This document shows positions 1-64,000 of a stretch of 64,000 nucleotides of DNA, one piece after another; position 1 is the stretch's first letter; every line of letters starts with the position of its first letter. The translations under genes were made by a program, and so were the position numbers. The stretch comes from Thalassotalea sp. HSM 43 (lineage in GTDB: Bacteria > Pseudomonadota > Gammaproteobacteria > Enterobacterales > Alteromonadaceae): contig NZ_CP038493.1 in NCBI RefSeq assembly GCF_004752005.1, forward strand, positions 2,566,302-2,630,301. Direction: 5' to 3'. The notes under the pieces are model-generated. The model saw only the letters and a list, made by a program, of their open reading frames with translations. It ran no database searches and had not been told where the DNA came from.

Positions 1-89
1 AGCAATACCGCGCAAAACGCATAAGATAGCCAGACATAAAAGCCATAGCCACCCATATTAAAAAATTCACTTATGCTGTCAAATGCCAT
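1..89 (-). CDS. ccmD: CcmD heme exporter subunit, 3' end cut by window edge
   Basis: CcmD is a very small single-helix membrane protein that helps release holo-CcmE from the CcmABC heme-handling complex. The visible product begins MAFDSISEFFNMGGYGFYVWLSY, matching the typical CcmD start (acidic N-terminus, then MGGYxFYVWxSY leading into the helix). The ATG lies 10 bp after the ccmC stop and is preceded by AGGAG. Only 29 codons are visible because the gene continues past position 1. ccmE would be expected next, outside the window. The family call rests on a short match plus its position behind ccmC, but the combination is distinctive. Confidence 0.88.
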   Translation of the reverse strand, partial: MAFDSISEFFNMGGYGFYVWLSYAFCAVL

Positions 90-99
90 GCTATTTCTC

Positions 100-840
100 C
101 TACTGAGCCTTCATCGCAAGTTCTTTAACCCAAGGGCGCATGGCATTTCGTTCGATAATTTGTGCTCTGAATCGAACGCAAAATAAACTGCCAACCAAAA
201 AGGCGAAGCCGAGAAAACATATCAAAAATGGTATCAGCATATCCGTTGACATCGATGGCTTCTCAAATTTTGAGATGGTTGCTCCTTGATGCAAGGTGTT
301 CCACCATTCAACCGAATAATGAATAATCGGCAAATTAATCACACCTACCAATGCCAATACGCTCGCCGCTTTACCTGCCAGCGCCTTATCATCAAAGGCA
401 TTGTGCAAGGCAATGACACCAAAATAGAGGAATAGTAAGATCAGCTCTGATGTTAATCGAGCATCCCATACCCACCATGTGCCCCACATTGGCTTGCCCC
501 AAGCGGCGCCTGTAAATAATGCTATGGCGGTAAATACCGCACCAATCGGTGCGAGTGCCGCAATAGATGCCTCAGCGAGTTTCAACTGCCAAACCAGACC
601 ACACAATGCGGCAATGGCCATACCTAAATAAATGCCCATAGATAACATGGCAGATGGTACATGCAGATAAAAGATGCGAACGCTTTCACCTTGTTGATAA
701 TCCGCCGGAGAAAATAGCAAGCCGAATGCCATGCCAACCGTCAATAAAATAATGGCGATAGCCGTCAACCAAGGTGTCAGCTTACCGCAAAAATGGTAGC
801 TGATTTCTGGATTAGCGTATGGGTGTAACCATTTCCACAT
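100..840 (-). CDS. ccmC: CcmC heme exporter / CcmE heme loading protein
   Basis: CcmC is the inner-membrane protein that presents heme to the chaperone CcmE in system I cytochrome c maturation. The 246-residue product has about six hydrophobic segments and the tryptophan-rich heme-binding motif at residues 119-132 (WGTWWVWDARLTSE). Two expected periplasmic heme-ligand histidines are present, H60 in YLHVPSA and one in the IIHYSVEWWNTLHQG stretch. Length is normal for the family. Its start is only 1 bp from the ccmB stop, and ccmD follows after 10 bp, so ccmABCD is clearly one operon. Confidence 0.97.
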   Translation of the reverse strand: MWKWLHPYANPEISYHFCGKLTPWLTAIAIILLTVGMAFGLLFSPADYQQGESVRIFYLHVPSAMLSMGIYLGMAIAALCGLVWQLKLAEASIAALAPIGAVFTAIALFTGAAWGKPMWGTWWVWDARLTSELILLFLYFGVIALHNAFDDKALAGKAASVLALVGVINLPIIHYSVEWWNTLHQGATISKFEKPSMSTDMLIPFLICFLGFAFLVGSLFCVRFRAQIIERNAMRPWVKELAMKAQ

Positions 841-841
841 A

Positions 842-1522
842 TTAGTTTGTACTCACTTTCAAAGCGGCGCTTACCGCAAAAGGTGCCAAAGTTAGAGAAC
901 CAAAAAACAACGCAGCAATCACTGCCAGTTGGCCATTATAGGGCAAATTCATACTGGCTGCATCAATGGCGTTAGTGGCGAATATAAGTACCGGTATATA
1001 TAAAGGCAATACCAGTAAACTCAACAACACACCGCCTTTTTTCAAGCCAACGGTTAATGCTACACCGATAGCCCCTAATAAACTTAATACGGGTGTGCCC
1101 ACCAAAAGGGTTAACATCAATGCGATAAAGCTTTGCTCATGCAAATTCAGCAATACGCCGAGTAATGGCGCGATGATAATCAACGGCAGCCCAGTGATCA
1201 ACCAGTGTGCGGTTATTTTCGCCAAAACTAAGATGAAATTCGGACACGGGCTCAATAGCATCTGTTCTAACGAACCGTCTTGGTGATCATTTTTAAATAA
1301 TCGTTCCAGTGACAATAAGGTGGCGAGCAGGGCGGCAACCCAAATAACCCCAGGTGCAATTTTCATTAAGGTATTGCTTGCCGGGCCAATGCCTAACGGA
1401 AATAAAGAACAAACAATAATAAAGAACAGCAACGGGTTGACGATGTCGTCGCGATGACGAAAGGCGATGGTTAAATCGCGTTTCAAAATCAGCATAAAGG
1501 CAGAGCTATAGGATAATGACAT
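842..1522 (-). CDS. ccmB: CcmB heme exporter membrane subunit
   Basis: CcmB is the permease-like partner of the ATPase CcmA; together with CcmC they form the complex that releases holo-CcmE. The product starts MSLSYSSAFMLILKRDLTIAFRHRDDIVNPLLFF, the usual cytoplasmic lead into the first helix, and has about six membrane segments. The reading frame stays open upstream to 1615, but that would overlap ccmA by about 90 bp. The ATG at 1522 has GGAG about 9 bases upstream and sits 2 bp after the ccmA stop, so I chose it. The resulting 226 residues match normal CcmB length. Confidence 0.96.
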   Translation of the reverse strand: MSLSYSSAFMLILKRDLTIAFRHRDDIVNPLLFFIIVCSLFPLGIGPASNTLMKIAPGVIWVAALLATLLSLERLFKNDHQDGSLEQMLLSPCPNFILVLAKITAHWLITGLPLIIIAPLLGVLLNLHEQSFIALMLTLLVGTPVLSLLGAIGVALTVGLKKGGVLLSLLVLPLYIPVLIFATNAIDAASMNLPYNGQLAVIAALFFGSLTLAPFAVSAALKVSTN

Positions 1523-1524
1523 GC

Positions 1525-2169
1525 TTATTCTCCATAATAGCTGTGCTCTAAGGTGATTTTTTGGTACTGCTCTGGCGGCAAACTTAGGTCTTGGTGAGTG
1601 GTTAAAATAACACAACCGCCTTTCGCGGCATGGGCTAATAACAACTGTTCCAGTTTTTTAACACCGTTTTTATCGATTGCCGTAAAAGGTTCATCTAAAA
1701 TCCAAATACGCGCATTACTTTGCCATAAACGAGCAAGGGCAATGCGACGATGTTGACCGGCACTTAAATGACCGGCCTTGGCATCTTCAAAGCCATACAA
1801 ATTGACTTGTTCAAGGGTTTGCTCAGCAAGTTCGGCATCGAGGCCGTGCAAGCTTAGATAAAAACGTAAATTTTCTTCACTGGTCATTTCACCTTTAACC
1901 CCAGGCAAATGACCTAAAAACAACAAGTCTTGATTGAACTCTTCATTAATGTGGTGGATATCCTCACCTGCGAAACGCACATGGCCGGCATAAGGCATTG
2001 ATAAACCAGAGAGAATTCGTAACAGGCTGGTTTTACCGGTGCCATTTGCGCCTTCAATCTGAATAATATCACCGGCATGCACGGAAAAGTTCAAATCTTC
2101 AAACAAGATTCGGTCTTCACGAATGCAGGTCAAATTGTCAGCTTGTAGCAAATATGGGGTATTGCTCAA
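1525..2169 (-). CDS. ccmA: CcmA heme exporter ATP-binding protein
   Basis: CcmA is the ABC ATPase of the CcmABCD complex. Walker A ([11 protein letters not shown]), the signature region [14 protein letters not shown] and Walker B (IWILDEP) are all present in order. The frame is open to an ATG at 2259, but the family domain begins at [13 protein letters not shown] and normal CcmA is about 205 residues. I therefore prefer the TTG at 2169, preceded by AGGTGG with short spacing, giving 214 residues. If the ATG at 2259 is used instead, the protein carries an unusual 30-residue basic extension. The function is certain; the start is not. Confidence 0.92.
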
Positions 2170-2539
2170 GGGCCACCTGTTGTTCAATAAGTTGTTTATT
2201 TTAGTGCCAATTCTACTTCTTTGTGCGTCGCAAAAGAAGACTTTAATAAAAATATTCACTAAAGTTGTTGGCAGAGTTTGTTGCTCAGTTTATTACGAGG
2301 CTGAAGCAATACAATTAATCTATATCAAATAGGCTTTGTTTGTTGTTATCTAGTATATGTGCAACCAGATTTCTTATACGTTATGCTGATTTAAATGGCT
2401 TTTTGATGCACTTTGTTAAACATTTTTGCTGCTATTTACGTTTTAATATTGATCGGTGTTGGTATAATGGTTCGATTTTATCCATTTTACTGTGTACCCA
2501 ATAAGATAGAGTTTGCTTAATGCAATTCTGGAGAAGTGA
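2170..2539. promoter_or_regulatory. Divergent ccmA/ccmF control region
   Basis: This AT-rich region separates the minus-strand ccmABCD operon from the plus-strand ccmFGHI operon and holds no convincing gene of its own. The only structured signal I see is the FNR-type site at 2315-2328, listed separately. The ccmF start at 2540 has its ribosome site CTGGAG just upstream. Confidence 0.6.
2315..2328. promoter_or_regulatory. Candidate FNR-type site between the two ccm operons
   Basis: TTAATCTATATCAA matches the FNR/ANR consensus TTGAT-N4-ATCAA with one mismatch. If its centre is placed at -41.5 (class II), the predicted -10 towards ccmF falls exactly on TAGTAT (2351-2356), 4 of 6 matches to TATAAT. 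Towards ccmA it falls on TAAACT (complement of 2287-2292), also 4 of 6. That makes oxygen control of both operons plausible. The inference rests on one site and weak -10 matches. Confidence 0.5.
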
Positions 2540-4537
2540 ATGATTCCTGAACTTGGCCTGCTGTCGCTTATCATAGCTATGGCGTTTGCTGTGTGTTTGT
2601 CTATAGTCCCTTTGGTGGGCGTGTATGGTCAAAACCAGCGACTTATTAATTATGCCAAACCACTAACAAGCGCAATGTTTTTATTTACGACAATAAGTAT
2701 TCTGTTGCTCGGCTATTGCTTTGTCGTTGATGATTTTTCAGTAAAGTACGTCGCGGGGCATTCGAACTCGCAGCTTCCTTATTATTTTAAAATTAGTGCC
2801 GTATGGGGCGGTCATGAAGGCTCCTTATTACTGTGGGTGTTTTCACTGACGGCATGGACCATGGCGGTCGCCAAGTTCTCTAAACATGTCGATCAAGCAT
2901 TTGTATCCCGTGTTCTTGCGATTATGGGCATGGTTGCGGTTGGCTTTATGGCCTTCACCATCTTCACCTCTAATCCATTTGAACGCTTATTGCCTAACAT
3001 GCCGATGGAAGGGCGAGACCTAAATCCATTGTTGCAAGATGTTGGCTTAATCATCCACCCGCCTATGTTGTACATGGGCTATGTTGGTTTTTCCGTTGCC
3101 TTTGCCTTCGCTATAGCCGCGTTGATGTGTGGCAAAATGGATGCGGCTTGGGCACGTTGGTCACGACCTTGGACATTAGCCGCATGGATGTTTTTAACCA
3201 TAGGTATCGCCTTGGGCAGTTGGTGGGCGTATTACGAACTTGGCTGGGGTGGCTGGTGGTTCTGGGATCCGGTTGAGAATGCCTCTTTTATGCCGTGGTT
3301 AGTGGGAACCGCGTTAATACACTCATTAGCGGTGACCGAAAAACGTGGCGCATTTCGAAATTGGACCGTGTTATTGGCTATCTTTACGTTTAGCTTAAGT
3401 TTGCTGGGAACCTTCCTCGTACGTTCCGGCGTACTGACATCGGTGCATTCGTTCGCGGCTGACCCAACGCGAGGTAGCTTTATATTAGTGTTGCTCGCGA
3501 TTGCCGTCGGTTGTTCGTTATTACTGTACGCAATTCGTGGTACCAATGTTGGCAGTTTCTCGCGCTTTGAATTGGTCTCTCGTGAGACGGCGATTCTAAT
3601 TTGTAATGTCTTTTTAGTGGCTGCTGCGGTAACCGTGTTACTCGGTACCCTGTATCCATTGATTATTGATGCGCTGGGCATGGGCAAAATATCCGTTGGA
3701 CCGCCGTATTTTAACGCGGTGTTCGTACCGATAATGTCAACGATGTTTATCTTTATGGGCATTGGGCCTCTGATTCGCTGGAAGAAAGCGAAAAAAGGTG
3801 AGCTTAGTCGTCAACTTAAGTGGATATCTATCTTTGCGGTATTATTTGGTTTGGCATTCCCTATGTTATATGGCGGTCAATTTATTAGCTCCGTTGCCTT
3901 TGGTATTACCTTAGCGACATGGGTCATGCTGGTCGCTGCGAAAGATTTAAAGAATCAAATTCACATTGGCAAAGGTCAATGGCAGTTCAAGCGCCTTAGC
4001 TTGTCACACTTGGGCATGGCGGTTGCGCATATTGGTATTGGCGTTACCATCGTCGGTGTGACCATGGTGTCAACCTATGAACAGGAAAGTAATATCAAGA
4101 TGTCGCCAGGTACCCGTGTTGAGGTGTCCGGTTACGAGGTAGAGTTCAATGGTGTTAAAGCCGTTGAAGGGCCAAACTATTCAGCAGAGCAAGGTCAAAT
4201 CGCGCTGTATGATGACGGTGAGATGATCGATTTGTTGCAACCAGAACGTCGCACATATCGCGTGCAAACCATGGGCATGACCGAAGCGGCCATTAATCCT
4301 GGACTGTTTCGTGATGTTTATGTCGCATTAGGCGATCCACTCGGTGGTGGCGCCTGGGCCGTGCGTGTGCATTACAAACCGTTTGTACGTTGGATATGGC
4401 TAGGTGCAATCTTTATGGGAATGGGCGGTATCTTTGCCATGCTGGATAAACGTTATCGTCGCCGTAAGACGAAACGCAGCGAGCAAAAAGTTGTCGACAA
4501 CGGTGTTGTCAGTACCGAAGCTGAGGTTGGAGCTTAG
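2540..4537 (+). CDS. ccmF: CcmF heme lyase subunit
   Basis: CcmF is the large inner-membrane core of the system I heme lyase (CcmFGHI), which joins heme to the CxxCH cysteines of apocytochrome c in the periplasm. The 665-residue product has many membrane helices and the conserved tryptophan-rich motif GWGGWWFWDPVEN at residues 235-247. Likely heme-ligand histidines include H173 (IIHPPMLYMGY) and H261. Length is normal. ccmG starts 3 bp after its stop. The ATG is preceded by GGAG. It probably serves the diheme cytochrome at 15.7 kb among others. Confidence 0.98.
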   Translation: MIPELGLLSLIIAMAFAVCLSIVPLVGVYGQNQRLINYAKPLTSAMFLFTTISILLLGYCFVVDDFSVKYVAGHSNSQLPYYFKISAVWGGHEGSLLLWVFSLTAWTMAVAKFSKHVDQAFVSRVLAIMGMVAVGFMAFTIFTSNPFERLLPNMPMEGRDLNPLLQDVGLIIHPPMLYMGYVGFSVAFAFAIAALMCGKMDAAWARWSRPWTLAAWMFLTIGIALGSWWAYYELGWGGWWFWDPVENASFMPWLVGTALIHSLAVTEKRGAFRNWTVLLAIFTFSLSLLGTFLVRSGVLTSVHSFAADPTRGSFILVLLAIAVGCSLLLYAIRGTNVGSFSRFELVSRETAILICNVFLVAAAVTVLLGTLYPLIIDALGMGKISVGPPYFNAVFVPIMSTMFIFMGIGPLIRWKKAKKGELSRQLKWISIFAVLFGLAFPMLYGGQFISSVAFGITLATWVMLVAAKDLKNQIHIGKGQWQFKRLSLSHLGMAVAHIGIGVTIVGVTMVSTYEQESNIKMSPGTRVEVSGYEVEFNGVKAVEGPNYSAEQGQIALYDDGEMIDLLQPERRTYRVQTMGMTEAAINPGLFRDVYVALGDPLGGGAWAVRVHYKPFVRWIWLGAIFMGMGGIFAMLDKRYRRRKTKRSEQKVVDNGVVSTEAEVGA

Positions 4538-4540
4538 TTA

Positions 4541-5086
4541 ATGAAAGTTGTTATTCGCCTGATCCCTTTAGTGTTGTTTTTACTGTTGGGTCTTTTGTTA
4601 TTCCGTGGTTTGAGTTTAAACCCACAGGATATGCCGTCGGCTTTGGTGGGCAAATCGTTTCCACAGTTTCAGCTCACTAAATTAAAAGATGCTGGACAAA
4701 CCATGACCTCGGAAAACTTTAATCCGGGCATTAAAATTGTCAACGTCTGGGCCACTTGGTGCCCGTCATGTAAAATTGAGCACCCGTTCTTAGTTAAGTT
4801 ATCTAAGGATCCTCGCTTTAGCGTGTATGGCATCAATTACAAAGACGAGCGCGGTGCTGCCGTAGAATGGTTGCAGTATTACAAAGACCCTTATCAATTT
4901 TCAGTCTACGATGTTGATGGCAAGCTTGGCCTCGATTTAGGCGTCTATGGCGCACCGGAAACCTTTGTGGTTGATCACAATAATATTATCCGTAAGCGTT
5001 TTGCTGGTGTACTGGAAAAAAACGTATGGCAACGAGAGTTTCTGCCGTTAATAAATCAAATTGAAATGGAAATGGGCGGTAGTTAA
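4541..5086 (+). CDS. ccmG: CcmG/DsbE periplasmic thioredoxin-like reductant
   Basis: CcmG is a membrane-anchored thioredoxin-fold protein that reduces apocytochrome c cysteines before heme attachment. It has an N-terminal signal anchor (about residues 5-23) and the redox motif WATWCPSCKIEHPF with C74 and C77. The GVYGAPETFVVD stretch contains the cis-proline region typical of DsbE/CcmG. The 181-residue length is normal. It lies between ccmF and ccmH with gaps of 3 bp on both sides, in one operon. Confidence 0.97.
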   Translation: MKVVIRLIPLVLFLLLGLLLFRGLSLNPQDMPSALVGKSFPQFQLTKLKDAGQTMTSENFNPGIKIVNVWATWCPSCKIEHPFLVKLSKDPRFSVYGINYKDERGAAVEWLQYYKDPYQFSVYDVDGKLGLDLGVYGAPETFVVDHNNIIRKRFAGVLEKNVWQREFLPLINQIEMEMGGS

Positions 5087-5089
5087 GCA

Positions 5090-5569
5090 ATGAACCGATT
5101 ATCTATGGCAAAGTCACAATGGATGGCAATACTGACCTTGATATTTGCCGCGATGGCGGCGATGTCAATACAGGCTAGTCCAATCGATACCTATGAGTTT
5201 CCTGACGAGGTGATGAAAAAGCGCTTTGCGGAATTGAACTATGAGCTGCGCTGCCCTAAGTGTCAAAATCAAAATCTAGCGGATTCAAATTCACCAATAG
5301 CGGCAGACTTACGTAAAGAAGTCTACACCATGTTACTTGATGGTCGCTCAGATAGTGAGATCATGAACTTTATGGTTGAGCGTTATGGTGAGTATGTATT
5401 GTATCGCCCAAAAGTGAATGAGCTGACCTACGCTCTTTGGTTTGGTCCGGCGGCGTTTGTATTAATAGGTCTGATCGTGGTGATTTCGCTGTTGCGTAAA
5501 AAGCAACGCCAACCGAAAGCATTGTCTGCAGAACAACAAAAACAACTTGAAGATATTCTCAAGGACTAA
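5090..5569 (+). CDS. ccmH: CcmH cytochrome c maturation protein
   Basis: CcmH is a periplasm-facing thiol protein that works with CcmG and CcmF in presenting reduced apocytochrome. It has a signal sequence (residues 1-29), the family motif LRCPKCQNQN with C55 and C58, and one transmembrane helix near residues 113-135 followed by a basic tail. At 159 residues it is the short CcmH form that lacks the TPR part, which is supplied here by the separate ccmI gene. Confidence 0.97.
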   Translation: MNRLSMAKSQWMAILTLIFAAMAAMSIQASPIDTYEFPDEVMKKRFAELNYELRCPKCQNQNLADSNSPIAADLRKEVYTMLLDGRSDSEIMNFMVERYGEYVLYRPKVNELTYALWFGPAAFVLIGLIVVISLLRKKQRQPKALSAEQQKQLEDILKD

Positions 5570-5578
5570 AGGCCCAAT

Positions 5579-6871
5579 ATGACAACTTTTTATATTTTTG
5601 CTGTATTGCTACTGTTGTTGGCAATTTTGTTTATTTGGCGCCATTTTTTCCAACGCCGTTTATACCAAGCTGACCAATCAAATATGCGCGGTCAAACCAA
5701 TAAAGATTTGTATTACGAGCACCTAGCGGAACTTGAAAAAGATCTGCAAGAAGGCGGCATTGATCAAGAAAACTTCGAATTTTTGAAACAAGAGCTAGAT
5801 CGATCATTAGTGCTGGATATGAATGCCAGTGATAAAGAAGCGGAAGCCAAAGATAAGAAAACATCCTTTGTTTGGCCGGCGATTATGACCGTGTTTGTTG
5901 TTGCATATAGTGTTGTTATGTATGTGCAATACGGCGCCCACGAACAAGTCGAATTGGCACAATCTATGCCAACTGATCATCCTCAGGGTGAGCAGTCGCA
6001 AGCTCAGATGATCATAGCTCAATTGCAAACCTTGCATAAAGAAGTGCAAGATAATCCGGATAATTCCAATGCGTGGTTTCAGTTAGGGCAAATCCTAACC
6101 AATGTTGGTGAGTTTGATAGCGCCTTTGTTGCCTTTGGTAAGGTCAATGAGATAGAAGGTGAACAAGCCGATATTTTGGCCTTGCAAGCGCAATCGATAT
6201 ATTACAAAAACAACCGTCAACGTAATGAGCAAGTCGATAACTTATTGGCTAAGGCACTGACCTTAGATCCAAATGATGCGACCACATTAATGTTGATAGG
6301 TATGGATCATTTCCTTAATAACCGTTTCACTCAGGCCTCGCAAAGTTGGCAGCAGATTCTTGACAGTGGCAATGCGGGTAGCAATGCACCTGCACTTATG
6401 GAAGCCATAAAAGAAGCGAATATGCGTGCGGAAGGTGCACCGGTTACCGGCATGGCAGAAGAAAGCGCGACGATGAACTCTGAGAACACTGAGCGCTCAG
6501 CGAACACAGGTGCTGATGTGGCAGCAATTGCCTTATCAGTCTCTATGTCAGATGAGATCATGTCACTGATGGCTGACCAAGCCGATAAAACCGTGTTTAT
6601 TTATGCGGTCGCCAGTAATGGTCCAAGAATGCCATTAGCTGCTGTTAAAGTACGTGCCAGCGATTTACCGTATGCGGTTACCTTGGATGACTCGATGTCT
6701 ATGAATGGCCAAATGACTTTGTCTATGGTCGAGCAAGTTGACGTTTTTGCCGTGATTTCACAATCAGGAACACCTGGCATTAAAGCGGGCGATTATAAAG
6801 GCGAAGCCAAACAAATTAATGTTAAAGGTGCAGAGCCATTAAACTTAATCATTGATAGTGTCGTTAAATAA
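5579..6871 (+). CDS. ccmI: CcmI apocytochrome chaperone with TPR repeats
   Basis: CcmI binds the C-terminal helix of apocytochromes and delivers them to the heme lyase. The 430-residue product has a first transmembrane helix (residues 2-20), a cytoplasmic leucine-zipper-like stretch (YEHLAELEKDLQEG), a second helix near residues 96-115, then periplasmic TPR repeats (for example NAWFQLGQILTNVGEFDSAF and TLMLIGMDHFLNNRFTQASQ). The C-terminal part resembles the extra domain of long CcmI proteins. It follows ccmH by 9 bp and closes the operon. Confidence 0.95.
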   Translation: MTTFYIFAVLLLLLAILFIWRHFFQRRLYQADQSNMRGQTNKDLYYEHLAELEKDLQEGGIDQENFEFLKQELDRSLVLDMNASDKEAEAKDKKTSFVWPAIMTVFVVAYSVVMYVQYGAHEQVELAQSMPTDHPQGEQSQAQMIIAQLQTLHKEVQDNPDNSNAWFQLGQILTNVGEFDSAFVAFGKVNEIEGEQADILALQAQSIYYKNNRQRNEQVDNLLAKALTLDPNDATTLMLIGMDHFLNNRFTQASQSWQQILDSGNAGSNAPALMEAIKEANMRAEGAPVTGMAEESATMNSENTERSANTGADVAAIALSVSMSDEIMSLMADQADKTVFIYAVASNGPRMPLAAVKVRASDLPYAVTLDDSMSMNGQMTLSMVEQVDVFAVISQSGTPGIKAGDYKGEAKQINVKGAEPLNLIIDSVVK

Positions 6872-6905
6872 CAACAATAAACACTATTAAATAGGGAAGA
6901 AAACC

Positions 6906-7502
6906 ATGAAATACCCAATGATTACCAAAACCGCAACCGTGTTGAGCTTAGCGTTTGCGTCACTAACAAGCCAAGCTGCTGATACAGACAGCAATGTTGA
7001 GGCAGTAAACAAAGCCACTTGCCCAGCGTTTCTTGATCACAATATCACTCGTTTGAATTCAAGTAAGCAAACCGCTATTTGCGAACAATACGCAGGTAAG
7101 ACGTTTTTAATCGTCAATACCGCCAGTAATTGTGGTTTCACACCGCAATTTGAAGGCCTTGAAGCGCTGTATCAAAAGTACAAAGACAGAGGTCTCGTTA
7201 TTCTTGGCTTCCCTTCGGATGATTTTTTCCAAGAAGAAGATGATGAAAAGGATACCGCTAAAGTCTGTTTCGTAAACTACGGCGTCACGTTCCCAATGTT
7301 TACCACGGTCGAAGTGCGCGGTGATGGTGCTCATCCAATTTTCGCTCACTTAGGGGAAAAAACCGCATCGCCTTATTGGAATTTTTATAAATATTTGGTC
7401 AGTGCCAACGGCAAAACCATTGAACGATTTAATTCTAAGACAAACCCGGATTCAAAAGAGTTAATTCAGGCGATAGAAAAACAACTTGGTAGCAGTATTT
7501 AA
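6906..7502 (+). CDS. Exported glutathione peroxidase-like protein, variant active site
   Basis: This is a thiol peroxidase of the glutathione peroxidase superfamily with an N-terminal signal peptide (about residues 1-24), so it is probably periplasmic. The peroxidatic cysteine is C76 in VNTASNCGFTPQ, and the WNF motif (PYWNFYKYLV) is kept. The usual FPCNQFGxQEPG segment, which supplies the tetrad glutamine, reads GFPSDDFFQEEDD here, so that glutamine is not obvious. A further cysteine follows in TAKVCFVNYGVTFPMF. It starts 34 bp after ccmI and 11 bp before hemH, so it may be cotranscribed with heme-related genes. Its reductant is unknown. Confidence 0.88.
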   Translation: MKYPMITKTATVLSLAFASLTSQAADTDSNVEAVNKATCPAFLDHNITRLNSSKQTAICEQYAGKTFLIVNTASNCGFTPQFEGLEALYQKYKDRGLVILGFPSDDFFQEEDDEKDTAKVCFVNYGVTFPMFTTVEVRGDGAHPIFAHLGEKTASPYWNFYKYLVSANGKTIERFNSKTNPDSKELIQAIEKQLGSSI

Positions 7503-7513
7503 GAGTCGACAGA

Positions 7514-8557
7514 ATGTCACGATATAAAGCCAATAATAAACAGCTTCATGATGCCGACATCAGCCAAGGGCCTGCCAACACAGGCAAAGCCAAGGTAGGT
7601 GTGTTATTAACTAATTTAGGCACGCCACAAGCGCCTACAAGCGACGCATTGCGTGTTTACCTGCGTCAATTTTTAAGTGACCCGCGTGTTGTTGAAATCC
7701 CTCGTTTGGTGTGGATGATAATCCTCCATGGCATTATCTTGCGCATTCGACCTGCAAAGTCTGCGAAGCTGTATCAGAGCATATGGACCGAGCAAGGTTC
7801 GCCTTTAATGGTGATTTCTGAACAACAAAAAGACAAAGTGGCTGAGGTGTTGGCAGCACAATACGGTGATTATGTTGCGGTAGATTTGGCCATGCGTTAT
7901 GGCCAACCATCTATCGATAAGGCGTTACAAAACTTTCAACGCCAAGGCATTAATAAAATTATTGTTATGCCGCTTTACCCGCAATATGCTGGACCTACCA
8001 CCGGCTCGGTGTTTGATGCGGTGGTCGATGAGGTCAAATCTTGGCGCTGGATTCCTAGCTTGCATTTTATTGGCAGTTACCACGACAACCCAGGGTATAT
8101 CGATGCTTTGGCAGCGTCTATAAATGAGCATATAGAGCAACATGGCAAGCCACAAAAGCTATTGTTGTCATATCATGGTATGCCAAAATTGTTCCATAGC
8201 AATGGTGATCCATATTATTGTTTTTGTCATAAGACGACGCGTTTACTGGCACAAAAACTCGGCTTTAGTGACGATGATTTTGTTATGACGTTTCAGTCTC
8301 GTTTTGGTAAAGCAGAGTGGTTAAAGCCATATACTGATGACACCATTGAGGAATTAGCCCAAGCAGGGGTAAAACACATTGCCTTGATTAGCCCGGCATT
8401 TAGCGCCGATTGCCTAGAGACTCTTGAAGAATTGGATGTTGAAAGTCGTAAGGTATTTAGCGATGCCGGCGGCGAAACCTTCCATTACATCAAAGCGTTA
8501 AATGATCGCGATGATCATATCGATACCATAATTAATCTTATTAAACCGCATATTTAA
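7514..8557 (+). CDS. hemH: Ferrochelatase
   Basis: Ferrochelatase inserts Fe(II) into protoporphyrin IX, the last step of heme synthesis. The 347-residue protein shows the family start VGVLLTNLGTPQAP, the active-site motif SYHGMP with H221, and the acidic segment DCLETLEE near residue 302 that contains the conserved glutamate. Length is normal with a short extra N-terminus of about 25 residues. It lies 11 bp after the peroxidase and downstream of ccm, so heme supply and cytochrome c assembly are clustered. Confidence 0.96.
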   Translation: MSRYKANNKQLHDADISQGPANTGKAKVGVLLTNLGTPQAPTSDALRVYLRQFLSDPRVVEIPRLVWMIILHGIILRIRPAKSAKLYQSIWTEQGSPLMVISEQQKDKVAEVLAAQYGDYVAVDLAMRYGQPSIDKALQNFQRQGINKIIVMPLYPQYAGPTTGSVFDAVVDEVKSWRWIPSLHFIGSYHDNPGYIDALAASINEHIEQHGKPQKLLLSYHGMPKLFHSNGDPYYCFCHKTTRLLAQKLGFSDDDFVMTFQSRFGKAEWLKPYTDDTIEELAQAGVKHIALISPAFSADCLETLEELDVESRKVFSDAGGETFHYIKALNDRDDHIDTIINLIKPHI

Positions 8558-8563
8558 CTCTAC

Positions 8564-8589
8564 GCCCCGAATTAAGCGATAGTCGGGGC
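8564..8589 (+). terminator. Weak hairpin after hemH
   Basis: GCCCCGA (8564-8570) pairs with TCGGGGC (8583-8589) across a 12-base loop, 6 bp after the hemH stop. There is no T run, so termination here would be weak or need Rho. Confidence 0.4.
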
Positions 8590-8779
8590 ATCCAACCTTG
8601 CTGACGACAGCGAATTAGTTTTCAGTAAATTGCCGTTTACATTGACAAAAACGTCAAAAATCATTAACATCCCGCGCTTGTTTTCTGCGCGTTAATCCAT
8701 CAATTATTGGCTTAACAACTATAGTTATTAGCTAAGTGCTTGACTGCGCTCAGCTCTTCTTCTCTTTTGTGAGTAAATC

Positions 8780-10339
8780 ATGTTTGAACTTCATGCGAGT
8801 AAAGTCGCTAGCTTAAAGAATGATGTGTTATCCGGCATAACCGTTGCGTTGGCCTTGATACCTGAAGCTGTGGCTTTCGCATTCGTCGCCGGTGTTGATC
8901 CGCTGGTTGGTTTATATGCTGCCTTTATGGTTGGCTTGATTACATCGGCATTTGGTGGCCGCCCAGGAATGATTTCTGGTGCAACCGGCGCTATGGCTGT
9001 CGTTATGGTGTCCCTTGTCGCCTTGCATGGTGTGCAATATTTATTTGCCGCGGTGCTGTTAACCGGTCTGATACAAATTCTCGCCGGTATATTCAAGCTC
9101 GGTAAGTTTATTCGTCTGGTACCGCATCCGGTCATGCTCGGATTTGTAAATGGTTTAGCGATTGTTATCTTCCTTGCCCAGCTAGGTCAGTTCAAAGTGA
9201 TGAATGAAGCCGGTGAATTTGAATGGATGACAGGTACCGCGATGTACACCATGTTGGCACTTGTTGCTTTGACCATGGCGATTATTCACTTCTTACCTAA
9301 GTTAACCAAAGCGGTACCGTCGTCATTGGTTGCCATTGTTGTGGTTACCTTGATTGCCGTTTATACCGACGTTGATGCGCGTACGGTTATTGATTATGTC
9401 CGTGATATGACTGGTGATCCGGCTCGAACCTTACAAGGTGGTTTACCTAGCTTTAATATCCCTGATGTACCATGGAACTGGGATATGCTGATGATCATCC
9501 TACCGTTCTCGTTAGTATTGGCGGCGATTGGTCTTATTGAATCATTATTAACCCTAAGCTTGATTGATGAGCTGACCGAGACCCATGGTCAAGCCAACCG
9601 TGAATGTGTTGCGCAAGGTGCCGCTAATACAGTGAACGGCTTCTTCGGCGGCATGGGTGGTTGTGCGATGATTGGTCAATCAATGATCAATGTAAACTCT
9701 GGCGGCCGTGGCAGAACGTCAGGTATTGTGGCAGCCCTTGGTTTGTTGTTCTTTATCCTATTCGCTTCAGGCTTAATTGAGATGATACCGCTGGCTGCGC
9801 TAGTTGGTGTTATGTTTATTGTTGTTATCGGTACATTTGAATGGTCTTCATTTCGTATCATGCGCAAGATTCCTAAAGCCGATGCGTTTGTCATCGCCTT
9901 AGTGTCAGGTGTTACGGTAATCAGTGATTTAGCTGTCGCGGTTATCGTTGGTGTTATCGTTTCTGCGCTTGTATTTGCATGGCAACATGCCAAGCATGTT
10001 ATCGTTCATCGCTCTGAATGTGAGCAAACCGGTTGGACGTTATATGAAGTTGATGGTCCATTGTTCTTCGGTGCGGTAACCAGTTTCCTAGAGCAATTCG
10101 ATCCACAAAATGACAGCAAAGATGTCATCGTCGAATTTAAAAAGTCACGAGTGGCTGATCATTCTGGTATTGAAGCAATTGATACCTTGGCCGACCGTTA
10201 TAAGAAACGCGGTAAAACCTTACACTTACGCCACCTAAGCCCTGAGTGTAAGTTATTGTTGAAGAAAGCCGGTGATTTGGTTGAATTGAATTACTATGAA
10301 GATCCGAATTATCGCATAGCATCGGATAAGCTAGACTAA
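8780..10339 (+). CDS. SulP family anion transporter with STAS domain
   Basis: This is a SulP/SLC26-type inner-membrane transporter for an anion such as sulfate or bicarbonate; the substrate cannot be read from sequence. The N-terminal two thirds hold about ten or more hydrophobic helices, beginning with the conserved [27 protein letters not shown]. The C-terminal region from about residue 410 ([14 protein letters not shown] onward, with [20 protein letters not shown]) is a STAS domain. The 519-residue length is normal. It stands alone, 222 bp after hemH, and ends in a strong terminator. Confidence 0.93.
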
Positions 10340-10362
10340 CATTTAGCAGTTATCGATATTTG

Positions 10363-10387
10363 AAAAACGGCCTCAGGGCCGTTTTTT
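10363..10387 (+). terminator. Rho-independent terminator of the SulP gene
   Basis: A perfect stem AAAAACGGCC / GGCCGTTTTT with a TCAG loop (10373-10376) runs straight into a T run, 24 bp after the stop codon. Confidence 0.93.
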
Positions 10388-10549
10388 ATTGCCGAAACGC
10401 ACGCTAACTTATCCGCCTTAAATCGCTGTGTAAGTTGCCATACGCCTGTTTTCGAAGTACATTTAGTTATTGAACTGGTTGTTTTTTAGCTAGCCGCTAG
10501 ATACCCATCCGTTACCTTATTAAATTAACTCAGAGAAACGTTGTACTGA

Positions 10550-10867
10550 ATGAAAGATTTGCAACTCGACTTTTTTGATGTGCCGAGCCCTTGCCGCGGT
10601 GTCTGCAAGGCAGATGCGCGTGGCTATTGCCAGGGCTGCTTTCGCACGCGGGATGAGAGGTTTGGTTGGTTAGATTTGAGCAACAGTGAAAAGCAACGCG
10701 TCATTAAGTTATGCTTACAACGAGAGAAGCGCCGCAAAGCCCCACCGAAAGAGAAAAAAGAGCAATCAGACAGTGAAAATAAACAGCCATCTTTGCTCGA
10801 TTTCAAACCAGAACAGTTTATTTGTACATCCGTGGATGAAGACGATTTCAATGATTTTGAACTCTAA
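10550..10867 (+). CDS. DUF1289 small cysteine-rich protein
   Basis: The 105-residue protein begins with the DUF1289 cysteine pattern: SPCRGVCKADARGYCQGCFRT followed by ERFGWLDLSNSEKQRVI. Spacing of the four cysteines suggests a small metal site, probably zinc or Fe-S, but the family function is unknown. The C-terminal half is charged and low complexity (RREKRRKAPPKEKKEQ), then acidic. It stands alone between the SulP gene and the tRNA region. Family assignment is secure from the motif; the role is not. Confidence 0.88.
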   Translation: MKDLQLDFFDVPSPCRGVCKADARGYCQGCFRTRDERFGWLDLSNSEKQRVIKLCLQREKRRKAPPKEKKEQSDSENKQPSLLDFKPEQFICTSVDEDDFNDFEL

Positions 10868-10920
10868 TGTCAATTATTGTGCATAAATTAGGCATGTGAG
10901 TTTTTTTCATAAAAAAGAGG

Positions 10921-10949
10921 TTGCCATAGCCAAGGATGCGCTATATTAT
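10921..10949 (+). promoter_or_regulatory. Promoter of the tRNA-Phe transcription unit
   Basis: TTGCCA (10921-10926) and TATTAT (10944-10949) are separated by exactly 17 bp, and a GC-rich discriminator (ACGCGC) follows. That layout is typical of stable-RNA promoters under stringent control. It would transcribe the tRNA-like remnant first and then tRNA-Phe. Confidence 0.72.
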
Positions 10950-10976
10950 ACGCGCACTTCAAGGAAATACCTTGTT

Positions 10977-11024
10977 GTCTAGCTCAGTCGGTAGAGCGAC
11001 TTGGAATTACACTGAAATTCCAAG
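10977..11024 (+). pseudogene. tRNA-like remnant ending in a 9-bp hairpin
   Basis: GTCTAGCTCAGTCGGTAGAGC is a normal tRNA D-arm region, identical in AGCTCAGTCGGTAGAGC to the tRNA-Phe downstream. It is followed not by a standard anticodon arm but by a perfect hairpin: CTTGGAATT (11000-11008), a 7-base loop, AATTCCAAG (11016-11024). No T-arm or acceptor stem follows before tRNA-Phe starts at 11050. It is best read as a broken tRNA copy, or as a structured leader of the tRNA transcript. Confidence 0.6.
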
Positions 11025-11049
11025 GGATTTAAAGTTAAAACCGAGATTT

Positions 11050-11125
11050 GCCCAGATAGCTCAGTCGGTAGAGCAGGGGATTGAAAATCCCCGTGTCGGT
11101 GGTTCGATTCCGCCTCTGGGCACCA
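11050..11125 (+). tRNA. tRNA-Phe (GAA)
   Basis: The 76-nt gene starts GCCCAGA and ends TCTGGGCACCA, giving a 7-bp acceptor stem and an encoded CCA. The D-arm is AGCTCAGTCGGTAGAGC, the anticodon arm GGGGA-TTGAAAA-TCCCC gives anticodon GAA, and the T-arm is CGGTGG-TTCGATT-CCGCC. It is a complete normal tRNA-Phe and the source of the repeat modules that follow. Confidence 0.98.
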
Positions 11126-11130
11126 TATAT

Positions 11131-11158
11131 AAAAAACCAGCCTTATGGCTGGTTTTTT
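11131..11158 (+). terminator. Terminator of tRNA-Phe (type A)
   Basis: A 12-bp perfect stem AAAAAACCAGCC / GGCTGGTTTTTT with loop TTAT starts 5 bp after the CCA end. The same hairpin recurs after repeat modules 1, 2, 3 and 6. Confidence 0.96.
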
Positions 11159-11219
11159 GCTTTCTAGACTTCGTTTTTTTAATTTAACTTTTAAGCTTAC
11201 TAACATTACTTAGCTAGAT

Positions 11220-11330
11220 CCCTGTCGGTGGAACCGCCTCTCGGCAATTGCTCCCTGCATTGCTCTACCTCCTGCATCCATGCAGTCGTGGGCACCATAT
11301 ATAAAAAACCAGCCTTATGGCTGGTTTTTT
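11220..11330 (+). repeat. tRNA-derived module 1 with type A terminator
   Basis: The core is 11220-11297 and the terminator stem-loop 11303-11330. This is the only copy besides module 6 with CGGTGG, the exact tRNA-Phe T-stem strand; the other four have CGGCGG. The bases before it are AGAT rather than AGAG, so the GCCC/GGGC closing pair is lost. Confidence 0.88.
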
Positions 11331-11408
11331 GCTTTCTAGGGTTCGCTTTCTTTAATTGGGTTTTAAGTTTACTAATAATACCTAGCTAATTACTAAAGTA
11401 AGCTAGAG

Positions 11409-11519
11409 CCCTGTCGGCGGAACCGCCTCTCGGCAATTGCTCCCTGCATTGCTCTACCTCCTGCATCCATGCAGTCGTGGGCACCATATATAAAAAACCA
11501 GCCTTATGGCTGGTTTTTT
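11409..11519 (+). repeat. tRNA-derived module 2 with type A terminator
   Basis: The core is 11409-11486 and the terminator 11492-11519. The preceding palindrome (11382-11406) pairs CTAGC with GCTAG and TTACT with AGTAA. GCCC at 11408-11411 can pair with the terminal GGGC, leaving ACCA single-stranded as in a tRNA. Confidence 0.88.
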
Positions 11520-11597
11520 GCTTTCTAGGGTTCGCTTTCTTTAATTGAGTTTTAAGTTTACTAACAATACCTAGCTAATTACTAAAGTAAGCTAGAG

Positions 11598-11708
11598 CCC
11601 TGTCGGCGGAACCGCCTCTCGGCAATTGCTCCCTGCATTGCTCTACCTCCTGCATCCATGCAGTCGTGTGCACCATATATAAAAAACCAGCCTTATGGCT
11701 GGTTTTTT
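11598..11708 (+). repeat. tRNA-derived module 3 with type A terminator
   Basis: The core is 11598-11675 and the terminator 11681-11708, with the upstream palindrome at 11571-11595. The 3' end reads GTGTGCACCA instead of GTGGGCACCA, the one copy with a changed acceptor-like strand. Confidence 0.88.
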
Positions 11709-11786
11709 GCTTTCTAGGGTTCGCTTTCTTTAATTGGGTTTTAAGTTTACTAATAATACCTAGCTAATTACTAAAGTAAGCTAGAG

Positions 11787-11899
11787 CCCTGTCGGCGGAA
11801 CCGCCTCTCGGCAATTGCTCCTTGCATTGCTCTACCTCCTGCATCCATGCAGTCGTGGGCACCATCATTCCAAAAGCCCGCTATTTTTAGCGGGCTTTT
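11787..11899 (+). repeat. tRNA-derived module 4 with type B terminator
   Basis: The core is 11787-11864 and the upstream palindrome 11760-11784. The terminator is a different hairpin, AAAAGCCCGCTA / TAGCGGGCTTTT with loop TTTT (11872-11899), although the core is nearly unchanged. Confidence 0.88.
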
Positions 11900-11939
11900 C
11901 TCGTTTCTACGCCTAGCTGATTGCTAACGTTAGTTAGAG

Positions 11940-12052
11940 CCCTGTCGGCGGAACCGCCTCTCGGTAATTGCTCCCTGCATTGCTCTACCTCCTGCATCCA
12001 TGCAGTCGTGGGCACCATCATTCCAAAAGCCCGCTATTTTTAGCGGGCTTTT
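11940..12052 (+). repeat. tRNA-derived module 5 with type B terminator
   Basis: The core is 11940-12017 and the type B terminator 12025-12052. The upstream palindrome (11913-11937) contains CTAACGTTAG. The shorter spacer gives the 153-bp period. Confidence 0.88.
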
Positions 12053-12092
12053 CTCGTTTCTACACCTAGCTGATTGCTAACGTTAGCTAGAG

Positions 12093-12203
12093 CCCTGTCG
12101 GTGGAACCGCCTCTCGGCAATTGCTCCTTGCATTGCTCTACCTCCTGCATCCATGCAGTCGTGGGCACCATATATAAAAAACCAGCCTTATGGCTGGTTT
12201 TTT
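12093..12203 (+). repeat. tRNA-derived module 6 with type A terminator
   Basis: The core is 12093-12170 and the terminator 12176-12203. The upstream spacer is of the type B kind (palindrome 12066-12090) but the terminator is type A again, so spacer and terminator types have been reshuffled. Confidence 0.88.
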
Positions 12204-12278
12204 GCTTTCTAGGCTTCGTTTTTAAGAGATGCTTTTTAGGCACAGCTTTCTAGGCTTCATCACTATACAAGTGTGATA

Positions 12279-13085
12279 TTAGTAATGCTGTTTAATAAAA
12301 CGATTGTAAGCATCCTTGTCTATGAGGCACATACCGGCGTCGTCAAATCGTTGTAGGTCTTCCTGGCTTGGAAAGCTAAAATAGTTACCTTGCCCTTGCT
12401 GCGGTAGCGCCGATATCGTTTCTTCATTATTTATGGCGTTAATCGCTTGCAATATATCCTGGCTGCCTTGTTGGTATAGGCTTAATACTTGAGATAAGTA
12501 ACATGCCTGTGGATCTCTTGCTTGTTTGGATATTTTGATGACGTTACCTGTGTCGATATTACCGTCACTTATAAAGTGTAATGTTGTGCCTATTTCAGAT
12601 TCATCGTTAAGCATTGCCCAAAACGTTGCCATCACCCCGCGATAGTCAGGTAAGATCCCAGAGTGGAGGTTGATAACGCCTTTACTGGCAGCACGTATTG
12701 CTGGTGGTTTTATGATACAGCCATAGCGGATAGAGACAATAAGATCCGGCGCTAGCTTGTTCAGCTTTGCCAGCGATTCGTCGTGATTAATGTTATTGAC
12801 CAACTCGATTGGTGATTGCAAATAAGGAGTCAATTGTTCAAACGACACGTACTTACTGTGTGCTTCTGGCTGTTTTGAGGGCGTCGTTTGAACGGGTACT
12901 AAATCATCCCAATGTTGCTCAAACTGCTTTAAGTTTTGCAGCGCGTCTGGGTGTTGTTGTGTACGTTTACCAACAGCACTTGATAAGTACAAATTCAGCC
13001 TGTGTTGCTGCGCTAAACTGGGTAAAATTTTGTTGAGACAAACATTCGCGGCAAGATCTTTATTCGCGACAAATACAATATTCAT
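12279..13085 (-). CDS. Formyltransferase-family protein
   Basis: The 268-residue protein has a formyltransferase fold of the methionyl-tRNA/GAR formyltransferase type. The catalytic triad is visible: N139 and H141 in GVINLHSGILPDYRG and D174 in FISDGNIDTG. It lacks the C-terminal tRNA-binding domain of Fmt and is shorter (Fmt is about 315), so it more likely formylates a small molecule or sugar amine. It stands alone on the minus strand beside the tRNA repeat array, with no pathway neighbours that reveal the substrate. The first about 110 residues are divergent. Confidence 0.8.
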   Translation of the reverse strand: MNIVFVANKDLAANVCLNKILPSLAQQHRLNLYLSSAVGKRTQQHPDALQNLKQFEQHWDDLVPVQTTPSKQPEAHSKYVSFEQLTPYLQSPIELVNNINHDESLAKLNKLAPDLIVSIRYGCIIKPPAIRAASKGVINLHSGILPDYRGVMATFWAMLNDESEIGTTLHFISDGNIDTGNVIKISKQARDPQACYLSQVLSLYQQGSQDILQAINAINNEETISALPQQGQGNYFSFPSQEDLQRFDDAGMCLIDKDAYNRFIKQHY

Positions 13086-13757
13086 TATTTAGGCCTGCTA
13101 CTCCAACAACCACTCGAGTTACACCAATGTACCCCTTAAGTGGCTGCTGTTTTTAGCCATACTAGCAATAGTAAGTAACTTTATGGCAAAAATTTCGCTG
13201 CGGTTACAATTTTTTTTAATGGTCGTACCAGTAATAAATTTAACAAATGTAAATCTTATAAAGCTATTACTCTAAAATGTTGTTTTTGGAGTAATTACTC
13301 TTTGCAAAGTTTCTGTTATTAAAGGGATTAAAAAGTTATATAAAGCCCATTTTCAATTAGAGTGCGATCTGGTAGGTGGTCTATGGTCTGATGACTTATT
13401 AAACAACTATTAACAACTGTATCATTAAAAATTAACCACATTATATGTCACCGAAATTTGTTGCTCTTGTAATCAAATGTAACTCCATGTAAGTTTCACT
13501 CCATACTGATCGTAGGATAAATGTCCAGTTTAGTTTATTGCGCGATTTGGTCAGTTTTTAATAATTATGGTTTAGGAGTACATTGATAAATTCTATATTT
13601 ATCAAATGGTTAAATCGGATTTTTTACTCCCCTCTTTTATTGGATTCCACGGATTAACAAAAAAACTATTGTCTGTTTTGTGAACTTTATGTTACAAGTT
13701 AGACCTCTGACCAATGAGTACTCAATAAACAATTAAAAAATATAAAAGAGGGTGAAA
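13086..13757. promoter_or_regulatory. Long AT-rich upstream region of the beta-helix gene
   Basis: No convincing gene is seen on either strand in these 672 bp between the formyltransferase start and the beta-helix lipoprotein. It contains the operator-like inverted repeat at 13583-13605 and a perfect 12-bp palindrome GAGTAATTACTC at 13289-13300. The size and the two palindromes suggest a heavily regulated promoter. Confidence 0.5.
13583..13605. promoter_or_regulatory. Operator-like perfect inverted repeat
   Basis: TTGATAAAT (13583-13591) and ATTTATCAA (13597-13605) form a perfect 9-bp inverted repeat with a 5-bp spacer, 152 bp upstream of the beta-helix gene start. The dyad size suits a dimeric repressor or activator. 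The regulator is unknown. Confidence 0.55.
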
Positions 13758-15566
13758 ATGGGTTACAACAAAGCGAACGATTGGAAGAAATCGTTGTTAG
13801 TCGCTGCAGTATCTGGCGCGCTAATGTTAACAGGCTGTGCCGGTGAAGATGGGGAAGACGGCGCACAAGGTTCATCAGGTCTGCAAGGTCCAGTGGGTCC
13901 AACAGGTCCACAAGGTCCAACTGGTGACAACGGTCAAGATGGCGAAAGCTCTGGCGGTACTGGCGAAAATGGTTCTGGTGCTTCAGCATTTGCCTACACC
14001 ACATCAAATTACGCAATTTACTCTGATTCAATTTTCGTAGCAGATTATTTTGACGGCGAGCTAAGTGAAGGCGCTGACATTACTGATGCGATTAATATGG
14101 CGATTTTTGACCTACAAGATGGTCAAACTATCGTTCTTCCACAAGGTAACTTCAAAGTTTCTGACACCATTCTTATTCAAGACATGGAAGATGTAACCTT
14201 CACAGGTTACGGTATTAACGAAACACAACTTAGCTTTAAAGAAGCAACGGCAGCGGAAGACGCGGTTCGTTTCGAAGGCTGTAAAGATGTTGAAATCCGT
14301 GACTTCACTGTACTTGATCCAAAGAAAAACGGTATCAAAGTTAAAGGCAGTGATGGTGTATTAATGGCATACACTGGTGCGGTTTGGCCAGAAGGTCTTA
14401 AGTCAGACAATGGCGCCTACGGTCTATACCCAGTAAGCTCTAGCAATATCATCATGGAGTATAACTACTCTTATGGTTCTGCTGATGCGGGTATCTATGT
14501 TGGTCAATCAAACAATGTTGTTGTTCGTCATAACGTTGCTCGCATGAACGTTGCTGGTATCGAAATTGAAAATACCATGAATGCCGATGTATACAAAAAC
14601 CTAGCGATTGAAAATACCGGTGGTATTTTGGTATTCGATTTACCAGGTCTTGAACAAGCTTACGGCGGTAATGTTCGTGTATTCGATAACGAAATGATTG
14701 CCAATAATACCGAAAACGTTGCGCCATTTACCTCTACTGTTGGTTTAGTACCACCGGGCACTGGTTTCCTTAACTTGGCGACCTCAGGTGTTGAGGTGTA
14801 TCACAACTACTTCCGTGACAACAAAACATCAGCAATGGAATTCGCCAGTTACTTCCTAGTTCAAGATGACTTCTCAAAATATGAGAATGATTACTTGGCA
14901 ACAATGATTCAAGGTTGGTCGCCAAACTACAAATTGAACTATGTTCATGACAACGTGATTGAACGTTCTGGTGCTGACTGGGCAGGTCTATTGCTACAAG
15001 CTGAAATTGTGCCACTTCCTGCTGGCGTGCCAGAGGGTACTCCACAATTCACTATCGCCAATGGCTTTACTGGTCTTACGCTTGAGCTAGTTGCTGACCC
15101 AACAACATTTGAGTCAATGCCAACAGGTGGTGTTGTTGATAACACCGGTAAGCTAATGCCTGCGATTTTGTTTGATGGTATCGGTCAATTTGTATTCACT
15201 CAAACAGACTTATTCCAAGACGAGCAACTATTGGCGTTAACAGCAAACAAAGATGCGTTCACTGCATACGAAAGTGAAGACGGTTTGTGTTTGCAAAATA
15301 ACATCGATGGCAACTCTGCAGCTTCTCACAGCGAATTTGGCGATGCCAAAGTCGGTACCGTATTCCCTGTGGATATGGCCGGAGCAGCAGTTAAAGGTAT
15401 TTCTGGTGGCTTACCTGCACCAGTATTCGCTCTAGATAACATTCACGGTGATGCGCACCCATACGCCTGTACTCAAGAAAGACTATCGCCAACAACGGTA
15501 ACTTTCCGTGGTATGAAATACGGTTGTAATGGTGATGATCAAACAGCTTTCTCTTGTAACTTATAA
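13758..15566 (+). CDS. Beta-helix lipoprotein with collagen-like segment
   Basis: The 602-residue protein has a lipoprotein signal with lipobox LTGC near residue 28. It is followed at once by a short collagen-like Gly-X-Y run (GEDGEDGAQG, then GPVGPTGPQGPTGDNG) and a Gly/Ser linker. The rest is a right-handed parallel beta-helix with repeats such as VTFTGYGINETQLSF, VEIRDFTVLDPKKNGIKV, IIMEYNYSYGSADAGIYV and VVVRHNVARMNVAGIEI. It resembles the TIGR03805-type beta-helix family that occurs paired with a cytochrome like the next gene. The ATG at 13758 follows GAGGG and is preferred to a GTG 6 bp upstream. Its substrate or partner is unknown. Confidence 0.85.
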   Translation: MGYNKANDWKKSLLVAAVSGALMLTGCAGEDGEDGAQGSSGLQGPVGPTGPQGPTGDNGQDGESSGGTGENGSGASAFAYTTSNYAIYSDSIFVADYFDGELSEGADITDAINMAIFDLQDGQTIVLPQGNFKVSDTILIQDMEDVTFTGYGINETQLSFKEATAAEDAVRFEGCKDVEIRDFTVLDPKKNGIKVKGSDGVLMAYTGAVWPEGLKSDNGAYGLYPVSSSNIIMEYNYSYGSADAGIYVGQSNNVVVRHNVARMNVAGIEIENTMNADVYKNLAIENTGGILVFDLPGLEQAYGGNVRVFDNEMIANNTENVAPFTSTVGLVPPGTGFLNLATSGVEVYHNYFRDNKTSAMEFASYFLVQDDFSKYENDYLATMIQGWSPNYKLNYVHDNVIERSGADWAGLLLQAEIVPLPAGVPEGTPQFTIANGFTGLTLELVADPTTFESMPTGGVVDNTGKLMPAILFDGIGQFVFTQTDLFQDEQLLALTANKDAFTAYESEDGLCLQNNIDGNSAASHSEFGDAKVGTVFPVDMAGAAVKGISGGLPAPVFALDNIHGDAHPYACTQERLSPTTVTFRGMKYGCNGDDQTAFSCNL

Positions 15567-15597
15567 GAGTTCAAAGAAACGCGCATGACAAGGTAAT

Positions 15598-15626
15598 TTA
15601 AGGTGGGCACTGCCCGCCTTAATTTT
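15598..15626 (+). terminator. Hairpin between the beta-helix and cytochrome genes
   Basis: TTAAGGTGGGC and GCCCGCCTTAA form an 11-bp stem with one G-T pair and an ACT loop, then TTTT. It lies between two genes likely to act together, so it may attenuate rather than end transcription. Confidence 0.7.
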
Positions 15627-15670
15627 GAACCCAAAACTTGTAAAAGATTTGTAGTGGGTAGGTGAATAAA

Positions 15671-17206
15671 ATGAAAAATTCTAGAAGTGTAAAACTCATT
15701 TCACTGGCAGCGATTTTCAGCTTGGGCTTAACGGCTTGTGGCAGTGATAGCGAAAGCTTGCCAGAAAGCAACCAAAGCGTTCTGCAAGATGCTGATGGTG
15801 ATGGTTACGCTGATCACAATGACGCTTTTCCAGATAATGCAAACGAATGGTTTGATACAGATGGCGATGGTGTAGGTGATAACGCTGATGCATTCCCTCA
15901 TGATGAAACCGAACAATTAGACAGCGATGGCGATGGTCGTGGCGATAATATCGATGTATTTCCTAACGATCCAAATGAATGGAAAGATGACAACAGCAAT
16001 GGCATAGGCGACAACGCTGACAGTGGTCGTCCAATCAATGAAGATGCCGGTGGCCCAACAGGTGGTGAAGGCGATTGTGATGCCGATGTTGACGGTGTTA
16101 ACTGGGATGCATTGATGACCAAGAACTGTGCAAGCTTGTCTTCATATAACTTGTTTACAGACAGCACAGATCCTACAGCGGGTACTAACTCAGGTGGTGT
16201 GCCATTTGATTTAGCGATTCCACTGTTTACTGACTACTCGAGCAAGTATCGTTTCGCCTTTTTACCAGGTGGTACGCAAGCGAAATATACTGAAAATGAA
16301 ATCTTTGATTTTCCTGTAGGTACTGTGTTGGTGAAAACATTTACCATGCCAGTAGATACAGCTGACCGCAGCGGTGACGAATTGGTTATCGAAACGCGTT
16401 TGTTAATTCACCGCGAAAACGGTTGGAAAGCACTGCCTTATTATTGGGATGCTGAATATGCCGATGGTAAAGACGCGAAACTTGCCATTACCGGTGCCAG
16501 TTTAGACGTGACCACGATGCACAAAGGTGAGCAACTAGACTTCACCTACCGTGTACCGAAAGCGACAGATTGTAATGCATGTCACCAATTAGAAGGTGAG
16601 AGCAGTCTTGAATTCACGCCAATTGGTCCTAAAGCACGTAATTTGAATAAAGACTTCGATTACGCGTCAGGCACTGAAAACCAGTTAACCTACTGGCAAG
16701 ATAATGGTTTGCTAGCGGGCATGCCGTCAGCAGCAGACAGCTTGCAAAAACTGATGTTATTCAGAGACGACACGCAATTGAACCAGTTGTCGGCGGAAGA
16801 GCTTGATAATGCAGCGCGTGGTTACTTAGATAGTAACTGTGCACATTGTCACCGTTCAGAGCTTAGCTTGTCAGAGCGTGGCTTAGATGAGTACACAGGA
16901 CCTGCGGGTTATACCGGTTTACAACTTGAGTTTAACCGTGATTTAAATGAAGAAACGTCTAAGTTTGGTTTGTGTAAGCAACCGATTGCTAACCGTGATG
17001 ACACTAACCGCGAAGAGCTAAAAGAAGAGTTCCCGGAAAGCCTGCAATACGATGTTGTACCAGGTCACCCGGAAAAGTCTTACTTGCTTTATCGTATGAC
17101 AACAAATAATGCGAATCAGCGTATGGCACCTTTGGGTCGTAGTATCCATCATATTGAAGGTGTTGAGTTGATAGCAGAATGGATTAAAACTTTGCCTGAG
17201 TGTTAA
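15671..17206 (+). CDS. SO2930-type diheme cytochrome c lipoprotein with Ca-binding repeats
   Basis: The 511-residue lipoprotein has lipobox LTAC, then four acidic thrombospondin type 3-like repeats (DADGDGYADHNDAFPDN, DTDGDGVGDNADAFPHD, DSDGDGRGDNIDVFPND, DDNSNGIGDNAD) likely to bind calcium. The C-terminal domain matches the SO2930/TIGR03806-type family and has two heme sites, CNACH and CAHCH. Both hemes would be attached by the Ccm system at the left of the window. It lies 104 bp after the beta-helix gene, as is usual for this pair. The ATG at 15671 follows AGGTG; a GTG 9 bp upstream is less likely. Function of the pair is unknown. Confidence 0.88.
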   Translation: MKNSRSVKLISLAAIFSLGLTACGSDSESLPESNQSVLQDADGDGYADHNDAFPDNANEWFDTDGDGVGDNADAFPHDETEQLDSDGDGRGDNIDVFPNDPNEWKDDNSNGIGDNADSGRPINEDAGGPTGGEGDCDADVDGVNWDALMTKNCASLSSYNLFTDSTDPTAGTNSGGVPFDLAIPLFTDYSSKYRFAFLPGGTQAKYTENEIFDFPVGTVLVKTFTMPVDTADRSGDELVIETRLLIHRENGWKALPYYWDAEYADGKDAKLAITGASLDVTTMHKGEQLDFTYRVPKATDCNACHQLEGESSLEFTPIGPKARNLNKDFDYASGTENQLTYWQDNGLLAGMPSAADSLQKLMLFRDDTQLNQLSAEELDNAARGYLDSNCAHCHRSELSLSERGLDEYTGPAGYTGLQLEFNRDLNEETSKFGLCKQPIANRDDTNREELKEEFPESLQYDVVPGHPEKSYLLYRMTTNNANQRMAPLGRSIHHIEGVELIAEWIKTLPEC

Positions 17207-17252
17207 TTAATAATAATAAATAACCATTAGGCAATAGTACTCTGGGGAGAGT

Positions 17253-17284
17253 AAGCCGGTAACGCATGTTATCGGCTTTTTTTT
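17253..17284 (+). terminator. Terminator after the diheme cytochrome
   Basis: AAGCCGGTAAC pairs with GTTATCGGCTT (one G-T) around loop GCAT, followed by a run of eight T in total. Confidence 0.93.
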
Positions 17285-17553
17285 GCCTTAATTTTGAGCA
17301 ATGACGAGCTAAAATATTGTTTTTAAGCTAGTTCCCAATCGCTTAATTTGTGATTGATAAAAAACCTTATATTTGACCCCTTAATTGTGCTTTTTAAATT
17401 CAAAATTCAGTGCTAAGATGGCAGACTTAACTGAATTTGATAATGCATTTCAATTCATCTTTATACGCAGGTATAGAGGCATCGTAACTCGTTTCCAAAC
17501 GTCAACGACGAGTTATTTAATGATTCACATAAAATAGAAACAGGACTTTTCAC
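17285..17553 (+). promoter_or_regulatory. Upstream region of ssb
   Basis: No gene is seen. TTGACC (17373-17378) with TAAATT (17395-17400) at 16-bp spacing is a possible promoter. I found no convincing LexA box (CTG-N10-CAG), which is often present near ssb in this group. Confidence 0.35.
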
Positions 17554-18252
17554 ATGGCCAGTCGTGGTGTAAATAAAGTAATTATTGTAGGTAATCTGGG
17601 CCAAGATCCAGAAACACGTTTTTTCCCTAATGGTGGAGCAGTATGTAATGTAACTATTGCTACTTCTGAAAGCTGGAAAGACAAACAATCAGGTGAGCCG
17701 AAAGAGCTAACTGAATGGCATCGTGTTGTATTCAATGGTCGTCTAGCTGAAATTGCAGGCGAGTATTTGAAAAAAGGTTCTAAGGTTTACATCGAAGGTA
17801 GCCTACGTACGCGTAAGTGGCAAAACCAGCAAGGCCAAGATCAGTACACAACTGAAATCCGAGCTAATGAAATGCAAATGCTAGACTCACGCAATGCAGG
17901 CGCCGGTGCTGGTGCAGGCGGCGGTAACTTCGCAGGTGGCGCAGCAGCGAGCGGCGCGGCGGCAGGTGCAGCTTCTGGTGGCTTTGCTCAGCAAAACCAA
18001 GGTGGCTTCAACCAAGGTCAAGGCAAACCAGCTATGCAGCAAGGTGGTTATCAGCAAAATCAAGGCGGTAGCTTTAACCAGCAAGGTGGCGGCCAACAAA
18101 GTGGTTTCTCTGGCGGTCAACAACAAAGTGGCTTCCAAGGTCAGCAATCAGGTGGCCAACAAAGCGGCTTCTCTGGTCAGCAAAACCAGCAAGCAGCTAA
18201 AGTGAACCCTCAAGAGCCAGCAATGGATTTTGATGACGATATTCCGTTTTGA
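17554..18252 (+). CDS. ssb: Single-stranded DNA-binding protein
   Basis: SSB coats single-stranded DNA during replication, repair and recombination and recruits partner proteins through its C-terminal tip. The 232-residue protein has the OB fold in residues 1-105 ([20 protein letters not shown], then [28 protein letters not shown]). A long Gly/Gln-rich linker with repeats like QQSGFSGQQ follows, then the canonical acidic tip DFDDDIPF. The linker is longer than in E. coli SSB (178 residues), as is common in marine relatives. It has its own terminator. Confidence 0.98.
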
Positions 18253-18288
18253 TCTAAAACAAAATAACTTAATGTTGATTTTATAACT

Positions 18289-18318
18289 AAGGGCCTGTTT
18301 TTACAGGCCTTTATTTTT
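18289..18318 (+). terminator. Terminator of ssb
   Basis: AAGGGCCTGT pairs with ACAGGCCTTT (one G-T) around TTTT, followed by ATTTTT. Confidence 0.92.
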
Positions 18319-18322
18319 CCTG

Positions 18323-18697
18323 TTGAAAAAAAGTATTGATGCTCTTACGGATGGTAATCTTAGTTGGTTTGAAAAGGCCTCCTTTGGAGTTTTGAACTTT
18401 TTCACTGGATTCGAGGAGCAAGCGGATATAGATGCCGTAACTAGAGGAATGGATTATTATGATGAAGTTCATTCAAAAAATGGAAATAATAGCTCTGTTA
18501 GCTCATGTTTGGACGCTGATTCTATAGAAGATCACCAAGAAGTTGCAGACGAAGCTAACACAAGTCCAGGAGGGACAGGCGGCAATAACGCACCTAATGG
18601 CAATGTTTATTTGCCTGGTACTACGCCAATATCTCCAGGTACAGAATGGTGTTTTGTAGACACATATGACACAGTACAATTTTGTTGGATAGAGTAA
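18323..18697 (+). CDS. Orphan hypothetical, probably a gene fragment
   Basis: I do not recognise this 124-residue product. The frame opens with a TTG that overlaps the end of the ssb terminator and has no ribosome site. The first in-frame ATG gives only MDYYDEVHSKNG onward, about 82 residues. It has a hydrophobic-aromatic N-part (WFEKASFGVLNFFTGFE) that looks like the middle of a larger protein, then a Gly/Asn/Pro-rich stretch and a C-terminus with two cysteines. A C-terminal remnant of a larger lost gene fits best, but a small real gene is possible. Confidence 0.35.
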   Translation: MKKSIDALTDGNLSWFEKASFGVLNFFTGFEEQADIDAVTRGMDYYDEVHSKNGNNSSVSSCLDADSIEDHQEVADEANTSPGGTGGNNAPNGNVYLPGTTPISPGTEWCFVDTYDTVQFCWIE

Positions 18698-18766
18698 TAA
18701 CATCGACATATGCTGAGGCAATCTAACGTAAAAATAGGTTGCCAGTTTACTTAAAGTGAGTATACA

Positions 18767-19240
18767 GTGAGAGCTTTTTTTATTTTTTTAAGTGTTGTTA
18801 TTTTCGGGATGTATGCCTTATTGCACGATCCAGATTTGGACGATCAATTGCTTGTAAATGAGTATCAAGACAATAAGCATGTTTTCGATGCAATCTCTGA
18901 GTTATCGTGTTCAATTGATTTTAACGGTGCATTTTACGCTTCAAAAGCATCAGATATCGAAAAACATGTGTTAAAAAAACATTTGAGAGCGGTTAATGTT
19001 GAATATGTGTTTATTAAATATGATGAAAATTTTTGCAATCTAGCTTTAACTCGGTTTGTTAGAGGTTTCGCGGGAAAAGGATATTCTTATAAATTCAGAT
19101 ATAATCTTCAATCGCCAAACTTATTTGATGAAAAAGTTCATGATAAAAACAATTGGAGAGTCGGTTTAAATGAAGAAGGTGTTTTTACATATGACGTGCC
19201 GCTGGGGAACGGTTGGTTTTTAACGTACACTCAATCATAA
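18767..19240 (+). CDS. Small membrane-anchored or exported hypothetical protein
   Basis: The 157-residue product starts at a GTG and has an N-terminal hydrophobic helix (FFIFLSVVIFGMYALL), so it is exported or anchored. The remainder is soluble, with two cysteines and no family I can name. Base composition is clearly more AT-rich than the neighbouring ssb and kynurenine genes, which suggests acquisition by transfer. A 20-bp piece of its 5' part occurs again in inverted orientation beside the transposase remnant at 19.5 kb. Confidence 0.55.
   Translation: MRAFFIFLSVVIFGMYALLHDPDLDDQLLVNEYQDNKHVFDAISELSCSIDFNGAFYASKASDIEKHVLKKHLRAVNVEYVFIKYDENFCNLALTRFVRGFAGKGYSYKFRYNLQSPNLFDEKVHDKNNWRVGLNEEGVFTYDVPLGNGWFLTYTQS
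18820..18839 (+). repeat. 20-bp exact inverted match to 19486-19505
   Basis: ATTGCACGATCCAGATTTGG at 18820-18839 recurs as its reverse complement at 19486-19505, read in the same codon frame (HDPDL) in both places. The match stops sharply on both sides. Chance is very unlikely; it marks a local duplication or rearrangement tied to the IS remnant. Confidence 0.85.
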
Positions 19241-19321
19241 TTGCAAAGTAGAAAGAACATTACTGAAGTTATTACTAAGCATATCGCTAGAGGTGTTGAA
19301 CTTTGTGTGTTATTTGTTTAA

Positions 19322-19504
19322 TCAGCAATGCATCGGCAGCCAAACCATTTCAAATGCAAGGGCAACCGTACTTTCATAGTTTCTTTCTAATTTGTCGTAA
19401 CGGGTCGCAACAGCCCGATATTTTTTAATTTTCAACCAGGTGCCTATATTTATATAAGCACTAATCAAATTCATCAGGGTTGAGACCAAATCTGGATCGT
19501 GCAA
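19322..19504 (-). pseudogene. IS5-type transposase C-terminal remnant
   Basis: The 60-codon frame ends with KIKKYRAVATRYDKLERN, closely matching the C-terminal signature of IS5-family DDE transposases (xYRxIATRYDKLxRN). The N-terminal catalytic part is missing and no terminal inverted repeats are visible, so this is a dead fragment. Its first residues HDPDL come from a 20-bp stretch shared with the gene at 18767, not from the transposase. Confidence 0.75.
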
Positions 19505-19599
19505 TCAAAAATCATCAAACCATGTGCAATATGCATTTTTTGCATAATCGTCAGTTCGCTATTGCACTAGAGAGTTGATATCTGCTTACTAAGATCGCT

Positions 19600-20550
19600 T
19601 TAGGCACTTTTATTGAGCTTTATTATCCAACCTAGCAGGTTGTCTTTGTCGTCGTGTAGTAACTCTTTCGCAAAAGGTTTTAGGCCTAATTGGTCTGCTT
19701 GAGTTAACAATAGCTCGAGCTTTTTCTCGCTAATCGCGGCATTTTTCAAGTCAGACAGACGTTGTATGTGACTTCTCGCTTCCATTTTGTAGGCGTCTAC
19801 TTTACTGAGCCTTTGTTGCTGGCTAAGTGTCCCTTGCTTAAACAATGTTAAAATCAGATCTTGAATATTGGTATCCATATAACTGGTTTTATTATCTTGC
19901 TCTAAACTGCGTATTTTATTGTTTAGTTTATTTCTTAGCTTTTCCGATTTGGGATCAAAGCGATTGTCATCATCGCCAAGTTGCTTTACGAGCTTAATAA
20001 TAATGGCAAGCAAGCCATTACTGCTTAAGATTTTAGTTAACAACTGAATGGTTTTATTGTTTCTTTTTAAAATCACAGAATCAGCATGATGGGTAACTAG
20101 AATAACCTGTGCGTTGGGCTTAGACACTCTAGATATTTGCGCCAACGTTTGTAATTGGTCGCTGTATTCGAATCCATATTGCGAAGTAACACAATCAAAT
20201 GTTTGATCAGCAAAAGGCAACGTAGTGGAGCAGGTGTTGGGGTACAGTTCGACAGTATCTTGAGCTTGTGATGAAATATCAGCTAATTTTTCGCTAATTA
20301 GGCTGGTATCTATATTAGCAAGGTCGGTCGCGCAAAAATGATGTTCCAGTGCTAATTTATTTGACACTTCAGCGCCGATCAAAGGCAAGGATGCATTGCC
20401 TGTGGCGAGATCAAGAATCTTCGCTTTTTTAGGCAGACTGGAAAAAACGGTCTGCCAAAAATCTAGATATACGCCTTGATAATTATTGTTGAAAGCACTG
20501 CCAAACGACGTTAAAAAGCCACTATGCCAATAGTCGTCCCAATGTTGCAT
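19600..20550 (-). CDS. Class I SAM-dependent methyltransferase in the kynurenine operon
   Basis: The 316-residue protein has a Rossmann-type methyltransferase domain: motif I ILDLATGNASLPL near residue 45, an acidic motif II region (FCATDLANID), and motif LPFADQTFDCVTSQYGFEY. The C-terminal half is helical and charged and may bind the substrate. It starts 44 bp after kynA on the same strand and is the last gene of the tryptophan operon, so the methyl acceptor may be a tryptophan or kynurenine metabolite. That link is inferred from position only. Confidence 0.78.
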   Translation of the reverse strand: MQHWDDYWHSGFLTSFGSAFNNNYQGVYLDFWQTVFSSLPKKAKILDLATGNASLPLIGAEVSNKLALEHHFCATDLANIDTSLISEKLADISSQAQDTVELYPNTCSTTLPFADQTFDCVTSQYGFEYSDQLQTLAQISRVSKPNAQVILVTHHADSVILKRNNKTIQLLTKILSSNGLLAIIIKLVKQLGDDDNRFDPKSEKLRNKLNNKIRSLEQDNKTSYMDTNIQDLILTLFKQGTLSQQQRLSKVDAYKMEARSHIQRLSDLKNAAISEKKLELLLTQADQLGLKPFAKELLHDDKDNLLGWIIKLNKSA

Positions 20551-20594
20551 TAGGCCATTCCTTGTTGTTATTCATTAGGTTTAAGTGTCTTGTA

Positions 20595-21449
20595 TTACAA
20601 ACGTGTTCGTAATTCAAGCAGTTCTGGAAAGAAACTTATATCCAGTGCTTTTTTCAAAAATCCGACACCAGATGAACCGCCGGTGCCCATTTTATTACCA
20701 ATAATACGTTGTACTGTGTACATGTGCTTAAAGCGCCAGTTTTGAAAGGCATCTTCAATGTCCATCAGTTTCTCGGCCAGCTCATACAACTCAAAGTGTT
20801 TTTCAGAATTGGCGTATACCGCAAGCCAAGCATTTAACACCGATTCATTCTTACTGTAAGGCAAATTAAAATCACGTGTCAGTTGTTCGTCATCGATGGC
20901 GAAACCTGCGCCTGCTAGCGCCTTGATTGCTTCATCGTAGATACTTGGCGCGCTTGATACTTTAGCCAACTCAGCGTGTACTTCAGGCGTTGCTTCGTGC
21001 ACCTTCAACATGGCTTTGTTTTTATTTCCCAGCAAAAACTCTAGCTTGCGGTATTCGTACGACTGAAAGCCAGAAGAGCGACCCAATGCATCACGAAACT
21101 TAAGGTAATCAACCGGTGTTAGGGTTGATAATACCCCCCAGGATTGGGTCAGCTGAATAAAAATCTGTTTAACCCGAGAGATCACTTTAAAGGCATGGCC
21201 AAAGTCACCATCTTGTACATTTTTAATCGCAGCGCTTAATTCAAAGCCGGCTAATTTAAGCCATAATTCACTGGCTTGATGAATGGTGATAAACAGCATT
21301 TCATCGTGCTGATCTGACAATGGCTTTTGCGCGCTCAATATTTGATCGAGACACAGATAATCGCCATAAGACATATCGTTTTTAAAGTCGGTGTGAATGC
21401 TGTCTTCGAGATCGCGAACATTCTTTTCTTGATGATAAGGGCAAGACAT
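20595..21449 (-). CDS. kynA: Tryptophan 2,3-dioxygenase
   Basis: This heme enzyme opens the indole ring of L-tryptophan to give N-formylkynurenine. The 284-residue protein has the typical start DMSYGDYLCLDQILSAQKPLS, the active-site helix IHQASELWLKL with H57, and the axial heme histidine H242 in RFKHMYTVQRIIGNKMGTGGSSG. Length is normal for bacterial enzymes. Its ATG overlaps the kmo stop by one base (TAATG), so translation is coupled. Confidence 0.97.
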   Translation of the reverse strand: MSCPYHQEKNVRDLEDSIHTDFKNDMSYGDYLCLDQILSAQKPLSDQHDEMLFITIHQASELWLKLAGFELSAAIKNVQDGDFGHAFKVISRVKQIFIQLTQSWGVLSTLTPVDYLKFRDALGRSSGFQSYEYRKLEFLLGNKNKAMLKVHEATPEVHAELAKVSSAPSIYDEAIKALAGAGFAIDDEQLTRDFNLPYSKNESVLNAWLAVYANSEKHFELYELAEKLMDIEDAFQNWRFKHMYTVQRIIGNKMGTGGSSGVGFLKKALDISFFPELLELRTRL

Positions 21450-22825
21450 TATGCTGCCTCCAATTTTGCTACAGCTAAGGAATGCAATCGGTCATAAACA
21501 TGCGCTTCTTGCCAGCATTCGGCAATGTTAGGGATTTGCATGATTTCATCCATGATTTGCTTTTGTATGTCACCGGTACGCAATGCGTATTCGTAGGGAA
21601 TATGGGGTGAAAAGGTTACCATAGAATATAATGGCACCCAAAGTTCAGGGTAGCGTTCATTAAACTTTGCTTCTATCTTCTTGCGTAACAAAAAGTTGGC
21701 ATCACCACTGAGTTCACTCATTTCAATGAAGTTGCGTTTAGCAAGTTCGATAATGGCGTCACCATTGGCTTTTCGTGCCGCTTGATAAGCGGGCAAAATC
21801 TGTTGCCAGTCGCCGTTATATTGGCTTTCCAGCTCATCCATCACGCGGCAGTCTTCAAAGCCACAATTCATCCCCTGACCATAAAACGGCACCATAGCAT
21901 GAGCGGCATCGCCAATTAAGGCAACCTTATTGTTAAACACCCACGGATAGATATGTACTAGGCATAATGAGGATGGACGCTTAGCGAGAAAATCATTTAC
22001 CGGATCATCAAGCAAATCAAGCGCATCGGCAAAGTTATCGGCAAAAAATGCTTGTACTTTTTGCGCGTTATCCAGTGATTCGAAACTCAGTTCACCTTCA
22101 TGATCTAAAAACAATGTACAGGTGAATGAGCCATCTGGGTTAGGCAGGGCAATGAGCATGAACTCGCCGCGAGGCCATATATGCAGGGCATTTTTTTCCA
22201 TCTTATGGCTACCGTCCGCATTGGCGCTAATGCTTAATTCCATATAGCTTTGCGGCATGTATTCCAAACTATGGCTTATGCGCTGGCCTTGCAGCTCTTG
22301 TGCCAAGCGACGTACTTTGGAAAACGCACCATCGGCGCCAATCATTAAGTCGCTGTCAAACTCGGCATCGCCATCTTGGCAGCTAAAGGTGCTGTGTAAG
22401 CTGTCAAAATCGAGCTCTGCTAAGCGGTGCTCAAAATGCACCTTAACGTTGTCTTGTTGCTCGGCGATATTAATCAACTGTTCGTTAATGCCTGAGCGTG
22501 ACACAGACCATATCGCTTGATTGTCTTTACCGTATGGGAATGTCGTCAAGTTGCCTTGTTTGTCGTGCATAACCCGGCAATACATCGGAATAGCATGTTC
22601 ACGAATTTCTGTATCAAGGCCAATTGATTGTAAAGCCAACCAACCGCGATCAGATAAGGCAAGGTTAATTGACTTGCCTTGATAAATGTTGGTTTGCCTA
22701 GAGTCTGGGCGCGATTCAAACAAATCGATTGGATAGCCTTTCTTGGCAAGCATTACCGCCAGTAAGCTGCCAACAGGGCCGGCACCGGCGATGGCGATGC
22801 GTTGTTTCTGTGAGTTACTCATCAA
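21449..22825 (-). CDS. kmo: Kynurenine 3-monooxygenase
   Basis: This flavoprotein hydroxylates L-kynurenine to 3-hydroxykynurenine using NADPH and O2. The 458-residue protein has the FAD motif IAIAGAGPVGSLLAVMLAKKG at the N-terminus, the DG motif region MIGADGAFSKVRR, and the second FAD motif ALIGDAAHAMVPFYGQGMN. The C-terminal part carries the family's helical region. It lies 11 bp after the decarboxylase-kynureninase fusion and overlaps kynA by one base. Confidence 0.97.
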   Translation of the reverse strand: MMSNSQKQRIAIAGAGPVGSLLAVMLAKKGYPIDLFESRPDSRQTNIYQGKSINLALSDRGWLALQSIGLDTEIREHAIPMYCRVMHDKQGNLTTFPYGKDNQAIWSVSRSGINEQLINIAEQQDNVKVHFEHRLAELDFDSLHSTFSCQDGDAEFDSDLMIGADGAFSKVRRLAQELQGQRISHSLEYMPQSYMELSISANADGSHKMEKNALHIWPRGEFMLIALPNPDGSFTCTLFLDHEGELSFESLDNAQKVQAFFADNFADALDLLDDPVNDFLAKRPSSLCLVHIYPWVFNNKVALIGDAAHAMVPFYGQGMNCGFEDCRVMDELESQYNGDWQQILPAYQAARKANGDAIIELAKRNFIEMSELSGDANFLLRKKIEAKFNERYPELWVPLYSMVTFSPHIPYEYALRTGDIQKQIMDEIMQIPNIAECWQEAHVYDRLHSLAVAKLEAA

Positions 22826-22836
22826 ATACCTCCCGC

Positions 22837-24885
22837 CTAGTGTTGCCAGTTGGCAAGCAAACCTTTAAGTACTTGGCCAAAACGATAGACATCACTAAAG
22901 CTGTTATACAAAGGTACCGGTGATAGACGGACAACATCAGGTTCACGAAAATCAGCAATTACGCCAGCTTCCGTTAGTGTTTTAAAGAATGACTTATCGG
23001 TACCCACCAATTTAACGGACAGCTGACAGCCGCGCTGATTTGGATTTTGTGGGGTGATAATTTGCAGTTCAATATTGTCAAACTGACCGACAATATCGTT
23101 AAAAATAAACTCTAAGTAACTGGTTAGTTTTAAGCTTTTCGAGCGCAGTTTTGCCATACCGACTTCATCAAACATATCTAAAGATGACTTCAATACGGCC
23201 ATCCCCATGACTGGTGCATTACTAAGTTGCCAGCCTTCTGCTCCTGTCATCGGTTGGAAGCTGTTTTCCATCAAAAAGCGACGCTCTTTGTTATGACCCC
23301 ACCAGCCACCAAAACGATTTAGCTCGGTATTATTGCCGTGTTTATCATGAACGAAAATAGCGGCGGTATTACCTGGGCTAGAGTTCAAGTATTTATAAGT
23401 ACACCAAGCAGCAAAATCGACATTCCAGTCATGCAATTGCAGTTCGATATTGCCAACACCATGCGCCAAATCAAAACCCGCTAAAGCGCCAACACTATGA
23501 GCTGCTTTTGTTAAGGTTTGCATATCAAACACTTGACCGGTGAAATAGTTGACGCCGCCTAAGAACACCAATGCAACCTCATCGCCATGTTGTTGTATGG
23601 TATCGATGATGTCTTGCTCGCGAATGGTATGTTCTCCCTCACGCGGTGCCACTTCAATAATCGCATCATCCGGTTGGAAACCATGATGACGCACTTGCGT
23701 TTCAAGCAGATAACGATCCGATGGAAACATTTTCGCTTCGGCGATGATCTTAAAGCGTTTTGCTGTTGGCTTGTAAAAAGAGACAAACAACAAGTGTAAG
23801 TTGTTGGTTAATGAGCCCATACAGACCACTTCCGACTCATTCGCGCCCACTAGATTGGCCGATTGTGGTGTTAATAGTTCATGGTAACTCACCCACGGAT
23901 TTTTCGCTTCAAAGTGGCCCTCGACGCCCCATTTAGCCCACTCGTCTAACTCGGTATTAACGTAGTCGCGAGCCGCTGTTGGTTGCAGACCTAATGAGTT
24001 GCCGGTGAAGTACAATACTTGCTCGCCATTAATTACTGGGTGATGAAATTTATCGCGGTATGGTTTTAATGGATCTTGATTATCCATTTGCTCGGCAAAT
24101 TCTTGGCTGTTTTCAAAGGCATTATTTGGCAACAGATGAAATCCACAGCCGCCTAATCCTTCAACCTCGACGCTGATATGTTGACCCGCCTCTAGTGCAA
24201 CCGCAGCCGTAGCGGCGCCGGCAAGAATGATTTGTCCCGGTAGCAGTTCTTCGCCTGATTCGGCAATGCAACGAGCAGCCTCAACCAGAGAGTTTAACGG
24301 ATGATCTAAAATCGCGCTGCTGTCGCCGCTGGCGGCGCTTTCACCATCAACCAGTAAGTCCATATGCAAGTTGCTGATATCGGTATCAGCTGCATGCCAT
24401 TTACCAATAATAAAGCCGGTACTTGAACAGTTATCGGCGATAACATCGGACAACGAAAACTTGAAGTTACGATAACGTGAGTCAATGATTTCAATAGCGG
24501 GGGCGATCGCTTCTACGGCGGCGAGCGCTTGTTCAGGGGTAACAATGCCAGAAAGAGGCGCTTTTAATTTGAAGGCAATTTCTGGTTCAGCGCGCGGATG
24601 AACGTATTCATTTAAATTGATACTGTCATTTTGCTTGATGATCATAGAGTCTGTTAGGCGACCCCAAATCAAATCATCGACGCCCATCTGAATCATCTTA
24701 GCGCGTGAGGTAAAGCCCATTTTATAACCCACTAATTTCTCGCCGCGCTCAAGGCGCTGGTCGATGCTGAGCTTTTGTACTTGATAAGCTTGAGGTAATG
24801 ACAATTCGGTATCTATCGACAGCTGTTCGACACTTTCTGCGGTCATGGCTGCGTTATCTAATTTGATGGCTAATTCGTTTAACAT
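22837..24885 (-). CDS. kynU: Fused 4-oxalocrotonate decarboxylase - kynureninase
   Basis: The continuous 682-codon frame joins two complete enzymes. Residues 1 to about 253 are a 4-oxalocrotonate decarboxylase of the DmpH/XylI/NbaG type: [21 protein letters not shown], metal ligands E100 and E102 (RAEPEIAF) and E132. From about 258 onward is a full-length kynureninase: GNSLGLQP at 295-302, DLAHGVGN, the PLP lysine K498 in [11 protein letters not shown] and GWWGH near 527. Kynureninase releases 3-hydroxyanthranilate and alanine; the decarboxylase acts several steps later. The linker is short (about [12 protein letters not shown]). I know of no standard fusion of this kind, though relatives may share it. 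Confidence 0.92.
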
Positions 24886-24946
24886 AATAAAATTCTTTAA
24901 TTCGGTTATTTTTCACTTGGCGCAATGTCTGTATTGTTACAGAGCA

Positions 24947-25939
24947 CTAGATGCCAAAAAATTGCTCAGCGTTGCTGGCAAGTAATTTTTGTTTGACGTC
25001 GTCTGCGAGGGTTGGCGCAGTCTTAATTAATTGTCCCATTTGCTGTTCGCCCAAAGGGAATGGGTAATCGGTGCCAAACATTAAGCGCTCGGTGCCCATC
25101 TTGCGTACCAGTAACTCTAAAGAGTCATGGTCAAATACGGCAGTATCAAGATGGAAGCGATTTAAATAATGACTCGGTGGAAATTCAGATTTCCCTCGAG
25201 CGATATCACGGTGATGCCAGGCGTTATCCAGACGGCCTAGCAAAAACGCAAAAGAGCCACCGCCGTGAGCAAAACAGATTTTTAACTTGTCTGACACTCG
25301 GTCAAAACCACCGCCTAAAATCATCGAGACAATGGACAGTTGAGTTTCTGCTGGCATACCAACGGTCCAGCCCATCATGTAATCTTTGGTGCGCTCGCTC
25401 GCCATCATGTCCCAAGGATGGACAAATACCGCAACATCTTCGCTAGCACAGTGTTGTAAGAAGGTTAATACACCTTCATCATCCATATTTTTAAGACCAA
25501 CGTGGTTGCCTATTTGCACACCAACATGGCCAATACTTTTAGCGCGAGTCACTTCTTTACAGGCTAAATCGACGTCCTGTAATGGCACTTGTGACATCGC
25601 AAATAAACGAGTTGCGTCATGGCTGCATATCTCCATCGCCGCATCATTAAATATTTGTGCGCAATAATGTGCTTGTTCTGGCGGCTTTTGATAGGCAAAC
25701 AAAATCGGCGTTGCAGAAATGATTTGTTTTTCTACGCCATCTCTGTCCATTTCTTCAAGGCGTACAGCAGGATCCCAACAAGCGGAATAGATCGGGCGAA
25801 ATTCTTGCTGGCCTTTCATAAGCATGGCTTTGCCATCGTCTTGATGGCGTAGCCATGGCCAGTCATCGCCGCCAAACTTGGCTTGTAAGTCTTGCCATGT
25901 TTTCGGGAAAAAGTGAGAGTGAATATCGACAACGCGCAT
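24947..25939 (-). CDS. nbaD: 2-amino-3-carboxymuconate-6-semialdehyde decarboxylase
   Basis: ACMSD decarboxylates the ring-opened product of 3-hydroxyanthranilate to 2-aminomuconate 6-semialdehyde, steering flow away from quinolinate. The 330-residue amidohydrolase-fold protein has the zinc ligands H7 and H9 (DIHSHFFP), VFVHPWDMM, CFAHGGGSFAFLLGRLDNAW and the aspartate of FGTDYPFPLG. All match the ACMSD family. Length is normal. It follows the dioxygenase gene by 3 bp in the operon. Confidence 0.96.
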   Translation of the reverse strand: MRVVDIHSHFFPKTWQDLQAKFGGDDWPWLRHQDDGKAMLMKGQQEFRPIYSACWDPAVRLEEMDRDGVEKQIISATPILFAYQKPPEQAHYCAQIFNDAAMEICSHDATRLFAMSQVPLQDVDLACKEVTRAKSIGHVGVQIGNHVGLKNMDDEGVLTFLQHCASEDVAVFVHPWDMMASERTKDYMMGWTVGMPAETQLSIVSMILGGGFDRVSDKLKICFAHGGGSFAFLLGRLDNAWHHRDIARGKSEFPPSHYLNRFHLDTAVFDHDSLELLVRKMGTERLMFGTDYPFPLGEQQMGQLIKTAPTLADDVKQKLLASNAEQFFGI

Positions 25940-25942
25940 AGT

Positions 25943-26948
<1,006 letters not shown>

Positions 26949-26996
26949 ACTGTTCTCGGTATATTTAACTTGTTGTAATTTAATGTGTTATTAATT

Positions 26997-28466
26997 TTAT
27001 TGTTGGTCTATTTGGATACATACATTGCTTGGTTCGCTGTAGAACCCTAGCGAATGCTGACCACCTTCACGGCCGACACCGGATAACTTCATACCACCAA
27101 AGGGGGTACGTAAATCCCGTAAAAACCAGGTGTTAACCCATACCAAGCCAACATCTAATTGTGCTGCTGTGCGATGCGCTCGGCTTAAGTTTTCTGTCCA
27201 TATCGAGGCGGCGAGACCGTATTCGGTATTATTAGCACGTTGTAGAACCTCATCTTCGTCGTCAAATACTGAGACATGACAAATCGGGCCAAAAATCTCT
27301 TCCTGATTGGTGCGAGAGGTATCGTCTAAATCGGTGATGATGGTGGGTTCAATGAAATAGCCGTTATCGCGTTCATCGTTAAATTTTGGTACACCACCGC
27401 CACTAATAAACGTCGCCCCTTCATCCTTGGCTAACTGGTAGCATGCCAACACTTTTTGTTGATGAGCTTGCGATACCAAAGGACCCATAAAAACCTTTTC
27501 ATCGGTTGGGTAACCTATGGTGATGTTTTCTGCTTCGCGTTTTAATCCGTCGACAAATTCGGCAAAAATACTGCGCTGCACATAGACTTTTTCGGTGCAC
27601 AAACACACTTGGCCACAATTGGTAAACGTAGAGCGGGCAACACCTTTGACGGCTTTGGCTAGGTCGGCATCGGCGAAAACAATCGCGGCGTTTTTACCGC
27701 CTAGTTCAAACGATAAAGGTTTAACGGTATTGGCAGCACTGTTCATAATGTGTTTGCCAGTTTTTGATGCACCGGTAAAGGTAACCGCATTAATGCCGGT
27801 GTGCGCGGTTATGGCATCGCCGATATCTGTACCGCGACCCAATATGAGGTTAAATGCACCTTTTGGAATGCCGACTTCATCCATGATCTGCGCCAATAAA
27901 TACATGGTCGACGAGGTTTCTTCTGAGGGTTTAACAATAACTGAATTGCCACAGGCCATCGCTGGCGCGATTTTCCATGTCGCTAACAATAACGGTAAAT
28001 TCCACGGAGAGATAATAGCAACCACACCTAAGGGTTTATTGACGGTGTAGTTTAGGGCTTTATCACCATTGGCTTGTTCGGTGATAAAGGTTTCACCGCC
28101 CTGAAACTTAACCATATCAGCAAAGGTTCTAAAATTTGCGGTGCCACGCGGAATATCAATGGTTTTTAATTGATGCAATGACTTACCGGTGTCGCGCATT
28201 TCCGCATCAATAAACTCTTGCTCTCGCTCGGCCATTCGGTCAGCGACTTTATGTAATAAGGCGCAGCGTTGATTAACGGTCATTTTGCCCCAGCTATGTT
28301 GCTGGGCATGACGAGCGGCATGTACGGCTTGGTCAATCAAAGGCTTGTCGGCTTGATAAATATCGCCAATCTTGCTGCCATCGACCGGGTTGATGTTGTC
28401 AAAACATTGCCTTGTTTCGACAAATTCGCCGTCAACATAGCAATATAAATCCTGAATATTGGACAT
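26997..28466 (-). CDS. nbaE: 2-aminomuconate 6-semialdehyde dehydrogenase
   Basis: This NAD-dependent aldehyde dehydrogenase oxidises 2-aminomuconate 6-semialdehyde to 2-aminomuconate. The 489-residue protein has the ALDH motifs SPWNLPLLLATWKIAPAMACGN, catalytic E254 in FELGGKNAA and catalytic C288 in NCGQVC. Close relatives are AMSDH and hydroxymuconic semialdehyde dehydrogenases. It is the first gene of the minus-strand operon. The ATG at 28466 is preferred to a GTG 9 bp upstream; neither has a strong ribosome site. Confidence 0.93.
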   Translation of the reverse strand: MSNIQDLYCYVDGEFVETRQCFDNINPVDGSKIGDIYQADKPLIDQAVHAARHAQQHSWGKMTVNQRCALLHKVADRMAEREQEFIDAEMRDTGKSLHQLKTIDIPRGTANFRTFADMVKFQGGETFITEQANGDKALNYTVNKPLGVVAIISPWNLPLLLATWKIAPAMACGNSVIVKPSEETSSTMYLLAQIMDEVGIPKGAFNLILGRGTDIGDAITAHTGINAVTFTGASKTGKHIMNSAANTVKPLSFELGGKNAAIVFADADLAKAVKGVARSTFTNCGQVCLCTEKVYVQRSIFAEFVDGLKREAENITIGYPTDEKVFMGPLVSQAHQQKVLACYQLAKDEGATFISGGGVPKFNDERDNGYFIEPTIITDLDDTSRTNQEEIFGPICHVSVFDDEDEVLQRANNTEYGLAASIWTENLSRAHRTAAQLDVGLVWVNTWFLRDLRTPFGGMKLSGVGREGGQHSLGFYSEPSNVCIQIDQQ

Positions 28467-28694
28467 AGTAAACACGGTGTTAACAAATAATGATTAACTC
28501 TAGCGCGTTTTATTAAATAACAAAATTTTTAAAAAATTACGTTTTTAATAAATATTGTGAATGCTTTTATATTCAAAATATTTATCTTTAGTGATAATTA
28601 ATTCAATTTATCGAAATGCCAATTCGGGTCTATAGTTTTTAGCTGACGTTTGAAAACAATAATAATAACCTTTAACAACGTTTCGGATATTGCC

Positions 28695-29552
28695 ATGTTG
28701 TACCGTGAATTTGACCTTGAACAATTAGAAACTCAATACTCACCGAGTAGCTGTATTGACGATATTAACGTGTTTATTCAGCGTTATGTTGATGACAGTA
28801 AGTCCTCGGCGCTATGGGCTGAGCAACATCAAAGCCTGCGCAGCAACTTAGCTTATGGCGACAGTGAGGATGAACTGATTGATATGTATTTACCAACGGC
28901 TAAGCAAGCCAAAGGTAAATTACAGGTATATATTCATGGCGGATATTGGCAACAATTAACCAAGGATGAGAGTGCCTTTGCTGCGAATAATTTTCAGCAG
29001 CTGGGCTGTCACTTTGCTGTGATCAACTATGCGCTGGCGCCTAAAGTGCGTCTAGCGGATATTGTTGAACAAAACCGTCGTGCCATTGCCTGGCTCTACT
29101 TAAATGCTGATAAGTTTGGTTATGATGCTGAACAAATATATTTGTCTGGTAGCTCTGCTGGTGGTCATTTAGCGATGCTGATGGCGCAAACCGACTGGCG
29201 ACAATACGGTATTGAGAATGGCGATTTTATCAAAGGAATATGCGCAGTCAGTGGCATATATGATCTCGAGCCTATTGCCCATACCTATATCAATGAGCCG
29301 CTGCAGCTAAGCGAGCAAGAAATTCAAACCTTAAGCCCGATACGATTATCAACGCCACAATGTCAGGTCATTATTGCCTATGGTGACAATGAAACCAGCG
29401 AATTTAAACGCCAAAGTGATGACATGGCGCGTCGACTAGACTGTGCAAGTTTGCAAGTTGCGCGATGCAATCACTTTGATGTGATCATGGAACTTAGTGA
29501 TGCCAATTCGACATTGTGTCAGCAGGTGATTAAGCAAATGCAGTTGGCTTAG
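28695..29552 (+). CDS. kynB: Kynurenine formamidase, alpha/beta-hydrolase type
   Basis: The product hydrolyses N-formylkynurenine to kynurenine and formate. It is the alpha/beta-hydrolase type found in eukaryotes and some bacteria, not the metal-dependent cyclase-type KynB. It has the oxyanion motif HGGYWQ (residues 81-86), the nucleophile S154 in GSSAGGHLA, and a late histidine in CNHFDVI. The frame is open to a TTG at 28650, but family members start MLYRxFD, so I use the ATG at 28695 (285 residues). It is divergent from nbaE. Confidence 0.88.
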   Translation: MLYREFDLEQLETQYSPSSCIDDINVFIQRYVDDSKSSALWAEQHQSLRSNLAYGDSEDELIDMYLPTAKQAKGKLQVYIHGGYWQQLTKDESAFAANNFQQLGCHFAVINYALAPKVRLADIVEQNRRAIAWLYLNADKFGYDAEQIYLSGSSAGGHLAMLMAQTDWRQYGIENGDFIKGICAVSGIYDLEPIAHTYINEPLQLSEQEIQTLSPIRLSTPQCQVIIAYGDNETSEFKRQSDDMARRLDCASLQVARCNHFDVIMELSDANSTLCQQVIKQMQLA

Positions 29553-29574
29553 GTAACGAAACCGGCCACAACAT

Positions 29575-29611
29575 CTATTCAGCTATTCAGCTATTCAGCT
29601 ATTCAGCTATT
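29575..29611. repeat. 8-bp microsatellite, 4.6 copies of CTATTCAG
   Basis: Four perfect CTATTCAG units (29575-29606) and a partial fifth lie between the converging ends of kynB and the LysR gene, 5 bp from the LysR stop. Such repeats can slip, but this one lies outside both genes. Confidence 0.9.
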
Positions 29612-29615
29612 AGGC

Positions 29616-30536
29616 TTACGAGCTGAAATGACTTAAAGCCGTTGCTAATAAATTCGCTGGCGCCTGAATGTTTTCACGTTTGGCGAATGCCAAATGCCAA
29701 TACACATGCAATCCATCGCTATTAACCTTAGCGGTGCGAATGTTGTGGCTATTCTTGTATGGTAATAGCAAGTGCTTCGACATGATGGAAATACCCAAGT
29801 TAACATTAACCAGCTCAATAATGGCGTCATTAAAACCAACCTGCATTACCTTTTTAGGAATGATGTTATTGGGCTTGAAGAACAGCTCATATTCGCGGTG
29901 TTTCTCGGGTACCGTTGAATTGGTGATGTAGGTTGACTGTTTAAAATCTTCAATGTCTAAGTGTCTTTTACTCGCCAATGGGTTGTCATTACTCAAACAC
30001 ACCATAAGCTCATCGCGATGAATAAACATCGACTGATATTGGCTTTCATCGATTTTTAGGTTTTGGTTATCACTGCAAATCAAGGCGATATCAATATCAC
30101 CGTTATATAGCGCATTTAGTGGTTGCAGCTGCGCGTTGGCATTAATTTCCAATTCAACCTGTGGCATATGCTTGGCAAATGCCTGAATGGTTTCTGGCAA
30201 CCATTTAAAAGATGAATAGTTTGGTAAACCTAAGCGAACCACTTGTTCAACACCGTCGGTTAAACGCGCAATATCGTGTTCGACCCGTGCCAGCTCTTCT
30301 AATATCTTATTGGCTGAATGCAATAAGCGTTTACCGGCAGAAGAGATGATCAGTTTGCGTCCTCGTCTTACGAATAACTCGGTATTCAAGCGTCGCTCGG
30401 CTTCTCTGATGCGATTGGTTAACGCCGGTTGGGTGATAAACAAACGTTCAGCAGCCTCTTTCACTGTTTCTGACTCAGCGATGGTACTGATCATTTTTAA
30501 ATGACTGATATTGAGCTGACTTTTGGCAAGATCCAT
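29616..30536 (-). CDS. LysR-type regulator of the tryptophan/aminomuconate cluster
   Basis: The 306-residue protein has an N-terminal winged helix-turn-helix (LKMISTIAESETVKEAAERLFITQPALTNRIREAERRLNTELFVRRGRK) and the LysR substrate-binding domain. It is divergent from mhpD and inside the catabolic cluster, so it probably controls these genes in response to a pathway intermediate, comparable to NbaR. Pseudomonas kyn genes instead use the Lrp-type KynR. A dyad at 30570-30584 is its likely binding site. Confidence 0.9.
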   Translation of the reverse strand: MDLAKSQLNISHLKMISTIAESETVKEAAERLFITQPALTNRIREAERRLNTELFVRRGRKLIISSAGKRLLHSANKILEELARVEHDIARLTDGVEQVVRLGLPNYSSFKWLPETIQAFAKHMPQVELEINANAQLQPLNALYNGDIDIALICSDNQNLKIDESQYQSMFIHRDELMVCLSNDNPLASKRHLDIEDFKQSTYITNSTVPEKHREYELFFKPNNIIPKKVMQVGFNDAIIELVNVNLGISIMSKHLLLPYKNSHNIRTAKVNSDGLHVYWHLAFAKRENIQAPANLLATALSHFSS

Positions 30537-30569
30537 AGGTGCCTTTCTTTCGCTGTGATTATACTAAAT

Positions 30570-30584
30570 ATTCAAGATTTGAAT
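30570..30584. promoter_or_regulatory. Candidate LysR binding dyad
   Basis: ATTCAA-GAT-TTGAAT is a perfect 6-bp inverted repeat with a 3-bp centre, fitting the T-N11-A LysR rule. It lies 34 bp from the LysR start and 96 bp from mhpD. Confidence 0.55.
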
Positions 30585-30679
30585 GATTAGCTTAACTTAA
30601 TTCAATTATTTTTATTTAATTTTATCAAGTAGAGTTAGTTTGGCAATAAATTATTGAATAAAAGGGTTTCTCAGCCGTT

Positions 30680-31480
30680 ATGCAACAGCAACAATTACAA
30701 GCACTGGCAGATGAGCTATACAGCGCATTAACGTCACGTCAGACAATCACACCTATCAGCGAACGAGAAGGTGAATTTACCTTAGATGACGCCTATAAAG
30801 TGTCGCAATTGTTTTTACAACAACGTCTGCAACGTGGTGAAAAGGTTATTGGTAAAAAGATCGGTTTAACCAGCAAGGTTGTGCAGGACATGTTAGGTGT
30901 GCATCAACCGGATTTTGGTTTTTTAACCGATACCATGATTTATCAAAGTGGTGCCAAAATACCGTTTAGCAAAGAGCTGATACAAGCGAAATCGGAAGGT
31001 GAAATAGCCTTTATTCTTAAGCATGATTTGCAAGGGCCTGGGGTCACACCTGACGATGTCCTAAATGCCACCGAATCGGTTGCGGCCTGTTTTGAGATCG
31101 TTGACTCTCGGGTTGCTGATTGGCGCATTACAATTACTGACACCGTTGCGGATAACGCCTCTTGTGGCATTTTTGTGTTGAGTGACGAGCGAGTAGACCC
31201 ACGCAAGGTAGACTTTGAACAGTGTCAGATGCAAATCCACAACCATGACCAACTTATTGCTGAAGGTCAGGGCAGTGCCGCGTTAGGCTCACCCTTAAAC
31301 TGTGTTGCCTGGCTAGCAAATGTATTAGGCGATTATGGTGAAAGTCTCAAAGCTGGTGAGATCATATTGTCAGGTTCTTTGGCGGCGATGATCCCCTGTA
31401 AAGCGGACGACAACATGCGCATGCATATTGATGGTGTTGGCAGTGCCAGCTATCAATTTGTTGATGACGCAAATGAATAA
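30680..31480 (+). CDS. mhpD: 2-oxopent-4-enoate (2-keto-4-pentenoate) hydratase
   Basis: The enzyme adds water to 2-oxopent-4-enoate to give 4-hydroxy-2-oxovalerate. The 266-residue protein has GKKIGLTSKVVQDMLGVHQPDFG, matching MhpD hydratases rather than the decarboxylase, and the metal-ligand segment AKSEGEIAFIL with a later glutamate in FEIVDSR. It is a paralogue of the decarboxylase half of the kynureninase fusion. It starts the plus-strand mhpDFE-like operon that finishes the pathway. Confidence 0.93.
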   Translation: MQQQQLQALADELYSALTSRQTITPISEREGEFTLDDAYKVSQLFLQQRLQRGEKVIGKKIGLTSKVVQDMLGVHQPDFGFLTDTMIYQSGAKIPFSKELIQAKSEGEIAFILKHDLQGPGVTPDDVLNATESVAACFEIVDSRVADWRITITDTVADNASCGIFVLSDERVDPRKVDFEQCQMQIHNHDQLIAEGQGSAALGSPLNCVAWLANVLGDYGESLKAGEIILSGSLAAMIPCKADDNMRMHIDGVGSASYQFVDDANE

Positions 31481-31520
31481 TAAAAACAGTCTGTATCAAG
31501 GCAGATAAAGAGAACACGTT

Positions 31521-32417
31521 ATGACTAACAAGATTAATGTTGCTTTAATTGGTTCCGGTAATATTGGTACCGATTTGATGATCAAAGCATTGCGCAGTGA
31601 CATCATAAATCCCGTATGGATGGTTGGCATAGACCCAGATTCTGATGGCTTGGCAAAAGCTCGCGATGCCGGTCTTAAAACCACCGCCAATGGCATAGAT
31701 GGCCTACTCGAACACATCGACGCTGATAATATTCAAATTGCATTTGATGCCACCTCGGCATACGTACATGGTGAAAATAACGCTAAATTACAAAGCAAAG
31801 GCGTTAAGGTGATTGATTTAACGCCTGCGGCGATAGGCCCATTTTGTGTACCGCCGGTCAATTTAGAAGAACAGATTAAAGCTAACTTAGCCAACGTCAA
31901 TATGGTGACCTGTGGCGGTCAAGCGACGATTCCAATCGTTCATGCCATCTCCCGTGTTCAAGATGTTGATTATGCCGAAATTGTTGCCACTATTGCATCA
32001 AAGTCGGCAGGTCCGGGTACCCGTAAAAATATCGATGAATTTACCCGCACAACCGCTGGCGCGCTGGAAAAAGTAGGCGGTGCCAAGCAAGGTAAAGCCA
32101 TCATTGTTATGAATCCGGCAGAACCACCATTAATGATGCGTGATACCGTGCATTGTTTATTGCCAGATACCCCCGATGAGCAAGCCATTACCGAATCTGT
32201 ATTGAGCATGATAGAAAGTGTTCAACAATATGTACCTGGTTATAGCTTAAAGAATGGCCCGGTATTTGATGGCAACCGAGTCTCGGTATTTTTAGAAGTG
32301 GCTGGTCTTGGCGACTATCTGCCGAGCTATGCCGGTAACCTCGATATCATGACAGCGGCGGCATTAAAGACCGGTGAAATGATTGCAAGCAAGCTCGCCA
32401 TTGATAGCGCAAGTTAA
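31521..32417 (+). CDS. mhpF: Acetaldehyde dehydrogenase, acylating
   Basis: The enzyme converts acetaldehyde, NAD+ and CoA to acetyl-CoA, usually by channeling from the aldolase. The 298-residue protein has the nucleotide-binding GSGNIGTDL near residue 11, the catalytic cysteine C131 in [10 protein letters not shown] and the DmpF/MhpF-family [15 protein letters not shown] stretch. It is 2 bp upstream of the aldolase frame or 11 bp from the preferred start, as expected for a two-subunit complex. Confidence 0.97.
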
Positions 32418-32428
32418 GGATGAATACT

Positions 32429-33448
32429 ATGAATTTACGCAACAAAAACATAACCTTGCATGATATGTGTTTGCGCGATGGTATGCATGCGAAACGCCAT
32501 CAAATTTCGTTGGATGAAATGGTTAGTCTTGCGACTGCTTTAGATGATGCGGGCGTGCCATTAATTGAAGTGACACACGGTGACGGCTTAGGCGGCGCAT
32601 CGGTGAATTACGGTTTTCCTGCGCACAGCGATGAAGAGTATTTATCGGCAGTGATCCCAAAGATGAAACAAGCGAAAGTATCGGCGCTGCTATTACCAGG
32701 TATCGGTACCATCGACCATTTACAAATGGCCTACGAGCATGGCGTCAACACCATTCGTGTAGCAACCCAATGTACCGAAGCGGATGTGAGTGAACAGCAC
32801 ATTGCTAAGTCGCGAGAACTGGGCATGGATACCGTTGGCTTTTTGATGATGGCACATATGCTAGAGCCTGAGCAATTGCTGGCACAAGCCAAATTAATGG
32901 AAAGCTATGGTGCGAATTGTATTTACTGTACCGACTCAGCCGGCTACATGTTGCAAGAGGATGTATACAGCCGCATTAGTGCCTTACGCGAAGGTTTAAA
33001 CAGTGACACTGAAATTGGCTTCCATGGTCATCACAACCTTGCACTTGGTGTGGCCAACTCGCTAACCGCGGTAGAAGCCGGTGCAACGCGCATTGACGGT
33101 TCAGCGGCAGGGCTTGGTGCTGGCGCAGGGAATACGCCTTTAGAGGTGTTTAATGCGGTAGCGACACGCATGGGCGCCAATACCGGTGTTGATGTGTTTA
33201 AATTGATGGCCGCGGCTGAAGAGATTGTCGTGCCTATGATGGAGCAACCGATACGTGTTGACCGCGACTCGCTTGTGCTGGGTTATGCCGGTGTTTATTC
33301 ATCATTCCTATTACACGCCAAACGTGCTGCAGCCAAATACGGCGTTCGTTCTGAAGAAATCTTAATGGAGCTAGGGCGGATGAAAACCGTCGGTGGTCAA
33401 GAAGACATGATTGAAGATGTCGCTCTGAACTTGGCAAGACAAAAATAA
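32429..33448 (+). CDS. mhpE: 4-hydroxy-2-oxovalerate aldolase
   Basis: The aldolase splits 4-hydroxy-2-oxovalerate into pyruvate and acetaldehyde. The DRE-TIM barrel protein has [16 protein letters not shown] with the catalytic R-D pair and the metal site [15 protein letters not shown]. It ends with the communication domain used to pass acetaldehyde to MhpF. The ATG at 32429 has AAGGA at good spacing; an in-frame ATG at 32420 overlaps that ribosome site and is less likely. Length is then 339, as in MhpE. Confidence 0.96.
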
Positions 33449-33466
33449 GCTTGGTTAATTTAGATG

Positions 33467-33497
33467 ATAAAAACGGGACTCAGGCCCCGTTTTTTTA
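33467..33497. terminator. Bidirectional terminator between mhpE and the TetR gene
   Basis: AACGGG and CCCGTT strands around an 8-base loop, flanked by A run and T run, lie between the converging mhpE and TetR genes. Confidence 0.82.
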
Positions 33498-33522
33498 TCG
33501 CGAAAGAAAATAGATGCCGCAG

Positions 33523-34170
33523 TTATTCTTTATCATCTTGTGATTTTAACGTCATATACGGCGGGAAATAATTGGCTAAGTATCCATTAACGGCCAATAT
33601 CGCTTCACGGCAGGCACTATCGGTGACGGTGCCTTTGGCCATATAACCTAACGACAGCACCACATTACCGATGACTTCGGCGATTTCAAATAGGTTTTTA
33701 TCGTCCGGTAATGGCGGCAAATGGAAGTAGTAGTCAAAAATTTCAAAGTCGCGTACTCGCTCATCATGCAGGCGTGTCAGTCTCGCCTTTGCGATGCTGG
33801 TTGATGGCAACAAACCTAACATCAGTTTGGGCGCATAGGGATGCGTATTATGAAATTGTTGACTGGATTTAAACAATAATTCACTCAATTGGCGCCATTC
33901 AGTTATATCGCTATTTTTTAATGTTTCTTGATAGAGTGAATTCAAACGATCGCGCACACTAAGCATGACATCGGTGAGTAAATCATCAATTTTAGGGTAG
34001 AAATGATAGAGCGATGATGGCGGGATTTCAGCCTCTGCCGCAACATCATACAAAGACAAGTCATTGACGTCCTTTGTTTTTAATAGTTCGATAGTTGCTT
34101 CGCGAATCTTTTCTTGTCGGTCGAGACGCCGCTGCTGTACTTTTCGAGTTTTCTTTTCCTGTTCCGTCAC
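33523..34170 (-). CDS. TetR-family regulator
   Basis: The 215-residue protein has an N-terminal TetR helix-turn-helix (RQEKIREATIELLKTKDVNDLSLYDVAAEAEIPPSSLYHFYPKIDDLL) and a helical ligand-binding domain. It follows the APC permease gene at 34304 on the same strand after 133 bp. It may regulate that permease and the agmatine genes, or itself, through the dyad at 34241-34252. The ligand is unknown. Confidence 0.88.
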   Translation of the reverse strand: MTEQEKKTRKVQQRRLDRQEKIREATIELLKTKDVNDLSLYDVAAEAEIPPSSLYHFYPKIDDLLTDVMLSVRDRLNSLYQETLKNSDITEWRQLSELLFKSSQQFHNTHPYAPKLMLGLLPSTSIAKARLTRLHDERVRDFEIFDYYFHLPPLPDDKNLFEIAEVIGNVVLSLGYMAKGTVTDSACREAILAVNGYLANYFPPYMTLKSQDDKE

Positions 34171-34240
34171 GATTTCATCTCATTTGTCATTGCTAGGCAT
34201 TTTTGAACACTGTCATTATAGGAAAATAGCGTCAATATAA

Positions 34241-34252
34241 ACAACATGTTGT
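34241..34252. promoter_or_regulatory. Candidate TetR operator
   Basis: ACAACATGTTGT is a perfect 12-bp palindrome 71 bp upstream of the TetR start; a related half-site ACAACAT recurs at 34263-34269. It may serve autoregulation. Confidence 0.45.
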
Positions 34253-34303
34253 TGTTATTATCTACAACATTTGAGCATACATGGCAGCATTCTTAATATT
34301 GGC

Positions 34304-35659
34304 TTAACTGACGCTTACTTGCTCCGTTAACGTTTTGCGTAATGGTTGATGAATGACGTATTCACCAATCAGCAAAACAGTAGCAAGACCTAAACTGGTT
34401 ACTAGGAAGTCGTTGATATTAAAGCCACCTGGCGGAAAGATAAAAAATACAATGGCTTGTACCAAGAAGGCCATCGCCGGTACCACCAATAGCAATTGCT
34501 TAGATAGAGCTTTTTTACCCGCTGATTTTTGTAGAATCATATAGGTAGGAAATAGCGCCAAGTAGGGCAATAAGAAAATCAGATTGGCAAACGAAAATAA
34601 CGCCCAAAATAACCCTTCCGCTGATGACGCCATAGTGCCGTACAATAAAATCGCGGTTGTTGAAACCACACCGGTAAGTAAGCTGGCGCCGACAGGCGTG
34701 CCGTACTTTTTGTGGTCGATGGCAAATACCGCTGGTAGTTCGTTGTCATGAGCGGCTTCACTGGCTGCTCGGTTGGCACCCATGCCCCAAGTGACAATAT
34801 TGGCTATAAAACTAAAAATTGCCATAAAACCAACCATGTACAACAATATATCGCCAAACGGCAGTGGTGCGAGCATACGCTCAAAGGTTTGTAATAGTCC
34901 GGTAACTAGGCCGATATCTTCAACCGGAATCGCTACTAATATCCCCAACACTGCAAATAGATATAACGCCGTAATGATCACCCCTGCGACCAGCAAGGAT
35001 ATCGGAAGATCGCGCTTGGGATTTTCCATTTCATCGCCGGAACAACAGATTAGATCAAAACCCATTAATGAGAATATAATCACCGGAAAAAACTGTAACC
35101 CTGCATCCCAACTTGGCGTTAAGTTACTTATATTTATGGTATTAGCGACACCTTGTTCAAAAGCCATCATCACCCCGCCAATACCCAGTAATAGCACCAC
35201 CAGCATTTTGCACCAAGCGCCGATTATTGGCACCCACTTGCCTGAATCCGGTGAAATGATGCACACTGCAACAGAAATCCAAGTGGCAATAAGGGCGATA
35301 ATAATTTGCCAATATAGCGGCATGCCAGGCCAGAATAATTCGGCGCTGAATCCGGCGAGCATAATAAAAGCAGCCGGCATCCATAAGGCGACGTTAATCC
35401 AATAAAGCCAGCTGGTGCGTGCAGCCCATTTATCACCGAGGGCTAATTTTACCCAATGTACAATGCCACCTTTTGACGGAAATTGAGTACCTAGTTTGGC
35501 ACTGATTAACGCATAAGGAATGGCAAAACAGATAAACGACAATACCCACCAAGTTAATGATTGAACGCCAATAGCCGCGGCTGCAGCAATGCCATCGATG
35601 GTTAATATCGCACTGATTGTGAAAAGGGTGATCTCTTTTTTCGTAAGCTTGTTAACCAT
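34304..35659 (-). CDS. APC-family amino acid/polyamine permease (second copy)
   Basis: The 451-residue protein has about twelve transmembrane helices and APC-superfamily features, including GIAAAAAIGVQSLTWWVLSFICFAIPYALISAKLGTQFPSKGGIVHWV. It is a clear paralogue of the permease at 36918-38324, with the same domain order and many shared motifs ([25 protein letters not shown]). A terminator separates it from aguA, so it may be expressed on its own. Agmatine, putrescine or another amine is a likely substrate from position only. Confidence 0.85.
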   Translation of the reverse strand: MVNKLTKKEITLFTISAILTIDGIAAAAAIGVQSLTWWVLSFICFAIPYALISAKLGTQFPSKGGIVHWVKLALGDKWAARTSWLYWINVALWMPAAFIMLAGFSAELFWPGMPLYWQIIIALIATWISVAVCIISPDSGKWVPIIGAWCKMLVVLLLGIGGVMMAFEQGVANTINISNLTPSWDAGLQFFPVIIFSLMGFDLICCSGDEMENPKRDLPISLLVAGVIITALYLFAVLGILVAIPVEDIGLVTGLLQTFERMLAPLPFGDILLYMVGFMAIFSFIANIVTWGMGANRAASEAAHDNELPAVFAIDHKKYGTPVGASLLTGVVSTTAILLYGTMASSAEGLFWALFSFANLIFLLPYLALFPTYMILQKSAGKKALSKQLLLVVPAMAFLVQAIVFFIFPPGGFNINDFLVTSLGLATVLLIGEYVIHQPLRKTLTEQVSVS

Positions 35660-35723
35660 AATGACTCTCGACTTAAAAGGCAGTGTGCGCTGCTAATGCA
35701 TGATTTGCGGGCAAATAACGAAG

Positions 35724-35748
35724 AAAAGCCAGATCCTTCTGGCTTTTT
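35724..35748 (-). terminator. Terminator of aguA
   Basis: AAAAGCCAGA / TCTGGCTTTT with loop TCCT lies 5 bp past the aguA stop; on the minus strand it ends in a T-rich run. Confidence 0.88.
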
Positions 35749-35752
35749 CGGT

Positions 35753-36847
35753 TTATGCTACCGCGGGAATCTGCTGAGTTATGCAATGTATGTTGCCACC
35801 GCCAAGCAGAATCTCTCGAGCTGGTACACCAACGATGTCGTAGCCTGGGAACGCTTGTTGCAACACAGCTTTCGCGTCGTCATCGTATTTCGGATCCAAC
35901 AATGGCAGGATGATGCGCTGATTGGTGATCAGGAAGTTCGCATAAGAGCCTGCAAGGCGTTCACCTGCTTCGCGCTCCATACCGTCACAACTATCGATAC
36001 CTTGCGCTTCTTCTTCAGTGATAAAAAGAGGGCCTGGAATGTGCACTTTGTGCACTTTTATTTGGCGACCTTGAGCATCGGTTTCATTGGTTAAGGTTTT
36101 GTATGCGGCCTGAGAAATAGCGTACTGCGGGTCGTTTTCATCGTTGCACCAAGACAAGACCACTTCGCCAGGTTTAACTACATGAATCAGGTTGTCGACA
36201 TGACCATTGGTTTCGTCGTTATACAAACCGTTTTTGATCCAAATAACTTTTTCAATACTAAGGTGGTCTTTTAATACCTGCTCAATCTCTTCTTTGCTCA
36301 AATCAGGGTTGCGACTTGGGTGCAATAAACACTCTTCTGTGGTGTATAAAGTGCCTTCACCATCAACGTGTATTGATCCACCTTCGAGAACGATAGGAGC
36401 ACGATAGCGATCATTTCTCATCACTTCGCATATTTTACTCGCTACTTGATCATCTTTATCCCAAGGGAAATACAACCCATCGACCAAGCCGCCCCAAGCA
36501 TTAAATTCCCAATCTACACCACGGCGTTCACCTTGCGTGTTGATGACATAGCTTGGCGCAATATCACGCATCCAAGCGTCATCAGTGGTCATTTCAACAA
36601 CGCGAATCTTGTCTGATAGACGGCTTCTAGCGTTGTCGTATTGATCCGCTGAAACAGCCATGGTTACCGGTGTTACTTCGGCGATTGCTTCTGCGACATC
36701 AATAAATGTTTTTTGAGCGGATTTACCACCATTGCGCCAATTATCCGAGCGCTCTGGCCAGGCAATCCAAATTTCATCTTGTGCTTCGTGCTCACCAGGC
36801 ATGCGGAAACCATCGGCTGCTGGTATAGACTTCAATAACATACTCAT
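35753..36847 (-). CDS. aguA: Agmatine deiminase
   Basis: The enzyme hydrolyses agmatine to N-carbamoylputrescine and ammonia. The 364-residue protein has the guanidino-enzyme fold: [62 protein letters not shown] and the catalytic cysteine C355 in GGGNIHCIT. The frame extends to 36952, but the ATG at 36847 follows GGAG and starts the conserved domain, so I chose it. Two permeases flank it, and the carbamoyltransferase and kinase genes lie divergently. Confidence 0.96.
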
Positions 36848-36878
36848 GTGATTCTCCAGTAATTTGTCTACTAGGTTG

Positions 36879-36905
36879 GCCTGCTGACGAAAACCATCAG
36901 CAGGC
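36879..36905 (-). other. Intercistronic hairpin upstream of aguA
   Basis: GCCTGCTGA and TCAGCAGGC pair perfectly over a 9-base loop in the 70 bp between the permease and aguA. There is no T run, so it looks like a processing or stabilising stem. Confidence 0.6.
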
Positions 36906-36917
36906 GCATAGTTGAGG

Positions 36918-38324
36918 TTAGGCAGCAGGGGCGCTGGCCGGTTGTTTGGCAAGGCGTTTCATTGCCCCAGCAAGTAGGTATTCACCAACAGCTATGGTAA
37001 TGACAATGCCTATTGCTACTGGTGTTGTGTATGTCCAATCAATCACACCTGAGAAAATTTCAGGGAAAATGAACAACAACACAGCTTGAGCGATAAAGAA
37101 GGTACATACCGCAGCGATAGCGTATTGTGTTTTCATACCGCCAGGCACTTTGTACGGACGTGGTTTGTTTGGATCCAATTTGCGTAATTTAACGTGCGCA
37201 GGAAACATCAATAAATAAGGTAATAAGAATATGCATGAAGAAAATGCGAATACTGACCAGAATAATGCGTCACTTTCACCTGATGTTAAACCATACAGAA
37301 TGATAACAATGGCAGAAATGATACCTGTAATGTTGTTCGCACCAACCGGTGTTTTGTGAACAGGGTGTTCTTTAGCAACCGCATCAGGTAACTCGCCTTG
37401 CTGCGCTGCTTCCATTGCCGCACGACTGGCACCCATTGTCCAGGTTACCATATTGGCAATAAACGTTAATAACGCCAATGTACCAATGATGTAGACCATT
37501 GCAGTACCAACAGGACCATTACCAAATAATGTTTTCAAAGTGGCGATGATACCAGAGACAAGACCGACATCTTCTACTGGCAGAGCTAGCAAGATACCAA
37601 GCGTACCAAAGATGTATAAACCGGTCACAACGGCAGCCGATAACATAATCGATTTAGGGATATCTTTTTGTGGATCTTTAATGGCATTGCCCATACAAGC
37701 AACAAGTTCAAAGCCCAATAGGTTAAAGACAATAACAGGTAAGAAACCCAATGCGGAATCAAAACTTGGCGTCATAGTCGCTAAGCTAAATTCATTGGCA
37801 ACGCCATGTTCCATGGCGTACATAAAACCACCGACACCTAAAACAAGAATAACAACTACCTTGGCTAACGCACCGAGGTTGGTTACCCACACACCGGCGT
37901 CTACCGAAATATTACAGATGTTTATGGTGATTGCGGTTAACAGTACGCAAATTGCAATTTGCCACCATAAACCCAGACCTGGGAAATACATTTCAGCAAA
38001 CATACCAGCAAACATTATGTATACCGCCGGCATCCATAGAGCAACGTTTATCCAATAATAAAAGGTGGTTCTAACCGCCCATTTAGTGCCGAATGCACGC
38101 TTAACCCAATCGTAAATACCACCTTCACCTGGATAGGTCGTGCCTAACTCGGCGGAAATCAAACCATAAGGGATGACAAAAACGAATAATGTGATCAGCC
38201 ACCAGGTTATCGCTGATGGGCCAAGAGATGCTGAGGCGGTTAAGGTATCGATAACCAGTACCGCACAAACGCTGAAAAGGGTGAGGCTGGGTAAGCCCAT
38301 CTTTCCACTTGTTTCTTTAGACAT
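36918..38324 (-). CDS. APC-family permease, likely agmatine/putrescine transport
   Basis: The 468-residue protein has about twelve membrane helices and starts [42 protein letters not shown], typical of APC amine antiporters. It is the first gene of the operon with aguA. In lactic bacteria the agmatine deiminase operon has an agmatine/putrescine exchanger (AguD) in the same role, so exchange of agmatine for putrescine is the best guess. Substrate is inferred from context only. Its promoter probably lies at about 38437-38485 with an FNR-type site. Confidence 0.86.
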
Positions 38325-38455
38325 GACGCTACTCCACTTAATGTAACAATATTTTCTGAATCTTGTCGTTTGCCTTACTTATGTCGTTGTTAAGTGAGCG
38401 ACCAAGTGTGTTCGTAAACGTCAAGTGATTCAAATCGAGGTGGATGCTACATTCT

Positions 38456-38485
38456 CGATAAATATCGAAATTTGATGTAGATCAA
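38456..38485. promoter_or_regulatory. Composite element 1: CGATAAATATCG box plus FNR site
   Basis: CGATAAATATCG (38456-38467), a 4-bp gap, then TTGATGTAGATCAA (38472-38485), a perfect FNR consensus. With the FNR centre at -41.5 for minus-strand transcription, the -10 falls on TAGCAT (complement of 38444-38449, 4 of 6). The palindrome would then lie in the promoter spacer, a repressor-like position. Confidence 0.65.
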
Positions 38486-38664
38486 CGAATGCATCTTAAA
38501 TGGATAAATATCTATAAAATTATCATTTTGGGCGTTTTAACTGTTAATGGGTGTGGTTTTATGGGTTAAAAACTGTAACCTTGTAACTCATTGTAATTGC
38601 TTTGTTTAGTTGTGCTTAATGTTAGCTGTTTGTGGTAAATGAATGGTATTAAAAGGCAATTAAA

Positions 38665-38680
38665 GCCGATAAATATCGGC
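38665..38680. promoter_or_regulatory. Palindromic box GCCGATAAATATCGGC
   Basis: A perfect 7-bp inverted repeat with an AA centre, the longest copy of the box. Its centre is 22 bp (two helical turns) from the box in composite element 2, which suits cooperative binding on one DNA face. Confidence 0.6.
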
Positions 38681-38689
38681 ATAAATACC

Positions 38690-38719
38690 CGATAATTATC
38701 GAAGTTTGACCTAGATCAA
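38690..38719 (+). promoter_or_regulatory. Composite element 2: CGATAATTATCG box plus FNR-type site
   Basis: CGATAATTATCG (38690-38701), again a 4-bp gap, then TTGACCTAGATCAA (38706-38719), one mismatch from the FNR consensus. With that site at -41.5 for ptcA, the -10 position matches TACACT (38741-38746) within 1 bp. This is a class II activator layout. Confidence 0.65.
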
Positions 38720-38857
38720 TTCCTTGGCGTAAATCCTCACTACACTGGCCGCAAGTTTTGAATCAATCGATTTAAATCTGTTTTTTGGCTTTCGGCATAT
38801 CACTTTCTGAATTACCGATTTCCGCAATATAGATTATGTTTTATTGGAGCAGTTATT

Positions 38858-39904
38858 ATGAAACTACCATCAGCTACAGCAACCGACCTAAACAAACCAG
38901 GCCTTCGTCACTTCTTGAAAACTCAAGATTTCACTAAACAAGAATTGACTGAAATTCTTGATCTAATGACGCTGTTAAAGCAGGCGCGTAAGGACAATGC
39001 CGTTCCACAATTGTTCAAAGGCAAATCTGTTGCAATGATATTTGAACAGCCGTCGACTCGTACTCGAGTGTCGTTTGAAACAGCTGCAACAATTTTAGGT
39101 GGCCATGCGCTATTTCTTTCGCCAAAAGACATTCACCTTGGCGGTAAAGAGAATATTGCCGATACCTCTCGCGTGCTTTCTCGCATGGTAGATATCATGA
39201 TGGCGCGAGTCGATGACCATAAGACGGTTGCCGATTTAGCTGAACATGCCACGGTGCCGGTCATCAATGGTTTATGTGACTGGTTGCATCCAACACAAAT
39301 GATGGCTGACATCTTTACCATGATGGAACACTTGCCAGCAGGCAAAGACTTAAGCGATTTGAGTGTTGCCTTTGTTGGTGACGCGACCAATGTTGCCTCA
39401 GAGCTTATGTTCATTTGTACCAAGTTTGGTATGGACTACAAACACATTGGTCCTGCGAAATACCAAGTACCACAAAAGTGGATCGATATTGCTGAAGAAA
39501 ACTGCAGCTTATCCGGCGGTACATTGACCATCACTGAAGACACTAATGCGGTGGAAGGCTGTGACATTTTAGTTGCCGATAGCTTTTACTGGTTTGGTCA
39601 AGAAGCAGAAAAAGATGATCGTTTAGCGACGTTTATTCCTGAGTACGTAGTTGATCAAAGACTTATGGATAAAGCTGGACCTAACACTATGTTCATGCAT
39701 TGCTTACCAGCAAATGATGAGCGTGAAACGACGCGTGAAGTGATGGATGGCGACAACTCGCTAATCTTTGACGAAGCAGAAAACCGTCTAACAGCGCAAA
39801 TGGCGTTACTTGTGTACTTTACTCACAAGCACACCAAACCGGCAGACGATGCGATTGCTGCTGATCACGACGCCATTATCGGCGATTTCTTAACCAAGCT
39901 TTAA
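38858..39904 (+). CDS. ptcA: Putrescine carbamoyltransferase
   Basis: In the agmatine deiminase pathway this enzyme phosphorolyses N-carbamoylputrescine to putrescine and carbamoyl phosphate. The 348-residue protein is of the ornithine/aspartate carbamoyltransferase superfamily, with the carbamoyl-phosphate motif STRTR (66-70), HPTQ (144-147) and MHCLPA. The ornithine-binding SMG loop is missing and the segment reads ADSFYWFGQEAEKDD, as in putrescine-specific enzymes. aguA and arcC next to it support this. Catabolic ornithine carbamoyltransferase is the alternative. Confidence 0.85.
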   Translation: MKLPSATATDLNKPGLRHFLKTQDFTKQELTEILDLMTLLKQARKDNAVPQLFKGKSVAMIFEQPSTRTRVSFETAATILGGHALFLSPKDIHLGGKENIADTSRVLSRMVDIMMARVDDHKTVADLAEHATVPVINGLCDWLHPTQMMADIFTMMEHLPAGKDLSDLSVAFVGDATNVASELMFICTKFGMDYKHIGPAKYQVPQKWIDIAEENCSLSGGTLTITEDTNAVEGCDILVADSFYWFGQEAEKDDRLATFIPEYVVDQRLMDKAGPNTMFMHCLPANDERETTREVMDGDNSLIFDEAENRLTAQMALLVYFTHKHTKPADDAIAADHDAIIGDFLTKL

Positions 39905-39922
39905 TGCCTTGTTAGCAAACAA

Positions 39923-39949
39923 CAGTGTTTCGGCATAGCCGAAACACTG
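39923..39949 (+). other. Intercistronic hairpin between ptcA and arcC
   Basis: CAGTGTTTCGGC and GCCGAAACACTG form a perfect 12-bp stem with loop ATA and no T run. It may protect or separate the two mRNA parts. Confidence 0.7.
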
Positions 39950-39980
39950 AGTTTAAATTGAGATTGAATTGGAGTGAGTT

Positions 39981-40910
39981 ATGAGAATCGTTGTCGCTCT
40001 TGGTGGTAATGCTTTGCTAAAACGTGGCGAAGCTATGACCGCTGAAAACCAACTGTGTAATGTCAAAATTGCCGCTAGCGCTCTGGCAGAGCTTGCCAAA
40101 GAGCACGAAATTGTTATTGCTCATGGCAATGGTCCGCAAGTTGGCTTGCTGGCTTTACAGGCTGCATCTTATGAAACGGTTGCCCCGTATCCTTTGGATA
40201 TTTTAGGTGCCGAAAGTGTGGGTCAAATAGGTTATATGATTGAACAGCAAATGGGCAATATACTGCCGTTTGAACAAAAATATGCCACCTTGCTGACCCA
40301 AGTTGAAGTGGATGCCAATGACCCTGCATTTGCTGACCCGACCAAATTTATCGGTCCTGTTTACAGTTATGAACAAGCCGACCTTATCGCCAAAGAACGT
40401 GGCTTCACGTTTAAGCCCGATGGCGAATATTATCGCCGTGTTGTGCCGTCACCATTGCCTAAACGAATTTTTGAAATATCGGTTATTGAAATGTTGATAG
40501 AGCAAGGCGTGATCGTTACCTGTGCTGGCGGTGGTGGTATCCCAACCATGTATCAAGAAGATGGCACGTTAACCGGCGTTGAAGCGGTTATTGATAAAGA
40601 CAGAACGGCCTCTTTATTGGCACGAGAGATAAATGCAGACGCCTTATTGGTATTAACCGATGTTGATTCGGTATACCTAAATTGGGGTACGGATGAGCAA
40701 AAAGAAATTCGTACAGCATCCACTCAAGCCATGTCTGAATTTGGCTTTCCGGCAGGTTCTATGGGACCCAAAGTTGAAGCGGCAATTGAATTTGCGCAAG
40801 CAACTGGCGGCTTAGCCTGTATCGGTTCATTGGAAAATGCTAAGGCAATGCTTAACGGCGATGCTGGCACCACGGTGTTGAAAGATTGCGAGCAAACAGT
40901 CTACGCCTAA
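39981..40910 (+). CDS. arcC: Carbamate kinase
   Basis: The enzyme transfers phosphate from carbamoyl phosphate to ADP, giving ATP, carbon dioxide and ammonia, and so is the energy-yielding step of the pathway. The 309-residue protein begins [15 protein letters not shown] and has [22 protein letters not shown]-like [25 protein letters not shown] and the C-terminal [13 protein letters not shown] motif. Length is normal. It lies 76 bp after ptcA. Confidence 0.97.
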
Positions 40911-40978
40911 TGGTTAATTAATATGTGTGTGGCTTGATGACGTTGCGGTTGTTGTCAAGCCAGCACTATGGAGTACAT

Positions 40979-41704
40979 ATGAAAACGGGTATTAAATTGT
41001 TGATGGGGGCCGCCCTGTTAACAGGCGCAGCAACACAGGCTGCTGAAGTGTCAACAACCATCAGTGCAACCGATGATTATCGCTTTCGCGGTATCTCTCA
41101 ATCCGCTGGCGATGCGGCATTGCAAGGCAGTTTAGATGTAGCCTTTGATAACGGCGTTTATGTTGGTGCTTGGGCCAGTAATATAGATTTTGGTGGCGAT
41201 GGCGATACTGAAGTCGATTATTACATTGGCTACTACACCGATATTACCGATGACTTAGGTATAGATGTTAGCTATTCATACTACACCTATCCGGGCTTAG
41301 ATTATGACAGTGATTATGGTGAAATCGCGACAACCTTATTTTACAAAGACTTTAGTATTCAAATGGCCTACAGCGATGATTTTGCCAATACCGATGAGTC
41401 GGCAACGTATGTCGCCATTGATTATCAAAAAGTAGTGATTGAAGAGTTAGGCTTTGCGCAAAATATTGCCATTGAGTTGCATGCTGGTCATAGTTCTGGT
41501 GATTACTGGGACGAATACGATATTGGCTCTTACTCAGACTATTCAGTCGGTGTCGCAACCGACATCAAAGGCTTCAACTTTAAAGTAGCCTACATGGTTA
41601 ATGACATTGATGACGAGGATGAAATTGGCAGTAATTCCGCATTCCGTAATGACAACGCCATTAACTTCTCAGTCTCAAAAACATTTTCCTTAGGAACCTT
41701 CTAA
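40979..41704 (+). CDS. TorF-type putative outer-membrane porin
   Basis: The 241-residue protein has a signal peptide (MKTGIKLLMGAALLTGAATQAA) and then alternating aromatic and polar strands typical of a small outer-membrane beta-barrel. The start ATDDYRFRGISQSAGDAALQGSLDVAFDNGVYVGAWASNIDFG matches the TorF/TIGR02001 family. The ATG at 40979 follows GGAG; the longer frame from 40925 lacks a signal at its start. It is 68 bp after arcC, so it may help agmatine or putrescine cross the outer membrane, but this is a guess from position. Confidence 0.85.
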   Translation: MKTGIKLLMGAALLTGAATQAAEVSTTISATDDYRFRGISQSAGDAALQGSLDVAFDNGVYVGAWASNIDFGGDGDTEVDYYIGYYTDITDDLGIDVSYSYYTYPGLDYDSDYGEIATTLFYKDFSIQMAYSDDFANTDESATYVAIDYQKVVIEELGFAQNIAIELHAGHSSGDYWDEYDIGSYSDYSVGVATDIKGFNFKVAYMVNDIDDEDEIGSNSAFRNDNAINFSVSKTFSLGTF

Positions 41705-41717
41705 TCTTCTATTGATT

Positions 41718-41781
41718 TGGTCTGACACGTATAAGTATCTTACTCTCCTCGCTTACTCTCGAGCTTATGCGTGTTAGGCCA
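41718..41781 (+). other. Long hairpin after the porin gene
   Basis: An 18-bp stem pairs 41718-41735 with 41764-41781; the three non-Watson-Crick positions are all G-T pairs, as if selected at RNA level. The loop is 28 bases and there is no T run. It could be a Rho-type 3' end or a small RNA element. Confidence 0.55.
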
Positions 41782-41886
41782 AGTTAATACCTCCGGCCTT
41801 GAATCAATCCGGTTAACTAAATTTATTGACGACATTACAGAGAAGCCTCAGTAATGCCGGAGAAATCTAGCGTTTAGTTTTAATCG

Positions 41887-43179
41887 TTATTGTTCTTTAT
41901 CGGTATGTTTTACTACCGCTCCTGATTTCATAACAAATGATACATTCATCACTGTTTCAATATTCTCTAACGGGTTTTCATCGACCGCAATGATATCGGC
42001 AAGAAGGTTTACTTTTATTCTTCCTCGATCTTCCACCCCTAATAATTCAGTGGCATTAATGGTCGCAGCTTGTAACGCTTGAGAATGGGTCATACCACGA
42101 GCGACTAATGCCAGAATTTCTGCTGCATTTTCTCCATGAGGTATTAGAGGGGCGTCACTACCCATAGCTATTTTCACATTTGATTTGATTGCTTGGATTA
42201 AACGCTCTTTCCCTAACGGCAGTACATACTCCGCTTTTTCACGTAACTTTGGATGCATTTTTTCTAACAACGGCTGTAGGTACTCAACTAACCCCGTCGT
42301 GGGAACTAAATAAGTGCCATTCGATTTCATTAATTCTATGGCTTTATCATTAATTAACGATCCATGTTCTATTGAGTCAACACCCGCTTCAATCGCAGCA
42401 ATAATACCTTGCGTCCCATGCGCATGAGCGGCGACTTTTATATCATGACGGTGTGCTTCATCTACAGCGGCTTTCATTTCTAGATCCGTCAATTGTTGTG
42501 CTCCTACCGAATCTTCTAACGATAAAACCCCAGCAGTTGCGTGGATTTTTATCACTTTAGCACCATGTTTAATTTGATATCTTACTGCTTTAACCACATC
42601 ATCAACGCTATTAACTACGCCGTGTTTTGGGCCGATTTCAATCAACCCTTCCGCAAATCCCATTGTCAGATCACCATGACCACCTTCTATGGTAACCATA
42701 TGACCAGCCGGAAAAATGCTTGGTGCTTTCACCCAACCTTCTTTACCCGCTTCCGATAATGCGACATTTGTTAAATCTTTAGTAATGTGGCCCTGACCCA
42801 CATTGCGAACTGTTGTGAAACCACCCATTAGGGTTAATTCAGCGTTTCTAACTGCTCTTATCGCGCCTTTACTGGCGTTTTCTTTCGTTAATATGTGATC
42901 AAAACTTCCGTCAAAATCGAGATCAAGGTGGGTATGCATATCAATCAATCCTGGCAGAAGGATTTTATTCTTTAAATCAATACGATGTACCTTATCGGGA
43001 AGCTGTTCAGGGTTAATCGCTTTAATCAGGCCATTTTCGATAAGAATATTAGCAGGGGAAACTAGTCTACCTTTATCAACATCCACATAGGATTTAGCTT
43101 GAATTAAAGTCGGTATTTCGTTGGCAGCTATGTCATAAGAGACAATCAAACAAACAATCAGGTAGATAACTTTTTTCAT
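41887..43179 (-). CDS. Exported amidohydrolase, prolidase-like
   Basis: The 430-residue protein has a signal peptide (residues 1-19) and a metal-dependent amidohydrolase fold. Metal ligands are H82 and H84 (GLIDMHTHLD), the carboxylated lysine in KVIKIHATAG, histidines in VAAHAHG and DSIEHG, and the aspartate in AMGSDAPLIPHGENA. The best matches from memory are imidazolonepropionase-like or Xaa-Pro dipeptidase-type enzymes that cleave acyl-proline or acyl-lysine peptides. The substrate cannot be fixed. It stands alone on the minus strand. Confidence 0.87.
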   Translation of the reverse strand: MKKVIYLIVCLIVSYDIAANEIPTLIQAKSYVDVDKGRLVSPANILIENGLIKAINPEQLPDKVHRIDLKNKILLPGLIDMHTHLDLDFDGSFDHILTKENASKGAIRAVRNAELTLMGGFTTVRNVGQGHITKDLTNVALSEAGKEGWVKAPSIFPAGHMVTIEGGHGDLTMGFAEGLIEIGPKHGVVNSVDDVVKAVRYQIKHGAKVIKIHATAGVLSLEDSVGAQQLTDLEMKAAVDEAHRHDIKVAAHAHGTQGIIAAIEAGVDSIEHGSLINDKAIELMKSNGTYLVPTTGLVEYLQPLLEKMHPKLREKAEYVLPLGKERLIQAIKSNVKIAMGSDAPLIPHGENAAEILALVARGMTHSQALQAATINATELLGVEDRGRIKVNLLADIIAVDENPLENIETVMNVSFVMKSGAVVKHTDKEQ

Positions 43180-43461
43180 TTTATTCTTCTCAATTGGTGG
43201 CGGTAAAGCCTGTATCTACAGATTAGCAGTAGCACTCAAGTCTTTCAATTATCATGATTTTTACCCCGTTTAGCTTTCTGCAGGTGGGGGCTGGTTCAAG
43301 ATTTTTTTGCGAAGATTCTGAGCTTTCGCTTAATATACAAATTATATTAATTGTAAGGGATTGCGGTTATCTGCGTATGGCGCAAGGTTGACGCTCATTG
43401 TCTGTAAAGGTAATGTCTGGTTTGAGTGAGAAGTAGACAGAGAATAGTTGTATAAAAAATA

Positions 43462-44118
43462 ATGAGTGAAGTAGATTTAGTTTTTTTAATTGTCATCCTA
43501 GTTGTCGGTGTGTTCACCTCTAAATTAGCCACCAAAAAGAAAGCAGACTTTAAAGAATCGGCTGACAAATTCATATCCGCCTATGGGTTTAAAAGGGTAA
43601 CCTCTATTTCCTCTGAGCTTCATAGGCATGGGTTTAGCATTTTCGATCTAGACGAAGATGGCTTATTAGAAAATATACTTTTAAAGACTAATGCTTCGAG
43701 TGATGTTTATCTTTTTGATTTCCAATATTCAATAAAAGATGGTGGTAGAAGTTCTCAATCTGCTACGCAACGTGTCGCCTTTATTAAGCTAAACAATGAT
43801 TTGCTATATAGCTTTGATCTCAAACCTGAAAGCTATTTTGACAAGATTAAACAAGCAATTGGTTTTGAAGATATCGACTTTGATGACTTTAAGAAATTCT
43901 CTAATAAATACGCTCTAAAATCTTCAGATAAGGAAAGAGTCGAAAAGAGCTTTCCACAAAAGCTAATGAAGATGTTAGAAGAAAAAGAAGGTGTATTTAT
44001 TGAGGCCAGAAAAAACTGCATTCTAATCTATATCAAAGGTGGCCATGAGCTTTCAGCATATGAGCCTTTATACAATGATGCAGTTGCGTACAAAAAGCTC
44101 CTTATCGAAAGCGTATAG
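43462..44118 (+). CDS. Membrane-anchored hypothetical protein
   Basis: I do not recognise this 218-residue protein. It has an N-terminal transmembrane helix (VDLVFLIVILVVGVFTS) and then a soluble charged domain that includes an aspartate-rich stretch (FSIFDLDEDGLLENILL) and YLFDFQYSIKDGGRSSQSATQRVAFIKL. It is AT-rich compared with the catabolic clusters and lies in a patch with small orphan genes, suggesting recent transfer. No ribosome site is strong before the ATG. Confidence 0.6.
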   Translation: MSEVDLVFLIVILVVGVFTSKLATKKKADFKESADKFISAYGFKRVTSISSELHRHGFSIFDLDEDGLLENILLKTNASSDVYLFDFQYSIKDGGRSSQSATQRVAFIKLNNDLLYSFDLKPESYFDKIKQAIGFEDIDFDDFKKFSNKYALKSSDKERVEKSFPQKLMKMLEEKEGVFIEARKNCILIYIKGGHELSAYEPLYNDAVAYKKLLIESV

Positions 44119-44220
44119 TGTTTAGTCTGCTTATGGCACAAAGCGGAAATAATTAGTTTCAAGTGATCTGACCCCTTGAAGCAGTAATACAGACAAAAAG
44201 ACAACCAACAAGAAGAACAA

Positions 44221-44529
44221 ATGCAAACTCTCAAAACACTAATCATCGCTTTTACATTGGTTATAGCACCAATCTCTTTATTTGCTAACTGGTCCTCATC
44301 AGAGGTTGAAGCACTTTGCCAATCAAGCAACTCAATCAAGACATACCAGCAGCTATCTTTAAAGGTAGAGGATAGTTTATTCAGCCAAGTAAGTGACCAG
44401 AAGGCAAGTGATGAGCTTGACAGAGTCTTCATTTACAGCGTGTTTAATTTTGCTCGTAACATCTGCCACATCACCTTGGACAACAACAATATTGTTAGCA
44501 TGACGTATGGACCAAGCCACCCTATCTAA
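44221..44529 (+). CDS. Small exported hypothetical protein
   Basis: The 102-residue product has a clear signal peptide (MQTLKTLIIAFTLVIAPISLFA) and a mature part of about 80 residues with two cysteines that could form a disulfide. A GAAGAA stretch lies before the ATG. No family is recognised. It lies between short repeated pieces (ATGGCACAAAGC at 44133-44144 and 44577-44588), which hints at a mobile or recombined segment. Confidence 0.55.
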   Translation: MQTLKTLIIAFTLVIAPISLFANWSSSEVEALCQSSNSIKTYQQLSLKVEDSLFSQVSDQKASDELDRVFIYSVFNFARNICHITLDNNNIVSMTYGPSHPI

Positions 44530-44725
44530 TATGACATACAGAGCACAGCCGAATACAAAGGGTGTTATGGCGGCTAATGGCACAAAGCAGCCCTTCAAAG
44601 TCACCTTTAACATAATGGGGATCCCATCCAAAAACACGATGGGATGACGCACAGGTTGTGCTAATGCAAATTGCTTCCAGGATGAAGGTTTATATTAGTG
44701 ACGGCGCTCTGTTTTTAGCTACGTT

Positions 44726-45616
44726 TTACAACCATGTTTTGCAGGCGGTGAAATTGACATTGACCCAATGTTGTTCATTAAGTTGCTCTGCCGCTTGGCT
44801 AATGCGATTGCGAATCGCATCCATCTCGGCAATGCTAAGTAAGCCTTTTGACATAAGAAAATTCAATTCGATATTTACTTCTCTGCCGATACTGACCATA
44901 CGTAATTTGTATTGCGCATTGAGTTGTTTGGCGATGGTGCTCGCTTCGTCATCAATTGGTTGCAATTGATCGTCGCTCACTTGGTAATACAAGATTTCTT
45001 TGCCGGCGGCGAGTAAGGTTTTCATCGGCATTAAAATAAACAAGCACGATGCGATAACCACCATAACCGGATCTGCATAAGGGATCAGCTGGCTATATTG
45101 GCTATCTCTTAGCAGCAATGACACACTAAAACCGGCCAGCACACCAACACTCAGTACAGTGTCTCCAAACCATTGATTTTTTTCGGCATTAAGTAACTTT
45201 GAACCAATGCTTCGATTCTTGATAAGCAAAAACATAAAAATGATAAAACAGCCAATGGTGCTGATTATCGCGTAAATTAATGCTGATTCGATGGCAACGT
45301 TTCGACCTCCTTCTAATACCACCAGTACCGCATCGATGCTTGAGAACAGACAGACACCGATAACGATTAACGATTTAAATAGGATGATCAAAGGTTCAAA
45401 ATGCGCCTTACCAAAGGGAAAACGCATGTCTTCATTGGCTGACTGAATTTGCTTTAGCACCAGTAAAGACACCAAGCTTAGTAATAAGCTGATGGTCGAA
45501 TAAATACCGTCAAACAACACCATGCCTGAACCGGCATACAGACCCCAGCATACCCCTAAAATGGCAAAGGCTGCGGTAGTGAAAACACAGATTTTTAAGA
45601 TGGTTTGTTCGGTCAT
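44726..45616 (-). CDS. Cation diffusion facilitator family transporter
   Basis: The 296-residue protein has six membrane helices and a cytoplasmic C-terminal domain, typical of CDF metal exporters (Zn, Fe, Mn or Co). The metal-site helices are visible as LFDGIYSTISLLLSL and NQWFGDTVLSVGVL, though the usual HxxxD is DxxxS/GDT-like here, so the metal may differ. The frame stays open to 45676; the ATG at 45616 follows GGGGTG and begins MTEQTILKI, so I chose it. It stands alone and converges on accessory DNA. Confidence 0.82.
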   Translation of the reverse strand: MTEQTILKICVFTTAAFAILGVCWGLYAGSGMVLFDGIYSTISLLLSLVSLLVLKQIQSANEDMRFPFGKAHFEPLIILFKSLIVIGVCLFSSIDAVLVVLEGGRNVAIESALIYAIISTIGCFIIFMFLLIKNRSIGSKLLNAEKNQWFGDTVLSVGVLAGFSVSLLLRDSQYSQLIPYADPVMVVIASCLFILMPMKTLLAAGKEILYYQVSDDQLQPIDDEASTIAKQLNAQYKLRMVSIGREVNIELNFLMSKGLLSIAEMDAIRNRISQAAEQLNEQHWVNVNFTACKTWL

Positions 45617-45759
45617 AAGAGCACCCCAATAAAATCCATAAACAGAGACATTGTTCGACCTTGCTATCTTACGCATTGGTTAAATAAACGCCAATGCTAA
45701 TCTGCGTTGCTGTTGATCCAAGTCAACGCAAATGTGCTGTAAAGACAGCGTTAGATACA

Positions 45760-45790
45760 AAAAAGCCACCTTATGATGAGGTGGCTTTTT
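45760..45790 (-). terminator. Terminator of ggt
   Basis: AAAAAGCCACCT / AGGTGGCTTTTT, a 12-bp stem with a 7-base loop, 18 bp past the ggt stop. Both flanks are suitable, so it may act in either direction. Confidence 0.92.
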
Positions 45791-45808
45791 AAGTTGATGC
45801 AAGGCGGG

Positions 45809-47650
45809 TTAGTAACCTATTGCCATACCATCTTTGCGCATTTCACTGGCACCATAATAAACGCCGGTGTCAGGATCGCGCCATATCGCTTGGTAGCCGC
45901 CAAATGGACCAGAGGTTATATCGACTTTGTGGCCACGTTGTTGTAACTCCTTGACGACAGCAGCACTGACACCGCTTTCTAATTCAAGTACACCACCGTC
46001 TTGCATGCGGCCTTGCCATGTTGGCTCAGTTGAACCGCGATGATGGTAACGAGCAGCATCACCAGATTGCTGTACGCCCATGCCAAAATCGATGATATTA
46101 GCCACCATCTGAACGTGACCTTGCGGCTGCATAGCACCACCCATTAAGCCAAAACTCATCAACGGTTGACCGTCTTTGGTTAAGAATGCCGGAATGATGG
46201 TATGGAAAGGGCGTTTACCCGGAGCATAGACATTAGGATGCCCTTCGCTTAACGAGTATTGTGCGCCGCGGTTTTGAAAAATAAAACCCAAACCATCGGC
46301 GACTAAGCCGGTGCCCATACCACGGTAGTTACTTTGGATTAACGAGACCATCATGCCGTTTTTATCTGCGACGGTAAGGTAAATGGTGTCACCATCAATT
46401 AATTTCGGATCGCCGTGCTCGACCTGATTGGCCGCCTTGTTCATATCAATTAGCTCGCGACGCTTAGCGGCATAATCTTTTGATAATAAGCCATCAAGAG
46501 GAATGTCATAATATTCTGGGTCAGCGTAAAAACGCGCGCGATCTTCAAATGCCAGTTTCTTTGCTTCGGTCATCACGTGCAGGTAATCGGCACTGTTGTG
46601 ACCCATGTTAGCAAGATCGTAACCTTCAAGAATGTTAAGCATTTGCAATGCGGCAATACCTTGACCGTTTGGTGGCAATTCCCACACGTCATAACCACGG
46701 TAATTTACCGACACGGGCTCTATCCAAGTGCTGGTGTGGCTAGCAAAGTCTTCTTTGCGCAAGGCACCGCCTATGCGTTTAAAGTAGGCGTCCATGGTGT
46801 CGGCAATTTCGCCTTGATAGAACGCGTCTCGACCGCCGTTGGCTATTTTGCTTAAGGTGTTGGCCAGGTCTGGGTTTTTAAAAATTTGACCTTCTTTAAT
46901 GTATTCGCCATCGACTAAGTAGGTGGCTTTATAGTTATCAATTTCTTCTATCTCGCCAGCTTTATGTAAGCGCTGATAACGCTCTTGATATATGCCCATG
47001 TAATAGGATACGACTTCAGTGACAGGGAAACCTTGATTGGCATAATCGATAGCAGGTTGCAGGTTATCGCTCATCTCTAAGCTACCAAACTTAGCATGCA
47101 GCTCATACCAGGCATCGACGGTACCCGGCACGGTGACAGGTGAGCTACCCCAATTAGGTATTTCACTGACATCACCAATTTTTGCTTTTAGCTGCGCTAA
47201 GGTTTGTCCTTTAGGCGAACGCCCTGAGCCATTTAGGCCATAGAGTTTTTCGGTTTTTGGATCCCAAACAATGGCAAATAAATCACCGCCAATGCCGTTG
47301 CCCGTTGGCTCCATAAGACCAATCGCTGCGTTGGCGGCAATCGCGGCATCAACCGCACTGCCACCTTGCTTTAAAATATCAATGGCAACCTGGCTCGCAA
47401 GCGGGTGCGATGTTGCTGCCATGCCGTTGCTGCCCAGTACTGCTGAACGAGTTGCCCAAGGTGCACTGACAACACGATCGCCACGCCCATCTTCGCGCAT
47501 CATAACTTGCTTAGTATTGTCTTCGCCAACGTAAACCAAACGTGGGTCTTGTGGTTCTGAATCATTGTTGTCTTGCATAGTTGAGCTACAGGCTGCCAAC
47601 GTTAGCGACAGACCACAGCCTATCGCTAAGGCCGATTTGTTAACATTCAT
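45809..47650 (-). CDS. ggt: Gamma-glutamyltransferase lipoprotein
   Basis: The enzyme cleaves or transfers the gamma-glutamyl group of glutathione and related peptides and matures by self-cleavage into two subunits. The 613-residue precursor has a lipoprotein signal with lipobox LAAC at residue 21, unlike the soluble periplasmic E. coli enzyme. The N-terminal large subunit shows GNGIGGDLFAIVWD. The cleavage threonine is probably T422 in DGDTIYLTVADKNG, followed by the small-subunit SLIQSNYRGMGTGLV and GGAMQPQGHVQ. The lipid anchor is the notable point. Confidence 0.94.
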   Translation of the reverse strand: MNVNKSALAIGCGLSLTLAACSSTMQDNNDSEPQDPRLVYVGEDNTKQVMMREDGRGDRVVSAPWATRSAVLGSNGMAATSHPLASQVAIDILKQGGSAVDAAIAANAAIGLMEPTGNGIGGDLFAIVWDPKTEKLYGLNGSGRSPKGQTLAQLKAKIGDVSEIPNWGSSPVTVPGTVDAWYELHAKFGSLEMSDNLQPAIDYANQGFPVTEVVSYYMGIYQERYQRLHKAGEIEEIDNYKATYLVDGEYIKEGQIFKNPDLANTLSKIANGGRDAFYQGEIADTMDAYFKRIGGALRKEDFASHTSTWIEPVSVNYRGYDVWELPPNGQGIAALQMLNILEGYDLANMGHNSADYLHVMTEAKKLAFEDRARFYADPEYYDIPLDGLLSKDYAAKRRELIDMNKAANQVEHGDPKLIDGDTIYLTVADKNGMMVSLIQSNYRGMGTGLVADGLGFIFQNRGAQYSLSEGHPNVYAPGKRPFHTIIPAFLTKDGQPLMSFGLMGGAMQPQGHVQMVANIIDFGMGVQQSGDAARYHHRGSTEPTWQGRMQDGGVLELESGVSAAVVKELQQRGHKVDITSGPFGGYQAIWRDPDTGVYYGASEMRKDGMAIGY

Positions 47651-47782
47651 AATCGATTGTTCTTTAGAATTGTTTATTGAGTGTAGCTCTAATACAACAG
47701 AGTTGATGGGGTAATGTCAAAAGCGGCTACGATAAACCGCCAACTTTGTGCGACAACTCGCAACAATAAGGTCAACTACAGC

Positions 47783-48520
47783 TTAAAGTACGACTTTAAG
47801 TCCGTAAATATTAAAGGTTTTCTTTAATTGCTGCATGGTTAATTGACTCGGTGGGTGGATATGAGCCAATTCATAGGTGTCGCCATATTGCTGCCATTTA
47901 TAAGCACCAATAGAATGATAGGGCAGCAATTCGATATGTACTACATTGTCCATTGGATGCAGAAATTCTGCCAATAACTGCGCCGATAATTGGTCATCGG
48001 TATAGCCAGGCACAACCACATAGCGAATCCAAACCGGTTTGTTGATCTTTTGCAGGTGGCGGGCAAAACTCAACGCATAGCGATTGCTGACTTTGGTTAA
48101 ATCAATATGGATTTTATCCTGAATCTGTTTCAGATCGAGCAACACCAGATCGGTGACTTGCATTAAGGCATCCATCTTCTCGTCTTGACCGCGAATAAAG
48201 CCATTGGTGTCGAGTGTGGTATGTATGCCTTCTTGCTTGCAAGCGGTAAACAGAGCGGTAACAAATTCGGCTTGTAAGATAGGCTCACCACCAGAGACAG
48301 TGATGCCGCCACCAGAGGATTTAAAGAAGTGTTTATAGGGGCGTACTTGTTCTAAAACTTGCTCAACGGTCATTTCATCGCCAGCATCTTCGTCCCAACT
48401 ATCACGGTTATGACAGTATTTGCAGCGCATAAGACAACCCTGCATAAAGACAATAAAACGTATGCCGGGACCATCAAAGGTTCCGCAAGACTCTACTGAA
48501 TGAACACGACCCGTAACCAT
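47783..48520 (-). CDS. pflA: Pyruvate formate-lyase activating enzyme
   Basis: This radical SAM enzyme installs the glycyl radical on PflB. The 245-residue protein has the 4Fe-4S motif CLMRCKYC with C29, C33 and C36, the SAM-binding GGGITVSGGEPILQ, and DTNGF. Length matches E. coli PflA. It lies 61 bp after pflB on the same strand and would be cotranscribed with it. Confidence 0.97.
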   Translation of the reverse strand: MVTGRVHSVESCGTFDGPGIRFIVFMQGCLMRCKYCHNRDSWDEDAGDEMTVEQVLEQVRPYKHFFKSSGGGITVSGGEPILQAEFVTALFTACKQEGIHTTLDTNGFIRGQDEKMDALMQVTDLVLLDLKQIQDKIHIDLTKVSNRYALSFARHLQKINKPVWIRYVVVPGYTDDQLSAQLLAEFLHPMDNVVHIELLPYHSIGAYKWQQYGDTYELAHIHPPSQLTMQQLKKTFNIYGLKVVL

Positions 48521-48581
48521 ATAATCCTCAAGCGCCTAACACAAATAAGGATGGCAGAAGCCATCCTTATTGTTTAGGTTA

Positions 48582-50867
48582 TTACATACGATCGATAAAA
48601 GTACGATTAATAACATCCTGTTTTTGCTCTTGGGTGAGCGAGTTAAAGCGCACCGCATAACCAGACACTCGAATGGTTAACTGTGGGTATTGCTCTGGGT
48701 GTGCCATCGCATCCAACAGCATTTCTCGGTCAAGAACGTTGACGTTGATGTGTTGCCCACCTTCAATACTATCATCGTGGTGGAAGTAACCATCAAGCAA
48801 GGCTGACAAGTTTTGCTGTTTGCTGCTATCGTCTTTACCTAACGCGCCAGGCACCATTGAGAAAGTATATGAAATACCATCTTTGGCGTCTTTAAACGGC
48901 AGTTTACCGACAGATTGCATCACCGCAAGTGCGCCTTTGGTATCACGACCATGCATCGGGTTTGCGCCCGGTGCAAACGGCATACCCGCTTTGCGACCGT
49001 CTGGCGTTGAGCCTGTTTTCTTACCATAAACCACGTTTGAAGTGATGGTTAACACCGATTGAGTCGGCGTCGCTTTGCGGTAAATTGGGCTCTTCTCGAC
49101 TTTCGCCATAAACTCACTGACCAAATCACAAGCAATGTCATCAACTCGAGCGTCATTATTACCAAACGCTGGAAAGTCGCCGTCAATTTCAAAATCAATG
49201 GCAACACCGTCTTCGTTACGAATAGGTTTTACTTTGGCGTATTTTATCGCAGATAAGCTATCGGCGGTCACCGATAGGCCGGCGATACCACAGGCCATGG
49301 TGCGTTCAACATCTCGGTCATGCAATGCCATTAATGACGCTTCATAACTGTATTTGTCGTGCATAAAATGGATGCAGTTCAATGCCAATACATACTGTTT
49401 GGCAACCCAATCGGTAACCTGATCAAAATTGGCTTTGACCGTGTCGTAATCAAGCACGTCATCGGTGATTGGATCCATTTTAGGGCCAATTTGAGTTTGC
49501 ATTTTTTCATCTACACCACCATTGATGGCATAAAGTAGCGCTTTGGCTAAGTTGGCACGCGCACCAAAAAACTGCATTTGCTTGCCGAGGATCATCGGGC
49601 TTACACAGCAGGCAATACCGTAATCATCTGAATCAAAATCAGCGCGCATCAAGTCATCATTTTCATATTGAATTGAGCTGGTATCTATAGATACTTTGGC
49701 ACAGTAATGTTTAAAGTTTTCCGGTAAATGCTCAGACCAAAGCACCGTCATATTCGGCTCTGGACTGGCACCCATGGTGTATAAAGTATTAAGAAAACGA
49801 AAGTTGGTTTTACTCACCAATGTACGGCCATCAAGACCCATACCACCAATAGATTCGGTCGCCCATATCGGATCGCCAGAGAATAACTCGTCGTAATCAG
49901 GGGTACGTAAGAAACGCACCATACGCAGTTTCATCACAAGGTGGTCAATCAGCTCTTGAGCTTTCTCTTCATCAAGCACACCACGTTCAATATCACGTTC
50001 AATATAGATATCTAAGAAGGTTGACACGCGACCGAACGACATTGCCGCACCGTTTTGCGATTTAATTGCTGCTAAGTAGGCAAAGTAAGTCCATTGCACC
50101 GCTTCTTGCGCATTAAGTGCTGGTTTTGAAATATCAAAGCCATAGCTTTGTGCCATGGTTTTCATATCATTAAGGGCGCGATGTTGGTCAAAAATCTCTT
50201 CACGTAAACGAATGATACGCTCTAGCTCTTCGCTGCTTGGCGCATCTGTTAACTCTTGCTCTAGTGATTTGTGCTGCGCGGCTTTATCTTGCATTAAAAA
50301 GTCAATGCCATATAAAGCTACACGGCGATAATCACCGATAATACGACCACGGCCATAGGCATCAGGTAAACCGGTGATAATACCGGACTTACGGGCTTTA
50401 AGAATGTCAGAGGTGTAAACATCGAATACCCCTTGGTTATGGGTCTTACGATATTTGTGGAATATTTCGCTAACCTGAGGCGATAGCTCTTTGCCGTAAA
50501 CTTTGGCGCTATTTTCGACCATACGAATACCACCGTTACATACGATGCCGCGCTTAAGTGGAGCATCCGTTTGTAAACCAACAATGGTTTCTAAATCTTT
50601 GTTGATGTAGCCAGGGCCATGGGAAGTAATTGTTGAGGGAACATCGGTATCAAAATCGACGGGCGCTAAGGTTTCGTTTTCTTGCTTGATACCTTCAGCG
50701 ACTTGTTGCCATAGCGTTTTGGTTGCATCTGTTGCACCAGCTAAAAAGCTGTCGTCACCTTGGTATGGAGTATAGTTTTGCTGGATAAAGTCTCGAACGT
50801 TCACCTGTTCTTGCCAGTCACCTGGGGTGAAGTCGCTCCACGCGTTTGTTTTGCTATCACTAACCAT
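48582..50867 (-). CDS. pflB: Formate acetyltransferase (pyruvate formate-lyase)
   Basis: PFL converts pyruvate and CoA to acetyl-CoA and formate without oxygen. The 761-residue protein has the catalytic cysteine pair in IACCVSPM and the glycyl radical site G736 in [10 protein letters not shown], at nearly the same place as E. coli G734. The ATG at 50867 has TTTGGAGA upstream; an in-frame TTG 12 bp earlier is part of that site. No focA formate channel is next to it, unlike E. coli. Two hairpins and an FNR-type site lie upstream. Confidence 0.97.
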
Positions 50868-51176
50868 TTCGGTCTCCAAATTTTAGAAAGGCCAGTTACC
50901 GTGTCAAACAGAAGATATATCGACACCATAACTTTAAATATGTGCGTCATTGTTTTAAGAGCATGGCGTGCTCTTGGTAATTGCACCAGCAATTACCCAA
51001 TTGCTGTTATAAAATTATATGTTAAAAACAACTAATTTCATGGCCTATAAAGATAATAGTTAATTGCAATCAAATAATCTTGGTGATTAATGTAATTTTT
51101 GTTAGTCAATTGTTAACGTGATTGCTTACAAAATCTCGGCACAGGCTGCTGTTATCGTTAGTGTAAGAGAGTGTTT
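50868..51176 (-). promoter_or_regulatory. pflB leader and promoter region
   Basis: The region between pflB and the plus-strand yfcE-like gene holds two adjacent hairpins near the pflB side: AGAGCA/TGCTCT (50958-50974) and GGTAATTGC/GCAATTACC (50976-50997). Upstream is the FNR-type site at 51061-51074. No gene is seen. Confidence 0.6.
51061..51074. promoter_or_regulatory. Candidate FNR-type site upstream of pflB
   Basis: TTAATTGCAATCAA matches TTGAT-N4-ATCAA with one mismatch, about 194 bp before the pflB start. Anaerobic induction of pfl by FNR is well known in E. coli. I could not place a convincing class II -10 here, so the promoter position is open. Confidence 0.5.
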
Positions 51177-51722
51177 ATGTTTATTGTTTTAGCGGATATA
51201 CATGGTTGCATCAGCAACCTTAAAACCGTATTAGACAAATATTCGCAACAGCCAATCAAAGGCATTATTGTGCTGGGCGATATATTGAATCATGGCCCAA
51301 GAAATCCAATGGTTGATGAGTATTCGCCGCGCAAATGTGCAACGCTATTAAACGCTTTCGCGCCGCAGATTATTGCCGTGCGTGGCAATTGCGACAGTGA
51401 GGTTGATCAAATGTTGCTTAACTTTCCGATGATGTCGGATATGGCGATAGTGTATCTAAAAGATCGTCGCATAGTGCTCAGCCATGGGCATTTATATAGT
51501 GACGATGCGAGCGATGATTTTTTTAGCGATGGTGACGTCTATTTGTTTGGCCATAGTCATCTGCCAAAAGCGGAATATTCAAAGCAGCGCTATTTATTAA
51601 ACCCCGGCTCAATAACGTTAGCGAAAGGCGGTTTCGAGCAAAGCTACGGCATATTAGATGCAGATGGTTTTGCGGTGTACAATCTAAACCATCAGCGAAT
51701 CGCCGGTATTGAGTTTGGTTAA
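51177..51722 (+). CDS. yfcE: YfcE-type metallophosphoesterase
   Basis: The 181-residue protein has all calcineurin-type metal motifs of YfcE/MJ0936 phosphodiesterases: LADIHGCISN, LGDILNHGPRNP, VRGNCDSEVDQ, LSHGHLY and FGHSHLPK. It probably hydrolyses small phosphodiesters; its natural substrate is unknown. A GTG 6 bp upstream is in frame, but the ATG follows GAGAG at normal spacing. It is transcribed away from pflB. Confidence 0.92.
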   Translation: MFIVLADIHGCISNLKTVLDKYSQQPIKGIIVLGDILNHGPRNPMVDEYSPRKCATLLNAFAPQIIAVRGNCDSEVDQMLLNFPMMSDMAIVYLKDRRIVLSHGHLYSDDASDDFFSDGDVYLFGHSHLPKAEYSKQRYLLNPGSITLAKGGFEQSYGILDADGFAVYNLNHQRIAGIEFG

Positions 51723-51732
51723 TCCCGCAGCG

Positions 51733-52239
51733 TCACTGCATTTGTGTTATTTCGATTAACGCCTGTTGATCGATATGTTGCAATTTCTCTTGCAGTGGCT
51801 CAGGTGAAAAGTCTATCGGTGTCCTCAAACTAAAATAAGCACTCAGTACGCTTTGTCCTAATTCAACAACGGCGTAGCGATGTGATTCCATATCATCAAT
51901 ATCTATAGCGAATTCCGCCAATACTTGGGTGATCTGATCGATTAAACCTGACTTATCACGCGCCTCATAGGTTAATGACCACAGCGCAAAACTTTGCTGT
52001 AAGTCGTTGCAATCATTAAAGTGAGATATCAGGCCGTCATGGTGTTCGAAAAAGGCCTTTAACTCATCAGCTTTATCCTCACCAATCTCAATCTTAATCA
52101 AACCAACAAAACGACCGCCGAGTTGGCTCACCCGCGAGTCTAGCCAAATACCGCCCAACTGATTTGTTTGTTGGGCAAGGCTGCGCATCACACCGGAGCG
52201 CTCTTCACCTAGGATGGTCGCGATAAATTGTACTGTCAT
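51733..52239 (-). CDS. gcvR: GcvR-like ACT-domain regulator
   Basis: The 168-residue protein has two ACT-type domains: the first starts QFIATILGEERSGVMRSLAQQTNQLGGIWLDSRVSQLGGRFVGLIKIE and the second LTYEARDKSGLIDQITQVLAEFAIDIDDMESHRYAV. In E. coli GcvR blocks the activator GcvA to control the glycine cleavage system. No gcv genes are in the window, so the family is clear but the target is inferred. Confidence 0.82.
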   Translation of the reverse strand: MTVQFIATILGEERSGVMRSLAQQTNQLGGIWLDSRVSQLGGRFVGLIKIEIGEDKADELKAFFEHHDGLISHFNDCNDLQQSFALWSLTYEARDKSGLIDQITQVLAEFAIDIDDMESHRYAVVELGQSVLSAYFSLRTPIDFSPEPLQEKLQHIDQQALIEITQMQ

Positions 52240-52264
52240 AAATGTCTCCCGCTGACCTAGTTTG

Positions 52265-53797
52265 CTACAATAGCGCTGGTATGCCAGGCAGCATACCCAC
52301 TGCTAACATGGCAATTAAACAGATGATAAATGCTAATCCCGGTATAATAACTCTGTCGGCAAACGACAGCTGTTTGGCTCTATCTTTATCACCTATCATG
52401 CCGTTGTTATCCAACAGCATAGTCAGTGACCATGCCAGAACAGGGTTAGCGACAAAGGCGGCAAAAATACAGATACCCGCCGATTGCGCATCTTTGGATT
52501 CTTTCACCATTTGCAGCCCAGCTTCTAATAATGGCAAAAACACGCCAACCAGCAATGCAATAGACATCACCGGTTTCCATACCGCAACATCCATCGGGTA
52601 ACCTGACACGGCGACGACGATACACATTGCGCCTAACAATATGGCGCCGGCTGGTATCGGTCGTTTGGCGATAGCCGCTGGGATCATATATGTGCCCCAA
52701 CTGGAGGTAATATTACCGCCGCCTACTGCGGTACCCACTATTTGTCGAAACGCACAAGTGGTCATGGTGTCGTCCACGTCCATCAATACTTTATCTGTAC
52801 CTTTGGGGTAGTTAAGCTCCTGAAAAATCCGGTGGCCAAGAAAATCTGGTGGCCACATCGCCACGGCAAGAATGGCAAACGGTAACGAGGCAATAAAATG
52901 TGACAGATTAGGTAAGCCTAGCATCCAACCTTCACTGGTACTGCCCCACCAATAAACCGGGTTTAAATTGGGAATGCCAGGTTCGGTTACAAAGACTAAA
53001 TCAAACCCCGCACCAAATAAAAAGGCGATAACAATAGCGACGATGGAACACAAGGGAATCGCCAGCCAACGCTTGCCGATTCTGGCTAAGTATGAATACA
53101 GCACGACATTAGCAATAAGAATGATAAACGCCACATGACTGAGGCTGTAATCTAAGCTGTGCTTGCTCTGCAGGCTTTCTGCCCAACTGAATAACGAGGT
53201 GATTTGGCTAACCGCACCACCAAAGCCGAGGAACACCAAAAGGCCGCCAGCGACCCCATCACCGGTGAGGTTTACCAGCCGCGAGCCACCTTTAAAGTAA
53301 CTCATTAATATGCCAAAAATGCCTAGTAAAATGGCCAATGCTAACGGGTGCGCTCCGGCAAGGGCGATGGCACCAATAAGCGGAATCATCGGCCCATGGT
53401 TACCGGCTAAGTTGGCTCTTGGGTTGATAAAGCCAGAACTGATAATACAAAACAACAGGGCAGGGATAAGCATTTCTACCCGCACGACGGAGATAATAAA
53501 ATCAGCCCCTAGATTAACCTCATCCCACTTTTCTGTTAAACCAATGGCCCACGCAGACATTACCGCAGAATACATCACCGTAATGCCTATGGTTCCGGCG
53601 ATGGCTGGCACTAAGTCTTCCCACTCAAAATTGAAATCTCGACCGGGTAAGTTCAATCCCCAACGACGGGGCTTCATGATTTTTAATTCATGATCTAGAT
53701 AATCTGAACGACTTGAAAATTCATTGGCTGGACGGTGAGCCTGATGATAGGGAGTCGAATCATCGCTGTTGTGCTGGGAATTTTCACTCTCTTGCAT
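52265..53797 (-). CDS. DUF3360-type membrane transporter-like protein
   Basis: The 510-residue protein has a 50-residue polar N-terminus and then about twelve hydrophobic helices. Its start KPRRWGLNLPGRDFNFEWEDLVPAIAGTIG and the CAFRQIVGTAVGGGNITSSWGTYMIPAAIAKRP region match the DUF3360 family, whose order recalls xanthine/uracil-type transporters. The substrate is unknown. It lies 25 bp upstream of the gcvR-like gene on the same strand, so the two may be cotranscribed. Confidence 0.8.
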   Translation of the reverse strand: MQESENSQHNSDDSTPYHQAHRPANEFSSRSDYLDHELKIMKPRRWGLNLPGRDFNFEWEDLVPAIAGTIGITVMYSAVMSAWAIGLTEKWDEVNLGADFIISVVRVEMLIPALLFCIISSGFINPRANLAGNHGPMIPLIGAIALAGAHPLALAILLGIFGILMSYFKGGSRLVNLTGDGVAGGLLVFLGFGGAVSQITSLFSWAESLQSKHSLDYSLSHVAFIILIANVVLYSYLARIGKRWLAIPLCSIVAIVIAFLFGAGFDLVFVTEPGIPNLNPVYWWGSTSEGWMLGLPNLSHFIASLPFAILAVAMWPPDFLGHRIFQELNYPKGTDKVLMDVDDTMTTCAFRQIVGTAVGGGNITSSWGTYMIPAAIAKRPIPAGAILLGAMCIVVAVSGYPMDVAVWKPVMSIALLVGVFLPLLEAGLQMVKESKDAQSAGICIFAAFVANPVLAWSLTMLLDNNGMIGDKDRAKQLSFADRVIIPGLAFIICLIAMLAVGMLPGIPALL

Positions 53798-53969
53798 AAT
53801 CGTCTCTATCGCAACAGGCAGCGCAGCATAATTAAAAACAACAACGACTAATCTTTAGGTGCTGCCATAAGGTTATATGAACAAACAATAATTGTAGTTC
53901 AGATAGTGAAAAACATAAGGTTGATAATGGCCGGCAAAAATTTAACGGCTGAGATTTATTAGCGGGCAA

Positions 53970-53995
53970 ATAAAAGCCGACGGTTATCGCCGGCT
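53970..53995 (-). terminator. Terminator after the small gene at 54020
   Basis: On the minus strand AGCCGGCG pairs with CGTCGGCT (one G-T) around a 5-base loop, followed by TTTTATTT. Confidence 0.75.
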
Positions 53996-54019
53996 GATCA
54001 TCGATGAATTATCAGAGCA

Positions 54020-54211
54020 TTAATAGTAATAGTCTTCGTGTGTGTGAACTTGCGGATCGTCGACGATTTCTTCTATGCCAACCTGAATTGAATTGTTGTC
54101 CATTAAATCAGTCATATACACAGTTTGCGTTGCGCCATCTACCCAACTGACTCGGCCACTGCCTTTGCGTGACGTACAAATCATACCAACTTTGATGTTA
54201 TCGATATCCAT
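54020..54211 (-). CDS. Small hypothetical protein, 63 residues
   Basis: I do not recognise a named family. The product MDIDNIKVGMICTSRKGSGRVSWVDGATQTVYMTDLMDNNSIQVGIEEIVDDPQ is compact and likely a small beta-rich fold such as an SH3-like barrel. It ends in a His/Tyr-rich tail HTHEDYYY. The ATG at 54211 follows a strong GGGAGG, better than an upstream in-frame start, and a terminator follows the gene. Both support expression. Confidence 0.7.
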   Translation of the reverse strand: MDIDNIKVGMICTSRKGSGRVSWVDGATQTVYMTDLMDNNSIQVGIEEIVDDPQVHTHEDYYY

Positions 54212-54429
54212 TATGCCTCCCAACATTGATTAAGGTGTTGTAAGCCTAGCTGACATCCTTTGTCAGGCAAGTAGGTACTCGCCTGTAGACTAAGATATAG
54301 ACACTATTATACGTGGTGAGTTCCAATAGAGATTGACGCGCAATCGGGTAATATTAATTTAACGCCATTTGATACGGCGATTTTTACCCTATGTAAGGAA
54401 TATTTATCAGCCAAAAGTGATTGTAATGA

Positions 54430-54912
54430 TTAATGAAAATCATCAATCTTGTACGTTATTGAATCACAACTTTGACTGGTTAAATCAATATAAAAAGAAA
54501 CGGGATAACCATAGACATCATGAAATAAAGGCACGGATTTCGACGTTTTAGATTCAGAAAAGCGCTTAGGTTGCTGTAAATTAGTTTGCAACATTAAGTC
54601 AAATACATCATCTATGGTGTAATAAAGGTGCAGGGTTAATTCAGGTTCATAATGGTTTATGGCAGCAGTATAAACAGATACGACAACATTATCTTCTACG
54701 GTTATCGTTCGATTTAAGTAATATTGGTCCCCGCTATCTTGGCAGTCGCTGCCTTGTTCACTGTATGAAAATGAATAATCGCTAATCTCAGTTGCCTTCC
54801 AAATAGCTTGGTTTTTCAAGATTAATGCGCTCAGATCACGGTACTCTTCATCGGAGTCATCGCTACACGATATAAGGCATAAGCAGAGTAATAACAAAAG
54901 TGTTTGTTTCAT
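54430..54912 (-). CDS. DUF6174-like lipoprotein
   Basis: The 160-residue protein has a lipoprotein signal with lipobox LISC at residue 16. The mature part has NQAIWKATEISDYSFSYSEQGSDC and TVEDNVVVSVY, then TIDDVFDLML, a layout of the DUF6174 type, whose function is unknown. Two cysteine pairs may form disulfides. It stands alone on the minus strand. Confidence 0.75.
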   Translation of the reverse strand: MKQTLLLLLCLCLISCSDDSDEEYRDLSALILKNQAIWKATEISDYSFSYSEQGSDCQDSGDQYYLNRTITVEDNVVVSVYTAAINHYEPELTLHLYYTIDDVFDLMLQTNLQQPKRFSESKTSKSVPLFHDVYGYPVSFYIDLTSQSCDSITYKIDDFH

Positions 54913-55131
54913 AAAAATTCCATTTAAATGATGTCCTAGCAGCGATTAAATTTACTCCGAATTTAGAGTTTACTCAATGCTTTGTGGTACATATGTGCAA
55001 TCCATAATAGTGGTGTTGCAGAGCAAGTCAATGAATTAATTGTGGCGACACGCGGATGGTGTGGCGATAGTGAAAGCAAGCAATCGCTGTCGTTTCACAT
55101 GACACTTGGTTGCCCAATATACGAGAAATAA

Positions 55132-56277
55132 TTAAGGGGTAAATAACGTGCCTAAGGTCGTGGCACGGCTAGCGCCGGTTACCGACGGTAAGTTTGAGGC
55201 TAAATTGTGCTCAAAAGCATAGGCCAGCCAAGCAAATATCAACGCTTCTAAGGCGTCATTGTCAATACCATATTGATTGCCTGTCTGCACATTGGCGTCA
55301 GCAAGTAATTGCTTTAGCATGGTCATTAACAATGGGTTATGGGCGCCACCACCAACGATAACCACCTCGGACTGAGGATTTAAATGCCCGATGGCTTCGG
55401 CAATGCTATGACTTGTTAGCGCAGTTAGCGTGGCTTGAATGTCTGCAGGTGCTAAGTCTTTATGTTGTTGTTGAGCGATAAACTGTTGCAGCCACGCATC
55501 ATGAAAATATTCACGGCCAGTACTTTTTGGAAAAGCCTTGGCAAAATACGAATCTTGCAACATCAAGGTCAACAGTTGTTGATTAACCTGACCTGTTTTC
55601 GCCCATTTAGCATCTTCATCAATGCCTTTTGTGCAACTTGGGTAGTGACGAGTATACCAGTCATCTAGCAAGGCATTGCCCGGCCCCGTATCAAAACCAA
55701 TTACCGAGTTATCGCTGGCACCTAAGTAGGTGATGTTAGCAATGCCACCAATATTGACAATACATACATCTTTTTCTTTATCGCGAAACATGGCGTTATG
55801 GTATGCCGGTACCAATGGCGCACCTTGACCACCCAATGCCATATCTTTTTCACGAAAGCGACCGATTACAGGGATGTCAGTCAACACCGCTAAGGTTTGG
55901 CTACAACCAATTTGGCAGGTAAAGCTGTGTTGTTGCGATGGACGATGACGGATGGTTTGGCCGTGATTGCCGATTGCTTTGATATCATGACTATTGAGCT
56001 GTTGCTGTTTAAGAAACGCCAGTACGGCGCTGGCAAAATGTTGCGCAAGTTGCTTATCAAGGGCGGCTAGGCGGTCTAATTCATTATCGCCTGGGGTGTA
56101 TAAACTTTGGATCTGCTGTTTTAATTGAGGCGAATAAGGCTGATAAAAGCTGGCGTGCAAAACATGAGATTTGTCGTTAAATTCAACCAGTGCTAAATCA
56201 ATACCATCAGCACTGGTTCCAGACATTAAGCCAATATAGAGTTCTGCGTTGTTATTCGGCAAGTGCTTCTGACTCAT
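55132..56277 (-). CDS. anmK: Anhydro-N-acetylmuramic acid kinase
   Basis: AnmK phosphorylates and opens 1,6-anhydro-MurNAc during recycling of cell wall. The 381-residue protein has LYIGLMSGTSADGIDLALVEF, GNHGQTIRHRP, VNIGGIANITYLG, GFDTGPGNALLDDW and VVIVGGGAHNPLLM. The ATG at 56277 overlaps the end of the M23 peptidase gene by 26 bp, so both form one cell wall operon. An earlier in-frame start at 56292 is less likely. Confidence 0.95.
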   Translation of the reverse strand: MSQKHLPNNNAELYIGLMSGTSADGIDLALVEFNDKSHVLHASFYQPYSPQLKQQIQSLYTPGDNELDRLAALDKQLAQHFASAVLAFLKQQQLNSHDIKAIGNHGQTIRHRPSQQHSFTCQIGCSQTLAVLTDIPVIGRFREKDMALGGQGAPLVPAYHNAMFRDKEKDVCIVNIGGIANITYLGASDNSVIGFDTGPGNALLDDWYTRHYPSCTKGIDEDAKWAKTGQVNQQLLTLMLQDSYFAKAFPKSTGREYFHDAWLQQFIAQQQHKDLAPADIQATLTALTSHSIAEAIGHLNPQSEVVIVGGGAHNPLLMTMLKQLLADANVQTGNQYGIDNDALEALIFAWLAYAFEHNLASNLPSVTGASRATTLGTLFTP

Positions 56278-57583
56278 CCAGGGTTGCCGCAATTAATGTT
56301 TGCTTCGAACCTTCAAGTTGCTCTAATACACGGCTCGCTAATTTGGTAAATTCCTGTTTGTGCTTTTTAGCGATAGGCTGTGCATCAGGTAATTTAACGG
56401 TACGTGGGTTTCTGTGCACGCCATTGAGCAAAAATTCATAATGCAGATGTGGTGCTTGTGACAGTCCGGTTGAGCCAACCAAACCAATCACTTGGCCTTG
56501 TTTCACTCGTTGACCTTTTTTTACTTTGCGCTTAGAGAAGTGCAAATATTTGGTGACGATGTTATTCGCGTGTTGAATGAATACATAGTGACCATTGTAT
56601 TTATTGTAAGTCGATGAAATAACTCGACCATTACCCGCTGCCTTCACTGGTGTGCCTTTAGGGGCTCGATAATCGGTACCATTGTGGGCTTTATAGCGTT
56701 TAAGAATTGGGTGGTAACGTTTTGGTTTGAAATTTGAGCTAATGTACTGGAAGCTAACCGGCGCACGTAAGAACGACTTACGCATGCTATCGCCTTTTTG
56801 GTTATAGTATTCACCATCTTTAAAACGTACCGCTTTAAAGGTTTCGCCTTGGTTAATAAATTCCGCAGCCAAAATATTGCCATGGCCAACAAATTCACCG
56901 TCGATGTATTTGTCTTCAAACATCACCGCAAAGGCATCACCTTCACGAATGTCTAATGCGAAATCGACATCCCAACCAAAAATGTTGGCTAAATTCATGA
57001 TTTGTTTATTGCTCATGCCGGCTTTAAGGCCAGCATTCCAGAAGTTACTGGTGATGGTCGCCTGTGCATAACCGGTGCGAACTTCGACTTGTTTTTCAGC
57101 GATACGGCTAGTGAAGTTTTGTTGTTCAACAGCAATGTGCAATGTTTCGGTCATCGACATTTTGTACTGTAAGCCAACAAGTTCACCATCATCATTGCTG
57201 GCGAGTTGAATTTGCTCGCCAACACGCAACGATTTAAGCTCTTTACCATGCTCTGTTTTGGTTAATTTGTGCGTTGTTGTCGCACCGTGGCCAAAACGTT
57301 TCATGATTTTTGCCAAGGTATCGCCGCTTTTAACAGTGGCGGTTTGCCATGACTGGGTTGCAGGTTTTTGCTCGGCAACTTGCTGTAGTTTTTTCTTAGT
57401 TTGCTCCGGAATGGACAAATCGTAAGTTTTTCCCACTTCAATTGCAGGTTTGCCGCTATTTTTTGATGCGACAGCTTGTTCTGATGGCAAAACCAGCAAA
57501 ATAACTAGAAAAATACTGCAGCCGATGATTAACATACGGTGTTTTTTAGGCAGTTCTAAATATAAATTCTTTAAATTTGTCAA
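56252..57583 (-). CDS. M23 peptidoglycan endopeptidase with LysM/OapA region
   Basis: The 443-residue protein has an N-terminal membrane anchor (MLIIGCSIFLVILLVLPSEQ), an OapA/LysM-like region (ATVKSGDTLAKIMKRFG), and an M23 LytM domain with the zinc ligands in KAHNGTDYRAP and HLHYEF. It cuts peptide cross-links in peptidoglycan, like E. coli MepM. It is divergent from tyrS and overlaps anmK, matching the order in many gammaproteobacteria. Confidence 0.93.
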   Translation of the reverse strand: MTNLKNLYLELPKKHRMLIIGCSIFLVILLVLPSEQAVASKNSGKPAIEVGKTYDLSIPEQTKKKLQQVAEQKPATQSWQTATVKSGDTLAKIMKRFGHGATTTHKLTKTEHGKELKSLRVGEQIQLASNDDGELVGLQYKMSMTETLHIAVEQQNFTSRIAEKQVEVRTGYAQATITSNFWNAGLKAGMSNKQIMNLANIFGWDVDFALDIREGDAFAVMFEDKYIDGEFVGHGNILAAEFINQGETFKAVRFKDGEYYNQKGDSMRKSFLRAPVSFQYISSNFKPKRYHPILKRYKAHNGTDYRAPKGTPVKAAGNGRVISSTYNKYNGHYVFIQHANNIVTKYLHFSKRKVKKGQRVKQGQVIGLVGSTGLSQAPHLHYEFLLNGVHRNPRTVKLPDAQPIAKKHKQEFTKLASRVLEQLEGSKQTLIAATLDESEALAE

Positions 57584-57765
57584 GGTGTTACCGATACAGA
57601 CTGATAATTATTTGATACTTATAGATAAGACTATACCAAAAAATTAAAAAAACTCACAACCCCGGGGTTTTCACAACCCTTAGTTTTGCAGTAAAATCAG
57701 CTGTTCTTGAATAAAGTAGTAGCAATTGCGCAGGACAAATCCTGTTTAAGTCAAAAGGCACAATA

Positions 57766-58965
57766 ATGACCGATACTAACCAAGCGTTTGCCGAGTTAAA
57801 ACGTGGTGCAGAAGAAATTCTGTTGGAAGATGAATTACTCGAGAAGTTAAAATCTGGTAAACCATTAAAAATCAAAGCAGGCTTTGATCCAACAGCACCT
57901 GATTTGCATTTGGGGCATACGGTTTTGATCAACAAGATGCGTCAGTTCCAACAATTGGGACACGAAGTCATTTTCTTGATCGGTGATTTTACCGGCATGA
58001 TTGGTGATCCAACAGGTAAAAACGTAACGCGCAAACCGCTTACCGAAGCTGATGTATTGGCCAATGCTGAAACCTATAAACAGCAAGTGTTCAAAATTCT
58101 TGATCCGGCGAAAACCCGTGTTGAATTTAACTCGACCTGGATGGAAAAGCTTGGTTCCGCAGGTATGTTAAAGCTGGCGGCACGTCAAACCGTTGCCCGT
58201 ATGATGGAACGTGACGATTTTAAAAAGCGTTTCAAAGAAGGCCAGTCTATTGCTATTCACGAATTTATGTACCCACTGGTTCAAGGCTGGGATTCAGTTG
58301 CATTAGAGTCTGATGTTGAACTGGGCGGTACCGATCAGAAGTTTAACCTGTTGATGGGCCGAGAATTACAAAAATCGGAAGGTCAACGTCCGCAAACGGT
58401 ACTGATGATGCCATTGCTTGAAGGTTTAGACGGTGTACAAAAGATGTCTAAGTCACTTGGCAACTACATCGGTATAACTGACACGCCAAGCGATATGTTT
58501 GGTAAGATCATGTCTATCTCTGATGTATTGATGTGGCGTTACTATGACTTGTTAAGCTTCCGTCCGATTGCTGAGATCGAAGCGTTCCAACAACAAGTTG
58601 CAGATGGTGCGAACCCTCGTGATATCAAAATTGAATTGGCAAAAGAAATTATTGCTCGATTCCACAGCCAAGCAGATGCTGACGCTGCGCATCAAGAATT
58701 TATTAATCGCTTCCAAAAAGGCGCTATGCCAACGGATATTGAAGAGAAGACAATCAATACCGTTGATGGTGAATTGGCACTAGCAAACTTACTAAAAGAA
58801 GCCGGTTTGGTTGGCAGTACCTCAGATGCCATGCGCATGGTTAAACAAGGTGCGGTTAAAATTGACGGCGAAAAAGTTGCCGATGCTAAGCAAGCATGTG
58901 TTGCCGGTAGCACGGCTATTTACCAAGTCGGTAAACGCAAATTTGCTAAAGTGACATTGGTTTAA
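57766..58965 (+). CDS. tyrS: Tyrosyl-tRNA synthetase
   Basis: The enzyme charges tRNA-Tyr. The 399-residue class I synthetase has the HIGH-type motif HLGH at residues 48-51, KMSKS at 226-230, and a C-terminal S4 RNA-binding domain ([16 protein letters not shown]). Motifs and length fit the second bacterial TyrS type. It is divergent from the M23 gene. A 12-bp palindrome AACCCCGGGGTT lies upstream (57658-57669). Confidence 0.97.
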
Positions 58966-58982
58966 TTGCAAGTTACACCGAC

Positions 58983-59009
58983 AATGCCAGTCAAATGACT
59001 GGCATTTTT
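58983..59009 (+). terminator. Terminator of tyrS
   Basis: AATGCCAGTC / GACTGGCATT, 10-bp stem, loop AAAT, then TTTG, 18 bp after the stop. Confidence 0.92.
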
Positions 59010-59073
59010 GTTTGTAATTAGCGTACAGTATTAACTGTGTTTGCCATTGACAACAAAAAACATAAGAGAGCAA

Positions 59074-59616
59074 ATGATTTTACGTCTACTATCCATGGTG
59101 TTTGGCCTTAGCTTAATGCTCGGCTGTGCCAGTGAACCTACGTCTAGTGTTAACCCTGATTTTAATTTTACTCAGGTTAAGACCTTCAGTCTGTTTCCTC
59201 GAGAATCTCGATTTAGTGATATTCAGAGCCTGAGTGATTATGAGCGTAATCGTATTGAATTGGCCATTGAACAAAAAATGGAAGAATCAGGATTTGATTA
59301 CAAACCATTGGAAGACGCGGACGTGGTAATCAGCTATTTCTTAGTTGGTCGCAGTTTGCGAGAGCTGCAAACCTACAATAAGTTAGTGCGTGCATGTTTG
59401 GGCTGTGCCCAGGCAGAGCAGCAACGACTTAACCAAGACATACGTTCCTCAATGCTGGTGATTGACGTACTCGATAGTGTTAAACGTCGCAGTGTGTTTC
59501 GTGGCTTTGTAAAGGTTGATTTGGATATTGAAAACAGCAGCGATGAAAATCAGCAAGAAATAATTGCCGCTGTGGATCAAATCCTAGGCCAATTACCGTC
59601 AAATACAGTACAATAG
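59074..59616 (+). CDS. DUF4136 lipoprotein
   Basis: The 180-residue protein has a lipoprotein signal with lipobox LMLGC near residue 18 and the DUF4136 domain (NPDFNFTQVKTFSLFPRES, then RNRIELAIEQKMEESGFDYKPLEDADVVISYFL). Its function is unknown; family members are outer-membrane linked. The frame is open from a TTG at 59041, but the ATG at 59074 follows GAGAG and starts the signal. Confidence 0.87.
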   Translation: MILRLLSMVFGLSLMLGCASEPTSSVNPDFNFTQVKTFSLFPRESRFSDIQSLSDYERNRIELAIEQKMEESGFDYKPLEDADVVISYFLVGRSLRELQTYNKLVRACLGCAQAEQQRLNQDIRSSMLVIDVLDSVKRRSVFRGFVKVDLDIENSSDENQQEIIAAVDQILGQLPSNTVQ

Positions 59617-59651
59617 CGTTAATTATGGTACTGCTACAGCTTGAGAGATAA

Positions 59652-59981
59652 ATGAGCTACCCAAATGATGAACATGGCCAAGTCTTGGCTGAAATGGAAC
59701 AAGCCGGCATTGATCTAAGCAAGCCGATTGTTGTTGAGTTTTTCCAGTTATTTGAACAAGAAGACAATGCCAACGCACTCGCTAAGCATATTGAAGAAAG
59801 CGAGATGCAGGCCACCGTGACTGTGCACCCAGATAAAAGCCCAGGTGTCTGGGACGTTGATTGCAGATTGGAGATGATCCCAAGTTACGACAATATCGTT
59901 GAGATGGAGCAAACCTTTGAAAAGTTAGCTCGTCAATTTGATGGTTATAACGACGGTTGGGGCGTGCATTTCGAAGATTAG
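59652..59981 (+). CDS. rraB: RraB, inhibitor of RNase E
   Basis: RraB binds the C-terminal half of RNase E and changes the pattern of mRNA decay. The 109-residue protein has the family start MSYPNDEHGQVLAEMEQAGIDLSKPIVVEFFQLF, VHPDKSPGVWDVDCRLEMIPSYDNIVEMEQ and the acidic end GGxxGWG-like YNDGWGVHFED. It lies 35 bp after the DUF4136 gene, possibly in the same unit. Confidence 0.9.
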   Translation: MSYPNDEHGQVLAEMEQAGIDLSKPIVVEFFQLFEQEDNANALAKHIEESEMQATVTVHPDKSPGVWDVDCRLEMIPSYDNIVEMEQTFEKLARQFDGYNDGWGVHFED

Positions 59982-60013
59982 TTGCACATTGATGCGGCTA
60001 CTTAAATGCGATT

Positions 60014-60044
60014 AATAGGGCAGTGCAATACTGCCCTTATTATT
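60014..60044. terminator. Bidirectional terminator after rraB
   Basis: GGGCAGT and ACTGCCC pair around GCAAT, followed by TTATTATT on the plus strand, between converging rraB and the channel gene. Confidence 0.7.
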
Positions 60045-60058
60045 GCTAAGTATTGAGT

Positions 60059-60706
60059 CTATATCTCGTCGTCAAACTTGAATGCAGGTAAAGATACCTT
60101 CCAATAAATGCCAGCAAGGCGTAACACCAGAGCGCCTAGCATCGCTATAGAACCAGCAATTAATTCGCTAAAGCCTAGCGTACTTAAGCCAACAAATAAT
60201 ACACTGCCTAACATCGCCGCTGTGGCATAAATTTCCTGACGTAAAATTAACGGTATTTGATTACAAATAATGTCACGTATCATACCGCCGGCGACGCCAG
60301 TGATGGTGCCCATAATGATTGCGGTCAACATGGACTGTTCATACATTAGCGCTTTTTGTGTGCCTAATACCGCGAACAATGCCAAACCAAAAGCATCAGA
60401 AATGTGCATAAAACGCTTTGGCACATGTTTAGGTTCACGAATGAGAAAAATGGTTAACAACGAGGTGAAAAAGATAATCACCACATACTCGGATTGCACC
60501 GTCCAAAATACCGGTGCGCCAAGAATAATGTCGCGTATGGTACCGCCACCAACCGCTGTTATTGCCGCAAGCACCATAACGCCAAATGGATCGAGACGAT
60601 AACGGCCGGCCATTAACGCGCCGGATAATGCAAACACGATAACGCCAAAAATATCAGCAAAATAGATAAAGGTGCTGATAGGATTGGCGGCGACACTTTC
60701 TGCCAT
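60059..60706 (-). CDS. TRIC-type cation channel family protein (YicG-like)
   Basis: The 215-residue membrane protein has the two glycine-rich repeat halves of the UPF0126/TRIC family: VFALSGALMAGRYRLDPFGVMVLAAITAVGGGTIRDIILG and LFAVLGTQKALMYEQSMLTAIIMGTITGVAGGMIRDIIC. About seven helices are seen. Bacterial TRIC relatives form monovalent cation channels or transport small molecules; the role here is open. It is 1 bp downstream of the rhodanese gene and likely cotranscribed. Confidence 0.9.
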   Translation of the reverse strand: MAESVAANPISTFIYFADIFGVIVFALSGALMAGRYRLDPFGVMVLAAITAVGGGTIRDIILGAPVFWTVQSEYVVIIFFTSLLTIFLIREPKHVPKRFMHISDAFGLALFAVLGTQKALMYEQSMLTAIIMGTITGVAGGMIRDIICNQIPLILRQEIYATAAMLGSVLFVGLSTLGFSELIAGSIAMLGALVLRLAGIYWKVSLPAFKFDDEI

Positions 60707-60707
60707 G

Positions 60708-61112
60708 TTACTTTTCTACCTGCCTGTTGTTTTCATGCCAAAGATTCATATCACCTTGTAAGTGAGTCAGGTGCTTAAAACCTTGTTGCTTAAGCTCCTC
60801 AATAGCGATGCCGGCGCGTCTGCCTGAACGGCAATAGACAATGATATTTTTATCTTTGTATGACTCGAGCTTTTGCAAGTTTGCCGCCAGTTCGGTGTGG
60901 GAGATGTTCACGGCACCTGGAATATGACCTTCTTGAAATTCTTCTGCAGTGCGCACGTCCAGCAATAAAAATTGCTCATCACTTTGTTGCAAATCAATAA
61001 GTTGCTGTTGCTCAATGTCTGCAGCAAGGGGACTAACAGGCTGTTGTTCATCGTATGCGTTAGCGTTAAACATGACGAGCATACAGCTTAAATACATTAA
61101 CTTTTTCAACAT
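60708..61112 (-). CDS. Exported rhodanese-like sulfurtransferase
   Basis: The 134-residue protein has a signal peptide (MLKKLMYLSCMLVMFNANA) and a single rhodanese domain: LLDVRTAEEFQEGHIPGAVNISH and the active-site loop IVYCRSGRRAG with the catalytic cysteine. The loop has six residues, as in thiosulfate-type rhodaneses. The ATG at 61112 is chosen over a GTG 9 bp upstream. Substrate and role are unknown. Confidence 0.88.
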   Translation of the reverse strand: MLKKLMYLSCMLVMFNANAYDEQQPVSPLAADIEQQQLIDLQQSDEQFLLLDVRTAEEFQEGHIPGAVNISHTELAANLQKLESYKDKNIIVYCRSGRRAGIAIEELKQQGFKHLTHLQGDMNLWHENNRQVEK

Positions 61113-61204
61113 CACTTCCACCTTAAAATCAAGTCGACACAGGCGACTCGTTATATCGATTAACTTGTTGATAATTATGCGTGTTATTAGCTATTTAAGC
61201 CAAT

Positions 61205-61231
61205 AAAAAATCCCGGACTTAGCCGGGATTT
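61205..61231 (-). terminator. Terminator of mtnN
   Basis: AAATCCCGG / CCGGGATTT with a 6-base loop; on the minus strand it ends in a T run (complement of 61205-61210). It lies 22 bp past the mtnN stop. Confidence 0.88.
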
Positions 61232-61252
61232 GATCACTAGGCTATACCGGAC

Positions 61253-61963
61253 TTAGCTTAAGCTTTTGCCCTTTAAGGCGGTCAGCATATTCATCACCAG
61301 CTCTGATGAGTTCACTGATGCGGTTTCTAAATAGGCTTCAAACGACTCTGGCGACTCTTTACCGGCGATATCACTCATTGAACGAATAACCACAAATGGT
61401 ACGCTTAATTGATGGCAGGTTTGCGCAATCGCGGCGCCTTCCATTTCCACCGCGGCCATGGTTGGAAAGTTTGCACGAGCCTTAGCAATATCATCATCTT
61501 TGGTCATGAAAGTATCGCCAGTGGTGATAAGACCGGTCATGGTTTGAATACCTTGCAATGTATCAATGCCTTGTTGGGCTGCGCTAACCAAGGTTGGGTG
61601 CGGCGTAAATGCTGCCGGCATGCCAGGCAGTTGGCCAACTTCATAGCCGAATGCGGTAACATCAGCATCGTGATGTCGTACTTCAGAGCTGATCACGATG
61701 TCACCGACACGCAAGGATTGATCAAAGCCACCTGCAGAGCCAGTATTGACGATGTAGTCAGGTGCAAACTTCTCAATCATCAGCACTGTTGCTATACACG
61801 AAGCAACTTTACCTATACCAGATTGCACCAATACGATCTCATTGCCATCGATGTTACCGGTGAAAAAACGGTAGCCAAAATATTGGTGTTCGGCAAAGTC
61901 TGCCAATTTACTTTTTAAAATTGCAACTTCCGGCTCCATTGCGCCGATAATACCTGCTTTCAT
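61253..61963 (-). CDS. mtnN: 5'-methylthioadenosine/S-adenosylhomocysteine nucleosidase
   Basis: The enzyme splits MTA and SAH, removing inhibitors of methylation and polyamine synthesis. The 236-residue protein has MKAGIIGAMEPEVAILKSKL, VLVQSGIGKVASCIATVLMIEKF, NTGSAGGF, VEMEGAAIAQTC and RSMSDIAG with the catalytic aspartate. The ATG at 61963 has AGGA upstream; an in-frame ATG at 61981 is less likely. It would clear SAH made by the methyltransferase at 19.6 kb and others. Confidence 0.96.
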   Translation of the reverse strand: MKAGIIGAMEPEVAILKSKLADFAEHQYFGYRFFTGNIDGNEIVLVQSGIGKVASCIATVLMIEKFAPDYIVNTGSAGGFDQSLRVGDIVISSEVRHHDADVTAFGYEVGQLPGMPAAFTPHPTLVSAAQQGIDTLQGIQTMTGLITTGDTFMTKDDDIAKARANFPTMAAVEMEGAAIAQTCHQLSVPFVVIRSMSDIAGKESPESFEAYLETASVNSSELVMNMLTALKGKSLS

Positions 61964-62170
61964 CGTTTTTATTCCTGCCATTGCATAAGATGCGGCAATT
62001 ATAGTGAGTTAGCGCAAAAACTAAAACAACTTTTATTCACCAACTGCTTGTTCGGACTCGGCGTTTGTTGATGTTAATCAAAAGTTAATGCGAAATATTC
62101 GCGTCGTAGATGCTGGTGATTTAGGCTTAAAGATATAGACCATAACTAAGCGACAATCAGGAGGTTAAAT

Positions 62171-62548
62171 ATGACCATTAAGCGACATGGCTTAGCCATA
62201 GGTATTGAACGTATTGATGATCAGTTTTTCGTTACGCTTACAGCGCAAGGCACTCTGACCCACGCCGATTATCAGGTGATAACACCAATGCTCGATAATG
62301 CATTGGCGGCGGTGAAACAGCCGAAAGTAAAAATGCTTATCAATGCGACTGAGATGCAAGGCTGGGAGCTGCGCGCCGCATGGGATGATTTTAAGCTTGG
62401 CCTCAAACACGGCAGCGAATTTGAAAAAGTCGCCATTCTTGGCAATAAAGACTGGCAACAGATGGTGGCCAAAATTGGTGGTTGGTTTATAAGTGGTGAG
62501 GTCGCTTATTTTGAAGACGAAGATAAAGCCTTGGCCTGGCTAAGGTAG
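62171..62548 (+). CDS. STAS/SEC14-type (SpoIIAA-like) protein
   Basis: The 125-residue protein has a SpoIIAA-like fold of the STAS/SEC14 type (DUF3478): VTLTAQGTLTHADYQVITPMLDNAL, then KMLINATEMQGWELRAAWDDFKLGLKH and FEKVAILGNKDWQQMVAKIGGWF. Members are soluble and of unknown function. It follows GGAGG and is 9 bp upstream of the next gene, so they are likely cotranscribed. Confidence 0.87.
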   Translation: MTIKRHGLAIGIERIDDQFFVTLTAQGTLTHADYQVITPMLDNALAAVKQPKVKMLINATEMQGWELRAAWDDFKLGLKHGSEFEKVAILGNKDWQQMVAKIGGWFISGEVAYFEDEDKALAWLR

Positions 62549-62557
62549 GAGGTTGAT

Positions 62558-62800
62558 ATGGACGTGCAACAATTGGCTGAATTTTTTGGTTGGTGTACCG
62601 TCATCAATGCGATATTTTTAATTCTAGCTTGGCTTATTATGCAAGTATTTGCAGAACCGATTAAAGCATTGCACCGACGCATGTTTACGCTCGATGATGA
62701 AACCTTACAATGCGTCTATTTTAAATTCTTTGGCTATTACAAACTTGCCATATATGTCTTTAATTTAGCACCGTATATTGCGCTGAAACTTATGGTTTAA
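62558..62800 (+). CDS. DUF6868-type small membrane protein
   Basis: The 80-residue protein has two or three hydrophobic segments (AEFFGWCTVINAIFLILAWLIMQVF and FGYYKLAIYVFNLAPYIALKLM) around a charged middle (KALHRRMFTLDDETLQCVYFKF). The pattern matches DUF6868-type proteins as I remember them. The ATG follows AGGAGG. Function is unknown; it is paired with the STAS/SEC14 gene. Confidence 0.78.
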   Translation: MDVQQLAEFFGWCTVINAIFLILAWLIMQVFAEPIKALHRRMFTLDDETLQCVYFKFFGYYKLAIYVFNLAPYIALKLMV

Positions 62801-62827
62801 CAACACCTTAGCGGTAATGCGGTGGGT

Positions 62828-64000
62828 CTAAAGAATACGATCGCTCACTTGTTTTTGTAGATACACAGCAACCGCTTTTGAGGTCGGTGTAAATGACTTG
62901 TCGCCCACACTATCCATCGGTACTAATGGGTTTGTTTCAGGGTAATAGCCAGCAACATTTCCCTCAGGGATATCATAAAGGTGTATTTTAAAATCACTTA
63001 CTTGTCGTTCAATGTTGTCTTGCCAAACCGAAGTGATGGTCACTAAATCACCATCTGATAATTGCTGTCTTTTCGCATCTTGAGCGTTGATAAATAGAAC
63101 CTTTCGGCCATTAACCACACCACGATATCTATCATTCATGCCGTAAACTGTGGTGTTGTACTGGTCGTGAGAGCGCATTGTTTGCATCGTCAGTAGGCGT
63201 TCTCGCTTACTGTCTTCTAATGCAATCTGGCTAATGGGCACCAGCTCATCCGGTAATGGGTTGCTGTTAAATAACGCTTTACCTGCGACGTTTAACCAGC
63301 GATGTTCGCTGGCGCTATTACCTAAATAGAAACCACCGACATGATCAAGGCGTTGCTCAAAATCGTTAAATTCAGGTAAGCAGGCGCTGATCAAGGCGCG
63401 AATATTGCTGTAATCAGCAGTGAGATTTGACCAATCGATTGCATCATTGCCTAGCGTTGCTTGGGCAATACCGGCAATAATTGCTACTTCTGATTTTAGC
63501 TGGCGTGATACCGGTTCGACATTACCCATCGAGGCATGCACCATTGAAAAAGTGTCTTCTACGGTGATGTATTGGTCACCGCTGGTTTGCCTGTCGATTT
63601 CGGTTCGCCCTAAGCAAGGTAAAATAAGTGCGTCTTTACCCATGTATAAATGACTGCGATTTAATTTAGTGGCGATTTGTACATTAAGCTCGGTGTTGGC
63701 GAGCGCTTGATATGTACGCTCACTATCCGGGGCTGCTTGGGCAATATTACCGCCTAAACAAACCAACACTTTACTGTCTTTAGACAACAGCGACTTCAAC
63801 GCATGATAGACATTGTGTCCAGGCGCTTTAGGTAAAGGTGTTTGCAAAACCTTACTTAGGCTATCAATGAACGCCTCTGGCGGTTTTTCGTTGATGCCAA
63901 CGGTACGATTGCCCTGAACATTGCTGTGACCTCGCACCGGGCACAAGCCAGCGCCAGGTTTGCCAATATGGCCCCCCAGCAGCTGCAGATTGGTGATTTC
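62828..64000 (-). CDS. YdeP-like molybdopterin oxidoreductase, C-terminal half (cut by window edge)
   Basis: The frame is open to the right edge, so only about 390 C-terminal residues of a roughly 770-residue protein are seen. It has GGHIGKPGAGLCPVRGHSNVQGNRT, LSKDSKVLVCLGGNIAQAAPDS, LPCLGRTEID and the C-terminal molydopterin-dinucleotide domain (LLTMQTMRSHDQYNTTVYGMNDRYRGV). This matches FdhF/YdeP-type enzymes related to formate dehydrogenase, whose substrate is not known. YdeP in E. coli is linked to acid resistance. No formate link can be shown here. Confidence 0.92.
   Translation of the reverse strand, partial: EITNLQLLGGHIGKPGAGLCPVRGHSNVQGNRTVGINEKPPEAFIDSLSKVLQTPLPKAPGHNVYHALKSLLSKDSKVLVCLGGNIAQAAPDSERTYQALANTELNVQIATKLNRSHLYMGKDALILPCLGRTEIDRQTSGDQYITVEDTFSMVHASMGNVEPVSRQLKSEVAIIAGIAQATLGNDAIDWSNLTADYSNIRALISACLPEFNDFEQRLDHVGGFYLGNSASEHRWLNVAGKALFNSNPLPDELVPISQIALEDSKRERLLTMQTMRSHDQYNTTVYGMNDRYRGVVNGRKVLFINAQDAKRQQLSDGDLVTITSVWQDNIERQVSDFKIHLYDIPEGNVAGYYPETNPLVPMDSVGDKSFTPTSKAVAVYLQKQVSDRIL

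Follow-up and report, generated by a model that had tools for sequence, protein, structure and literature searches.

The rtT repeats, for which a role in the stringent response has been suggested, have been described mainly in a single E. coli operon, tyrT, from which the rtT RNA is released. E. coli K-12 carries repeats of the final 19 bp of tRNA-Tyr 3′ of tyrV, at a spacing of 178 bp, and one such copy between tyrT and tyrV. rtT-like elements belong to the BIMEs (PMC2965389), and RNAs of the RtT family adjoin tRNA genes in a Pasteurellaceae species, with expression detected by RT-PCR (PMC4986893). Other described systems relevant here are the RrA, RrB, and RrF RNAs of E. coli, expressed read-through RNAs that lie between dual rRNA terminators (PMC8144298), and the CGTC-type REPs, which have loops of 4 to 5 bp (PMC3733652).

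A tandem array located directly 3′ of a tRNA-Phe gene was analyzed in a 64,000-nt stretch of the Thalassotalea sp. HSM 43 genome (the window; coordinates given without a locus number are window positions, and all features of the array are on the plus strand). The tRNA-Phe (GAA) gene lies at 11050 to 11125 (ARAGORN; Rfam RF00005). As had been claimed in the original prediction, it is followed by six modules, and the cores, first described as 78 bp long from 11220, are 79 nt long and begin at 11219 when the initial G/T is counted. They are located at 11219 to 11297, 11408 to 11486, 11597 to 11675, 11786 to 11864, 11939 to 12017, and 12092 to 12170, and Tandem Repeats Finder assigned the array periods of 189 and 153. 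Any two cores differ at 1 to 3 of 79 positions, with 5 of the 79 columns variable overall. Cores 1, 2, 4, 5, and 6 end in GGGCACCA, and core 3 carries a single G-to-T change that gives GTGCACCA. Upstream of the gene, k-mer scans revealed a decayed partial copy of tRNA-Phe (10975 to 11049) that includes an exact block, TAGCTCAGTCGGTAGAGC, at 10980 to 10997. The sole promoter-like site between 10900 and 12300 lies farther upstream at 10921 to 10949 (TTGCCA, 17, TATTAT), a consensus match not above shuffled expectation.

Each core has its own terminator, as was first proposed, with a stem of 12 to 13 bp and A/T tracts. The stem-loop after tRNA-Phe (type A; 11131 to 11158) is part of a 42-nt sequence that recurs after modules 1 (11303 to 11330), 2 (11492 to 11519), 3 (11681 to 11708), and 6 (12176 to 12203) and is identical in all five copies. 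Modules 4 (11872 to 11899) and 5 (12025 to 12052) end in a type B terminator, the AGCCCGCTA stem of which is also present 3′ of tRNA-Tyr in the same genome; the type A hairpin is also found 3′ of tRNA-Phe in three other genomes (G006, G013, and G005). Only type B was flagged by a pattern scanner, because the scanner counts T residues outside the stem only. The spacers of tRNA-Phe and module 1 differ at 13 of 46 positions, versus 0 of 42 positions for the terminators.

Next, the composition of the core was examined. The derivation of its T-stem and 3′ end from tRNA-Phe, and hence the link to that gene, held up, and these two ends are the only tRNA-Phe-derived parts: on the left, TGTCGGTGG-AA-CCGCCTCT represents the T-stem with its loop shortened to AA, and on the right is GGGCACCA. 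The inner 49 nt, CTCGGCAATTGCTCCCTGCATTGCTCTACCTCCTGCATCCATGCAGTCG, are not tRNA sequence; they are a dispersed palindromic element, located at 11240 to 11288, 11429 to 11477, 11618 to 11666, 11807 to 11855, 11960 to 12008, and 12113 to 12161 in modules 1 to 6, respectively. A reverse-complement D-arm origin had been proposed for TTGCTCTACC. This origin was rejected, since TTGCTCTACC belongs to the dispersed element and a D-arm source is therefore unnecessary.

Dispersal of the core in genomes with no link to tRNA genes had been put forward as an outcome that would argue against a tRNA-derived array. The inner 49 bp are indeed dispersed; the whole core is bound to tRNA-Phe, and no other copy is present in the 4.01-Mb single-contig genome outside the tRNA-Phe array. 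Copies of the inner 49 bp were found in 14 of 17 Thalassotalea genomes, at up to 20 per genome and mostly distant from tRNA genes across the genus, and the 23-nt half of the element (≤1 mismatch) has a patchy distribution, occurring in 16 of 296 genomes of the order. The copies found in the HSM 43 genome itself adjoin three stable-RNA genes only: tRNA-Phe (six copies), tRNA-Thr (seven copies, reversed, with a 48-bp period), and one 5S rRNA gene. A tRNA gene was located by ARAGORN within about 1.5 kb at just three other inspected element loci, namely, the HSM 43 tRNA-Thr array and the modules 3′ of tRNA-Phe in G013 and G005. The HSM 43 tRNA-Thr locus (L015, 4680 to 5300; C1:400680-401300) holds tRNA-Thr-derived modules and the seven-unit 48-bp array, which terminates in GTCGGCACCA and a terminator; related modules lie 3′ of tRNA-Thr in G013 (L167) and G008 (L184).

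Copies from the HSM 43 genome and its relatives were combined in a 69-copy alignment. The two hairpins of the element covary, with 8 of 10 pairs changed on both sides and 91.9% of cells paired; none of 500 shuffles scored as high, and slid controls scored far lower. The element and its hairpins are equally conserved away from tRNA genes. Most of the 69 copies sit in the loop of a palindrome, GAGGTCCCGGC..GCCGGGATGACG, with a CGTCAT tag, and in this they resemble the CGTC-tagged REPs (PMC3733652). However, the dispersed copies have a loop of 48 to 49 bp formed by a hairpin pair, as opposed to 4 to 5 bp in CGTC-type REPs, and the tRNA-Phe modules hold the insert without the CGTC stem or its tag. 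Neither Colwellia nor Idiomarina is named in the main text of that REP survey (PMC3733652). In G013 (L033, 1430 to 1915), three tandem 169-bp units each consist of a CGTC palindrome with the 49-bp element as its loop. In T. mangrovi and T. litorea (L058, L064, and L065), tRNA-Phe is followed by a candidate REP-associated (Y1-type) transposase ORF, recognized by eye and preceded by TAGACACCCA repeats. Mobilization of the 49-bp element by a RAYT transposase was therefore considered, but these repeats differ from the element.

The search for the core beside tRNA-Phe in related genomes, suggested at the outset, yielded matches in G013 and G005. Each has one orthologous module at the same site, directly after the tRNA-Phe terminator, with 89 to 90% identity and with paired hairpin changes; in G013, a second, different module follows the first. 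Near full-length core matches in the genus were confined to G000, G013, and G005, a tRNA-Phe-linked whole core is known in three species, and the module was absent from the other tRNA-Phe neighborhoods among those listed. The flanking DUF1289 protein is just 64 to 65% identical in G013 and G005 despite the shared module.

The parallel with E. coli tyrT/rtT drawn in the original prediction proved closer than first indicated. In both systems, tandem units 3′ of a tRNA gene each end in the 3′ end of the parent tRNA (GGGCACCA in all six window modules, one with the G-to-T change), and the filler is palindromic. The window differs from E. coli in that each module has its own intrinsic terminator and the filler is another palindrome, and many isoacceptors are affected in Thalassotalea. 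The region from 10900 to 12300 had no match to RtT (RF00391) at an E value of ≤10, and membership of the window modules in that family was thus rejected: they have the same architecture as rtT but are not members. The BIME link of rtT (PMC2965389) fits the palindrome-in-tail composition of the Thalassotalea units. The HSM 43 tRNA-Tyr array (L082, 5648 to 5942) resembles rtT more directly, with 19-nt tail repeats and a GGATGAGAACC start. It scored 21.5 to 21.7 bits over the full RF00391 model, below the gathering cutoff of 45 (E. coli controls scored 133 to 138 bits), and the closing stem of the RF00391 alignment is preserved by paired changes. This similarity suggests that the tRNA-Tyr array may be a distant relative of rtT in the Colwelliaceae. 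Its filler is not dispersed in the HSM 43 genome, and extra tRNA-Tyr tails were rare among 119 genomes of the family, indicating that the Tyr array is not widespread.

To place the tRNA-Phe array among other tRNA loci of the genus, exact matches of at least 12 nt to the local tRNA outside the gene were counted as blocks, with chance expectation estimated by searching the same DNA for the other tRNAs. Four Thalassotalea genomes contained 98 blocks, compared with about 2.5 expected; as blocks that belong to the same array depend on each other, the counts describe a pattern and carry no P value. In the HSM 43 genome, 28 tRNA neighborhoods yielded 25 blocks (1.2 expected) at nine loci: Met, Phe/Thr, Ser, His, Tyr, Arg, Pro, Leu, and the window Phe. 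Among the tRNA matches listed, the three relatives had 15 (0.5 expected), 24 (0.4), and 34 (0.3) blocks, at 4 of 16, 5 of 14, and 9 of 13 loci; these fractions are samples. G131, a distant member of the order, had one block at 20 loci (0.2 expected). Blocks from the 3′ half made up 69 of the 98, of which 57 were downstream of the parent gene, 12 were in between, and none was upstream, and 49 of the 98 blocks ended exactly at CCA. The left edges of the tails ranged from −38 to −14, and some tails started in the T-loop (Tyr, 19 nt; Pro, 18 nt). Retro-copying of the tRNA from the CCA end, considered because many tails end at CCA, was dropped because the left edges are not sharp.

Multitail arrays were found 3′ of Val and Lys in G008 and 3′ of Arg in G003, and the Met and Lys arrays contain intact tRNA copies that alternate with truncated ones. 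The variability of the T-arm-to-CCA block was compared with that of the rest of the unit in four arrays; it was lower in Val (P = 1e-4) and His (P = 9e-4) and not lower in Lys and Arg. The filler of the tRNA-Arg module includes a palindrome that is dispersed at 15 further places. An Rfam scan of nine further tail arrays returned tRNAs and subthreshold matches only, with no RtT, and no description of multi-isoacceptor tail arrays was found in the openly licensed literature searched. Other repeats were also noted. Four tandem 78-bp pseudo-tRNA-Phe units (L072, 1203 to 1512), like the window unit at 10975 to 11049, precede the second tRNA-Phe gene of the HSM 43 genome. The tRNA-Ser (GGA) gene has three almost identical units of 111 bp on its 5′ side (L073, reverse strand, 1056 to 1388), and every one of them opens with the first 21 nt of this tRNA. 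In the window, a short tandem repeat of CTATTCAG units (29571 to 29624) overlaps the end of a minus-strand ORF (29616 to 30536).

We consider it probable that the tRNA-Phe array consists of rtT-type tRNA-tail repeats, which formed by decay of tandem tails, uptake of a palindrome, and amplification. The starting point would have been a duplicate of the tRNA-Phe 3′ portion, together with its terminator, behind the gene. This copy would have shed its 5′ half and T-loop, and the 49-bp dispersed palindromic element would then have been inserted between the T-stem and the acceptor end. Tandem duplication, presumably by recombination or slippage, would have amplified the resulting unit of palindrome, tRNA tail, terminator, and spacer, at a period of 189 bp and later of 153 bp, with the terminator switched once in the process. 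Tandem tRNA copies probably arise and decay in the same way at many Thalassotalea tRNA loci. The composition of the units and their place, polarity, and recurrence in related genomes are directly visible; the order of events is a reconstruction. Two observations count against this explanation. Exact 3′ ends are retained more than neutral decay predicts in the Val and His arrays, where the low variation of the tails could reflect gene conversion from intact copies or selection, and the module has persisted, with paired hairpin changes, beside a protein as divergent as DUF1289.

The original prediction had raised the possibility of small tRNA-like RNAs, or of decoys for enzymes that process tRNA; such decoys would have a closed stem resembling that of an acceptor and a free ACCA end. 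RNA folding confirmed the predicted GCCC/GGGC pairing in modules 2, 4, 5, and 6 (probability of about 0.9) and its absence from modules 1 and 3, which are unable to form the stem, and a tRNA-Thr module of G013 has a six-pair closing stem. However, chance alone would be expected to supply a 4-nt complement to GGGC (P = 0.64), and a set of 18 modules representing nine isoacceptors showed no enrichment of acceptor complements over shuffled filler (combined P = 0.47). The closing stem is thus not above chance, and the selected tRNA-like closing stem was rejected. RNase P recognizes a coaxial acceptor/T-stem; in the modules, the inserted hairpins part the T-stem from the acceptor end, and therefore a coaxial stack of this type cannot form. 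We regard decoy RNAs as highly improbable. A different RNA-based account, in which the modules would be small-RNA genes reached by leakage of the tRNA terminators and would yield growth-rate-linked RNAs or sponges of RNA-binding proteins or small RNAs, appears unlikely on this analysis, yet it draws on several features: the modules lie between successive terminators and share their site in three species, the hairpins of the inner element covary, and the cores and terminators are near identical while the spacers differ. The location resembles that of RrA, RrB, and RrF, which likewise occupy a short stretch of a stable-RNA operon flanked by consecutive terminators, with access by read-through only (PMC8144298), and the RtT-family RNAs of the Pasteurellaceae (PMC4986893) offer a second precedent. 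Unlike the array, RrA, RrB, and RrF are neither tRNA derived nor tandem, and their expression has been demonstrated. The core folds are ordinary (z-scores of −0.7 to −2.0), the closing stem is broken in two modules, and the element and its hairpins are no less conserved away from tRNA genes. No promoter-like site was found inside the array, and any RNA would therefore require read-through of one to six terminators in series. A small tRNA-like RNA function was accordingly not borne out by the stems, the folds, or the promoter search. An extension of this idea to the genus, in which rtT-like units would give short hairpin RNAs that track tRNA synthesis and feed back on growth, with palindromes as exchangeable filler, seems likewise unlikely.

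The tails might instead be integration scars or landing pads, left when integrases that recombine in the T-loop or 3′ half of tRNA genes displaced old 3′ ends downstream and the inserts were later lost. Such an origin would account for 3′ halves that all lie downstream or in between in the same orientation, for the half of the blocks that end at CCA, and for the tails that start in the T-loop. It is nevertheless improbable. A scan of eight proteins that flank the array in the window (sulfate permease, DUF1289, formyl transferase, beta-helix, cytochrome c-like, SSB, one without a Pfam match, and methyltransferase) revealed no integrase, transposase, or other mobile-element gene. Moreover, the left edges of the tails are scattered, the near-identical tandem units within an array point to duplication, and the upstream 5′-half arrays (second Phe and Ser) would need a second mechanism.

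If the array indeed arose as rtT-type tail repeats, its main effect on the cell would be backup termination, with at most a short-lived read-through RNA. The tail arrays of the genus are best explained by an rtT-type organization that extends over many isoacceptors, and this plan is present at between one-quarter and more than one-half of the sampled tRNA loci in four species, at differing isoacceptors. tRNA tails with an intact CCA carry a risk of confusion with tRNA-like genes or attachment sites. The dozens of independent arrays constitute a repeated natural experiment by which by-products of tRNA turnover may be distinguished from palindrome carriers and from sources of RNA.

Follow-up and report, generated by a model that had tools for sequence, protein, structure and literature searches.

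4-Oxalocrotonate decarboxylase (4-OD) is described in PMC5480330 as functioning in a complex with vinylpyruvate hydratase, and the solved decarboxylase–hydratase complex of Pseudomonas sp. AP-3 (8ih6), which corresponds to AmnD–AmnF in the naming of PMC6742747, comprises five chains of each enzyme. The decarboxylase in that complex is a stand-alone chain. The NahK 4-OD of Pseudomonas putida G7 (5d2f-5d2k), which belongs to a different ring-cleavage pathway, is unfused, and the human-type kynureninases (7s3v, 2hzp, 3e9k) stand alone, without a decarboxylase domain. In the 64,000-nucleotide stretch of Thalassotalea sp. HSM 43 DNA analysed here (the window), by contrast, a decarboxylase bears a kynureninase at its C-terminus. 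The resemblance of the two halves to the solved enzymes is apparent: the N-terminal domain is 54% identical to the AP-3 decarboxylase chain (TM-score 0.95 on target), with which it shares the lower pathway (PMC6742747), and 35-36% identical to NahK, with the same fold and the metal-site glutamates conserved in the alignment; the C-terminal domain is 42-43% identical to the human-type kynureninases (TM-score 0.88-0.89 on target), with the pyridoxal phosphate (PLP) lysine at the same position. The nearest comparison comes from Thalassotalea sp. ND16A (L024) and Thalassotalea sp. 42_200_T64 (L026), which possess the same operon in the same order and domains 77-81% identical, but in which the decarboxylase (DEC) gene ends at its own stop codon and the kynureninase (KYN, kynU) gene has a start of its own in another frame. 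We read the HSM 43 gene as encoding a genuine bifunctional enzyme that arose from the joining of two adjacent operon genes, and put the probability of this reading at roughly 0.85.

The open-frame listing of the window gives an uninterrupted frame of 682 codons on the minus strand (24885..22837); the plus strand of 22837..24885 has stops throughout. The identity of this 682-residue protein is supported by the open frame, Pfam and NCBIfam models, sequence matches in the PDB and relatives in the genus. The decarboxylase domain (residues 3-250; 24136..24879, minus strand) aligns with the 4-OD chain 8ih6_F at 277.8 bits (E 6.3e-82) versus 111-120 bits for hydratases (E 4.6e-31 for the hydratase chain 8ih6_A), and is thus decarboxylase-like rather than hydratase-like. 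Its score against TIGR03218 is 200.7 bits, under the curated cut-off of 350.55. This model takes its name from the catechol pathway, and no match in any of the 15 genomes of the genus passes that cut-off; we therefore file the domain as 4-OD-like by its nearest relatives and not as a TIGR03218 member. The kynureninase domain (residues 264-676; 22858..24096, minus strand) reaches 459.5 bits against TIGR01814, for which the cut-off is 246.4, with positions 1-398 of the 400 in the model covered, and matches 7s3v, 3e9k, 2hzp and 1qz9; Lys498, at the PLP lysine position, aligns with Lys276 of human kynureninase. Residues E100, E102 and E132 fall in motifs aligned with 4-OD structures, and we take them to be the metal-site glutamates, as we assume the catalytic roles of the other active-site residues named here. 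K55, E100, E102, E132 and K498 are identical in nine of nine aligned sequences, four fused and five split. The preliminary description of this DNA had proposed two complete enzymes in one 682-codon frame with E100, E102, E132 and K498 present; the frame, the two domains and the residue numbers all hold, and to them we add the strand, which it had not given.

Between the domains lies the junction (residues 251-263; 24097..24135, minus strand), delimited by DNA alignment of fused with split genes and by an AlphaFold2 model built on an alignment of 37 sequences from the window and the fetched loci. The model (pLDDT 88.6, pTM 0.87) presents two well-formed domains, for which the top Foldseek matches are the 8ih6 decarboxylase and human kynureninase, respectively. 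A nine-residue loop (252-260) links the strand 245-251 to the helix 261-270, with block pLDDT values of 89-96 across residues 241-280. Because the model was made without partner chains, the interdomain angle was not used as evidence.

The fusion sits within a minus-strand operon in the order AMSDH, Rid deaminase, HAO, ACMSD, fusion, KMO, TDO. These genes encode 2-aminomuconate 6-semialdehyde dehydrogenase (AMSDH; 26997..28475; best solved match 4i1w, E 1.9e-201), a Rid family 2-aminomuconate deaminase (26529..26948; 6izh, E 1.2e-54, next match 2e-21), 3-hydroxyanthranilate 3,4-dioxygenase (HAO; 25943..26521; TIGR03037 and PRK13264 above their cut-offs), 2-amino-3-carboxymuconate 6-semialdehyde decarboxylase (ACMSD; 24947..25939; 2hbv, E 1.3e-118), kynurenine 3-monooxygenase (KMO; 21449..22825; assigned from its open frame, its sequence and the same operon place in fused and split operons) and tryptophan 2,3-dioxygenase (TDO; 20595..21449; TIGR03036 at 387.0 bits, cut-off 390.7). 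On the plus strand follow an alpha/beta hydrolase that context makes a candidate kynurenine formamidase (28650..29552; its best match is a lipase, with the kynurenine formamidase 4e11, E 2.2e-14, among other esterases), a hydratase discussed below, an acylating acetaldehyde dehydrogenase (31521..32417; TIGR03215 at 468.4 bits, above cut-off) and 4-hydroxy-2-oxovalerate aldolase (32420..33448; TIGR03217 at 548.9 bits, above cut-off). Judged by its genes, the cluster is predicted to be able to take tryptophan to pyruvate and acetyl-CoA via meta-cleavage of 3-hydroxyanthranilate and 2-aminomuconate, its lower half being that of the amn pathway as laid out in PMC6742747. A methyltransferase-like gene (19600-20550) follows TDO on the same strand and is unmatched beside TDO in the relatives compared; an Rfam scan of the window returned one tRNA and nothing else.

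With the pathway order taken from general knowledge and PMC6742747, four steps separate kynureninase from 4-OD, and the genes for all four (HAO, ACMSD, AMSDH and the deaminase) are present. The domains thus act at separate, non-consecutive steps, as had been proposed, and this is not a channelling-type fusion, in which the product of one domain is the substrate of the other. Each domain most likely keeps its ordinary activity: the C-terminal part would convert 3-hydroxykynurenine to 3-hydroxyanthranilate and alanine, and the N-terminal part would, several steps later, decarboxylate 2-oxo-3-hexenedioate and pass the product to a separate hydratase held in complex with it. When the HSM 43 genome (one contig, 4.01 Mb) was queried with the whole fusion, only the fusion itself and the hydratase were found, and a TIGR03218 search of the same genome matched only these two. 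There being no second 4-OD or kynureninase in the genome, the fusion supplies both steps, which bears out the earlier suggestion, made because the cluster showed no separate decarboxylase, that the fusion provides the decarboxylation. Automatic annotation may label such a protein as one enzyme and so lose the other pathway step.

The expected partner of the decarboxylase domain is a separate 2-oxopent-4-enoate hydratase (30680..31480, plus strand), which scores 379.2 bits against TIGR03220, slightly below the cut-off of 408.8, and matches 1sv6 (E 1.3e-58) and 8ih6_A (E 4.1e-50). Its preference within 8ih6 is the reverse of that of the N-terminal domain, at 173.9 for the hydratase versus 112.2 for the decarboxylase. 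This gene was overlooked in the preliminary description, and it is the hydratase partner that poses the real scaffold question.

Operons that lack the decarboxylase offered a further line of evidence on the function of the N-terminal domain. In six related loci (L027-L032), KYN follows ACMSD with no decarboxylase between them; ACMSD, the Rid deaminase and AMSDH are present in these operons, without a 4-OD or hydratase match. Among ten genomes with such a kynureninase and no adjacent decarboxylase (G069, G064, G135, G146, G174, G127, G151, G090, G108, G071), nine lack any TIGR03218 match and the other has one weak hit (25 bits); each of two split-pair genomes searched alongside yielded a decarboxylase and a hydratase. 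Since TIGR03218 also detects the hydratase, the decarboxylase and the hydratase come and go as a pair across the twelve genomes, which lends independent support to the function of the N-terminal domain. A genome of the genus (G008) may be an exception to this joint pattern: its one strong TIGR03218 match (209.6 bits) is 35% identical to the decarboxylase domain and may be a hydratase alone.

The preliminary description had proposed that the same domain order be sought in other genomes. An uninterrupted full-length fusion is present in four of the 15 genomes of the genus, that of HSM 43 (G000) and three congeners (G009, G014, G005), whose proteins are 79-81% identical to the HSM 43 fusion. Two of the 15 carry the genes adjacent but split (G007, G011), three only a more distant decarboxylase (55-56%), and six give no match at E 1e-60. 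Among the matches listed for 395 genomes of the family, from which a very diverged fusion could escape, the full-length fusion appears only in these four, and none beyond them appears among the rows listed for genomes of the class (369), order (394) and phylum (398) at a limit of 1e-100, the four samples overlapping. On plasmids, 563 records match, none of them over as much as 80% of the query. In the best 80 of at least 574 GTDB loci, a set that does not contain the other three fused genomes, the decarboxylase adjoins kynureninase in five (L022-L026), all of them split. A 949-residue open frame in G574 was rejected as a further fusion, its kynureninase being an ordinary frame of 451 residues and the long frame merely free of stops. 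No description of such a fusion was found in titles or abstract starts of the open-access literature. The fusion is real, clean and phylogenetically narrow, being seen in these surveys only in four species of one genus. Across the six fused pairs, pN and pS are 0.14-0.20 and 0.72-0.89 for DEC and 0.12-0.15 and 0.72-0.78 for KYN, with synonymous sites saturated, values indicative of purifying selection on both domains in the fused species.

Six near relatives have DEC and KYN adjacent and split by a stop (L022, L023, L024, L025, L026 and L106/L135). Beyond the genus, such split pairs occur in a Shewanella nanhaiensis contig (L023), a metagenome-assembled contig labelled Cellvibrionales (L022), G070 (L025/L105) and G109 (L106/L135). 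The L022 kynureninase groups with that of Cognaticolwellia mytili (L029) at a tree support of 100/100, for which reason L022 may be mis-binned or transferred. In the 42_200_T64 draft, the hydratase and aldolase genes (L026, 2890-3674 and 918-1930) each match in two pieces, which may reflect sequencing errors or broken genes.

Taken together, a model for the origin of the fusion emerges. The ancestor would have carried a 4-OD gene directly upstream of kynU in an operon ordered AMSDH-Rid-HAO-ACMSD-DEC-KYN-KMO-TDO, and a single frame would have resulted once the stop of the decarboxylase gene, the short spacer and the ribosome-binding site of kynU were gone. Where the alignment places the former kynU start codon (24121..24123, minus strand), HSM 43 has AAT, two of the other fused genes have ATA and AAA, and G005 keeps the ATG. 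A tree of the six other operon genes places the four fused genomes in one clade (96/97), and a tree of all eight genes groups them with a support of 80/83. Met267 is likewise common to all four fused genes and rare among unfused rows. The simplest reading is that there was probably a single fusion event; two fusions, or a fusion followed by fission, would be the alternative, since in the tree of DEC and KYN alone G009 falls with the split ND16A and T64 (support 93/91), a weak disagreement that does not reject a single fused clade (p-AU 0.083). Joining of neighbouring operon genes is a known kind of event. The genus and its neighbours show operons without the decarboxylase, with the adjacent gene and with the fusion, a case caught in the act, and these three states make the question of selected versus neutral fusion of non-consecutive enzymes directly testable.

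Both activities, the complex in HSM 43 and any benefit of the fusion are what we infer, and accounts of that benefit differ without touching the bifunctional anatomy. The account that fares best, to which we give even odds, is neutral: two adjacent, co-translated cistrons lost a stop and a spacer, the loss was tolerated, and it was fixed by drift with no gain from the fusion itself. The relatives stand close to such a step, six having the genes adjacent, with ND16A having them overlap by 4 nt (ATGA) and L022 and L023 having them in-frame with a single TAA between. That the two steps are non-consecutive, and that the fusion occurs in just four species of one genus among the genomes and loci surveyed, also fit a neutral origin, after which the change would be hard to undo because the kynU ribosome-binding site was lost along with the spacer. 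Retention of the fusion at constant junction length in four species that have reached synonymous saturation speaks against drift, but it would follow equally from purifying selection acting on the two activities. A neutral origin explains the data as well as the stoichiometry or scaffold idea of the preliminary description does.

A selected advantage of tethering, by which an early and a late enzyme of the pathway would be held at a fixed ratio or in one place, is possible but somewhat doubtful. The fusion would enforce one kynureninase per decarboxylase and, as 4-OD works in complex with its hydratase (PMC5480330), should tether kynureninase to the decarboxylase–hydratase particle. The five-plus-five composition of 8ih6 and the short linker with ordered residues in the AlphaFold2 model are in keeping with this. 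However, two of the four genomes with the fusion (G005, G014) have their hydratase gene elsewhere in the genome, at 55-57% identity to that of the window, which indicates that any complex has tolerated a change of partner, and the kynureninase and 4-OD steps are far apart. An extension of the tethering idea, by analogy with 8ih6, is a superassembly. Kynureninase pairs as a dimer, and if the particle is built of five chains of each enzyme, as the chain count of 8ih6 suggests, its odd number of five kynureninase domains would call for pairing between particles, cross-linking them into larger bodies. We consider this unlikely; if true, it would hold early and late tryptophan-catabolic enzymes together.

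Also improbable, and more so, is continued production of a free-standing kynureninase by internal initiation, at Met267 or at the old ATG of G005 (residue 255). Met267 is present in four of four fused rows versus five of 105 unfused rows (118 segments found, nine that misfit the pattern dropped, some genomes counted twice), which would favour such a start. The kynU gene has its own Shine-Dalgarno sequence in three split relatives (-9.5 kcal/mol in ND16A, -5.3 and -4.1), whereas the energies at Met267 of the fused genes (-2.2, -2.2, -1.5 and +1.9), none above background, and at the G005 ATG (-2.4) resemble the means for internal start codons (-0.8 to -1.9) and do not approach the ND16A value. 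Three of the four fused genes also have a weak start of their own (-0.9, -1.5 and -1.0, with -4.0 in G009), so that this measure is suggestive rather than decisive; kynureninase most likely comes from the fusion alone. An assembly or sequencing error that joined two genes by removing a stop or frameshift, which the preliminary description had placed between residues 250 and 262 as a finding that would overturn it, has a negligible probability and is excluded by the same fusion in three congeneric genomes, with constraint on both domains and a junction stretch between two anchors of 231 nt in all four fused genes, where the six split pairs have 234-290 nt.

Two further observations were made beside the fusion. 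In addition to its fusion, G009 carries a second compact cluster (L134; G009:C1:3018000-3037900) ordered ACMSD-HAO-Rid-DEC-HOA-ACDH-HYD-AMSDH, at 40-70% identity and with the decarboxylase unfused. Near the tryptophan cluster of HSM 43, the interval 34304-40910 contains two amino acid permeases, a peptidyl-arginine/agmatine deiminase-type protein, a carbamoyltransferase and an amino acid kinase, which together look like an agmatine deiminase route.
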